From positions 1-33,474 of the forward strand of contig JAUNNJ010000018.1 in assembly GCA_030531495.1 (NCBI GenBank): a stretch of DNA of 33,474 nt. The letters run 5' to 3'. Below are positions 1 to 33,474 of this stretch, in pieces. This DNA comes from Bacteroidales bacterium. Lineage in GTDB: Bacteria > Bacteroidota > Bacteroidia > Bacteroidales > Muribaculaceae. A program made the position numbers and the translations under genes. The notes below the pieces were generated by a model that worked only from the letters and a program-made list of their open reading frames with translations, was not told the DNA's origin and did not search any database. Position 1 is the stretch's first letter; every line of letters starts with the position of its first letter.

Positions 1-28
1 ATTGGAAATTGGGAATTTGGTCGGGGAA

Positions 29-174
29 GCTGTGTCAAAATTGATAATCAAGGTCATGTAGCGACGCTCGGTTCGAGCGTCCGCTTTACACAAAATTGGT
101 TTTCAACAGATTAGACACCGGACGCTCGAACCGAGCGTCCCTACAATACGCCTAATTTCGCATGATGACACAGC
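29..174. repeat. Inverted REP/MITE-like doublet
   Basis: Two identical 20-bp units lie in opposite orientation at 63-82 and 120-139. Each unit is itself a hairpin, GACGCTCG-gtt-CGAGCGTC. The symmetry extends outward: GCTGTGTCA at 29-37 mirrors TGACACAGC at 166-174, with 19-20 unrelated bases between each end and its unit. The region 1-243 holds no supported gene. The form fits a REP doublet or a small non-autonomous element. No target-site duplication was identified. Confidence 0.75.
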
Positions 175-236
175 CTCTTATCTTGCCCTGACACATAGCC
201 TCCAACTATTTCAGGGATGACGGGCAGCCACATGAC

Positions 237-274
237 GAAGAAAAGGCGCGGCAGAATGAGTTCTTGCCACGCCT
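237..274 (-). terminator. Terminator of the envelope operon
   Basis: On the minus strand AGGCG and CGCCT (270-274 with 244-248) plus TGCC/GGCA form a stem with one mismatch. A T-rich stretch follows (TTTTCTTC). It lies 28 bases after the stop codon of the last OmpH-like gene, so it probably ends the DUF6242-porG-uppS-bamA-ompH-ompH transcript. Confidence 0.65.
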
Positions 275-301
275 AATTATTTATTCAGTATAAGTTGAAA
301 C

Positions 302-808
302 TTACTTGATACCGAGTTCAGCCTTTACCTTAGCAGAAACATCTTCCATGCTGTTGCCCTTGTAGAGGAGAGTTGCAGAATCGAGAATTGCAGTGTAACC
401 ACCCTTAGCACCTACTGCTTGGATAGCGTTTTGAAGCTTTTGTTGGATTGGAGCCATCAAAGTTTCTTGTTGCTTTTGGAGGTCTTGTTGAGCTGTTTGT
501 GAGAAGTTTTGCAGACGAGTATAGAGGTCTTGAGCTTCCTTAGCCTTAGCTTCGATAGTTGCTTGAGCAGCTTTAGCTTTTTCGAGTTCATCAAGTTCTT
601 GGCTCTTCTTTTGAAGTTCGTCTTGGAGCGCCTTTCCTTGTTGTTGATACTTGTCGCTTGCAGCCTTGAGGGTGTTTTGAGCAGTAGCAGTTTCAGGCAT
701 TACTTGGAAAATTTCAGCAGGATTAACCATACCAAACTTCACAGCAGATTGAGCTGAAAGCATCATTGGAGCAGCAACAAGCGCTGCGAGGATAAATTTC
801 TTTAACAT
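302..808 (-). CDS. OmpH/Skp-family periplasmic chaperone (second copy)
   Basis: 168 residues with a cleavable signal peptide (about residues 1-19, ending in LSAQ). A long Q/K/E/A-rich coiled coil covers roughly residues 40-125, and the C-terminal end is typical of OmpH/Skp. In this family a trimer with coiled-coil tentacles holds unfolded outer-membrane proteins and passes them to BamA. The start at 808 (MLKKF) puts the signal peptide at the N-terminus; a longer frame to 889 adds 27 residues that do not resemble a signal peptide. It is the last gene of the envelope operon, 89 bases after a paralogue, and a terminator follows. The family call is secure; division of labour between the copies is unknown. 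Confidence 0.9.
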   Translation of the reverse strand: MLKKFILAALVAAPMMLSAQSAVKFGMVNPAEIFQVMPETATAQNTLKAASDKYQQQGKALQDELQKKSQELDELEKAKAAQATIEAKAKEAQDLYTRLQNFSQTAQQDLQKQQETLMAPIQQKLQNAIQAVGAKGGYTAILDSATLLYKGNSMEDVSAKVKAELGIK

Positions 809-897
809 AGTGTTTAAAAATGAGTTATTTAGTTTATAATTTTTATATCCGTATCTCTCTGATGTGTCATCACCTTGAGGCCGACACATATTTAAAA

Positions 898-1410
898 TTA
901 ATAGCCTAACTTAGCGATTACTTCGTCGGTGACATCGATACGTGGCGACACATACATAGCGCCTTGAATCGATGCACGGTCGAATATCACTTGGTAGCCT
1001 TTTTCTTCACACACCTTTTTGCAAGCTGCATAAATGTCGTCTTGGATAGGCTTGATGAGCGATTGTTGCTTTTTGTAGAGTTCGCCTTGAGGGCCGAAGT
1101 ATTTATACTTCAGTTGAGAGGCTTCCTTCTCTTTAGCCACAATTTCGGCTTCTTTTTTCTTCTTTTGTTCGTCGGTGAGGAAAACCATGTCGGCCTGATA
1201 GTTCTTATACATTGTGTCAGCCTCCTTTTCCAGGGTTTCCACTTCACGCTGCCAGCGTTGAGAAATTTGATTCAACTGCTCGTTAGCCATCTCGTAGTTA
1301 GGGATTTTCTTTAAAATGTATTCCTGGTCGATGAAGGCAAACTTTTGCGCAGAAGCTGTAGCCACGAAAGCAGCCACCGCGATAAAGAGCATTACAATTT
1401 TTTTCATCAT
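898..1410 (-). CDS. OmpH/Skp-family periplasmic chaperone (first copy)
   Basis: 170 residues with a signal peptide (MMKKIVMLFIAVAAF...TASAQ). The mature protein opens with KFAFIDQEYILKKIP, the standard OmpH N-terminal strand and helix. A charged K/E-rich coiled coil follows (about residues 40-110) and the C-terminus contains GYQVIFDRAS, seen in many Bacteroidetes OmpH proteins. It lies 97 bases downstream of bamA and 89 bases upstream of the second copy on the same strand, consistent with delivering barrel proteins to the Bam complex. Translation could begin at either of the two adjacent ATG codons. Paired ompH genes after bamA are common in Bacteroidetes. Confidence 0.92.
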   Translation of the reverse strand: MMKKIVMLFIAVAAFVATASAQKFAFIDQEYILKKIPNYEMANEQLNQISQRWQREVETLEKEADTMYKNYQADMVFLTDEQKKKKEAEIVAKEKEASQLKYKYFGPQGELYKKQQSLIKPIQDDIYAACKKVCEEKGYQVIFDRASIQGAMYVSPRIDVTDEVIAKLGY

Positions 1411-1507
1411 AATTTTCGTTTTTAAGTTGATTAATTCGTGAATTCTGTGAGGTTAGACTCCAAGAAAGACAAATAGTTTATTTCTTCTGTTGGTTTAGAG
1501 TTCTTTA

Positions 1508-4147
1508 TTAGAATTCCTGACCGAGCACGAAGTGGAAGTTGCTGCCACCCTTGGTGCCAAACACCTTGTCGAAACCGTAACCCCAGTCGATACCCATCAT
1601 ACCAAGCATTGGGAGGAAGATGCGCACACCCACACCAGCAGAGCGCTTGAGGTCGAATGGAGAGAAGCGGCTCACACTGGTCCATGCATTACCTGCTTCA
1701 ACGAATGCCAATGGATAGATAGTGGCACTTGGAGAGAGCATCAATGGGAAGTGAAGTTCCATCAAGAAGCGAGTGTAGGCGTAACCGTCGCTACCATAAG
1801 GGGTGAACTGACCATTGTCGTAACCACGTAATGCGATGGTTTCGGTTGCATAGGTGTAGCTGCCCGACATACCATCACCACCAACGTAGAATGTTTCGAA
1901 TGGTGATTTGATGTACTTGTTCCAGCTACCGAGCAGACCGATGTCGGCACGTGTCATGAGCACGAGGGTCCAACGTCCGTCGGGATCGGTGAGTGGAGTG
2001 TAGGTACGAGCCTGGAATTTGAGTTTCCAGTATTCAATCCATTTGTAGAGTTCTTTCTTCGATGCTTCATCGGTGGCTTCCGAGAGTGCCTTCCAGTTTT
2101 TCTTGCCGAAGAGGCTTGCTGGAGGTGTGCAGTGGAAACTGAGCGAGAAGCTACTACCACGGCGGGTGTAGAGTGGGTTATCGATACTGTTACGAGCGAT
2201 GGTCAAGCCAAACACGAGAGAGTTGGATGTACCATTGTTCATGTAGTAGAGATATTCCCAGTTCTTGAGGCTATACCATTGGTAACCGAGTTCGGCAGTG
2301 AGAGTGAAGTAGTCGTCAGGCCATTTCAAACGCTTACCGAAGCCGACGGTCACACCACCCATCTGGAGGTATTTATTTGGGTCGTAAGCATCTTCATAGT
2401 AGTTGTTGTAGCCATAGTTGCCATAGCCGTAGTTGCGACCTGAATAGTAGTTGTTGTAGTAGTTCAACATACCATTCTGATAAAGCGTGTTGTAGTAACT
2501 TGAGTTGATACCGGTCTGGCGGCTATAGAATGCCGACACACTCAAAGAGTTTGGACGCTTACCACCAAACCATGGGTCGAGGAACGACACGCTATATGAT
2601 TGGTAATACTTAGCATTGGTTTGAGCACTGATGGTGAATGTCTGTCCCTCACCCTGTGGGATAATGCCCTTGAATGATGATGGGTGGAAGAGATTCTGAA
2701 TGGAGAAGTTGGTGAACTTCAAGCTCAGCTTACCGATAATACCGGTTTGACCCCAACCAGCAGAGAATTCAATCTGGTCGTTGGCTTTCGACTCAAGACC
2801 GAGGATAATGTCGACCGTACCGTTTTCTTCGTTAGGCTCAGGGCGAATGTCCATTTTTTCAGGGTCGAAGTGACCAGTTTGGGCAATTTCACGAGCCGAA
2901 CGCATCAAGTCGCTCTTCGAGAAAAGGTCACCAGGGCGAACACGCAATTCGCGGCGAATCACCTTTTCATAGAGTCGGTCGTTACCGTTGATAACCACGC
3001 GGTTGATAGTGGCTTGCTTACCTTCAAACAGACGCATTTCAAGTGCGATAGAGTCGCCTTCCACATGGGTTTCCACTGGCAGAATCTGCGCGAAGAGGTA
3101 ACCTTTGTCGAGATAGAGGTTCGAAACAGCGTCGTCGTCGGTGCTCAAGCGCTTGTTGAGTTTCTTCTGGTTGTAGACCTGGCCTTTTTCCATACCAAGC
3201 ACATTCTCAAGGAATTCGGTTGGATACACGGTGTTACCCACCCAGTTGATGTCGGAAATATAGTATTTCTTACCTTCTTCAACTCGCAAGTACACATCCA
3301 CCTTCTTTTCGTCGAAGCTGACCACACTGTCGGCAACGATGCGAGCATCGCGATAACCTAATTCGTTGTATTTTTCGATAATGCGACTTTTATCTTCTTC
3401 ATAGTCGGTGGCTACGAACTTCTTCTGGCTAAACCATTTTTTGAAGTTGAAGAAACCAGTTTCGTTGGTTTTCTTCATGGCACCTTTAATCTTGCCATCG
3501 CTCAGCACTTCGTTGCCCTCGATATAGATTTTGTGCACACCAATCTTAGAGTGCTTGTCGACCACGATGTCAACAATCACTTCGTTCTTCTTGCTGAGGT
3601 CTTCCTTTTGTACGACCTCCACAGTGGCCTTGTCGAAGCCCTTGTCGGCAAAATACTTTTGAACGATAATCTTCACGCGGTCGGCAATGTTGGGAGTCAT
3701 CTGGTTGCCAGGGGTAAGGCCCAAACGCTCGCTCACATCCTTCTTTTCATTACCCTTCACGCCGATGTAGTTCACCTGCGAGATGCGGGGTTGCTGTTGA
3801 AGCACGAATTCGAGCCAGGCCTTGTCGCCATACACCTTTTCCACCTTGATTTGCACCTTGGAGAAAAGGCCCTGACGCCAAAAGCGTTTAGCAGCATTCT
3901 TGAGGTCGTCGCCGGGGATTTCCACGCGTTGTCCAATAGAGAGACCAGAATAGCCAATGATGATGTAATCTTCATAGTTATCAACACCAGTCACCTTAAT
4001 CCCGGCAATCTCATATTTAGGATGATGGCCGGAGAACACCACTTTCGGATTGTAGATTGTGTCGTTTTTAGTGTATGTTTCTTGCGCTTTTACACTTGTG
4101 GCAAGCGAAAGAAGAGCTACGAGAAGTAGGAGTGCTTTATATCGCAT
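1508..4147 (-). CDS. bamA: Outer-membrane protein assembly factor BamA
   Basis: 879 residues: a signal peptide (about 1-21, ending VKAQ), a series of POTRA domains (about 40-440, with phrases such as GVKGNEKKDVSERLGL and INRVVINGNDRLYEKVIRRELRV), then a 16-strand-type barrel ending in a terminal phenylalanine (FVLGQEF). BamA inserts beta-barrel proteins into the outer membrane; its POTRA domains receive substrates from chaperones such as the two OmpH proteins downstream. The barrel contains a Tyr/Asn/Gly-rich stretch (DNA about 2390-2510), probably a surface loop. The gene starts 10 bases after uppS, so the two are probably co-transcribed. Length and architecture fit Bacteroidetes BamA. Confidence 0.96.
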   Translation of the reverse strand: MRYKALLLLVALLSLATSVKAQETYTKNDTIYNPKVVFSGHHPKYEIAGIKVTGVDNYEDYIIIGYSGLSIGQRVEIPGDDLKNAAKRFWRQGLFSKVQIKVEKVYGDKAWLEFVLQQQPRISQVNYIGVKGNEKKDVSERLGLTPGNQMTPNIADRVKIIVQKYFADKGFDKATVEVVQKEDLSKKNEVIVDIVVDKHSKIGVHKIYIEGNEVLSDGKIKGAMKKTNETGFFNFKKWFSQKKFVATDYEEDKSRIIEKYNELGYRDARIVADSVVSFDEKKVDVYLRVEEGKKYYISDINWVGNTVYPTEFLENVLGMEKGQVYNQKKLNKRLSTDDDAVSNLYLDKGYLFAQILPVETHVEGDSIALEMRLFEGKQATINRVVINGNDRLYEKVIRRELRVRPGDLFSKSDLMRSAREIAQTGHFDPEKMDIRPEPNEENGTVDIILGLESKANDQIEFSAGWGQTGIIGKLSLKFTNFSIQNLFHPSSFKGIIPQGEGQTFTISAQTNAKYYQSYSVSFLDPWFGGKRPNSLSVSAFYSRQTGINSSYYNTLYQNGMLNYYNNYYSGRNYGYGNYGYNNYYEDAYDPNKYLQMGGVTVGFGKRLKWPDDYFTLTAELGYQWYSLKNWEYLYYMNNGTSNSLVFGLTIARNSIDNPLYTRRGSSFSLSFHCTPPASLFGKKNWKALSEATDEASKKELYKWIEYWKLKFQARTYTPLTDPDGRWTLVLMTRADIGLLGSWNKYIKSPFETFYVGGDGMSGSYTYATETIALRGYDNGQFTPYGSDGYAYTRFLMELHFPLMLSPSATIYPLAFVEAGNAWTSVSRFSPFDLKRSAGVGVRIFLPMLGMMGIDWGYGFDKVFGTKGGSNFHFVLGQEF

Positions 4148-4157
4148 ATCGTTAATA

Positions 4158-4910
4158 TTATTCTTTATCGTTAGTCACCTGTTCGCTGGTTTTACCATAG
4201 CGGCGTTCGCGGCGTTGGTATTCAATAATGGCTTCAAGAAAATCATCTTTCGTGAAGTCGGGCCATAGAACAGGGGTAAAATAGAGTTCACTATAAGCAA
4301 TTTGCCACAGCAGATAGTTGCTGATGCGCAAATCGCCAGCCGTACGGATAAGCAGGTCGGGGTCGGGCATGTAGGAAGTGGACAGATGAGAGGAAACCAC
4401 GGCGTCGTCGATATCAGCCACATCAAGTTTGCCATCTTTCACCTCACTTGCGATGCTGCGTACAGCCTCCACAATTTCCCAGCGAGAAGAGTAGCTCAGT
4501 GCCAAACACACTTCCATGCCAGTGCAGTGGGCGGTGTCGTCCATACACTTTTGTAGTCGCGTGCGGGCAAATTCTGGCATACGCTCCATGTCGCCAATAG
4601 CTGTAAGACGCACATTCTTCTCGATGAGTTCTGGCGTTTCTTTTTCGATGGAAGTGACCACCAAATGCATCAATGCATCCACCTCCATTTGGGGGCGGTT
4701 CCAGTTTTCGGTAGAGAATGTGTAGAGCGTAAGAAACTCCACGCCAAGGTCGTTGGCCACTTCTGTGATGTTGTGCACCGTTGGCACACCATTCTCATGA
4801 CCAAACGAGCGTATCATTCCACGCTGCTTCGCCCATCGTCCGTTGCCATCCATGATGATGGCCACATGACGTGGGATTCTTGTCTTGTCTATTTTTTCAA
4901 TCAGCGACAC
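4158..4910 (-). CDS. uppS: Isoprenyl transferase (undecaprenyl diphosphate synthase)
   Basis: 250 residues, full length for the cis-prenyltransferase family. The catalytic N-terminal motif [11 protein letters not shown] is at about 18-28 with the Mg-binding Asp at 21. FSTENWNRP lies near 70, and the C-terminal signature [15 protein letters not shown]...SELYF is present. The enzyme condenses isopentenyl diphosphate with farnesyl diphosphate to give the C55 carrier used for peptidoglycan, O-antigen and capsule precursors; it acts in the cytoplasm at the membrane. It lies 55 bases after the PorG-like gene and 10 bases before bamA. Confidence 0.96.
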
Positions 4911-4965
4911 TGCTTATATATATAATGTATATTATATTTCTTCTTTTTTTAAAAAACGCTTCGCA

Positions 4966-5628
4966 TCATTCCACATAATGGCACTTGGTGCAACGCTTAC
5001 TGAATTCGTAAGTGACGGTAAACATTGCAGCCGAATACCAGTCGGTGTTTTTGGCAAAACCGTGCTTGATGCGATAAAGGTCGCTCAATCCGTCGATTCG
5101 GTCGCCAAACGCCTTGCGCATGGTGAATTCGAAACCGAGATTGATGCGTTCCTTCAGTTTATATTTCACTCCCACACCCATTGGAATGTTCACAGACAGA
5201 TGTGTGCCATTCACAAACGATGTGGTGGCGCCGATACCCACCACCATATATGGGGTGAGGCGGCTGTAGTTTTTGTATTTTGCGCCGATGCCATAATTGA
5301 AGAAGTTGAACTCGGCCTGTGCGCCCAAGTCGACGAGATGAGAAGTGAATTCGTAATGCTCACCATCGGGAAATTTGCTTGCACAGTCGTTGCTGTTGCC
5401 ACTAAGCGAAGCATAGAGCAAGTTGGCTTTGAAAGCAATACGGCTATTCATATTGTAGCGGAACACGCCACCGCCCACAATACCAGGGTGCTTATACATG
5501 TTGCCGCCGCTGATGTCGCCCAAATAGCCACTCACGCCCAACGCAGGGCCCACTTCGTAGCGGTACTCCTGTGCTGCAGCCGAAAGTGCCACAAGCGCCA
5601 TTGCCAATATTGCTAAAATCTTCTTCAT
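4966..5628 (-). CDS. PorG-like outer-membrane beta-barrel protein (DUF6089 type)
   Basis: 220 residues with a signal peptide (MKKILAILAMALVALSAAAQ) followed by alternating hydrophobic strands of a small barrel, including GPALGVSGYLGDISGG near the start and YSAAMFTVTYEFS near the end. Position (immediately before uppS-bamA) and sequence match the Bacteroidetes DUF6089/PorG group. PorG in Porphyromonas gingivalis is linked to type IX secretion, but most relatives have no tested function. The C-terminus carries CTKCH at about residues 213-217, a CxxCH pattern. It is probably co-transcribed with the upstream lipoprotein gene (35-base gap). Confidence 0.75.
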   Translation of the reverse strand: MKKILAILAMALVALSAAAQEYRYEVGPALGVSGYLGDISGGNMYKHPGIVGGGVFRYNMNSRIAFKANLLYASLSGNSNDCASKFPDGEHYEFTSHLVDLGAQAEFNFFNYGIGAKYKNYSRLTPYMVVGIGATTSFVNGTHLSVNIPMGVGVKYKLKERINLGFEFTMRKAFGDRIDGLSDLYRIKHGFAKNTDWYSAAMFTVTYEFSKRCTKCHYVE

Positions 5629-5663
5629 TTATGGATTTTGTAAATTATCTTTTCTGATAATGA

Positions 5664-7145
5664 TTAGTAGAGCGGTTTGAAAGTGAGTTGATTAATCACG
5701 CCCTTCCAAATGCTGTTGAGCAATTCACCGCTTGAATTCTTGCCACCCACAAGGTAGATGTATGGGCATTGCCATTCTGTGATGGGCTGCACAGGTGCCA
5801 AAGCGCGCGCCTTATTGCGCTGTTCTTCAACCACGAAGGTTTGAGCGCCCACAAAGAGTGGCATATAAGATGGCAGTTGAAGTTGTTTGCCACCAGAGCT
5901 CCAAGTGATACCCTGGTTGTATGAAACGTAAGTGGTGCGGTTCATTGCGCCCTCTGCAGTGCGACCACCGAGAATGAGCCAAGTGGCGCGCTTGGTGAGG
6001 CGATGTGTCACGCTGTCGTTGTTGAACGAGGTGTACGACACAAGTGATGCGCCTTCAAGAGCTGGCAGTGGAGATGGAGCGTTATCATTGTCGATGCGAG
6101 CCCAAGTCTTGCCATCGTAGCCCCAAACACCATTCACCACCTTACCGTCTTTGTTCACGCCACCCACAAACATACCTTGTTGATTGTCGGTCCAAGAGTT
6201 GTTGGCCATCACAAATTCAGATGAGCCTACGACTGGGAAATCTTCTTCCACAGCCATTGGCACAAAACTGCCACGAGGATATTCGTCGTGTTTGTATTCG
6301 CTGCCCTCTTTCAACACACCAAGCAATTTGCTGGCATGAGCACCCTTGATGCTATACCATGCCACGCCACAATTGGTCCATGTTGCGCCCTCATCGGTGC
6401 TCTTATAGAGCTGGCCTGCATTTGAAAGAATATAGAAAGCATCATCTGATGCGGTGAATGAACTTACATTTGGAACGAAATCGAATGCCACGGTCTTCTT
6501 TTCCCAAGTGCCTTGACCAGGATTGGTGGCTGTGGAGAGGATGTAGCCATAAGTATCGGCCACGAGGCAGAAGTATTTACCATTTTGAGCCACGGTCTTT
6601 TCATCCTTTGGCGCACCGCTGGTGTTAGGAAGGTCGCGGCGAGCACGTTGGTCCCAGAAAAGAGAGTCGGGTTTAATCTTGTGCACATTCACAGACACAT
6701 TGTAGGTGCGGACCATCTTGCCATCTTGTGAAGTCACTTCCAATTCCACATTGCTAGAGAAATCGATACTGTCTTTAGTTTCGCTTGAGTATTCCACCTC
6801 CTTCTTTTCCATCCACTTACTTTCCTTCACCTTAAACACAGCCTTGCCGACCGACGAAGGGAAAGTGACCGCCACGGTGAGATGCGACACGTCGGTGCCC
6901 ATTGGCAGAGAGTCGGCATTGTAGATAAGATTTCTATCTTGGTCGATGGAGAAGAACACAGAATCAAGGTTGTAAAGCACCTTGTTGTTGGTGCCTAATT
7001 TAAAATCCGATACCAAAGTTGAGGTATAACTGCTGGTCGAAAAAGATGTTTGAGACTGAGGTTCATCTTTCGAGGAATTACACGAAGTGATGGCCAATGA
7101 CAGGAGCATGGCCAGCAACATGAATATTGAATATTTTTTGTTCAT
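5664..7145 (-). CDS. DUF6242-type lipoprotein with Asp-box repeats
   Basis: 493 residues starting with a lipoprotein signal peptide (lipobox ITSC, Cys near residue 22), so the protein is probably anchored in an envelope membrane. The N-terminal part (about 35-150) looks like a beta-sandwich with LTVAVTFPSSVGKAVFKV. The C-terminal part (about 180-490) looks like a beta-propeller, with Asp-box phrases STDEGATWTNCG and SYNQGITWSSGG and repeated tryptophans. The arrangement matches what I know as the Bacteroidales DUF6242 family. No enzymatic function can be assigned. It is the first gene of the envelope operon, which suggests but does not prove a role in the outer membrane. Confidence 0.75.
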   Translation of the reverse strand: MNKKYSIFMLLAMLLSLAITSCNSSKDEPQSQTSFSTSSYTSTLVSDFKLGTNNKVLYNLDSVFFSIDQDRNLIYNADSLPMGTDVSHLTVAVTFPSSVGKAVFKVKESKWMEKKEVEYSSETKDSIDFSSNVELEVTSQDGKMVRTYNVSVNVHKIKPDSLFWDQRARRDLPNTSGAPKDEKTVAQNGKYFCLVADTYGYILSTATNPGQGTWEKKTVAFDFVPNVSSFTASDDAFYILSNAGQLYKSTDEGATWTNCGVAWYSIKGAHASKLLGVLKEGSEYKHDEYPRGSFVPMAVEEDFPVVGSSEFVMANNSWTDNQQGMFVGGVNKDGKVVNGVWGYDGKTWARIDNDNAPSPLPALEGASLVSYTSFNNDSVTHRLTKRATWLILGGRTAEGAMNRTTYVSYNQGITWSSGGKQLQLPSYMPLFVGAQTFVVEEQRNKARALAPVQPITEWQCPYIYLVGGKNSSGELLNSIWKGVINQLTFKPLY

Positions 7146-7169
7146 CTAATTGAGTTTGCTTTGAAAGTA

Positions 7170-7177
7170 CAAATTTA
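7170..7177 (-). promoter_or_regulatory. -7 box for the envelope operon
   Basis: The minus strand reads TAAATTTG here, a match to the Bacteroidetes TAnnTTTG element, 25 bases before the start codon at 7145. No clear -33 TTTG is present at the expected distance. The 7146-7484 intergenic region is divergent and otherwise holds only the prmC promoter. Confidence 0.5.
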
Positions 7178-7437
7178 CAACAAATTCATCAAAAAACGGG
7201 ACTATTTTGCGCTTTTTTATATAATAACACGCGCGAGTCCACAATTTTGAGCATGTAAAATTAATATTTAAGTGGCAAACAACTCCCACAAATTAAGATA
7301 TTATGAGAGTATCGGCGCATTTTTACACCTTTTTAACGAGTTTTGCCCGCTATGCACGATTTTTTAGCACTCCGCCACCTCGTCACATAGTAAAAACTCG
7401 AAACAAGAATGGAAGGTGCCACCGTCTTTTGCGAAAA

Positions 7438-7469
7438 TTTGTTTTGCTAAAGAATTTACACTACATTTG
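7438..7469 (+). promoter_or_regulatory. Promoter of prmC
   Basis: TTTG at 7438-7441 and TACATTTG at 7462-7469 are separated by 20 bp, close to the Bacteroidetes consensus. The start codon is at 7485, giving a leader of about ten bases. Confidence 0.6.
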
Positions 7470-7484
7470 TAACACGCAACAACT

Positions 7485-8339
7485 ATGACTACAAACCAAA
7501 TCATATCAGAGCTGAAGACCCAACTTCAGAAATACTACGACCAGCGCGAAGCCACTGCTCTGGTGCGCATCGTGGTGGAAGAAGTGCTTCACTACAGTCA
7601 GGTGGATGTGCTTTTGCGAGGCGACTTTGAGCAAGACGATGTGTTCGTCGACCATATGCGCGACATCGTGAAGCGCCTCTGTGGCGGAGAGCCCATCCAA
7701 TATATCCTTGGCCACACCACTTTTCACGGCCACGAATTCAAAGTCACACCCGCCACACTCATCCCCCGCCCCGAAACCGAACAACTCGTCGACATGATAG
7801 TGGACGAGGCCGACGGCAAAGCCGACTTGAACGTGCTCGACATAGGCACCGGTAGTGGTTGCATCGCCATATCACTGGCATTAGCACTAAAGTGGCCTTC
7901 AGTGGAAGCTGTCGACATCTCGGAAGATGCACTGAAAGTGGCTGCAGAAAATGCCAAGGCGCTCAAAGCGAAAGTAAAATTCACCCACACCGATATTCTT
8001 CTCGCCACACCTCGGAGCGAAAGCCTCGACATCGTGGTGAGCAACCCTCCCTATGTATGCGACAGCGAACGCGACGGCATGGAACGCAATGTGCTGGAAC
8101 ACGAGCCAGCCACAGCCCTATTCGTGCCAGATGCCGATCCGCTGCTTTTCTACCGTGCCATTGCCATCTATGCCGAACATGCTTTGAGGCCTGGCGGGCG
8201 CATCTATTTTGAAATCAACCGCCGATTCGGAAAAGAAACTTGCCAACTGCTGGAGCAACATGGCTTTGAAGCAGCACTAGTGATTGCCGACCAATTCGGG
8301 AACCCTCGCTTTGTGAAAGCGCAAAAAAGCGACTATTAA
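7485..8339 (+). CDS. prmC: Release factor glutamine N5-methyltransferase PrmC
   Basis: 284 residues, the usual length. An N-terminal helical domain (about 1-90) is followed by a Rossmann-type S-adenosylmethionine domain with motif I LDIGTGSGCIAISLAL (about 122-137). The catalytic NPPYV motif starts at about 187 and binds the substrate glutamine. GEPIQYILG and TLIPRPETE are also family signatures. PrmC methylates the glutamine of the GGQ motif of peptide release factors RF1 and RF2, which speeds termination. The upstream gene is divergent and the cytochrome bd operon follows with its own -7 box. Confidence 0.95.
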   Translation: MTTNQIISELKTQLQKYYDQREATALVRIVVEEVLHYSQVDVLLRGDFEQDDVFVDHMRDIVKRLCGGEPIQYILGHTTFHGHEFKVTPATLIPRPETEQLVDMIVDEADGKADLNVLDIGTGSGCIAISLALALKWPSVEAVDISEDALKVAAENAKALKAKVKFTHTDILLATPRSESLDIVVSNPPYVCDSERDGMERNVLEHEPATALFVPDADPLLFYRAIAIYAEHALRPGGRIYFEINRRFGKETCQLLEQHGFEAALVIADQFGNPRFVKAQKSDY

Positions 8340-8375
8340 TTGATATTATATTCGCACGAAAACTATTTTTTTATT

Positions 8376-8383
8376 TATATTTG
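8376..8383 (+). promoter_or_regulatory. -7 box for the cytochrome bd operon
   Basis: TATATTTG matches TAnnTTTG and lies 21 bases before the ATG at 8405. No good -33 box was seen, which may mean that an activator is used. The TTG at 8381 falls inside this box, so it is not a plausible start codon. Confidence 0.45.
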
Positions 8384-8404
8384 CATCAACCAACTGCAAA
8401 ACTC

Positions 8405-8638
8405 ATGAATTCTGCCAGCGACATCCGCCCAAATCCATTCGTTAGAGTCTTCCGATTCTACCGCGACGGCTTTCGCAACATGACCGTTGGACGTACGCTG
8501 TGGCTTATCATAGCCATCAAGGTGGTGGTGTTTTTCCTGATTCTCCGATGGCTTCTTTTCCCAAATTTCCTTAATGGGAAAGCCACCGACGACGAAGGCA
8601 AGGCTGAATACGTGAGAGAGCAACTAACCAACAGATAA
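8405..8638 (+). CDS. DUF4492 small membrane protein upstream of cydAB
   Basis: 77 residues with one strongly hydrophobic segment (about 31-50, LWLIIAIKVVVFFLILRWLLFP). It is preceded by RVFRFYRDGFRNMTVGRTLW and followed by a charged tail. The sequence and the position directly before cydA match DUF4492, a Bacteroidetes family regularly found at this place. A role as an accessory subunit or assembly factor of cytochrome bd is inference, by analogy with CydX. The ATG at 8405 is chosen because a longer TTG start would overlap the promoter. The gap to cydA is 18 bases. Confidence 0.8.
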   Translation: MNSASDIRPNPFVRVFRFYRDGFRNMTVGRTLWLIIAIKVVVFFLILRWLLFPNFLNGKATDDEGKAEYVREQLTNR

Positions 8639-8656
8639 CGAAACTATTATCAAGAT

Positions 8657-10234
8657 ATGGAAGAACTAACCACCGTAGTTGACTGGTCGCGTGCGCAATT
8701 TGCGCTCACCGCCATATACCATTGGCTTTTCGTGCCACTCACCCTTGGGCTCGGCATAATCATCGCCATTATGGAAACCATCTTTTATCGCAACCGCGAC
8801 GAAAAATGGCTCGCAACCACAAAATTCTGGATGACACTGTTTGGCGTCAACTTTGCCATCGGTGTTGCCACTGGCATTATTCTTGAATTTGAGTTTGGCA
8901 CCAACTGGTCGAACTACAGTTGGTTTGTTGGCGACATATTCGGTGCCCCACTTGCAGTGGAGGGTATCTTGGCATTCTTTATGGAATCCACGTTCATCGC
9001 AGTGATGTTTTTCGGTTGGAACCGCGTTTCGCCCAAGTTCCACCTCACCGCCACATGGCTCACCGCCATCGGCGCCAGCCTCTCCGCATTGTGGATTTTG
9101 GTGGCCAACGCGTGGATGCAGCACCCTGTGGGCTGCACTTTCAACCCCGAAACCATGCGCAACGAAATGACAAGTTTCTGGGCTGTGGTTTCGTCGCCCA
9201 TGGCAGTGAACAAAGTGTTTCATACAGTGGTGAGTGCTTGGACACTCGGTGGGGTGTTTGTAGTGGGCGTATCGGGATGGATGCTCCTTCGCAAACGCAA
9301 CATTGACCACTGCTACCGCAGTCTCAAAGTGGGCGCTTGGGTAGGCTTTGTGGGCATTGTCCTCACCGCCATCTCTGGCGACACGTCGGCAGTGGCTGTA
9401 GCAAAACATCAACCTATGAAACTCGCTGCTATGGAGGGACTTTACGATGGGCAGAACGGTCAGGAAATCGTGGCTTTCGGCATCCTCAACCCAGCAAAAA
9501 CCGTTAGCAACAACGAAGACCCATACTTGATGAAAGTAGCCATTCCTTACGGGCTTTCTATCCTTGCCAACCACGACCCTCAATCGTTTGTGCCAGGCAT
9601 CAACGACATCATCAGCGGCAAAGCGAAAGACCGCGACGGCAATGAAATCAACTCCGTGCCATACACCGAACGCATGGACCGGGGAAAACTTGCAAAAGAG
9701 GCCATCAGCGACCACAATATTGCAGTCAAAAAAGACGATAGGCTTGCCGTGGCAGAAGCCGACAAGGTGCTTGAGGAGAACTTCAAATACTTTGGTTACG
9801 GCTATCTCAACACCCCAGAAGAAGCCGTCCCAAATGTGCCACTCACATTCTACACCTTCCACCTGATGGTGAGCATCGGTGGATATTTAGCAGTGTTCCT
9901 TTTTGTGGCACTCGTGTTTGCCTACAAACGCCAGTGGCTCGAGAAAGCGAAGTGGGCAAAATGGTGGCATTTGCTTGCCATCGTCACAATCCCTCTCACC
10001 TATCTCTGCAGCGCTTGCGGGTGGATTGTGGCAGAAGTGGGCCGCCAACCCTGGACCATTCAAGACCTTATGCCTAATAAAGTGGCAATCAGCGACCTTA
10101 GTGCAGGCTATGTGCAAGTCACCTTCTGGGTGTTTGCAGTCATCTTCACCGCGTTGCTCATTGCTGATGTGAGCATCATCATGAAGCAAATCTCAAAACA
10201 ATCAAAACAGAATCTCAACACCGCAAAACATTGA
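8657..10234 (+). CDS. cydA: Cytochrome bd quinol oxidase subunit I
   Basis: 525 residues, multi-spanning. Haem ligands are visible: the histidine of IYHWLF (about 22), the histidine of VFHTVVSAW (about 189) and the methionine of FHLMVSIGG (about 404). The GWIVAEVGRQPW signature is at about 455-466 and a quinol loop begins after KLAAMEGLYDGQNG. CydA oxidises quinol and carries haems b558, b595 and d; the complex reduces oxygen to water at very low oxygen levels. In anaerobic Bacteroidales it serves nanaerobic growth and oxygen scavenging. The cydB ATG follows 5 bases after the stop codon. Confidence 0.97.
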   Translation: MEELTTVVDWSRAQFALTAIYHWLFVPLTLGLGIIIAIMETIFYRNRDEKWLATTKFWMTLFGVNFAIGVATGIILEFEFGTNWSNYSWFVGDIFGAPLAVEGILAFFMESTFIAVMFFGWNRVSPKFHLTATWLTAIGASLSALWILVANAWMQHPVGCTFNPETMRNEMTSFWAVVSSPMAVNKVFHTVVSAWTLGGVFVVGVSGWMLLRKRNIDHCYRSLKVGAWVGFVGIVLTAISGDTSAVAVAKHQPMKLAAMEGLYDGQNGQEIVAFGILNPAKTVSNNEDPYLMKVAIPYGLSILANHDPQSFVPGINDIISGKAKDRDGNEINSVPYTERMDRGKLAKEAISDHNIAVKKDDRLAVAEADKVLEENFKYFGYGYLNTPEEAVPNVPLTFYTFHLMVSIGGYLAVFLFVALVFAYKRQWLEKAKWAKWWHLLAIVTIPLTYLCSACGWIVAEVGRQPWTIQDLMPNKVAISDLSAGYVQVTFWVFAVIFTALLIADVSIIMKQISKQSKQNLNTAKH

Positions 10235-10239
10235 TAATT

Positions 10240-11361
10240 ATGACAATCGAACTCCTTCAAAACTATTGGTGGCTCATCATTTCATTGCTTGGAGCCCTGC
10301 TGGTGTTTCTCCTTTTTGTGCAAGGCGGACAATCGATGCTTATCGGTGTAAAGAATGCCGACCAACGCTCGCTGATGATTAATTCTCTGGGGCGAAAATG
10401 GGAACTCACGTTCACCACGCTGGTCACTTTCGGCGGTGCATTTTTCGCATCGTTCCCATTGTTCTACTCCACCAGTTTCGGTGGTGCCTATTGGCTGTGG
10501 ATGCTTATCCTTTTCAGTTTCGTGATTCAAGCCATTTCCTACGAATATCGCAGCAAGAAAGGCAATGTGTACGGGACAAAATTCTACGACACACTGCTCT
10601 GTATCAATGGCGTACTTGGCCCCGTTTTACTCGGCGTGGCTGTCGGTAGCATGTTTTTTGGAAACGAATTCTGTGTAACAAAAGCCAAGATTCTCGATGT
10701 GGAAGCCTCCACCATTTCCACTTGGGGACCAAAACACGGCCTTGAAGCCATCATGTGCTGGAAAAATCTGGTATTTGGCGTGATGGTTCTACTCCTTGCA
10801 CGCACTTTGGCATCGCTCTATTTCATCAACAATATCAATGACGAAGGTTTACAAAAAGCACAAAATAAGCTGCTGATTATCAACGGCGGAGCATTTGTCG
10901 TACTTTTCCTTATCACTATCGTTTTAATTCTCACTTCTAATGGTGTGGATACCACCGACGATGCTGTGCAGTGGATTGAATACAAATATTTACACAACTT
11001 CATCGACATGTGGTGGTGCCTAATTGTGCTACTTGCCGGCACTGCTTTGGTGCTATGGGGCATCGGGAAAACCCTGAAAACACAAGCAAAATGGAACAAA
11101 GGCATTTGGCCCGCAGGCATAGGTGTGGTGCTCGTAGTCCTCAGCCTATTCTGGGTGCTCGGCTTCAACAACACTGCTTTCTACCCATCGCTGCTCGACG
11201 CCAACAGTTCGCTCACCATACGCAACAGTTCGTCGAGCCTCTTCACCCTCAAAGTGATGAGCGCAGTATCGCTACTTGTACCATTCGTACTTGCCTATAT
11301 CGCCTATGTGTGGCGAGCAATGGACAGCACGAAAATCTCGTTGAAAGAAATTAGAGATTAG
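10240..11361 (+). CDS. cydB: Cytochrome bd quinol oxidase subunit II
   Basis: 373 residues from the ATG at 10240, with about eight to nine hydrophobic segments. The N-terminal pattern LLGALLVFLLFVQGGQSML is characteristic of CydB. GPKHGLEAIMCWKNLVFGVMV and the C-terminal LKVMSAVSLLVPFVLAYIAYVWRAMD also fit. CydB carries no catalytic haem but is needed to assemble and stabilise the haem-binding subunit I. A TTG nine bases upstream could be read as a start but overlaps the end of cydA. The gene converges on the patatin-like gene 19 bases away; I saw no clear terminator in that gap. Confidence 0.96.
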   Translation: MTIELLQNYWWLIISLLGALLVFLLFVQGGQSMLIGVKNADQRSLMINSLGRKWELTFTTLVTFGGAFFASFPLFYSTSFGGAYWLWMLILFSFVIQAISYEYRSKKGNVYGTKFYDTLLCINGVLGPVLLGVAVGSMFFGNEFCVTKAKILDVEASTISTWGPKHGLEAIMCWKNLVFGVMVLLLARTLASLYFINNINDEGLQKAQNKLLIINGGAFVVLFLITIVLILTSNGVDTTDDAVQWIEYKYLHNFIDMWWCLIVLLAGTALVLWGIGKTLKTQAKWNKGIWPAGIGVVLVVLSLFWVLGFNNTAFYPSLLDANSSLTIRNSSSSLFTLKVMSAVSLLVPFVLAYIAYVWRAMDSTKISLKEIRD

Positions 11362-11380
11362 AAAAGAGGGGCTATTGGGT

Positions 11381-12247
11381 TTATTGGTTGAGGAAATCTT
11401 TCATGGCTGAAAGGTTTGATGTGGCTTGTTCTCTGCCGAGTTGGTGAGTGCGGGCCATCAGTTCGGGGTCGTGACAAGTGTGCCCGATTTCCAATTTTTC
11501 GGCAGGACGAATCACAAAAACATTACCCGCCTTCTCCTGCTGAGCCACATACGCCAATTGGGCATTGTACATCTCGTGGCGCCTGCGCATCACTTCCACC
11601 ATTTTCGGATATTTTCGCAACAGTAGTTTCATGAGCGGCATCATCTTCGTGAGCTTTTTCTCGTAGCCCAAAGGCTGGGTGAGCACCACAATATTCTTTT
11701 CATAGCCTACGCGCTGAAAATACTGAAGCGGAATGCTGTCGGACATGCCGCCGTCGAGCAGACGATAGCCACCCACTTCCACCACATTCGACACCATTGG
11801 CATGGATGCCGACGCACGAATCCACTCCAAGGTCTCGTGAATGTCGTTGTCGCGAAGCAAATGATACACAGGTTCGCCAGTGTCGACATCCGTGCACACC
11901 AAGTGGAAATCCACAGGGCTGGCAAGGAATTTTTCATAATCGAAAACATCATATTCCAGCGGCACCACATGGTAGCAAAACTCCGCATTATATAGGTCGC
12001 CCGTAGTGAACAGCGAATGAATGCCGCCATATCGCTTGTCGTTGGCAAACCGCTGGTTGTAACGCAGTGCGCGACCTATTTGCCCACTGCAATAGTTCAC
12101 ACCAAATGCAGCACCTGCACTCACCCCCACAATGCCGTCGACCTGCACGCCGTTCTCCATCATCACATCAAGAACACCACAAGTGAACATGCCGCGGTAT
12201 GCGCCACCTTCAAGCACAAGCCCATTCTTTTTCTTCGCTTCCATCAT
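11381..12247 (-). CDS. Patatin-like phospholipase family protein
   Basis: 288 residues from ATG 12247. It has the complete patatin catalytic set: the oxyanion-hole motif GGAYRG (14-19), the nucleophile in GVSAG (Ser43) and the dyad aspartate in LLDGG (about 165). Such enzymes hydrolyse acyl esters of lipids; the natural substrate here is unknown. There is no signal peptide, so it is probably cytoplasmic or peripheral to the inner membrane. The start is fixed by an ATGA overlap with the stop codon of the upstream flavoprotein gene, indicating translational coupling. It resembles the YjjU-like branch of the family, with a C-terminal extension of about 100 residues. Confidence 0.88.
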   Translation of the reverse strand: MMEAKKKNGLVLEGGAYRGMFTCGVLDVMMENGVQVDGIVGVSAGAAFGVNYCSGQIGRALRYNQRFANDKRYGGIHSLFTTGDLYNAEFCYHVVPLEYDVFDYEKFLASPVDFHLVCTDVDTGEPVYHLLRDNDIHETLEWIRASASMPMVSNVVEVGGYRLLDGGMSDSIPLQYFQRVGYEKNIVVLTQPLGYEKKLTKMMPLMKLLLRKYPKMVEVMRRRHEMYNAQLAYVAQQEKAGNVFVIRPAEKLEIGHTCHDPELMARTHQLGREQATSNLSAMKDFLNQ

Positions 12248-12732
12248 TTCATATATTTGCATTTGCCACTATAGGTGACCAAATCAATACGAATCACATC
12301 CACCACGGCAAACGAGCGCTCGATGCCCTGCATTGCCTTTTCCAAATGGTCGGCACACAGCTTTTGCACCATCAATGTCAATCCCTTTCGTTTTTCGCTG
12401 TCGTTCAAATGAACATTTGCCACACCGCGCATCACCACACTTTCATATTCAGTGGTGAGCATGGCCGACTGCAACTGCACTTTGCCTACAATGGTGAACG
12501 ACACTCGGGGATGCAATTCCAACGCACGAAGTTTATGGCCTTCTTTGGCACAATGGATATATAGAGCGCTATCGCCATCCCACACAAAGTTGAGCGGAAT
12601 GCCATACGCGCTTTCGCCATCCACATCCACCATCGAGAGCACCCCCCATTCGCTTTCACGAAGCAATTCCTTTGCTCTTTCTTCGCTGAGCAAACGCGCC
12701 TGGCGTCGCACCTGGCTATTGTCGTAAATCAT
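12244..12732 (-). CDS. Pyridoxamine 5'-phosphate oxidase-family flavoprotein (Nim-like)
   Basis: 162 residues with the split-barrel FMN-binding layout of small PPOX-family proteins: LLSEERAKELLRESEWGVLSMVDVDG (about 14-39), YGIPLNFVWDGDSALYIHCAKEGHKL (about 43-68) and VSFTIVG. The histidine in CAKEGHK is at the place of a key residue in NimA-type proteins, which belong to the same family and confer nitroimidazole resistance. Similarity to Nim is at family level only; resistance should not be inferred. The stop overlaps the start of the patatin-like gene by four bases, so the two are probably made together. Confidence 0.82.
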   Translation of the reverse strand: MIYDNSQVRRQARLLSEERAKELLRESEWGVLSMVDVDGESAYGIPLNFVWDGDSALYIHCAKEGHKLRALELHPRVSFTIVGKVQLQSAMLTTEYESVVMRGVANVHLNDSEKRKGLTLMVQKLCADHLEKAMQGIERSFAVVDVIRIDLVTYSGKCKYMK

Positions 12733-12747
12733 AGTTATCGGTATTTG

Positions 12748-12779
12748 AAAAGGGGAAAGAGTTTCCTCAATCCCCTTTT
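12748..12779 (-). terminator. Terminator of pyrE-SRPBCC operon
   Basis: On the minus strand AAAAGGGGA (12779-12771) pairs perfectly with TCCCCTTTT (12756-12748), with a 14-base loop; the 3' arm itself supplies the T-run. It begins 26 bases after the SRPBCC stop codon and separates this operon from the downstream flavoprotein gene. Confidence 0.65.
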
Positions 12780-12805
12780 ATCCATTATCTGCCAATAATA
12801 ATTAA

Positions 12806-13243
12806 TTACAAATCCCTGTAAGGCAAGCGAGCAATCATTTCGCCGAACTTCTTTGCGCCATCTTTGAGTTTGCTGCCCACCATGGCACGAAGCATGATAG
12901 GGAGGTCGAGCTGAAGCGCAGTCATACTTTCAGTGTGCTCTGCATCCACTTCCTTGAGTTCGATTACCAAACCGAATGGCACTGGCGACTGTGCCGCACC
13001 AAACACGATTTTTGAAGGCTCCACCTTCTCCACAATACCCAATTTCAGCGGTCCCATAGGCGATTCAATCACCACGCCGCCGTCCTCAAATTTGAGGTTC
13101 TGGAGATGTGTGCGCGCCTCTTCAGGAAGTTTGTCGATATTGTCTTCCATATGTTTGCGAAACACCTCTGGATTCGACAACTTACTGTAAACGGTGGTAA
13201 TGTCGCAATCAATTATATGTTTGTCACTTTTATATGTTTCCAT
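12806..13243 (-). CDS. SRPBCC-fold protein
   Basis: 145 residues. The pattern, with an N-terminal strand and helix (IDCDITTVYSKLSNPEVFRKHMED), a central series of strands (GVVIESPMGPLKLGIVEKVEPSKIVFGA) and a long C-terminal helix, fits the START/Bet v1-like SRPBCC fold, which encloses a hydrophobic cavity. The ligand is unknown. It starts 10 bases after pyrE and both are on the minus strand; this pairing is found in other Bacteroidales as far as I recall. No membrane segment or signal peptide is visible. A link to pyrimidine synthesis is suggested only by position. Confidence 0.75.
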   Translation of the reverse strand: METYKSDKHIIDCDITTVYSKLSNPEVFRKHMEDNIDKLPEEARTHLQNLKFEDGGVVIESPMGPLKLGIVEKVEPSKIVFGAAQSPVPFGLVIELKEVDAEHTESMTALQLDLPIMLRAMVGSKLKDGAKKFGEMIARLPYRDL

Positions 13244-13253
13244 AATTTTCTTT

Positions 13254-13904
13254 TTAGTCGATATTCACATTGCTTGGAGTCCAGTTTTCAGGGTCTTCAC
13301 GCCAGAGCTGGAGTTGTGCTTCATCACTTGCCTTGATGTAGTTGGTTTGAACTGCCGCCTTAATCATGGCACTGTAGCCGCTCAAAGTCACGAGTTGAAC
13401 GCCAGCCTTTTCAAACGCTTCAGCAGCCTGTGGAAATTCGTAGGTGAAGATAGCCACCATACCCACAACGTCGGCTCCTGCCATACGCAACGCTTCCACA
13501 GCCTTCAAACTGCTCTTGCCGGTTGACACGAGGTCTTCAACCACTACCACCTTTTGACCAGGCTTGATGTTGCCTTCAATCATGTTCTCCAATCCGTGGT
13601 CCTTTGGAGCCGAACGAACATACACCATTGGTTTGCCCAGAGTGTCGGCCACAAGAGCGCCTTGAGCAATAGCACCTGTTGCCACACCTGCTACCAACTC
13701 TGCTTCACCGAAGTTTTCAAGAATCAAACGAGAAAGCTCCACTTTGATAAAGTTGCGAACTTCTGGATACGACAATGTGAGACGATTGTCGGTATAAATT
13801 GGTGAATTCCAACCGCTTGCCCAAGTAAAAGGGCAATCTGGTTGAAGCTTAATAGCACTGATTTTCAACAATTTTTCAGCAAGAAGGATGTCTAACTTTT
13901 TCAT
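13254..13904 (-). CDS. pyrE: Orotate phosphoribosyltransferase
   Basis: 216 residues from MKKLDILL. The PRPP-binding motif VVVVEDLVSTGKS is at about 119-131. The N-terminal part contains FTWASGWNSPIYTDNR (about 26-41), and GVATGAIAQGALVADTLGKPMVYVR follows (about 83-107). The enzyme joins orotate to phosphoribosyl diphosphate to give orotidine 5'-phosphate in pyrimidine synthesis. The start at 13904 is preferred to the one at 13946, whose extra 14 residues overlap the promoter. The gene is divergent from recX and has a recognisable promoter. Confidence 0.95.
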   Translation of the reverse strand: MKKLDILLAEKLLKISAIKLQPDCPFTWASGWNSPIYTDNRLTLSYPEVRNFIKVELSRLILENFGEAELVAGVATGAIAQGALVADTLGKPMVYVRSAPKDHGLENMIEGNIKPGQKVVVVEDLVSTGKSSLKAVEALRMAGADVVGMVAIFTYEFPQAAEAFEKAGVQLVTLSGYSAMIKAAVQTNYIKASDEAQLQLWREDPENWTPSNVNID

Positions 13905-13943
13905 GAATGTATGTTTGATAAAATTGATATTTATATTTCGATA

Positions 13944-13974
13944 CAAATTTACGAATAATATCAGTTACAACAAC
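13944..13974 (-). promoter_or_regulatory. Promoter of pyrE
   Basis: On the minus strand TAAATTTG (13951-13944) is preceded 19 bp upstream by GTTG (13974-13971), close to the Bacteroidetes consensus. The start codon is about 40 bases further downstream. This box supports the shorter pyrE start. Confidence 0.6.
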
Positions 13975-13984
13975 AATAATTCAC

Positions 13985-14015
13985 TTGTTTTTTTGAAACA
14001 GATGCATTAATTTTG
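13985..14015 (+). promoter_or_regulatory. Promoter of recX-comF
   Basis: TTG at 13985-13987 and TAATTTTG at 14008-14015 are 20 bp apart, close to the Bacteroidetes consensus. The recX ATG is 22 bases downstream. The region between pyrE and recX therefore carries two divergent promoters. Confidence 0.55.
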
Positions 14016-14037
14016 TGCAAGTCAAAATATCTGATGT

Positions 14038-14535
14038 ATGCAAAAATCTCCCCGAAAGCCCATTTCCCCCACTGCCGCTTTCAATAAAGCAGCAGCACTC
14101 TGTGCACGCTCGGAGCAGGCAAGCGGCGACATCTACACCAAGATTGTTGGGTGGGGGTTGACCTCCGAGGAAGCCGACGGCGTGATGAAGCAACTGAAAA
14201 GCGAAAACTACCTCAACGACGAGCGCTTTGCCCGCGCCTACTGCCGCGACAAGATGCGATTCAACGGCTGGGGGCGCATAAAAGTGGCTTTTATGCTCAA
14301 AACGAAAGGCATAGGTAAAGACCATATCGAAGCAGCGCTTGCAGATGTCGACGAAACCGAATACTGCGACTCGATTCGCCGCCTGCTTCAAGCAAAAATG
14401 CGTGATGTGAAGAATAAAGAACGAATGCAAGCTCGCGCCTCACTGATGCGATATGCCGCTTCTCGTGGATTCGAGCCCAACGTTTTCTATCCCATTGTCG
14501 ACGAATTGATGGGTGGCTCCGACGACTCTAAATAA
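14038..14535 (+). CDS. recX: Regulatory protein RecX
   Basis: 165 residues, the normal size. It is built of repeated three-helix modules with the typical phrases LTSEEADGVMKQLKSENYLNDERFARAYCRDK (about 40-72) and WGRIKVAFMLKTKGI (about 78-92). RecX binds RecA filaments and limits recombination and SOS activity. Here it is not beside recA, which is usual in Bacteroidetes. The stop codon overlaps the comF start by one base (TAATG), implying coupled translation. Confidence 0.93.
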   Translation: MQKSPRKPISPTAAFNKAAALCARSEQASGDIYTKIVGWGLTSEEADGVMKQLKSENYLNDERFARAYCRDKMRFNGWGRIKVAFMLKTKGIGKDHIEAALADVDETEYCDSIRRLLQAKMRDVKNKERMQARASLMRYAASRGFEPNVFYPIVDELMGGSDDSK

Positions 14536-15239
14536 TGAAACTCTCCGACATACTCCAAGCCACAGCCGACATTTTCATGCCTCGCGTGTGTCCGGTGTGC
14601 GGAAAGGTGCTCGACGGTGCCGAGCGCTACATTTGCCGTAAGTGCCTGATGAATTTGCCTCGCACTGGTTTTGAAGAACTACCGCTCAACAGCATGGTGC
14701 AGCGATTTGCCGGTAAAGTGCCCGTAGAGCGTGCCTCGGCATATTTCTTCTATGAGCGAAATGCTCCTTATTCACAAATTCTTCAAGACATCAAATATCG
14801 CAATGTGCCCTCTATGGGGCGATGGATGGCGAGGCGCTATGCCGAATCCATAGCCGACACTGGTCTTTGGGATGGCATCGACTATCTCATTCCTGTGCCG
14901 CTTCACATCACGAAAATGGCAAAACGCGGCTACAACCAAGCCGACTACATTGCCATGGGAATCAGCGACGCCACTTCCATCCCTATCTACGAGGCCATAG
15001 ATGCAGTGAAGGGACACGAAACACAAACCCACAAATCGGCTTACGAGCGAATGCTCAACACCCAAGGGCTCTACGCCCCCATCCCCGAAGCTGCAGAAAC
15101 GCTTGTCGACAAGCATGTGATGATTATCGACGATGTGATTACCACAGGCGCCACAATGCTCAGTTGTGCTGAATGCATCCGCCACATTCCCGGCATTCGC
15201 ATCTCATTTTTCACACTCGCCGCAGCCCGCCTCACCTAA
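14535..15239 (+). CDS. ComF-family phosphoribosyltransferase-like protein
   Basis: 234 residues. An N-terminal zinc-ribbon (CPVCGKVLDGAERYICRKC, Cys at about 19, 22, 34 and 37) is followed by a phosphoribosyltransferase domain. Its signatures are YLIPVPLHITKMAKRGYNQAD (about 118-138) and the PRPP loop MIIDDVITTGATM (about 196-208). ComF helps take up transforming DNA in competent bacteria, but family members occur widely in Bacteroidetes without a proven competence role. Pairing with recX, a RecA modulator, is compatible with DNA metabolism. Confidence 0.88.
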   Translation: MKLSDILQATADIFMPRVCPVCGKVLDGAERYICRKCLMNLPRTGFEELPLNSMVQRFAGKVPVERASAYFFYERNAPYSQILQDIKYRNVPSMGRWMARRYAESIADTGLWDGIDYLIPVPLHITKMAKRGYNQADYIAMGISDATSIPIYEAIDAVKGHETQTHKSAYERMLNTQGLYAPIPEAAETLVDKHVMIIDDVITTGATMLSCAECIRHIPGIRISFFTLAAARLT

Positions 15240-15280
15240 AAAACTGGCTCAGCCGAAAAACCTCTAAGCGGCAGCGCCAC

Positions 15281-15316
15281 CCTCGGACATTCCGGCAAAT
15301 CCGGTTATTCCGGCCC
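15281..15316. repeat. 9-bp degenerate tandem repeat (4 units)
   Basis: Four units of nine bases begin at 15281, 15290, 15299 and 15308, each of the form (C/T/A)(T)CCGG-NNN with a constant CCGG or TCGG core. The same unit occurs seven times at 28821-28883. The surrounding 15240-15650 gap has no supported gene; beyond this repeat, one hairpin and a promoter it is A+T-rich and featureless. Confidence 0.6.
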
Positions 15317-15364
15317 ACCCAAAAAAACATTGCCCGCCGTTGACTCGTCCACTCCTAAAGGGGG

Positions 15365-15409
15365 AAAAAACAATTAAGGAGCCTGCGCTTCACAGCGTGG
15401 GCTCCTTAA
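15365..15409 (-). terminator. Terminator-like hairpin in the comF/orphan-gene gap
   Basis: TTAAGGAGCC (15374-15383) pairs with GGCTCCTTAA (15400-15409), and CGCT/AGCG pair inside. The T-rich run is on the minus-strand side (TTGTTTTTTCCC), so it would stop transcripts moving leftward, yet no minus-strand gene is visible upstream of it for several kilobases. It may also act as an RNA-stabilising end for the plus-strand recX-comF message. Confidence 0.5.
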
Positions 15410-15588
15410 AATCTACAATCTATAAAAACATATATATCATCAGAAAACTATGTTCTCTATTTGATACCCCAAATATATATCGTAAATTTCACATTTCCAA
15501 ATATTTTTACCACATTTTTTAGAAAACTCTAAAAATAATTGCATTTGTAGGAAAACATTCAACAAATATGCGAAAAACCTTTTTGGCA

Positions 15589-15620
15589 TTGAGTTTTTAT
15601 ACACCTCTATACTATTTTTG
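15589..15620 (+). promoter_or_regulatory. Promoter of the phage-structural-like gene
   Basis: TTG at 15589-15591 and TATTTTTG at 15613-15620 form a Bacteroidetes-type promoter with a 21-bp spacer. The start codon at 15651 follows after about 25 bases of leader. Confidence 0.5.
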
Positions 15621-15650
15621 ACACACTTATAATTTAAACATTTCCAAACT

Positions 15651-18053
15651 ATGAAACACACCAAAATCAGCCCCTGTTCCTCTTCGTTTTTTCATAATGA
15701 GGAGGCCGCCCCTACTGGCGAAGCACAGACCACAGTCAACCTTCGACGCCGATGCCAAAGCCTGGAAGTGGTGGGCACGCCCGAAAACATCGCCCACATC
15801 CCTGCTGGACACCGCATCATCTGCGTTCTGGGTGGCAGTTACATTACCACCTCTTCGGGTGACATTTATTCTGATGGCACTCGCTTTCACCACACCGATG
15901 CCGAAGTGATAGAGGCACACAGCATTGAGCAATTCCTGGTTGTGAACACATCAGATGGCATCTTGTATTTCACCAACCACAACGGCGCGCTCCAGCTACT
16001 CAATTTTGAAGATGCAATCCCTGAGTTGCACCTTTCGGCCATCAGCACTGGCAGTATTTCGGAAGATATTCCCCCTTACAATTTCATCACACCTCTTACC
16101 GACTGGCGCGCTCCTCTTCCCTCCGACGATGTTCGCTCGCTTGCCTCAATCATTCGCAGTGCCTACCAGCATCTGCAAAAATCGGCAGCCGACGATGGCG
16201 AATTCACCCGTCCCATACTCCTACGCTATGCTGTGAAGATGACCAACGACGAATACCTGTGGATGAGCGCACCTGTGATGATTGGATTCGACACCGTGAA
16301 AAACCAATACCGCATTCAGGACGAAGCCGTAGCTTCAAGCGGCCATTACACCGGCATTTCAGCCACCTCGCTATCGCTTCCCACCTACCAGATTGGCATT
16401 AGCGTGGTGAACGGCATCAAGCAAGAATGGCATCACCTCATCAAGTCTGTCGACATCTTGGCCACTGCCGAGGTGGATGTGGCAAACACTTCCTTGCTCG
16501 ACTATCGCATGGCCACCACATCGGTGGGCACACGCCGATATATTGCGGAGTTTGGGCCTGCGCCACGTAGCAATAGTGCCATCGTGGGTGAATTGATCAA
16601 CAACCGATGGCAAGTAATAGCCTCGTGTAGCCAAATCGGCGCGCTGGAAAATCACGAATTTCGCGCATGGGGCATCAGCCGCAATCCCACTTCCATTCTC
16701 CCCTCAATTCCAACCTTCACGCTTGGCCAGCCAAGTGGTTTCGCACAGTTTCTTACCAACGCAGAATGCTCCGCTATCGTAGGCCGGTGCAGCCACGAGC
16801 ACTTGCCGGCATGCACTTTGGCGCACAGTGGCCGCATGTATATGGGCGGTGGTAGCGAACGTATCATCTCGCGATGGCATCCTGTGGGTGCGTTTCTGCC
16901 ACCATTCAGCGCTTCGGCGTGCACAGTGAAAGTGATTGAGCAAGTGGGCGAAGCCACCATTGTCAGCAACCACACCTACCCTTTCACACCCTCTTCTATC
17001 AACCCTCTCATCTGCGCCCCACACCTTTCTGCCACTTCGCTACGCATCGAAATCACATCGGGCGCAGCGACAAAAGCCTCGGAGCACGAACTTTCACCAG
17101 TTTACAACTGTGGAATAGCAGCCTACATCGACACCAACCTGCAACCAATCAACCTACCAAGCGCCTCGCCAAGTACCGAAACCACTCACAACACCATCAC
17201 GCTCGCAGAAGGGCGACTCACCGTGACCGCTATCAGCCAACCACTCGTTCAGGAACACAGCAAAACCATTACCGGAGCACAAATCCTTGCCCTCACAGCC
17301 GCAGAACGCCCCATCTATTCGGGCGGATTCGGACGATATCCTCTCTACATGTTCACCAATCAAGGCATATTTGTGATTCCGCAATCGAGTAAAGGCGAGT
17401 TTGGTGAAGCTAAATTGATGAGTCGTAAAACGATTGACACACAACCGAGCCCCATTGCCGGTGGAGGGAAAATATGGTTTATCAGCAGCCACCAGCAATT
17501 GTGCACCATCGAAGGCTCGAAAGTGAAGGTCATCATTCCCGCCAAAGGAATCATGGCGATGGCATGGAACGATGCAGAACAAGAACTCTGGCTACTGCAC
17601 ACCGACAGCTCTCTTTCCATCACCGATGCCGAGGGCTACTTTAGCCATCTCTCGCTGAAAGCACAGTCGGCATTCTTCGATGGCACCCGGGCGCTGTTGG
17701 TTTTGGCCGATGGATGTGTGCTCAACATTTGCAAACCATCGCCAGCAGAGCAAACCATCAACTATCTTTCCCACCCCATTCTGCTATCCTCGAGCATGCA
17801 AGAGCATATTGACCAAATCATCTGGAATATTTTCGGAGAAAATCTGCACCTCCGTCTTTCGCTCCTTGGTGAGCGTGGGGAGAGTTGCCACGGATTCACA
17901 CTTTGCAGTGCAAAAGTCGACGGTAATGTGAATGCCCCCATCTCGCTCCCTGTGTTTTCGCAACCTGCACGCAGCATAAGAATCCACGTCGAAGGCACTG
18001 CCCCATCTGGTGCGATGATTCGCGCCACAGACCTATACACTTCCAACAACTAA
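15651..18053 (+). CDS. Large protein resembling a Bacteroidales phage structural protein
   Basis: 800 residues, no signal peptide or membrane segment, rich in short beta-strand-like stretches. I do not recognise a named family with certainty. The N-terminal LRRRCQSLEVVGTPENI (about 32-48) and the segment beginning RPIYSGGFGRYPLYMFTNQG (about 552), followed by KIWFISSHQQLCTIEGS, resemble beta-propeller-like virion (tail or neck) proteins of Bacteroidales phages, where a similar YPLYvFt.dGIw phrase recurs. The phage reading is supported by a terminase gene converging on it 400 bases away. The frame is long and uninterrupted, and base composition resembles neighbouring genes, so it is old or maintained. 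An alternative is a cytoplasmic beta-propeller protein unrelated to phage. Confidence 0.6.
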   Translation: MKHTKISPCSSSFFHNEEAAPTGEAQTTVNLRRRCQSLEVVGTPENIAHIPAGHRIICVLGGSYITTSSGDIYSDGTRFHHTDAEVIEAHSIEQFLVVNTSDGILYFTNHNGALQLLNFEDAIPELHLSAISTGSISEDIPPYNFITPLTDWRAPLPSDDVRSLASIIRSAYQHLQKSAADDGEFTRPILLRYAVKMTNDEYLWMSAPVMIGFDTVKNQYRIQDEAVASSGHYTGISATSLSLPTYQIGISVVNGIKQEWHHLIKSVDILATAEVDVANTSLLDYRMATTSVGTRRYIAEFGPAPRSNSAIVGELINNRWQVIASCSQIGALENHEFRAWGISRNPTSILPSIPTFTLGQPSGFAQFLTNAECSAIVGRCSHEHLPACTLAHSGRMYMGGGSERIISRWHPVGAFLPPFSASACTVKVIEQVGEATIVSNHTYPFTPSSINPLICAPHLSATSLRIEITSGAATKASEHELSPVYNCGIAAYIDTNLQPINLPSASPSTETTHNTITLAEGRLTVTAISQPLVQEHSKTITGAQILALTAAERPIYSGGFGRYPLYMFTNQGIFVIPQSSKGEFGEAKLMSRKTIDTQPSPIAGGGKIWFISSHQQLCTIEGSKVKVIIPAKGIMAMAWNDAEQELWLLHTDSSLSITDAEGYFSHLSLKAQSAFFDGTRALLVLADGCVLNICKPSPAEQTINYLSHPILLSSSMQEHIDQIIWNIFGENLHLRLSLLGERGESCHGFTLCSAKVDGNVNAPISLPVFSQPARSIRIHVEGTAPSGAMIRATDLYTSNN

Positions 18054-18082
18054 AACTCAACAATTTTGGTGGTCCAAAAAAC

Positions 18083-18121
18083 AAAAATATCACTTTTTCT
18101 TGCAAAAAAGTGATATTTTTT
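18083..18121 (+). terminator. Strong terminator after the phage-structural-like gene
   Basis: A perfect 16-bp stem (18083-18098 with 18105-18120) encloses a six-base loop, CTTGCA. The 3' arm ends in a T-run and the 5' arm begins with an A-run, so it can work in both directions. It begins 29 bases after the stop codon at 18053. Confidence 0.88.
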
Positions 18122-18131
18122 AATCAAAACA

Positions 18132-18162
18132 TTTGCAAATATAAAATTTTGTTGTATCTTTG
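18132..18162 (+). promoter_or_regulatory. Consensus promoter of an intergenic RNA
   Basis: TTTG (18132-18135), a 19-bp spacer and TATCTTTG (18155-18162) match the Bacteroidetes promoter consensus in both boxes and spacing. No open reading frame follows on this strand, which points to a non-coding transcript starting near 18168. Confidence 0.75.
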
Positions 18163-18167
18163 CAGTG

Positions 18168-18350
18168 TTATTTGTTAGCAGTCTCAATCGAAACACTTCG
18201 ATAATTTGGCGTAGGGGATATCATATTTACATATCACAAACGAATTCGGCATCATTAAGAAACTGCAAATCTAAGTCGACTCGTTTGGAATCCTATTAAC
18301 AAATAATACAGATTTGCTCTCTCGGTTTTGCCCGAGAGCAAATCTTATCA
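18168..18350 (+). ncRNA. Structured non-coding RNA of uncertain family (6S-like candidate)
   Basis: The predicted transcript begins just after a consensus promoter. Its 5' end TTATTTGTTA (18168-18177) pairs perfectly with TAACAAATAA (18297-18306), closing the molecule. Inside are hairpin ATCGAA/TTCGAT and the pairings TAGG/CCTA and CAAACGA/TCGTTTG. A 12-bp hairpin, AGATTTGCTCTC (18310-18321) with GAGAGCAAATCT (18334-18345), marks a possible 3' end; a second terminator lies at 18400-18430, so a longer form near 263 nt is possible. Size, closing stem and standalone promoter are compatible with 6S-type RNA or the Bacteroidales-1 class, but the family is not proven. Confidence 0.6.
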
Positions 18351-18399
18351 TTTTGATTCAAAATAGTTGTTTTATAGATAATTGTGTATTTAAGGAAAT

Positions 18400-18430
18400 G
18401 GGAAAGTCGGGAGACTGTCCCTTTTTTTTT
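18400..18430 (+). terminator. Plus-strand terminator downstream of the RNA
   Basis: GGGA (18400-18403) with TCCC (18418-18421) and an inner GTC/GAC pairing form a hairpin followed by nine T residues. The only plus-strand transcription unit that reaches it is the intergenic RNA, so this is either its true end or a back-up terminator. It also lies 20 bases beyond the terminase stop codon, but its T-run is on the wrong side for that gene. Confidence 0.72.
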
Positions 18431-18450
18431 GCCCCAACCTGCCACCCACA

Positions 18451-20376
18451 TCACTGACCACGCATAGTTCCGTCAAGCGATTCACTCTCTGACGTTTGCG
18501 TTCCGTTTTCCGAAATAACATCGCTATAATCGGAAACCACGGCATGATAAGAACTATTTGCCACAAGGGCGATGCCGCGCGACATCACGATATCGTCGTG
18601 CTTGCCTTTGATACCGCCGAATCCACCGCCCACTTTTTCTTCATACCAGCTCATCTCGTCGATGGCATCGCTGTCGTGCTCCACAAACAGTCCTTCTCTC
18701 ACCATCGTCACAAAGTTATTCACCAGTTGCCTCTTGCTGAGCACATTGGTCTGAAAGCCCAACTTCCCATGCTTTCTGCGATACACATTGCGGTAATTCT
18801 TCTTCAGCTGTTCCAGTAAAAATGCCGACTTGCCGTCGGATGCGTGAGTTTCGAGTGTGTTACTTTCCACAGCCAGCAGGGCATTATTATAGAATGTGGC
18901 GAGCAAGATGGCTTTTTCTATCAGCAAATCGTGGTCGATATGCCCACGCCACTGTGCCACGGTTTCACACACACGCTCACTGCAATCAATTACCGAAATC
19001 ACCGAATAGTCGGCACTGTCGCTTCTGCCACCGATGTCCACCCCTACCACATATCTGCTTTCAGAAAGATTATTTGTGGGCATTTTCCACACCTTCAAGC
19101 GAGGCTCACCTTCTTTCACGATTTTCACTTTACTGCCAACGCGTTTCACTTCGCCCACCTTGAGCGGCGCGCAGCAATGTTTACGCATCTCATCAAGGCG
19201 CGACAGCGAGAACACGCATTTGCCTGTGGTGCGGAATGCTTCGGTGGCGCTGGTGGGAAATTCCGCCATCATCTTTTCGTGCGAGAGATAACTCTTGCGT
19301 TTTTCGTGATACCACTTAATCATCTCCAGCGTGCACCCATTGTTCCAAAGCTCACGTTCGTAGTCGTCCAGACTTGCCCACAATTGCGGAATCTCCGCCT
19401 CATCCACAGGCAAGCGATAGATTTCAATTTCGGTCCAAGGGACAAACACCGCCTGCTTGTCGCTGTCGCCATTCACCGAATGTACCCACTCATTGTGGAA
19501 ATAAGTGCCAATGCCGTTGGCTGTGGATTCGAGCACCTCCACCGTAAGTCCGCCCACGAGCAACGAGCCATCGATGGAACGCATCACATCTTCAGGATTT
19601 CGCATCGTGGATGTGGGCCAGAACGCCACTTCGCTCAAGTGTGCCATGGCTATATCGTAGCCACGCACCACATCGTCGGCCTGTGCCGTGCCAAGCAGCA
19701 CCAGGCAATCACGACCCGTAATGATTTTCGCATTGGCATTGCCTTCGAAAGTTTTGAATTCAAACCGCTGACCGTCTTCCAACAGCTCTTTCGGGTAATG
19801 GTTCAAAAGTTTGGAGTACATGCCTTTAATCACACTTGACGTGCCCCGCTTGTGGCCACAAATGATGCTGTTCCAGTTGCGTCGCAGCACCAGTTGAATC
19901 CACGCCATATACATCAGCACCAGCGTAGAGCCACCCCACTGCCGGGCTTTCAGCAATATCATACGCACGCCTTTTCCCGACAGGCGTTGGCGTTCCATAT
20001 CTTGGAGCACGTGGCGTTGTGGGGCATTCAAGCGAAGTTTTACATTTCGCCCGCTCACCTTGTCGCGCACGGTGGCACAAAGCGCGCACCAATATTCAAA
20101 GTCGTATTTAATGCGGGCTTTCTTGTAAGCCAGTTCATCGGTTAGTGCCTCCATCGGCACGTTTTCAAGCATTTCCACCGGAAGCCACACTTCGCCTATG
20201 GAGGGCAGCGCCACACGCCTTCGCTCGCCACAGCATCCTTCGCCCGTGAGCGGGTCATACGGCGCGAGTCCTTCCTCTTTGCGACTTCGATTCTCGGCAA
20301 TCATTTGCTCGAGAGGCATCGGCAGAGTGCAATCAGTCTCAATATCTGTGTTTTCATGTTTTTCAATGGTATCCAT
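18451..20376 (-). CDS. Phage terminase large subunit-like protein (orphan)
   Basis: 641 residues with both terminase domains. ATPase: a deviant Walker A KARQWGGST (143-151), a Walker B-like MAHLSEVAFW (244-253) with catalytic Glu 249, and ESTANG (283-288) as coupling motif. RNase H-like nuclease: GVDIGG (Asp 447), LAVES (Glu 504) and KHDDIVMSRG (Asp 594/595). All expected acidic residues are present. The P-loop lysine is Gly148, but Lys143/Arg145 at the front of the motif is usual in KARQ-type terminases, so ATPase activity is not excluded. Terminases cut and package phage DNA into procapsids. No small terminase, portal or capsid gene is nearby; the only phage-like companion is convergent. 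No frameshift is seen. Confidence 0.88.
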   Translation of the reverse strand: MDTIEKHENTDIETDCTLPMPLEQMIAENRSRKEEGLAPYDPLTGEGCCGERRRVALPSIGEVWLPVEMLENVPMEALTDELAYKKARIKYDFEYWCALCATVRDKVSGRNVKLRLNAPQRHVLQDMERQRLSGKGVRMILLKARQWGGSTLVLMYMAWIQLVLRRNWNSIICGHKRGTSSVIKGMYSKLLNHYPKELLEDGQRFEFKTFEGNANAKIITGRDCLVLLGTAQADDVVRGYDIAMAHLSEVAFWPTSTMRNPEDVMRSIDGSLLVGGLTVEVLESTANGIGTYFHNEWVHSVNGDSDKQAVFVPWTEIEIYRLPVDEAEIPQLWASLDDYERELWNNGCTLEMIKWYHEKRKSYLSHEKMMAEFPTSATEAFRTTGKCVFSLSRLDEMRKHCCAPLKVGEVKRVGSKVKIVKEGEPRLKVWKMPTNNLSESRYVVGVDIGGRSDSADYSVISVIDCSERVCETVAQWRGHIDHDLLIEKAILLATFYNNALLAVESNTLETHASDGKSAFLLEQLKKNYRNVYRRKHGKLGFQTNVLSKRQLVNNFVTMVREGLFVEHDSDAIDEMSWYEEKVGGGFGGIKGKHDDIVMSRGIALVANSSYHAVVSDYSDVISENGTQTSESESLDGTMRGQ

Positions 20377-20392
20377 AAAGTTTTTTTTTGCG

Positions 20393-20424
20393 TAAATCTA
20401 CATCATCCGCCCCTCGTTTGTCAA
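20393..20424 (-). promoter_or_regulatory. Possible promoter of the terminase-like gene
   Basis: On the minus strand TTGA (20424-20421) and TAGATTTA (20400-20393) are 20 bp apart. This is one base off the TAnnTTTG element. The start codon is at 20376. Confidence 0.4.
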
Positions 20425-20443
20425 CCCCAATAAGGCAATACGA

Positions 20444-20479
20444 ATATCGCTCGCACAGCCACTGCCATACGAGCGATAT
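20444..20479 (-). terminator. Hairpin downstream of the phosphodiesterase gene
   Basis: ATATCGCTCG (20444-20453) pairs perfectly with CGAGCGATAT (20470-20479), with a 16-base loop. It lies 23 bases after the phosphodiesterase stop codon. The T-run is poor, so it may be a stabilising hairpin or an inefficient terminator. Confidence 0.5.
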
Positions 20480-20501
20480 CATTTATCTATATATTCTGTG
20501 T

Positions 20502-21704
20502 TTATTTCAGGATGTCGGCCACTTCTTCGAGGGCGCCATCGTTGGGCGATGGCTTCACATCGAGCAAATGACAAAGCAATGGATAGATGCACACATTGCG
20601 GAATTTATCAGGCTTCACATAGCCCACCTTGAACGCAGGTCCCATAGCGCGGAATCCCACTTGCATATCGCTACTGGTATGGTCGAAACCGTGACTACCA
20701 CCACGACGCACCTTGCGGTCGGTGAACAGCCATCCCATATCGGGAAGCACCAGCACGTCGCCCACATTGGGATTGCTGCCATAGTGCAGATATTCTGGTA
20801 TGTCGGCTTTACGCCACACGCGTATGTGGTCCACGCCACTGAGTGCAGCCATAACAGAATCCACATATTCCGCTTTCTTCACATAGATATTGGCGGGCAA
20901 ATCGCCCTCTACGGCATCCACCCAATCGGCCTTGATATATTTCTTCACAGGCACAGTGCGGTCGGCATCGGTCCAAGCCATACCATGGTCGCCAGTCACT
21001 ATCAAGTTCACCTTACTTGCCTCAGGAAGCAGACTGATGCGATTCCACATATATGCCAGCACAGTGTCGATATGCTCGATTTCGTGGCGACACTCTTTCG
21101 TTATCGGGCCAGCCACATGCCCGGTGTGGTCGGGCTCTTCAAAATAGCACATAATGAAGTGTGGACGCTCTTTTTCAGGTAGTTGCAACAAGCGAAGCAC
21201 CTCGTCGGCACGCTCCACATCGGTAAGCAGCGGCTTTTTCTGGTAGTCGTGCCAATAGTTGGCGTGACCGCCGCCACCCAGATTCACATCGCTACCCACC
21301 CAATACACGGTGGCAGTGACCATACCCTGACGCTTTGCTGTAAGCCAAATAGGGTCGCCGCCAAAATACTGAGGATCAGAACGGGTTTCTGAGTTGCTCA
21401 ACGAGAACTTTTTGCCGTTGGCACGGATTTTGAAAGAATTGGCAATGATGCCGTGATGGTCGGGGACCAACCCGGTGGCCAATGTGTAGTGGTTGGGGAA
21501 TGTCTTTGATGGGAAAGATGGCGACATCACAGCCTTCACACCTCTGTCGGCCATTGAATTGAGAAAAGGAGTGTTGAAGGCTTCAGGATAATCCCAACGG
21601 AATCCGTCGAGCGACACGATAATCGTGTACTGGTCGTTGTTCGCAGCCCAAGAAGCCACAGCCATCAACGCCACAAGCATTGAGAAAAGCAGTCGTTTCA
21701 TCAT
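20502..21704 (-). CDS. Secreted nucleotide pyrophosphatase/phosphodiesterase (NPP type)
   Basis: 400 residues from MMKRLLFS, with a signal peptide (cleavage after SWA or WAA, near 20). The alkaline-phosphatase superfamily metal and nucleophile motifs of NPP enzymes are present: SLDGFRWDY (metal Asp at about 33), FPSKTFPNHY (nucleophile Thr68, substrate Asn71), EEPDHTGH, GDHGM and HGFDH. These enzymes hydrolyse phosphodiester or pyrophosphate bonds of nucleotides or related compounds with two zinc ions, here in the periplasm or at the surface. The longer frame to 21755 adds residues with no signal-peptide character. The gene sits directly after a remnant of the YARHG gene, so they were probably once neighbours. 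Confidence 0.9.
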   Translation of the reverse strand: MMKRLLFSMLVALMAVASWAANNDQYTIIVSLDGFRWDYPEAFNTPFLNSMADRGVKAVMSPSFPSKTFPNHYTLATGLVPDHHGIIANSFKIRANGKKFSLSNSETRSDPQYFGGDPIWLTAKRQGMVTATVYWVGSDVNLGGGGHANYWHDYQKKPLLTDVERADEVLRLLQLPEKERPHFIMCYFEEPDHTGHVAGPITKECRHEIEHIDTVLAYMWNRISLLPEASKVNLIVTGDHGMAWTDADRTVPVKKYIKADWVDAVEGDLPANIYVKKAEYVDSVMAALSGVDHIRVWRKADIPEYLHYGSNPNVGDVLVLPDMGWLFTDRKVRRGGSHGFDHTSSDMQVGFRAMGPAFKVGYVKPDKFRNVCIYPLLCHLLDVKPSPNDGALEEVADILK

Positions 21705-21744
21705 AATCTTTTTTGTTAGGTTGTTTATCGCTGGCAAAGATAAG

Positions 21745-21775
21745 AAAAAGCCCAAAGATTCGTCATCTCCGGGCT
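21745..21775 (-). terminator. Terminator within repeat copy 1
   Basis: On the minus strand AGCCCGGAGAT pairs with AATCTTTGGGCT through an 11-bp stem with two G-U pairs, followed by TTTTTCTT. It is the orphaned copy of the YARHG-gene terminator and now stands between the ATPase gene and the phosphodiesterase gene. Confidence 0.7.
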
Positions 21776-21803
21776 CTATTTTTTTTGAAGTTCCACCTGC
21801 GAA

Positions 21804-21851
21804 TTATTCGAAGCCGAAATCCTCCACCATCTTGATGATTTCGGCATTCTT
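21804..21851 (-). pseudogene. 3' fragment of a YARHG-domain gene
   Basis: The minus strand encodes KNAEIIKMVEDFGFE and a stop, identical in protein to the end of the gene at 23506-24465, but nothing upstream (21852-21993) continues the frame as a YARHG domain. It is a 15-codon remnant left by duplication or by insertion of the ATPase module. It has no start codon of its own. Confidence 0.75.
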
Positions 21852-21993
21852 TCGTTATCAGGTGATGCCACATGCTGCGACAATGGAGGTAAAGCGTAGT
21901 GTATTTATTCCCGTCAGCGATTGCTGTAGAGGGAGCCATTGTTTCCTGTGATGTCGTTCTCAGATGAGAGCCGAAGAGACATTTGCCTTAATG

Positions 21994-23250
21994 TTAAATA
22001 TCCAAGCTATCTTCTTTAAGAAGGAAATCGAAAAGCCCCAATGTGAGTATGCCTTCTTCGTTGCGACGTGGCATGATGTGATCCTTCACAATAATAATCT
22101 TCTTGAAATAGTCATTTATGTTCATTAGTGAGCGAGATTCTTGTATCTCTTTCTCCCTGTCAGGGATGGACAAAGCTGACTGGATATAATATTTATTGCT
22201 CCCCAAACTGGCAATAAAATCCACTTCAAGTTGTGTGCGAGACCACTTACCATCTCTATTCGGTTTTCTAATCTCTACCATTCCAACATCCACATGATAG
22301 CCACGCGTGACGAGTTCATTGTAAATAATATTCTCCATGATATGCGTTTCCTCTTGTTGGCGCATATCAAGAATGGCATTTCTCAAACCGATATCAGAGA
22401 AATAGTATTTGGTGAGCGTATTGATGTACTTCTTGCCTTTTATATCGTAGCGTATGGCTTTGTTTAGCAGAAACGATTCCACCAGAAAGTTAAGGTAATT
22501 AGAAATTGTCTTATTTGTGATATTTACGTTTTTTACACTCTTAAAGGTGTTTGAAAGTTTTGTAGGATTACAGGGGGAACCAATGGACGACGCCATGAAA
22601 AGTACGAGTTCACGCATTTCATTCTCGTTTTGCACCTTGTGCCTTTCTATTATATCCGCAAGATAAACAGTTTCAAACAAGTTTTTAAGATAGTTAATCT
22701 TTTTCTGCTCCGTTTCAAATGACTGAACAAGAGGCAAACCTCCATAAGTGTAATATTCGCGCCATGCATCCTGCTTGTCGCCACCCACAGCAGAATAAAA
22801 CTCCGCAAAAGATAAAGGATTCACATGTATTGTTTCACCTCGACCTCGGAACTCTGTGGGAATATCAGAAGACAGGAAGTGGGAGTTACTGCCTGTCACG
22901 TACGTGTCAGCATTTTCAATATGGCGGAAACTATTCAACACATCCACAAACTCATCCATTAACTGCACCTCGTCAATGATGATGTAATAAAGGTCATTGT
23001 CCTTAATCTTGCCGTGGACATGATGGAGCATGGCATCAGGATCTCTCAAATCCTTGTTTAGGCGGTCTTCAAGATCAATTCGAATTATATGGTCTTTTGC
23101 CACTCCATTATCTAGCAAATAGTGATAGAACAAAACATTCAGCAGATATGATTTGCCACATCTGCGGATGCCAGTAATTACCTTAATAAAGCCATTCTGC
23201 CGACTGTCTATCAACTGTTTTAGATATCTGTCTCTTTTTATTTCAACCAT
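21994..23250 (-). CDS. AAA ATPase with DUF4143/PD-(D/E)XK-like C-terminus
   Basis: 418 residues from MVEIKRDRY. Walker A is GIRRCGKS (about 27-34) and Walker B is YIIIDEVQLMD (about 92-102). A sensor-like YVTGSNS is at about 119-125. A winged-helix/DUF4143 region (about 180-300) and an end with LEVDFIASLGSNKYYIQ, a degenerate nuclease-like strand pair, follow. This is the very common bacterial/archaeal ATP-binding family whose role is unknown; suggestions include regulation or defence. The start at 23250 is fixed by a strong Shine-Dalgarno sequence. The coding sequence looks more A+T-rich than its neighbours, and flanking direct repeats suggest it was acquired. Confidence 0.88.
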   Translation of the reverse strand: MVEIKRDRYLKQLIDSRQNGFIKVITGIRRCGKSYLLNVLFYHYLLDNGVAKDHIIRIDLEDRLNKDLRDPDAMLHHVHGKIKDNDLYYIIIDEVQLMDEFVDVLNSFRHIENADTYVTGSNSHFLSSDIPTEFRGRGETIHVNPLSFAEFYSAVGGDKQDAWREYYTYGGLPLVQSFETEQKKINYLKNLFETVYLADIIERHKVQNENEMRELVLFMASSIGSPCNPTKLSNTFKSVKNVNITNKTISNYLNFLVESFLLNKAIRYDIKGKKYINTLTKYYFSDIGLRNAILDMRQQEETHIMENIIYNELVTRGYHVDVGMVEIRKPNRDGKWSRTQLEVDFIASLGSNKYYIQSALSIPDREKEIQESRSLMNINDYFKKIIIVKDHIMPRRNEEGILTLGLFDFLLKEDSLDI

Positions 23251-23254
23251 ATCA

Positions 23255-23260
23255 CTCCTT
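23255..23260 (-). promoter_or_regulatory. Strong Shine-Dalgarno sequence of the ATPase gene
   Basis: AAGGAG lies four bases before ATG 23250 on the minus strand. Bacteroidetes genes rarely have such a site, and the other genes in this window do not show one at this strength. It decides between the starts at 23250 and 23280 and hints at a foreign origin. Confidence 0.7.
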
Positions 23261-23265
23261 TTTCT

Positions 23266-23279
23266 TGTCAATATTGACA
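23266..23279. promoter_or_regulatory. Palindromic operator-like site 1
   Basis: TGTCAATATTGACA is a perfect 14-bp palindrome. It would lie about 7-20 bases downstream of the predicted ATPase transcription start, a place where a bound repressor would block transcription. A near-identical copy lies at 23341-23354. Confidence 0.55.
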
Positions 23280-23292
23280 CTTTTTAGTAATA

Positions 23293-23300
23293 CAAAGGTA
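23293..23300 (-). promoter_or_regulatory. -7 box of the ATPase gene
   Basis: The minus strand reads TACCTTTG, a full match to TAnnTTTG. A TTTG candidate at 23327-23324 is 23 bp upstream, longer than usual. The box lies between the two palindromic sites. Confidence 0.5.
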
Positions 23301-23340
23301 GTAATTTTATTTGATTCAATAAGCAAACTCGACTAAAACA

Positions 23341-23354
23341 TGTCAATATTGTCA
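23341..23354. promoter_or_regulatory. Palindromic operator-like site 2
   Basis: TGTCAATATTGTCA matches site 1 in 13 of 14 positions. It lies upstream of the predicted -33 region, 75 bp from site 1 (about seven helical turns), a spacing compatible with repression by DNA looping. The regulator is not identified. Confidence 0.5.
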
Positions 23355-23443
23355 TTATTTAGTTCTCTCAACAAACGAAATGCCCCAACTCGTCATACTG
23401 TTTATAAATTACATGTTCTTTCTTGGTTTGCTGGACACTCTTG

Positions 23444-23553
23444 AAGAAAAAGCCCAAAGATTCGTCATCTCTGGGCTCTATTTTTTTTGAAGTTCCACCT
23501 GCGAATTATTCGAAACCGAAATCCTCCACCATCTTGATAATTTCAGCATTCTT
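23444..23553. repeat. 110-bp direct repeat, copy 2
   Basis: This is the intact partner of the copy at 21742-21851: it covers the 3' end of the YARHG gene (from about 23553 to its stop at 23506) and the terminator below it. Four base differences separate the copies, including one in the terminator stem that keeps pairing (G-U changed to A-U). Confidence 0.92.
23447..23477 (-). terminator. Terminator of the four-gene exported-protein operon
   Basis: On the minus strand AGCCCAGAGAT pairs with AATCTTTGGGCT (11 bp, one G-U), followed by TTTTTCTT. It begins 29 bases after the YARHG stop codon. Confidence 0.8.
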
Positions 23554-24465
23554 CTTCTCCAATTCGGTGAGATTTACCGCCTCGTTGCGAACAAGGGCGT
23601 TATACCATGGTTGCTGGTTGAAATAGGTGGTGAGGTCATCGCTCTGGAATCCCCAGCCTCTGCGAGCGAAAATCTCGTTACGCATCAGACGGAGAGTGGC
23701 TTTGTCGTACATGCTGAGCATGGCTGGGCTGAGCAACTTGAAGGCACACACCGACCATTTGCCGGCTGCATACGGCGATTTAGTGCGATTCAGCACTGCC
23801 ACCACATCGCCCACTTCTGCGCCTTCCACTTCACCATCTTGATAACCTATCAATTTGCACGCACGCAGATTGATGCCCTGAGCGGTGATATCCACCTTAT
23901 AGGCGGTGCCGTCGGCAAGCCGAATGATGTCGGAAGGCATCTCGTATTCCTTGACCACGGTGTAGTGCGGACTCGGGCCTTGCTGACCGATTTCGTATTT
24001 GCCGTCGTAGAAGAATATCCACTTTTTTCCAGTGTTCACATCTTCATATTGTCCGGCGAATGCCTCATAGCGGGTGCTGTTGATAAATTCCTCAAGCGAG
24101 CCACTAAACTGCTGAAGCATGGCCACAGCTTGGCCTTCTGCGCTGTAGCAAGTGAGCACATTGTGCCCTCCCACATTTTCAAACACCACCCTATCGCCTG
24201 CTTTGCAGTGCGAACCCATATACACATAATCGTCGCCATTCTGCGCAGGATGAATGGTGTACCTTTTTGGGGCTTTTTGCTTGAGCACGAATTTGAAACC
24301 GCCTTCGTGCAGTGTACCGCCTTCCATCACCACCTTGCCACCTTTTTTCACTGTGGCTTTGTAGAACGACATGCCATCGGTCCACATCGAGCCATTTGCC
24401 ACTTGGGCATTTATGGTCATAGCACATACAGCTGCCATCACCACAGCTATCAGAAATTGCTTCAT
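23506..24465 (-). CDS. Secreted YARHG-domain protein
   Basis: 319 residues with a signal peptide (MKQFLIAVVMAAVCAMTINAQ). The C-terminal part (about 250-312) is a YARHG domain: LRLMRNEIFARRGWGFQSDD, then YFNQQPWYN and LTELEKKNAEIIK. YARHG domains occur in secreted or surface proteins and often bind or modify extracellular targets, but their function is not settled. The rest (about 22-240) is beta-rich and unrecognised. It is the last gene of an operon of exported proteins, 14 bases after the beta-flower gene. Its 3' end is duplicated beyond the ATPase gene. Confidence 0.82.
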   Translation of the reverse strand: MKQFLIAVVMAAVCAMTINAQVANGSMWTDGMSFYKATVKKGGKVVMEGGTLHEGGFKFVLKQKAPKRYTIHPAQNGDDYVYMGSHCKAGDRVVFENVGGHNVLTCYSAEGQAVAMLQQFSGSLEEFINSTRYEAFAGQYEDVNTGKKWIFFYDGKYEIGQQGPSPHYTVVKEYEMPSDIIRLADGTAYKVDITAQGINLRACKLIGYQDGEVEGAEVGDVVAVLNRTKSPYAAGKWSVCAFKLLSPAMLSMYDKATLRLMRNEIFARRGWGFQSDDLTTYFNQQPWYNALVRNEAVNLTELEKKNAEIIKMVEDFGFE

Positions 24466-24479
24466 ATCAGAATCTCAAC

Positions 24480-24896
24480 TTAAAGAAGTTCGAAAAACAG
24501 AATGGCTGCTGCATATTTGCGCTTCACGCCACCTTCAAATTTGCCACGATACGACCCGCTGCGGTCGCGTATGGTGCCATCGCTCTCCACCTTGCCTCGG
24601 TAGGAGCCGCCGCGGTCGCGTAAAGTGCCGTCGCTTTCTATCTTGCCCATGTAGGAGCCACCGCGGTCGCGAATCGAGCCATCGCTCTCTATTTTACCCA
24701 GGTAGGAGCCGCCGCGGTCACGAACACTGCCGTCGCCTTCCACCTTGCCGCGGTAGGAGCCGCCACGGTCGCGAACGCTGCCATCGCTTTCCACTTTGCC
24801 CATATATGAGCCGCCACGGTCGCGCAGCGTCTGTGCATCCACAGTGGTGCACAGACCCGCTACCGCCATCAATAGAATAAATATAATTCGCTTCAT
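24480..24896 (-). CDS. Secreted repeat protein (5-fold beta-flower type)
   Basis: 138 residues: a signal peptide (about 1-21), then six tandem 17-residue units (26-127) with the consensus DRGGSYxGKxESDGxxR, and a short hydrophobic end. Each unit likely forms two beta strands; such repeats close into a small flower-like fold, and I recall similar Bacteroides proteins annotated as 5-fold beta-flower proteins. The final unit is degenerate (DRSGSYRGKFEGG). No function is known. It lies between a lipoprotein gene (52-base gap) and the YARHG gene (14-base gap). Confidence 0.75.
   Translation of the reverse strand: MKRIIFILLMAVAGLCTTVDAQTLRDRGGSYMGKVESDGSVRDRGGSYRGKVEGDGSVRDRGGSYLGKIESDGSIRDRGGSYMGKIESDGTLRDRGGSYRGKVESDGTIRDRSGSYRGKFEGGVKRKYAAAILFFELL
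24516..24821. repeat. Six 51-bp tandem coding repeats
   Basis: Six in-frame 51-bp units encode the 17-residue repeat of the beta-flower-like protein. The core CCGCGGTCGCG (codons for Asp-Arg-Gly, read on the opposite strand) is kept in most units. Such arrays can change copy number by slippage. Confidence 0.88.
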
Positions 24897-24948
24897 TTTC
24901 TGCTTTAGTTATTTGTATGTCGGTTTGACTACCTACATCCTGAAAGGT

Positions 24949-25518
24949 TTATTTCTTGTACTTCAAAGATTTGATAATCTTATCCACTTCCTCCTCAAAT
25001 TCCTTCTTGCGGTCAGTGCCGTAGGTGAAGGCGATTTCGTATTTGGTTTTGCCCACATACTTATAGTAGAGCGCACGATAGCCGAATTGGTCGGTCCACT
25101 TTGCAATCAGTTCATCGTCTTTCACATCCTTTTGGAGCAGTTTTTCGCCATTTGCCTCATCCACAGTGATGAATGCTGCATCCATTTCAAGCGACTCCTT
25201 CACTGTTGCCACCTTTGAAGATTGGTCGGAAGCCTGCATGTCAACCATGCAGCCCTGGTTGATATACACCTTTCCGCCACGTTCTTCTTCCATTTGCTTG
25301 TCGTCGTTCTGAGGGTGGAAACCTTCGGGGAGCGAAACGCTGAAACCGAATTTCTCGTTCTCGTAAACCACACCCCCGTTGAATGTTACTTCATCGGCAG
25401 CTTCTGCTTCCGAAACCTCTGTACTACTTGATGCACCACTTTCGGCACCACCTTTACTACAAGAATATGCTGCCATGCACATAGCCATAGCGGCAATAAT
25501 CAATAAAATCTTCTTCAT
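24949..25518 (-). CDS. Lipoprotein of unknown function
   Basis: 189 residues with a lipoprotein signal (MKKILLIIAAMAMCMAAYSC, lipobox Cys at 20) and a low-complexity Ser/Glu/Ala linker (about 23-43). The folded part (about 45-186) contains GGVVYENEKFGFSVSLPEGF, a phrase found in many small envelope proteins that resemble PsbP or DUF1795-like folds, and ends in DKIIKSLKYKK. I cannot assign a family with confidence. It lies 25 bases after the first gene of the operon. Confidence 0.75.
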   Translation of the reverse strand: MKKILLIIAAMAMCMAAYSCSKGGAESGASSSTEVSEAEAADEVTFNGGVVYENEKFGFSVSLPEGFHPQNDDKQMEEERGGKVYINQGCMVDMQASDQSSKVATVKESLEMDAAFITVDEANGEKLLQKDVKDDELIAKWTDQFGYRALYYKYVGKTKYEIAFTYGTDRKKEFEEEVDKIIKSLKYKK

Positions 25519-25543
25519 AATTGATGTTATTTCAAATATTAAA

Positions 25544-26323
25544 CTATTTCAACTCCACAAACTCTTTCCCTGTGTTCTTGCACTGCATATAGAGTGCCGA
25601 TGCCGACCACATCTTGTAGTGGTCGCCACCTTCTGGAAGGAACACCTGGACAGGGCGTTGGTGCGAATCCCATCCATCGCCCATCACATAGATATAGAGG
25701 CAAGTGCCGAGGTCGCTGATTTGCACTTTCTCGTGCTTGTTCACGCTGGCCTTCATCTCGATAGTGTAAGGAGATTGAGGTTGATAGCCATTTTCTGCCG
25801 ATGCACCTTTGAGCACTGCCGCTGGCAAATAACGCTGGCCATATTTGTCGTTCTGCTTCCACGAGCGCACTTTCTCGCCAACGCCACGCTTCATTTCGCC
25901 GGCACAGCCGCTGCTGCACAGCAAATCCACACACTTTTCGCCCGCTTCTGCATCGCGGAAATAGATTTCCATAGCCATTGTGGCCAAAGCCACAGTGCCC
26001 TGTGGAGTTTTGCCCAAGAAATTTTTATACAAATCTGCAAACTCATCATACGAAGCGGGGAAACCCGTGAAGGTCACCACCCCCGAAGCGTTGGCGTTGT
26101 ATTCCTCTGCTGAGAAATCGCCTTTGCTTGTATAGGTGTTGCCACCGAGTTGGTATTCATTCTCGCCCACGAGCTTACCACTCACAGCCACAGGCTTTTC
26201 TGCCACTTGCGATGTGTTACCTTGCACAGAAGCCACATTCTGTCCATTCTGCGCACCTTGCTTGCATCCTACCAGCGCCAAAGCCGCCATCAAAATAAAT
26301 GCTTTACTAATCCTATTCATCAT
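25544..26323 (-). CDS. Lipoprotein, DUF6935-like
   Basis: 259 residues. Lipobox LVGC puts the lipidated Cys at about 20; a disordered Gln/Asn/Ser/Val region follows to about 45. The body includes FTGFPASYDEFADLYKNFLGKTPQGTVALATMAMEIYFRDAEAGEKCVDLL (about 85-135, quoted here only in outline as a helical pair) and a beta-rich C-terminal half ending in KNTGKEFVELK. It resembles proteins I know as DUF6935, but this is memory, not a search. Two cysteines near LLCSSGCAGE could form a disulfide. First gene of the exported-protein operon. Confidence 0.72.
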   Translation of the reverse strand: MMNRISKAFILMAALALVGCKQGAQNGQNVASVQGNTSQVAEKPVAVSGKLVGENEYQLGGNTYTSKGDFSAEEYNANASGVVTFTGFPASYDEFADLYKNFLGKTPQGTVALATMAMEIYFRDAEAGEKCVDLLCSSGCAGEMKRGVGEKVRSWKQNDKYGQRYLPAAVLKGASAENGYQPQSPYTIEMKASVNKHEKVQISDLGTCLYIYVMGDGWDSHQRPVQVFLPEGGDHYKMWSASALYMQCKNTGKEFVELK

Positions 26324-26361
26324 TTCTATTAAAATTGATATTTAAGCTTTTTATTCTATCA

Positions 26362-26369
26362 CAAATATA
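26362..26369 (-). promoter_or_regulatory. -7 box of the exported-protein operon
   Basis: The minus strand reads TATATTTG, 38 bases before the start codon at 26323. No clear -33 box is seen at the expected spacing. The region 26324-26493 carries divergent promoters. Confidence 0.5.
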
Positions 26370-26433
26370 AAACATTAATTTGAAATAACATAAACACATG
26401 AAAAAAAATCGCACTAATTCAATATAAATTCCC

Positions 26434-26441
26434 TATCTTTG
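26434..26441 (+). promoter_or_regulatory. -7 box of the dockerin-tailed gene
   Basis: TATCTTTG matches TAnnTTTG and lies 52 bases before ATG 26494. A -33 TTTG is absent at the expected distance, so expression may depend on an activator. Confidence 0.5.
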
Positions 26442-26493
26442 CAAAATTATTAAGCTATTGACGGATAAATATCAATTTTTAAACCCCAACTAT

Positions 26494-28554
26494 ATGAAGA
26501 AAACATTACTATTCTTTGCTATTGCCCTGATGGCTTTTGCCAACTCATGGGCAGGCACAGCAACGTTCGACTTCAACGCCAACGGTGCTGCTCTGTTTGG
26601 CTTCTCTGAGCCATCATCTTCGTCGTCGACAGCCGGCGACATCACTGCCGAAAGCACTGCCACAGTGGATGGCGTGACGCTGAAAGTGGGCATCAGCACC
26701 ACCAACACAGTGAATCGCCTATATCTTGACTACAACGGTGGCGTGCAACTCCGCGTCTACAGTGGTCCTGTCACCATTTCTGCTCCTGCAGGAAAGAAAG
26801 TTCAGTCGGTTGTGTTCACTAACACTCGCTGGAGCGCACCAACCTGCTCCACCGGCAGTTTCGTGCAAGAAGCCTCTTGGGCTGGCGACGCAGCCTCTGT
26901 GAAATTTGATTTCGGAGGCCAAAGCCGTATCGACAAAATCGTGGTTACATACACCGATGGCTCAAGCGATCCAGGCTCTGATGTGACCGAAATCAACACT
27001 TTCTACAACCTTGGCACCACCCTTGCCGACAACACCGAATTCAAATTCACTGGCAATGCCTTTGTGGTTTACAAGAACGGCAAGTACAACTATGTGCGCA
27101 ACATCGACTCTGAAGGCTATGGCTATTCAGCCCTCATCTTCGGCGACCTTAACCCTTCATACGAAGTGGGCGACTACATTCCTGCTGGATGGAAAGGCAA
27201 AAAGACTACCTACAGGAGCCAAACAGAAATCACTGATGTGACTGGCAACACCGCTTCCACTATGCAAGCCGAGGAAGACGACGCAGAGCCATTCGACTAT
27301 AGCGGATATGTAGGCTATTTCAGCGAATATCCTCTCGAAGACTACGAGAACGACTACTGCACATTCACAGCTGTCAACCTCTCTGCTGTCGACGACAAGG
27401 GTTACTTCACCATCAGCGAAGAAGAATACGATGAAGAGGACGAAGCGTTCACCGCTTCGCTCCAAGGTTTCAACAAATTCAAAGTTGATTTCCCAACAAA
27501 TGTCAAAGACCAATTGTTTGATGTGACAGGCCTGCTCGTTCACTACAACCAGGCTGTACAATTCGTGCCTACCGAAATCGCGCCTACCGACACTTCTATG
27601 CCATTGTGGAAAATTTGGTACACTGGTGAAGATGGCGACGAAGTCATTGTTAGCGACACTCTCTTCGTGGTGGCTGCTACCAAGGCCAACGAAATTGAAG
27701 CCAACAGCAAGAACTTCATCTATGTGACCGACAACGCTACCCAAATTCTCGACGACACATATGCCGAATGGGGATGGGTTGAATGGATTGATTGGAGTCC
27801 CGACTTCATTGCACTCGACTGTGGCAACAACACCGAACTCTACAACAAGGTGGCTGCCATGAAGTGCATCGCTCCAAAAACTGTGAGCGGCACACTCATG
27901 GACAACTGGACCAACCCTCGCCTCTTGCTTGATGCGGCTCCAGAAGAACTCACCGACTGCAAGTTCCCAACTTTAGCTCTCAGAAACTTGGCATTAAGCG
28001 ACACCATCTACAGCAATGGTCACGAAGTGGCATACATCAGTGGCTATTACCTCCAAAAGGACGGCAAGGAATTCCTCGCTGGCAACAATGGCGTGGATGC
28101 AGAACTCTTCCAACCTATCGAACTTGACCGCCGCTACATCGGCGACTTGGCATTGACCAATGGCAACTTCTACGAAGTGAAGGCTGTGGTGAAGCAAAAA
28201 GAGCCATGGGAAAGCGATGACGAATTTGCACCAGCACACGCTCCTGCAAAGAAGGGTGCTCCAGCCAAGATGACCAAGACTGCAAAGAAGGCAGCAAAGA
28301 AGGCACGCCGCAAAATGTCGATGTACGCCGACAATTATTATGAAAACTACCTCATCTGCCCTCTCGAAGTGAAGTCGGCAGCTATTCTTGGCTATATCGA
28401 TGGCAACGGTGAAGTGAACGTGAGCGATGTCACTGCACTCATCAACAAGATTCTCGGCAGCGCATCATTCAGCGACGCAGTGTGCGACATCAACGGCGAC
28501 GGCGTGGTGAACGTATCCGACGTTACCGCCCTCATCAACCTCATCCTCGGCTAA
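26494..28554 (+). CDS. Large secreted protein with C-terminal dockerin-like repeats
   Basis: 686 residues from MKKTLLFF, with a signal peptide (about 1-20, ending NSWAG). The N-terminal part (about 20-160) looks like a beta-sandwich (ATFDFNANGAALFGF; YLDYNGGVQLRVYSGPVTI). The middle is acidic with no recognised domain. A lysine/alanine-rich stretch (about 580-610) precedes two calcium-loop repeats: YIDGNGEVNVSDVTALINKI and DINGDGVVNVSDVTALINLI at the very C-terminus. In Bacteroidales such dockerin-like tails replace the more usual sorting domains; cohesin partners are not known. The shorter ATG is chosen because the upstream codons precede the signal peptide. Confidence 0.85.
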   Translation: MKKTLLFFAIALMAFANSWAGTATFDFNANGAALFGFSEPSSSSSTAGDITAESTATVDGVTLKVGISTTNTVNRLYLDYNGGVQLRVYSGPVTISAPAGKKVQSVVFTNTRWSAPTCSTGSFVQEASWAGDAASVKFDFGGQSRIDKIVVTYTDGSSDPGSDVTEINTFYNLGTTLADNTEFKFTGNAFVVYKNGKYNYVRNIDSEGYGYSALIFGDLNPSYEVGDYIPAGWKGKKTTYRSQTEITDVTGNTASTMQAEEDDAEPFDYSGYVGYFSEYPLEDYENDYCTFTAVNLSAVDDKGYFTISEEEYDEEDEAFTASLQGFNKFKVDFPTNVKDQLFDVTGLLVHYNQAVQFVPTEIAPTDTSMPLWKIWYTGEDGDEVIVSDTLFVVAATKANEIEANSKNFIYVTDNATQILDDTYAEWGWVEWIDWSPDFIALDCGNNTELYNKVAAMKCIAPKTVSGTLMDNWTNPRLLLDAAPEELTDCKFPTLALRNLALSDTIYSNGHEVAYISGYYLQKDGKEFLAGNNGVDAELFQPIELDRRYIGDLALTNGNFYEVKAVVKQKEPWESDDEFAPAHAPAKKGAPAKMTKTAKKAAKKARRKMSMYADNYYENYLICPLEVKSAAILGYIDGNGEVNVSDVTALINKILGSASFSDAVCDINGDGVVNVSDVTALINLILG

Positions 28555-28666
28555 GAGGATGAGCTCGGCAAGGGGAGCAGCGGTGTGTCAGCGTAGCTGG
28601 CGCCGCGAATAGCGACCCTTGTCAACACTCCATCATCCTCGGCTAATTCAAGAAGAGTAATAAATG

Positions 28667-28743
28667 TCAAGAATTAAGGAATTAAAGAATTTTTTATCAG
28701 AATTGAATCAAGCCTAATATTTCTTTAATTCTTTAATTCTTGA
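28667..28743 (+). terminator. Long inverted repeat, probable terminator
   Basis: Arms 28667-28689 and 28721-28743 are 23 bases each and complementary except for one position; they consist of TTAATTC/GAATTAA phrases. The loop is 31 bases. No proper T-run follows, so the terminator function is weaker than the pairing. It lies 112 bases after the dockerin-tailed gene. The gap 28555-28959 holds no supported gene. Confidence 0.5.
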
Positions 28744-28820
28744 TTATGATTTTGGAATATTGGCCGCCTCCTGGTATCTCGGGAAGCGGCTTTTTTTTGC
28801 GGTGAAGCATCCACTGAGCC

Positions 28821-28883
28821 CTCCGGGTCCTCCAATCCCTCCGAGTTCTCCGGACTCTCCGGACACTCCGGATTCTCCGAAAG
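28821..28883. repeat. 9-bp degenerate tandem repeat (7 units)
   Basis: Seven consecutive nine-base units begin with CTCC, and six of them continue with G (CTCCGGNNN or CTCCGANNN). The last three positions vary freely. The same unit is at 15281-15316. A TCTAAY-rich run follows (28889-28930). No open frame covers either. Confidence 0.75.
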
Positions 28884-28935
28884 ACTGCATCTAACATCTA
28901 ATTTCTAATCTCTAACTTCTAACCTACAACTTCTT

Positions 28936-28967
28936 ATTGTGAATGTGGAGAATAATTCCTAACTTTG
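28936..28967 (+). promoter_or_regulatory. Promoter of DUF4199-GT2-DUF6452-DUF6048 genes
   Basis: ATTG at 28936-28939 and TAACTTTG at 28960-28967 are 20 bp apart. The start of transcription near 28974 lies beyond the ATG at 28969, which rules against that codon. Confidence 0.6.
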
Positions 28968-28989
28968 CATGTTGCAAACTATGCATGAT

Positions 28990-29532
28990 ATGGAGCACCA
29001 GAAGAGTCTTTTCAAGCAAGCGGCTGATTGGGGATTGCCCTTTGGCATCTACCTGTCGGTGATGGCGTCGGGATTCATCTTCTCCGACAAGCACATCGCC
29101 ATTTCAGCCTTTGCGCTGGCCATGGTTCTGGTGATTCCGTTTCTCATCTACCGCTGGTTGAAGAAGCGATACAATGCCGAGGGTGGCAAATCGTCGTTTT
29201 CCAACCTTTGGATGATGGGCATCCTCATTTTTATGGGGGGCTCGCTCATTGCCAGCGGGGTGAGCTATGCGGTGATTGAATTTCTGCGACCCAACTACTT
29301 TTACGAGCAGGCGCAACATTTAATCACGCAATACGAACAGGCACCCGAACAATTTGCCGGCAACATGGAGGAGGTAATCAGTCTGCTCCGTCTGGTGATT
29401 GAAAAGCATGCAGCTCCACGCAGTGTGGAACTGGCGCTCACGGGATTCTGGGCGTGCTCGTTTGCCGGCTCTCTGTTGAGTGCCCTGATTGCGGCACTTA
29501 TCAAACTCACCGGCAAGCCACACAACGATTAA
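28990..29532 (+). CDS. DUF4199-type membrane protein
   Basis: 180 residues from MEHQKSLF. Four hydrophobic segments are visible (about 14-29, 35-51, 68-90 and 148-172), with an extended hydrophilic loop (about 92-145) between the third and fourth; the amphipathic start KQAADWGLPFG fits DUF4199. The function is unknown. In-frame ATGs also occur at 28969 and 28981, but the promoter position makes them unlikely. In Bacteroidetes a DUF4199 gene is often next to a GT2 glycosyltransferase gene, as here (40-base gap), so a role in handling a glycosylated lipid is plausible but inferred. Confidence 0.82.
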   Translation: MEHQKSLFKQAADWGLPFGIYLSVMASGFIFSDKHIAISAFALAMVLVIPFLIYRWLKKRYNAEGGKSSFSNLWMMGILIFMGGSLIASGVSYAVIEFLRPNYFYEQAQHLITQYEQAPEQFAGNMEEVISLLRLVIEKHAAPRSVELALTGFWACSFAGSLLSALIAALIKLTGKPHND

Positions 29533-29572
29533 ATAAAAATTACAACAATATATATAGATTACAAATTTCGAT

Positions 29573-30529
29573 ATGGATATTTCAGTAGTAGTTCCACTGT
29601 ACAACGAAGCCGAATCACTGCCCGAATTGGCAGAATGGATCGAGCGCGTGATGAAAGAAAACAACTATACCTATGAAGTGCTCATGATCAACGATGGTAG
29701 CACCGACAATTCATGGGAAGTGATTAAGGAACTTCATGAGAAAAACGAAAATATCAAGGGCGTGTGCTTCCGCCGCAACTACGGCAAGTCGCCTGCCCTC
29801 AACACTGGTTTTGAACGCGTGCAAGGCGATGTGGTCATCACTATGGACGCCGACCTTCAAGACAGCCCCGACGAAATTCCACATCTCTACAAGATGATTA
29901 TGGAAGAGGGCTACGACTTGGTGAGCGGCTGGAAGAAAAAACGCTACGACCCCAAAACCAAAACCATCCCAACAAAACTCTTCAACGCCACTGCGCGCAA
30001 AGTGAGTGGCATCAAAAACCTCCACGACTTCAACTGCGGCCTGAAGGCATATCGCCTTGAGGTGGTGAAGCACATTGAAGTGTATGGCGACATGCACCGC
30101 TATATCCCCTACCTCGCCAAGAATGCCGGCTACAGCAAAATCGGCGAACGCGTTGTGCAACACCAGGCTCGCAAATACGGTGTCACCAAGTTTGGCCTCG
30201 ACCGCTTTGTGAACGGTTACCTCGACTTGCTCACTCTCTGGTTCCAGACCAAGTTTGGAAAGAAGCCTATGCACTTCTTCGGCTTGCTCGGCTCGCTGAT
30301 GTTCTTCATCGGCCTCATCGCTGTGATGCTGGTGGGTGGCATCAAACTCTACAATCTCTACGCTGGCAACCACCCAATGCTCGTCACCCAGTCGCCCTAC
30401 TTCTACCTCTCACTTGTGTGCATGATTCTGGGCGTGCAACTCTTCCTGTGCGGCTTCCTCGGCGAACTCATCATCCGCCACTCTTCCGACCGCAATGAGT
30501 ATGAAATTTCTGAAGAAATCAAAAAATGA
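29573..30529 (+). CDS. Family 2 glycosyltransferase, polyprenyl-phosphate type
   Basis: 318 residues. The GT-A domain begins with DISVVVPLYNEAESLPEL and has NDGSTDNSW (about 40-48), the metal-binding DADLQD (about 92-97) and the region HQARKYGVTKFG (about 197-208). Two C-terminal membrane helices follow (about 233-259 and 276-303). This matches the DPM1/GtrB-like group that transfers a sugar from a nucleotide sugar to a polyprenyl phosphate on the inner membrane. The sugar is unknown. The stop overlaps the next start by four bases. Confidence 0.9.
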   Translation: MDISVVVPLYNEAESLPELAEWIERVMKENNYTYEVLMINDGSTDNSWEVIKELHEKNENIKGVCFRRNYGKSPALNTGFERVQGDVVITMDADLQDSPDEIPHLYKMIMEEGYDLVSGWKKKRYDPKTKTIPTKLFNATARKVSGIKNLHDFNCGLKAYRLEVVKHIEVYGDMHRYIPYLAKNAGYSKIGERVVQHQARKYGVTKFGLDRFVNGYLDLLTLWFQTKFGKKPMHFFGLLGSLMFFIGLIAVMLVGGIKLYNLYAGNHPMLVTQSPYFYLSLVCMILGVQLFLCGFLGELIIRHSSDRNEYEISEEIKK

Positions 30530-31002
30530 AAATAAAGTTCTCACATCTGGCATTTTGCGCACTTGCGCTTGTGGCTGTGCTGGCATTCAGCGCCTGCAGT
30601 AGTGATGGCTGCACCGACAACAGTTCGAGCCTGCCTTTGGCACAATTCTTTAAGGAAGGCAAGAATGTTAGTGTGACCAACATCAGCGTGCGTGGCATCG
30701 GTGCACCTGGCGACAGCATCCTCGTCAACAAGCAAACCGTGAACGAAGTGTATTTCCCGTTGCGCCCTTCCACCGACTTTTGCCAGTTTGAACTCAATTA
30801 CAACGTTGACGGTATCCCAACCGACACCATCAGCATTCGCTACAGTTCCAAGCCTGCATTTGCAAGCGTGGATTGCGGAGCGATGCTTAATTTCGAGATT
30901 TCTAAATTCGACTACACCCGCCACGCCATCGACTCAGTGGCTTTGGTGCGTCCCGTGGTCACCAACGAAAATGCAGTAACCTTTAGAATCTTCATGCGAT
31001 GA
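30526..31002 (+). CDS. DUF6452-type lipoprotein
   Basis: 158 residues with a lipoprotein signal (lipobox FSAC, Cys at about 24; next residues SSDGC). The remainder is beta-rich with FPLRPSTDFCQFELNY (about 76-91) and ISIRYSSKPAFASVDCGAML (about 101-120). Three further cysteines suggest a disulfide. It matches what I know as DUF6452, which in Bacteroidales is regularly followed by a DUF6048 gene, as here. Both boundaries are ATGA overlaps, so translation is tightly coupled. Function unknown; probably outer-membrane. Confidence 0.8.
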   Translation: MKIKFSHLAFCALALVAVLAFSACSSDGCTDNSSSLPLAQFFKEGKNVSVTNISVRGIGAPGDSILVNKQTVNEVYFPLRPSTDFCQFELNYNVDGIPTDTISIRYSSKPAFASVDCGAMLNFEISKFDYTRHAIDSVALVRPVVTNENAVTFRIFMR

Positions 31003-31868
31003 AAATAGCACCACTACATATTGTCCTCGTTCTTGCCATCGTGGCAACCACTGCATTTGCGCAATCGTCGTCCGATCAGCGCCATATCACCCCTGTGAAG
31101 CCCAGCACCAACACCGTGCTTCGCCCAGCCAAAGGCACTAAGGAAGAGGTGGTGCAACGCTATCTGCAAGGCGACACCGCGGCGGCCAACGAAGAACTGC
31201 GCCGCGATTCGCTCAAGAGGGTGTATCCTCACTACCCTATGCTCACACAGACCACATTCGGTCTTTCGTTTGGCGATGCACTGCTCATGGCTTTCGGGCA
31301 GAAATACGGCAATTTCGGCGTGAGTGCCACACTGAACATGTGGAACCGCATCCAGCCTGAAGTGGAACTCGGCGTGGGATTTGCCAACAACACGCCTGAA
31401 GATATGAACTTCACCTACAAAGGCAAACTTGCACCATATTTCAAACTCGGTGCCAATTATAACTTCACATTCAAGAGCGAGCCAAAATATCAGGTTTATG
31501 CCGGTGTGCGTTTAGGTTTCTCTGCGTTTAAGTATGATGTGACCAATGTCACCTACACCGACCACTACTGGAACGAGTCGCAAGCATTCGAACTCAAAGG
31601 GCAAAGTTCGCACGCTATTTGGGGAGAGTTCCTCGCCGGACTGCGTGTGCAGGTGTGGAACAACCTCTCTTTCGGATGGCAAGCACGCTACCGTGGCATT
31701 TTCTCCGAGAAAAAGAACCCACAAGCCAAGCCCTGGTTTATTCCCGGCTACGGCGACCGCGACAAATCGTTTGCCTTCACCATGAGCGTGTACTACACCA
31801 TCCCACTCTCGCTCGACAAGTGGCCTAAAATCGAAGACCCAAAAGACAAAAAATCAAAAACAAAATAA
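30999..31868 (+). CDS. DUF6048-type outer-membrane barrel protein
   Basis: 289 residues: a signal peptide (MKIAPLHIVLVLAIVATTAFAQ), a polar N-terminal section (about 23-75) and a barrel-like part with alternating strands (FGLSFGDALLMAFGQKYG from about 86; KLAPYFKLGANYNFTF; YQVYAGVRLGFSAFKY; FAFTMSVYYTIPL near the end) and a lysine-rich tail. This suits DUF6048. The function is unknown. It is the third of three overlapping genes with the GT2 glycosyltransferase and the DUF6452 lipoprotein. Confidence 0.8.
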   Translation: MKIAPLHIVLVLAIVATTAFAQSSSDQRHITPVKPSTNTVLRPAKGTKEEVVQRYLQGDTAAANEELRRDSLKRVYPHYPMLTQTTFGLSFGDALLMAFGQKYGNFGVSATLNMWNRIQPEVELGVGFANNTPEDMNFTYKGKLAPYFKLGANYNFTFKSEPKYQVYAGVRLGFSAFKYDVTNVTYTDHYWNESQAFELKGQSSHAIWGEFLAGLRVQVWNNLSFGWQARYRGIFSEKKNPQAKPWFIPGYGDRDKSFAFTMSVYYTIPLSLDKWPKIEDPKDKKSKTK

Positions 31869-31967
31869 GCCCCCGCCTGTTGACGCGAAATCTCGAAACA
31901 TCGACCACTCGTCCCCCCAAAGATTCGCCCCCGCGAAAAATCGCCCCTTCGTTGACTCGTAGTCTAC

Positions 31968-32006
31968 AAAAAAAAGAAACCCGAACTCTAAATGAATCAG
32001 TTCGGG
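31968..32006 (-). terminator. Terminator downstream of the SRP RNA
   Basis: CCCGAACT (31980-31987) and AGTTCGGG (31999-32006) form a perfect 8-bp stem with an 11-base loop; on the minus strand it is followed by TTTCTTTTTTTT. It ends transcripts coming from the SRP RNA promoter. The gap 31869-31967 on the plus side is C-rich and has no gene. Confidence 0.75.
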
Positions 32007-32040
32007 CCTGGAATATATAAAAATAGTAGTTATGGACACG

Positions 32041-32142
32041 AAAAAGGGCAAGTGATCTACATCGCGCCGCTACAACCTAATACCCTTGCTTCGGTCAAGA
32101 CCTGGGGGATTCAAAGGGAGCTGGCCGTGTAGGACTTACCCG
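32041..32142 (-). ncRNA. ffs: Signal recognition particle RNA, small bacterial type
   Basis: The minus-strand transcript is about 97 nt plus a U-tail. Its ends pair (GGGUAAG with CUUGCCC). The SRP domain IV internal loop is present with CAGG on the 5' side and AGCA on the 3' side, closed by CCC/GGG below and a short apex above (UC-UUGACC-GA). The 3' half reads GCGAUGUAG, as in E. coli 4.5S RNA (GGGAUGUAG). With Ffh it targets nascent membrane and exported proteins to FtsY. A consensus promoter lies directly upstream and TTTTT follows the last pair. Confidence 0.85.
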
Positions 32143-32146
32143 ACTG

Positions 32147-32177
32147 CAAAGGTACTACTTTTTTCTAATCCCACAAA
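32147..32177 (-). promoter_or_regulatory. Consensus promoter of the SRP RNA
   Basis: On the minus strand TTTG (32177-32174), a 19-bp spacer and TACCTTTG (32154-32147) match both boxes and the exact consensus spacing. It is one of the two best promoters in the window, as expected for an abundant RNA. Confidence 0.8.
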
Positions 32178-32251
32178 ATTATCCTCCCATTTTTTAGCAA
32201 AAAAGATTATCCCAGAAAGTGCATTAGGCCATGGATTGCCCTCATCCACTT

Positions 32252-33271
32252 TTAGTTTGCCACATAGCCGCTGGCCTCAATCACCTTCTTGCCGTCGGCA
32301 GTGGTGAGGAAATCAAAGATTTTCCGGGCATTGCTACCGGTTGGCGTGTCGCTGCGTATCACAGCCACAATGGCCGACACATAAGGGTAAGTCTGATTCT
32401 GGATATATTCCCTACTTGGTGGCACACCATTGATGCTCAACGCTTTGACTTCTTCCGCCGATTCCGACATGTTAAGATAATAGTAATATGGAGAATAGCC
32501 AATACCATTAACCGAAGTCATCAAACTCAAGTATGGAGCCATCATTGAGCCACCTCGGAGTTCGGGAGCATCAATCATGGGAATGCCTTTCATAACGAGC
32601 TTTTCCATCTTCTCCTGGCTACCAGAGTTGCGATTGCGAGTAAATGCCTTGATGGGCTGGTCAGCGCCTCCCACTTCACGCCAGTTGGTGTACTTTCCAC
32701 TATAGATGCCCACCACCTGTTCATGGGTGAGATTATCGACACTGTTGGCCCTGTTTACCAAAAAGGCAAAAGAGTCGAAGGCTATAGGTTTCTCTATAAG
32801 CGTAACGCCTTTTTCCCGAGCATATTTCTGCTCGTCGTCAGAACTCTCACGCGCACTGATAATGATTTCTACCTTCCCGTCGATGAGGTTGTTGAACGAC
32901 GGATGGGTGTTGCTCTCTTTGAGCTTTGTGTACAGGGTTTGGATTTCAGTTTTGTTGGTTGAAGTATGGTAAAGGTGGAGACTGCGCGAGCCGTCTATTA
33001 GAACAAGATTCGACCCCCACCAGCACGAAAAGCCTGTGAGAGAGGCTGCAAGCATAGTGCGCAACGGCTGGGTTGAGTCTGAGCCGTCAATAATGGGAAA
33101 ATTATTCACATTGAGCCCTGGTATTCGTGCAACGGCTGGAGGAGTAATCACTTTACCATTTGGAATGACATCAGGTGTGGGTGCGGGCTCTGGCTCATTG
33201 CCGCTGCAAGAAGCGAGCAACAATAAAATTGCAATAAGAAAAGATGTGTCCTTTATAAGTAAATTTTTCAT
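32252..33271 (-). CDS. PstS-like substrate-binding lipoprotein
   Basis: 339 residues. A signal peptide with lipobox LASC (Cys at about 22) is followed by a Pro/Glu-rich linker and a type II periplasmic binding fold. Family features include FPIIDGSDSTQPL (about 58-70), DGKVEIIISARESSDDE, LTHEQVVGIYSGKYTNWREVGG and FTRNRNSGSQEKMEKLVM, all like phosphate-binding PstS and its relatives. No pstC, pstA or pstB gene is nearby, so it may bind another ligand or serve as a sensor. A 4-base gap separates it from the upstream small membrane protein gene. Confidence 0.85.
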   Translation of the reverse strand: MKNLLIKDTSFLIAILLLLASCSGNEPEPAPTPDVIPNGKVITPPAVARIPGLNVNNFPIIDGSDSTQPLRTMLAASLTGFSCWWGSNLVLIDGSRSLHLYHTSTNKTEIQTLYTKLKESNTHPSFNNLIDGKVEIIISARESSDDEQKYAREKGVTLIEKPIAFDSFAFLVNRANSVDNLTHEQVVGIYSGKYTNWREVGGADQPIKAFTRNRNSGSQEKMEKLVMKGIPMIDAPELRGGSMMAPYLSLMTSVNGIGYSPYYYYLNMSESAEEVKALSINGVPPSREYIQNQTYPYVSAIVAVIRSDTPTGSNARKIFDFLTTADGKKVIEASGYVAN

Positions 33272-33275
33272 ATTG

Positions 33276-33470
33276 TTATTGTTTTTTGTCTATTCTTTTC
33301 AATACATAGAAAAACGCAAATAGCAGTAATCCATCAAAAACATATACTAAAGGATTACTTGTGCTTGATGGTGCATCAAAACTGAACACTATCATCATTA
33401 ATACTATTGGTAATACAAAGAATATATAGGCAAATAGTATTATTTGTTTTCTAAGTTCTTTTTTACTCAT
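33276..33470 (-). CDS. Small two-helix membrane protein
   Basis: 64 residues with two hydrophobic segments (about 9-29 and 40-57), a positively charged start (MSKKELRKQ) and end (RIDKKQ), placing both termini in the cytoplasm. I recognise no family. It ends four bases before the PstS-like lipoprotein gene, so the two are probably co-transcribed. The ATG is four bases from the window edge; an upstream extension or missing operon members cannot be excluded. Confidence 0.6.
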   Translation of the reverse strand: MSKKELRKQIILFAYIFFVLPIVLMMIVFSFDAPSSTSNPLVYVFDGLLLFAFFYVLKRIDKKQ

Positions 33471-33474
33471 TACT

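Follow-up and report, generated by a model that had tools for sequence, protein, structure and literature searches.

Why should a Muribaculaceae genome keep two long, intact phage-type genes that converge on each other outside any recognisable phage? In the window, that is, the whole 33,474-nucleotide stretch of DNA that was analysed, both open reading frames are real and intact and lie 397 bp apart, as the initial annotation had reported:

15651..18053, + strand: putative tail nozzle protein, podovirus type, 800 aa (predicted fold and PHROG match)
18451..20376, - strand: terminase large subunit (TerL), 641 aa (PHROG terminase families and T4 gp17 profile match)

Searches of 20 window proteins against Pfam and of seven against PHROGs turned up no gene for a portal, capsid, integrase or lysis function, the gene calls being greedy longest open reading frames, which may miss small genes and start others too early. 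The absence of phage genes on which the initial annotation had remarked is therefore true of the window; however, it does not extend to the genome, where capsid, portal, TerS-like and lysis genes lie elsewhere. We believe that the best reading of the locus, and a probable one, is that it belongs to an ancient, vertically inherited, dispersed and domesticated gene transfer agent (GTA) of podovirus type.

TerL matches PHROG terminase families (best E 6e-18), and its family profile matches T4 gp17 (3ezk) in both domains (E 8e-18). Across 31 aligned relatives, residues K143, R145, Q146, G148 and S150 of a P-loop-like motif are invariant, as are H246, E249, D447 and E504, and D594/D595 are nearly so; from general knowledge and the gp17 alignment, we take these to be the ATPase and nuclease residues. 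The earlier claim of a terminase retaining both sets of acidic residues is thus borne out: an ATPase domain and an RNase H-like nuclease domain are both present, each with its presumed catalytic acidic residues. For the 800-residue protein, previously called virion-like with structure prediction proposed as the check, the AlphaFold2 model (mean pLDDT 93.6, pTM 0.87) retrieved phage tail or tail-complex entries of the PDB at all of Foldseek ranks 1-18 (SU10 7z47_G, E 1e-13). The protein also matches phrog_32516 (E 3e-14), and a sequence search against the PDB gave no match. The matched SU10 and T7 chains are presumably tail nozzles, and the matched P22 chain, gp10, is described as a nozzle in its source. 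The fold is common to all three and the 800-residue protein, at 6-10% identity and a whole-chain TM of 0.2-0.45, perhaps from differing domain placement. Judged by fold only, the protein is a podovirus tail nozzle, in keeping with the virion-like assignment.

The other structural genes are dispersed through the same genome:

Contig C140: TerL and nozzle genes (the window locus)
C125:28191-29516: capsid gene (family profile)
Contig C125, with the capsid gene: TerS-like gene and scaffold-like frame
C13:483-1865: portal gene (family profile)
C13, directly before the portal gene: endolysin (phrog_894, E 9e-40)

Together these appear to form at least five transcription units on three contigs, of which the window holds two. 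The capsid and portal loci sit among housekeeping genes, their neighbours including a pseudouridine synthase, NamZ and an H+-PPase. In the complete congener G173 (3.34 Mb), the nozzle gene lies at 925687, TerL at 936857, portal at 1358419 and capsid at 1893621; these three loci are 0.4-0.5 Mb apart and span 0.97 Mb, whereas the related phage genomes measure 64-68 kb. An active prophage was considered and rejected, as the structural genes stand on separate contigs among other genes and are not contiguous.

The convergent order, to which the initial annotation had drawn attention, is present in the window but is not general. Gene order was compared over 55 two-gene loci, namely the window and 54 named loci (of 80 named, L194 and L202 were dropped as no TerL was called in them); the window alone is convergent, and in 41 of the 55 the nozzle gene comes first, co-oriented with TerL and at most 1 kb from it. 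The convergence is a rearrangement confined to this locus. Two observations had been named in advance as speaking against the pair being a maintained unit, that relatives carry a full prophage here and that the two genes are never adjacent elsewhere, and neither was made: the genes are adjacent in most relatives that have both in one locus, and around the pair we recognised no contiguous phage genome in 40 stretches drawn from 36 relatives. Three of these stretches contain a capsid gene (L079, L086 and L087), and three contain a tyrosine recombinase resembling phage integrase (L080, L089 and L096), which we count against a GTA.

Among 198 genomes of the family, evidently Muribaculaceae, TerL was found in 180, the nozzle gene in 148, capsid in 182 and portal in 186, with TerL, capsid and portal all present in 170. 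Joint losses exceed expectation for TerL and capsid (8 observed, 1.5 expected, p 7.5e-6), capsid and portal (10 against 1.0, p 2.5e-11) and TerL and portal (5 against 1.1, p 0.002). Most matches listed for the four genes are without an internal stop, and dN/dS over the 14 lowest-dS pairs per gene is 0.07-0.26 for TerL, 0.11-0.24 for the nozzle gene, 0.04-0.14 for capsid and 0.09-0.25 for portal, so that the maintenance previously argued from intact frames holds and a ratio near one does not. Mantel correlations with rpoB over 22-25 genomes (p 0.0001-0.016) are 0.47 for TerL, 0.40 for portal, 0.52 for nozzle and a modest 0.25 for capsid, the last counted against a GTA. In the TerL and capsid trees all five multi-member genera form single clades with the phage outside, three of the five TerL clades being weakly supported (63-79). 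On this evidence, the genes are inherited mostly vertically and have co-diversified with their hosts. Low carbon content per residue is a GTA trait; in TerL, portal and nozzle, though not in capsid, it falls below the level of the phage homologues (p 1e-5 to 7e-5), in a comparison whose 4-5 phage sequences per gene we count against the GTA reading.

The set also reaches beyond the family. Across the order, capsid was found in 22 of 295 genomes from eight families, the copy in one family (f20) being prophage-like, and TerL accompanies it in 18 of 18 capsid-positive genomes outside Muribaculaceae and in none of the seven capsid-negative genomes given. These counts are for the order as a whole and, with 253 negatives unlisted, give no frequency per family. 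Capsid genes adjoin a fumarase-type gene in five sister families. The set is thus found in other Bacteroidales families and appears to be older than Muribaculaceae; Bacteroides phages have it contiguously.

Several further findings count against the GTA reading. The nozzle gene was undetected in 50 of the 198 family genomes, perhaps through divergence (12-40% identity); ten of the 182 capsid matches are distant (E 1e-22 to 1e-31); extra copies include prophage-like ones (L387 and L388); and about one in eight of the portal matches listed has an internal stop. Support for the label 'TerS' comes from a PHROG whose function is unknown and from where the phage gene lies, near terL. Endolysin lies within the portal or capsid stretches of four of 15 genomes, all of the window's own genus, and no holin or regulator gene was identified. 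Finally, the sister families' fibre domain, sought with an alignment of seven fibres in which two rows (L374 and L382) are longer than the others, gave weak matches in three of 198 family genomes, two of them on contigs that also bear a second, prophage-like portal; we do not regard any of them as a convincing Muribaculaceae tail fibre.

A link between the scattered units is suggested by their upstream regions, where two sites fall within the window:

15580..15625, + strand: promoter-like site of a class common to the dispersed genes, upstream of the nozzle gene (rank 6 of 57)
20388..20433, - strand: promoter-like site of the same class, upstream of terL (rank 4 of 57)

Among 57 local genes, a model trained on other genomes, with seeds from the training loci only, ranked the endolysin-portal unit 1, capsid 3, TerL 4, nozzle 6 and TerS-like 7 (p 7e-6). 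On that model rests the claim that the five local units have a common promoter class. Three control promoter models gave p 0.49-0.79, two of the three having learned a start-codon signal, which is counted against a GTA, and in other genomes a model seeded with the window genome's own endolysin promoter gave a mixed signal (capsid p 0.02, portal p 0.32). No 10-mer is common to three of the five local upstream regions, with 69 bp of sequence available before the endolysin. A rigid ATTGA-20-TAnnTTTG pattern was rejected as the common signal, being rare everywhere.

Between the two genes of the window lies an RNA that the initial annotation had predicted from its promoter:

18132..18162, + strand: presumed Bacteroidetes consensus promoter of the intergenic RNA, TTTG-19-TATCTTTG (read from the sequence)
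18166..18375, + strand: folded 5' part of the RNA, first terminator-like hairpin (folding against shuffles)
18360..18432, + strand: ultraconserved RNA element with an AT-rich 27-mer (18362-18388), a covarying GTCG-N-GAGAC hairpin and a T-run

That prediction stands: TTTG at 18132, a 19-nt spacer and TATCTTTG at 18155 make up what we take to be the Bacteroidetes promoter consensus, and the 5' part folds better than shuffles (z-score -3.31; 2 of 200 as good). The pattern of the ultraconserved element occurs at 58 sites, 52 of them exact, in 53 of the 198 genomes, and 6 of 17 predicted pairs show two-sided changes over 40 sequences. The proposed synteny held for the pair but not for the RNA, since a hand comparison of the 53 pattern-positive genomes places the element at most 1 kb from TerL or the nozzle gene in 11; with the pattern not found in 145 of 198 and further than 1 kb away in 42 of 53, we rejected it as a fixed partner. 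No Rfam family matched the RNA at its gathering score. 6S RNA, suspected from the closing stem, had no match at gathering score, nor any with an E of 1 or lower, and we put other low-threshold matches, to microRNA and unrelated sRNA models, down to chance. With BTnc231 of Bacteroides thetaiotaomicron (RF04180; PMC7366714, as excerpted), the element has in common an A/T-rich 5' part, a hairpin with GTCGTGAGAC and a T-run; the matches begin within the element's first bases, are weak (E 0.12 and 0.024) and score 19.1 and 20.5 bits where the gathering score is 80.4, so that we call the element no more than weakly BTnc231-like.

In the excerpted definition, a GTA has caudovirus-derived particle proteins, for which protein similarity is enough, a fully endogenised and often multi-locus genome that cannot itself be fully packaged, and mostly vertical inheritance with co-diversification with the host, and it packages mostly random host DNA and delivers it to other cells (PMC9662315). 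Here the particle proteins are predicted to be of caudovirus origin by profiles (TerL, capsid, portal and endolysin) or by fold (nozzle), and the genome is fully endogenised at multiple loci, as seen on three contigs of the window's genome and in the span of G173. In the model that we propose, a common signal would switch the promoters on in some cells, and scaffold and capsid protein would build a prohead on the portal. TerS and TerL would then fill the prohead with chromosomal DNA, the cargo that we favour because loci 0.4-0.5 Mb apart in the complete relative could not be packaged together as a phage genome. Closed by the nozzle, the portal would become a short tail; lysis of the producer cell would fall to the endolysin, and the particles would deliver their DNA to relatives. 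A fuller version, in which the agent was fixed before several Bacteroidales families split, is still made by most Muribaculaceae under its own promoter class, and has its nozzle-terminase locus coupled in part of the family to a regulatory, ultraconserved BTnc231-like RNA, is in our view a rather doubtful extension.

The same genes might instead make a domesticated podovirus particle kept for another use, such as phage interference, the killing of rivals, or programmed lysis with packaging as a by-product. That the fibre domain is unmatched in 195 of 198 genomes, that the endolysin adjoins the portal in the window's genome and that Bacteroidales have related phages and prophage-like copies would all suit such a particle; however, the key TerL residues and the portal are under purifying selection, which a particle that packages nothing would not need, and capsid, portal and TerL are co-lost above expectation. 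We consider this use unlikely. It is improbable that a specific mobile element uses the genes as its packaging kit, in the manner of satellites that use chromosomal capsid genes. In favour of such use, dispersed genes that cannot package themselves have nonetheless been retained, but no linked element was recognised, albeit without a dedicated search, and vertical co-inheritance with a common promoter class suggests a host function.

The initial annotation had allowed either a domesticated packaging-derived system, with transfer among its uses, or the stable residue of an old prophage. The former is now well supported, and what had been missed is that this genome still has the other structural genes, each group at a locus of its own. 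For the latter, as scattered remnants in slow, functionless decay, one might cite the homologous phages and prophage-like copies, the fibre not found in most family genomes, and relatives that lack one or more genes or carry stops. Given that dN/dS is 0.04-0.26, that most listed matches are without stops, that about nine in ten genomes are positive, that losses are correlated and that the promoter class is common, we find such decay very improbable. An assembly or binning artefact, with phage contigs assigned to a bacterium, might be suspected of a genome of 144 contigs that is 78% complete, but it is refuted by the same genes in the single-contig genomes G173, G453 and G486, and TerL, with the nozzle gene, also occurs in the records of Heminiphilus faecis AM35 and Barnesiella sp. 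WM24; we give it next to no credence.

If the GTA reading is true, Bacteroidota would gain their first GTA, to judge from the literature searched, in which we found no precedent. Horizontal transfer in Bacteroidales is usually credited to conjugative elements and phages. Vertically inherited particles in about nine in ten Muribaculaceae would add a third, host-owned route in an order described, in the excerpted account, as among the gut orders with the highest transfer rates (PMC12946183). Prophage searches are likely to overlook such a system, as its head genes may lie apart from one another. The reading predicts DNase-resistant chromosomal DNA in culture supernatants.

The nearest phages compared are the Bacteroides phages BF1-TP2 (PQ571263), BS-TP4 (PQ571277) and BKO1-TP3 (PQ571269), whose TerL homologues are 36-39% identical and which also have homologues of the capsid, portal, nozzle, connector, scaffold and TerS-like proteins. 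In contrast to the dispersed set, their genomes are contiguous, of 64-68 kb, with early genes, giant proteins and, in BF1-TP2, a tyrosine recombinase, and their portals are 622-657 aa long rather than the approximately 456-495 of most fetched Muribaculaceae loci. In the records of all three, TerL carries the name 'tail spike protein'. What look like stages of domestication would thus stand side by side, from contiguous phages through sister families, some of which have linked genes, to the wide dispersal in Muribaculaceae.

Among known GTAs, RcGTA has a siphovirus-like form and a single main structural cluster. As described in the excerpted source, it and other viriform GTAs likewise derive from caudoviruses, occupy several chromosomal loci (five for RcGTA), are vertically inherited and have host-integrated regulation (PMC9662315); unlike the Muribaculaceae set, RcGTA has proven transfer. 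FpGTA of Faecalibacterium prausnitzii is also from a gut bacterium, lies in separated loci and is described as most likely podovirus-like. In the excerpted account, its operon I holds possible TerS, TerL, portal, scaffold and capsid genes and its operon II structural and lysis genes (PMC12946183). FpGTA belongs to Bacillota, with two operons of 10.5 and 5.5 kb and with particles and DNA of about 9 kb shown (PMC12946183), whereas the Muribaculaceae set, known from genes alone, belongs to Bacteroidota, is family-wide with sister families besides, and has its genes singly or in small units at three or more places.

The two long reading frames picked out by the initial annotation are placed correctly and are both intact, and they lie on contig C140 among the following features:

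15651-18053, plus strand: gene for an 800-aa predicted tail nozzle
18360-18432: ultraconserved RNA element
18451-20376, minus strand: gene for the terminase large subunit (TerL, 641 aa)
21994-23280: AAA_14/DUF4143 ATPase, ~1.6 kb past the terL start; another lies near the portal gene in L164 (6150-7514)
26458-28554: 698-aa protein, dockerin type I domain at its C-terminus
32042-32148, minus strand: Bacteroidales small SRP RNA (117.6 bits)

TerL matches phage terminases in a PHROG search, and the profile of its family matches T4 gp17 in both domains. No Pfam family fits the 800-aa protein; it has one PHROG match, of unknown function, and no PDB relative found by sequence. Its AlphaFold2 model (mean pLDDT 93.6, 52 aligned sequences) retrieved tail or tail-complex entries as all of the top 18 Foldseek matches in the PDB, from SU10, E1004, Kp9, T7, crAss001, P22, Sf6, VP1 and other phages, which we take to be podovirus-type; as modelled, the protein is a tail nozzle. 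Bacteroides phages BF1-TP2, BS-TP4 and BKO1-TP3 carry TerL homologues at 36-39% identity and a distant nozzle homologue. In phage records PQ571263, PQ571277 and PQ571269 the terminase large subunit is labelled 'tail spike protein'.

The pair had been described as an orphan, a view that we abandon since a profile search located capsid and portal genes elsewhere in the same genome, on contigs C125 and C13. For capsid and portal alike, a profile made from two relatives' stretches (the L079/L086/L087 group) plus phage matches most Muribaculaceae genomes.

Dispersed phage-derived genes of the genome, by contig
C140: nozzle and TerL
C125: TerS-like protein (phrog_27246 match, PHROG function unknown; its phage member sits two genes ahead of terL in BF1-TP2)
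C125: 150-aa protein, resembling by eye the protein after TerS in other genera
C125, upstream of capsid: scaffold-like frame, recognised by its C-terminal motif
C125: capsid (phrog_26635, E 7e-89; phrog_1328 major head protein, E 7e-11)
C13: endolysin (phrog_894, E 9e-40)
C13, directly after endolysin: portal (phrog_156, E 5e-40)

No holin or regulator gene was identified in this set. The flanks of these loci include pseudouridine synthase, NamZ, a sodium symporter, H+-pyrophosphatase and LD-carboxypeptidase; the genome is fragmented. Some other genera (L171, L174, L086) keep capsid, connector, portal and TerS-like genes together, and L172 the first three, without a TerS-like call. The endolysin adjoins portal or capsid in 4/15 genomes, all of the window's own genus. 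Among 40 stretches from 36 relatives, sampled around TerL, the nozzle gene or beside them, 35 contain TerL and 30 the nozzle, with every other gene family in at most seven loci. L079 and L086 carry an SU10-family capsid and P22-type portal adjoining efflux genes, and L087 also has a capsid. Tyrosine recombinases at L080:14480-15454, L089:2058-3050 and L096:15676-16794 cluster with the BF1-TP2 integrase and may be chromosomal Xer-type or mobile-element genes. L219 encodes a reverse transcriptase (1057-2921) 51% identical to that of BS-TP4, with a DUF4376-like gene and a fragment resembling a 2645-aa BS-TP4 protein, ~5-7 kb upstream of TerL; these may belong to a diversity-generating element close to the dispersed locus.

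The convergent order noted initially is real in the window but is the sole such case among 55 loci with both genes. In 41 of these both genes share a strand, the nozzle first, at most 1 kb apart; the gap is no more than 150 bp in 38 of the 41, and 10 overlap by 4 bp. The intervening RNA element has a covarying hairpin and T-run and weakly resembles BTnc231, an sRNA of B. thetaiotaomicron detected on Northern blots (PMC7366714). The element's 27-mer pattern occurs in 53/198 genomes and 16/30 genera; of its 58 sites 52 are exact, a single such site in each of 52 genomes. By-hand comparison placed the element no more than 1 kb from TerL or nozzle in 11/53 genomes, which we estimate to be above chance, though not the rule.

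Most sampled family genomes carry the set: TerL was found in 180, nozzle in 148, capsid in 182 (ten matches being distant and possibly from other phages) and portal in 186 of 198, the nozzle going undetected in 50; in the 140 good genomes the counts are 132, 108, 134 and 134. TerL, capsid and portal occur together in 170/198, and they go missing together far more often than by chance, in part through the incompleteness of some of the genomes concerned. dN/dS, the check proposed at the outset, is well below one for TerL, nozzle, capsid and portal (0.04-0.26; Nei-Gojobori, 14 lowest-dS pairs per gene from pools of 350, 23, 190 and 38 pairs, one locus being repeated in some). In up to 26 genomes, distances correlate with those of rpoB (TerL 0.47, portal 0.40, nozzle 0.52, capsid 0.25) and between genes (0.34 to 0.80). 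All five multi-member genera stay together in quick maximum-likelihood trees of TerL and capsid, in which many inner branches are weak, genome G000 joins the complete congener G173, and phage fall outside. By these correlations and trees, the separate loci have been inherited jointly with the host lineage. An energy-cost trait fits three of the four proteins, with few phages for comparison.

A 46-position promoter model, trained upstream of 80 TerL or nozzle units from other genomes, contains an extended -33 region, a spacer rich in G and TAnCTTTGC. Applied to the 57 genes in the three local stretches, it ranked endolysin-portal 1, capsid 3, TerL 4, nozzle 6 and TerS-like 7 (p 7e-6, unchanged with three seeds), and three control models from other genes gave p 0.49-0.79, two having learned start-codon signals. 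A wider set of genomes gave mixed results (capsid p 0.02, portal p 0.32, TerS-like p 0.001, endolysin p 0.006, nozzle p 5e-6, TerL p 0.19) with a model seeded from this genome; the sets tested include this genome's own genes, and many of the portals lie inside operons. The signal supports a promoter class shared by the dispersed genes, and does not prove a regulator.

Across the order, capsid occurs in 22/295 genomes of eight families, the copy in one of these (f20) being prophage-like, and across the class in 3/295 (this genome, one already counted and one weak). TerL accompanies capsid in 18/18 capsid-positive order genomes outside Muribaculaceae and occurs in 0/7 capsid-negative ones tested. 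Several sister families have capsid and TerL at a distance of 14-46 kb, with only a few of the intervening ORFs matching the three Bacteroides phages. In five sister families the capsid genes adjoin a gene from a single cluster, a fumarase by Pfam in the one member tested (L371:7605-9251), a conserved chromosomal address. A fibre gene whose N-terminal domain is conserved is found near capsid there; in Muribaculaceae, fibre gave weak matches only, in 3/198 genomes. Most fetched Muribaculaceae loci encode a portal of ~456-495 aa (e.g. L164:489-1886), against 622-657 aa in the related phages; in loci L373 and L378 of sister families it measures 633-662 aa. The shorter form could be a truncation marking later domestication. 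Contiguous prophage-like sets in other Bacteroidales families (L387:2070-11446; L388:1257-19044, with a tyrosine-recombinase-like gene) are possible kin of the source.

Gene transfer agents (GTAs) are defined by six features in PMC9662315, four of which were open to sequence analysis. The dispersed set has three of these, caudovirus-derived proteins, an endogenised genome across multiple loci and vertical inheritance, and would share the fourth in being unable to package itself. As far as can be judged from genes, it works like a GTA, with random packaging and delivery predicted, and we assign it provisionally to this class. Outside subscription journals and most preprints, no Bacteroidales GTA is recognised among the literature matches listed, and PMC12946183 reports lateral transduction, not a GTA, in Bacteroides. 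The closest described case is FpGTA of Faecalibacterium, which belongs to another phylum and whose particles have been seen; it too was judged podovirus-like and is split, in two operons (PMC12946183).
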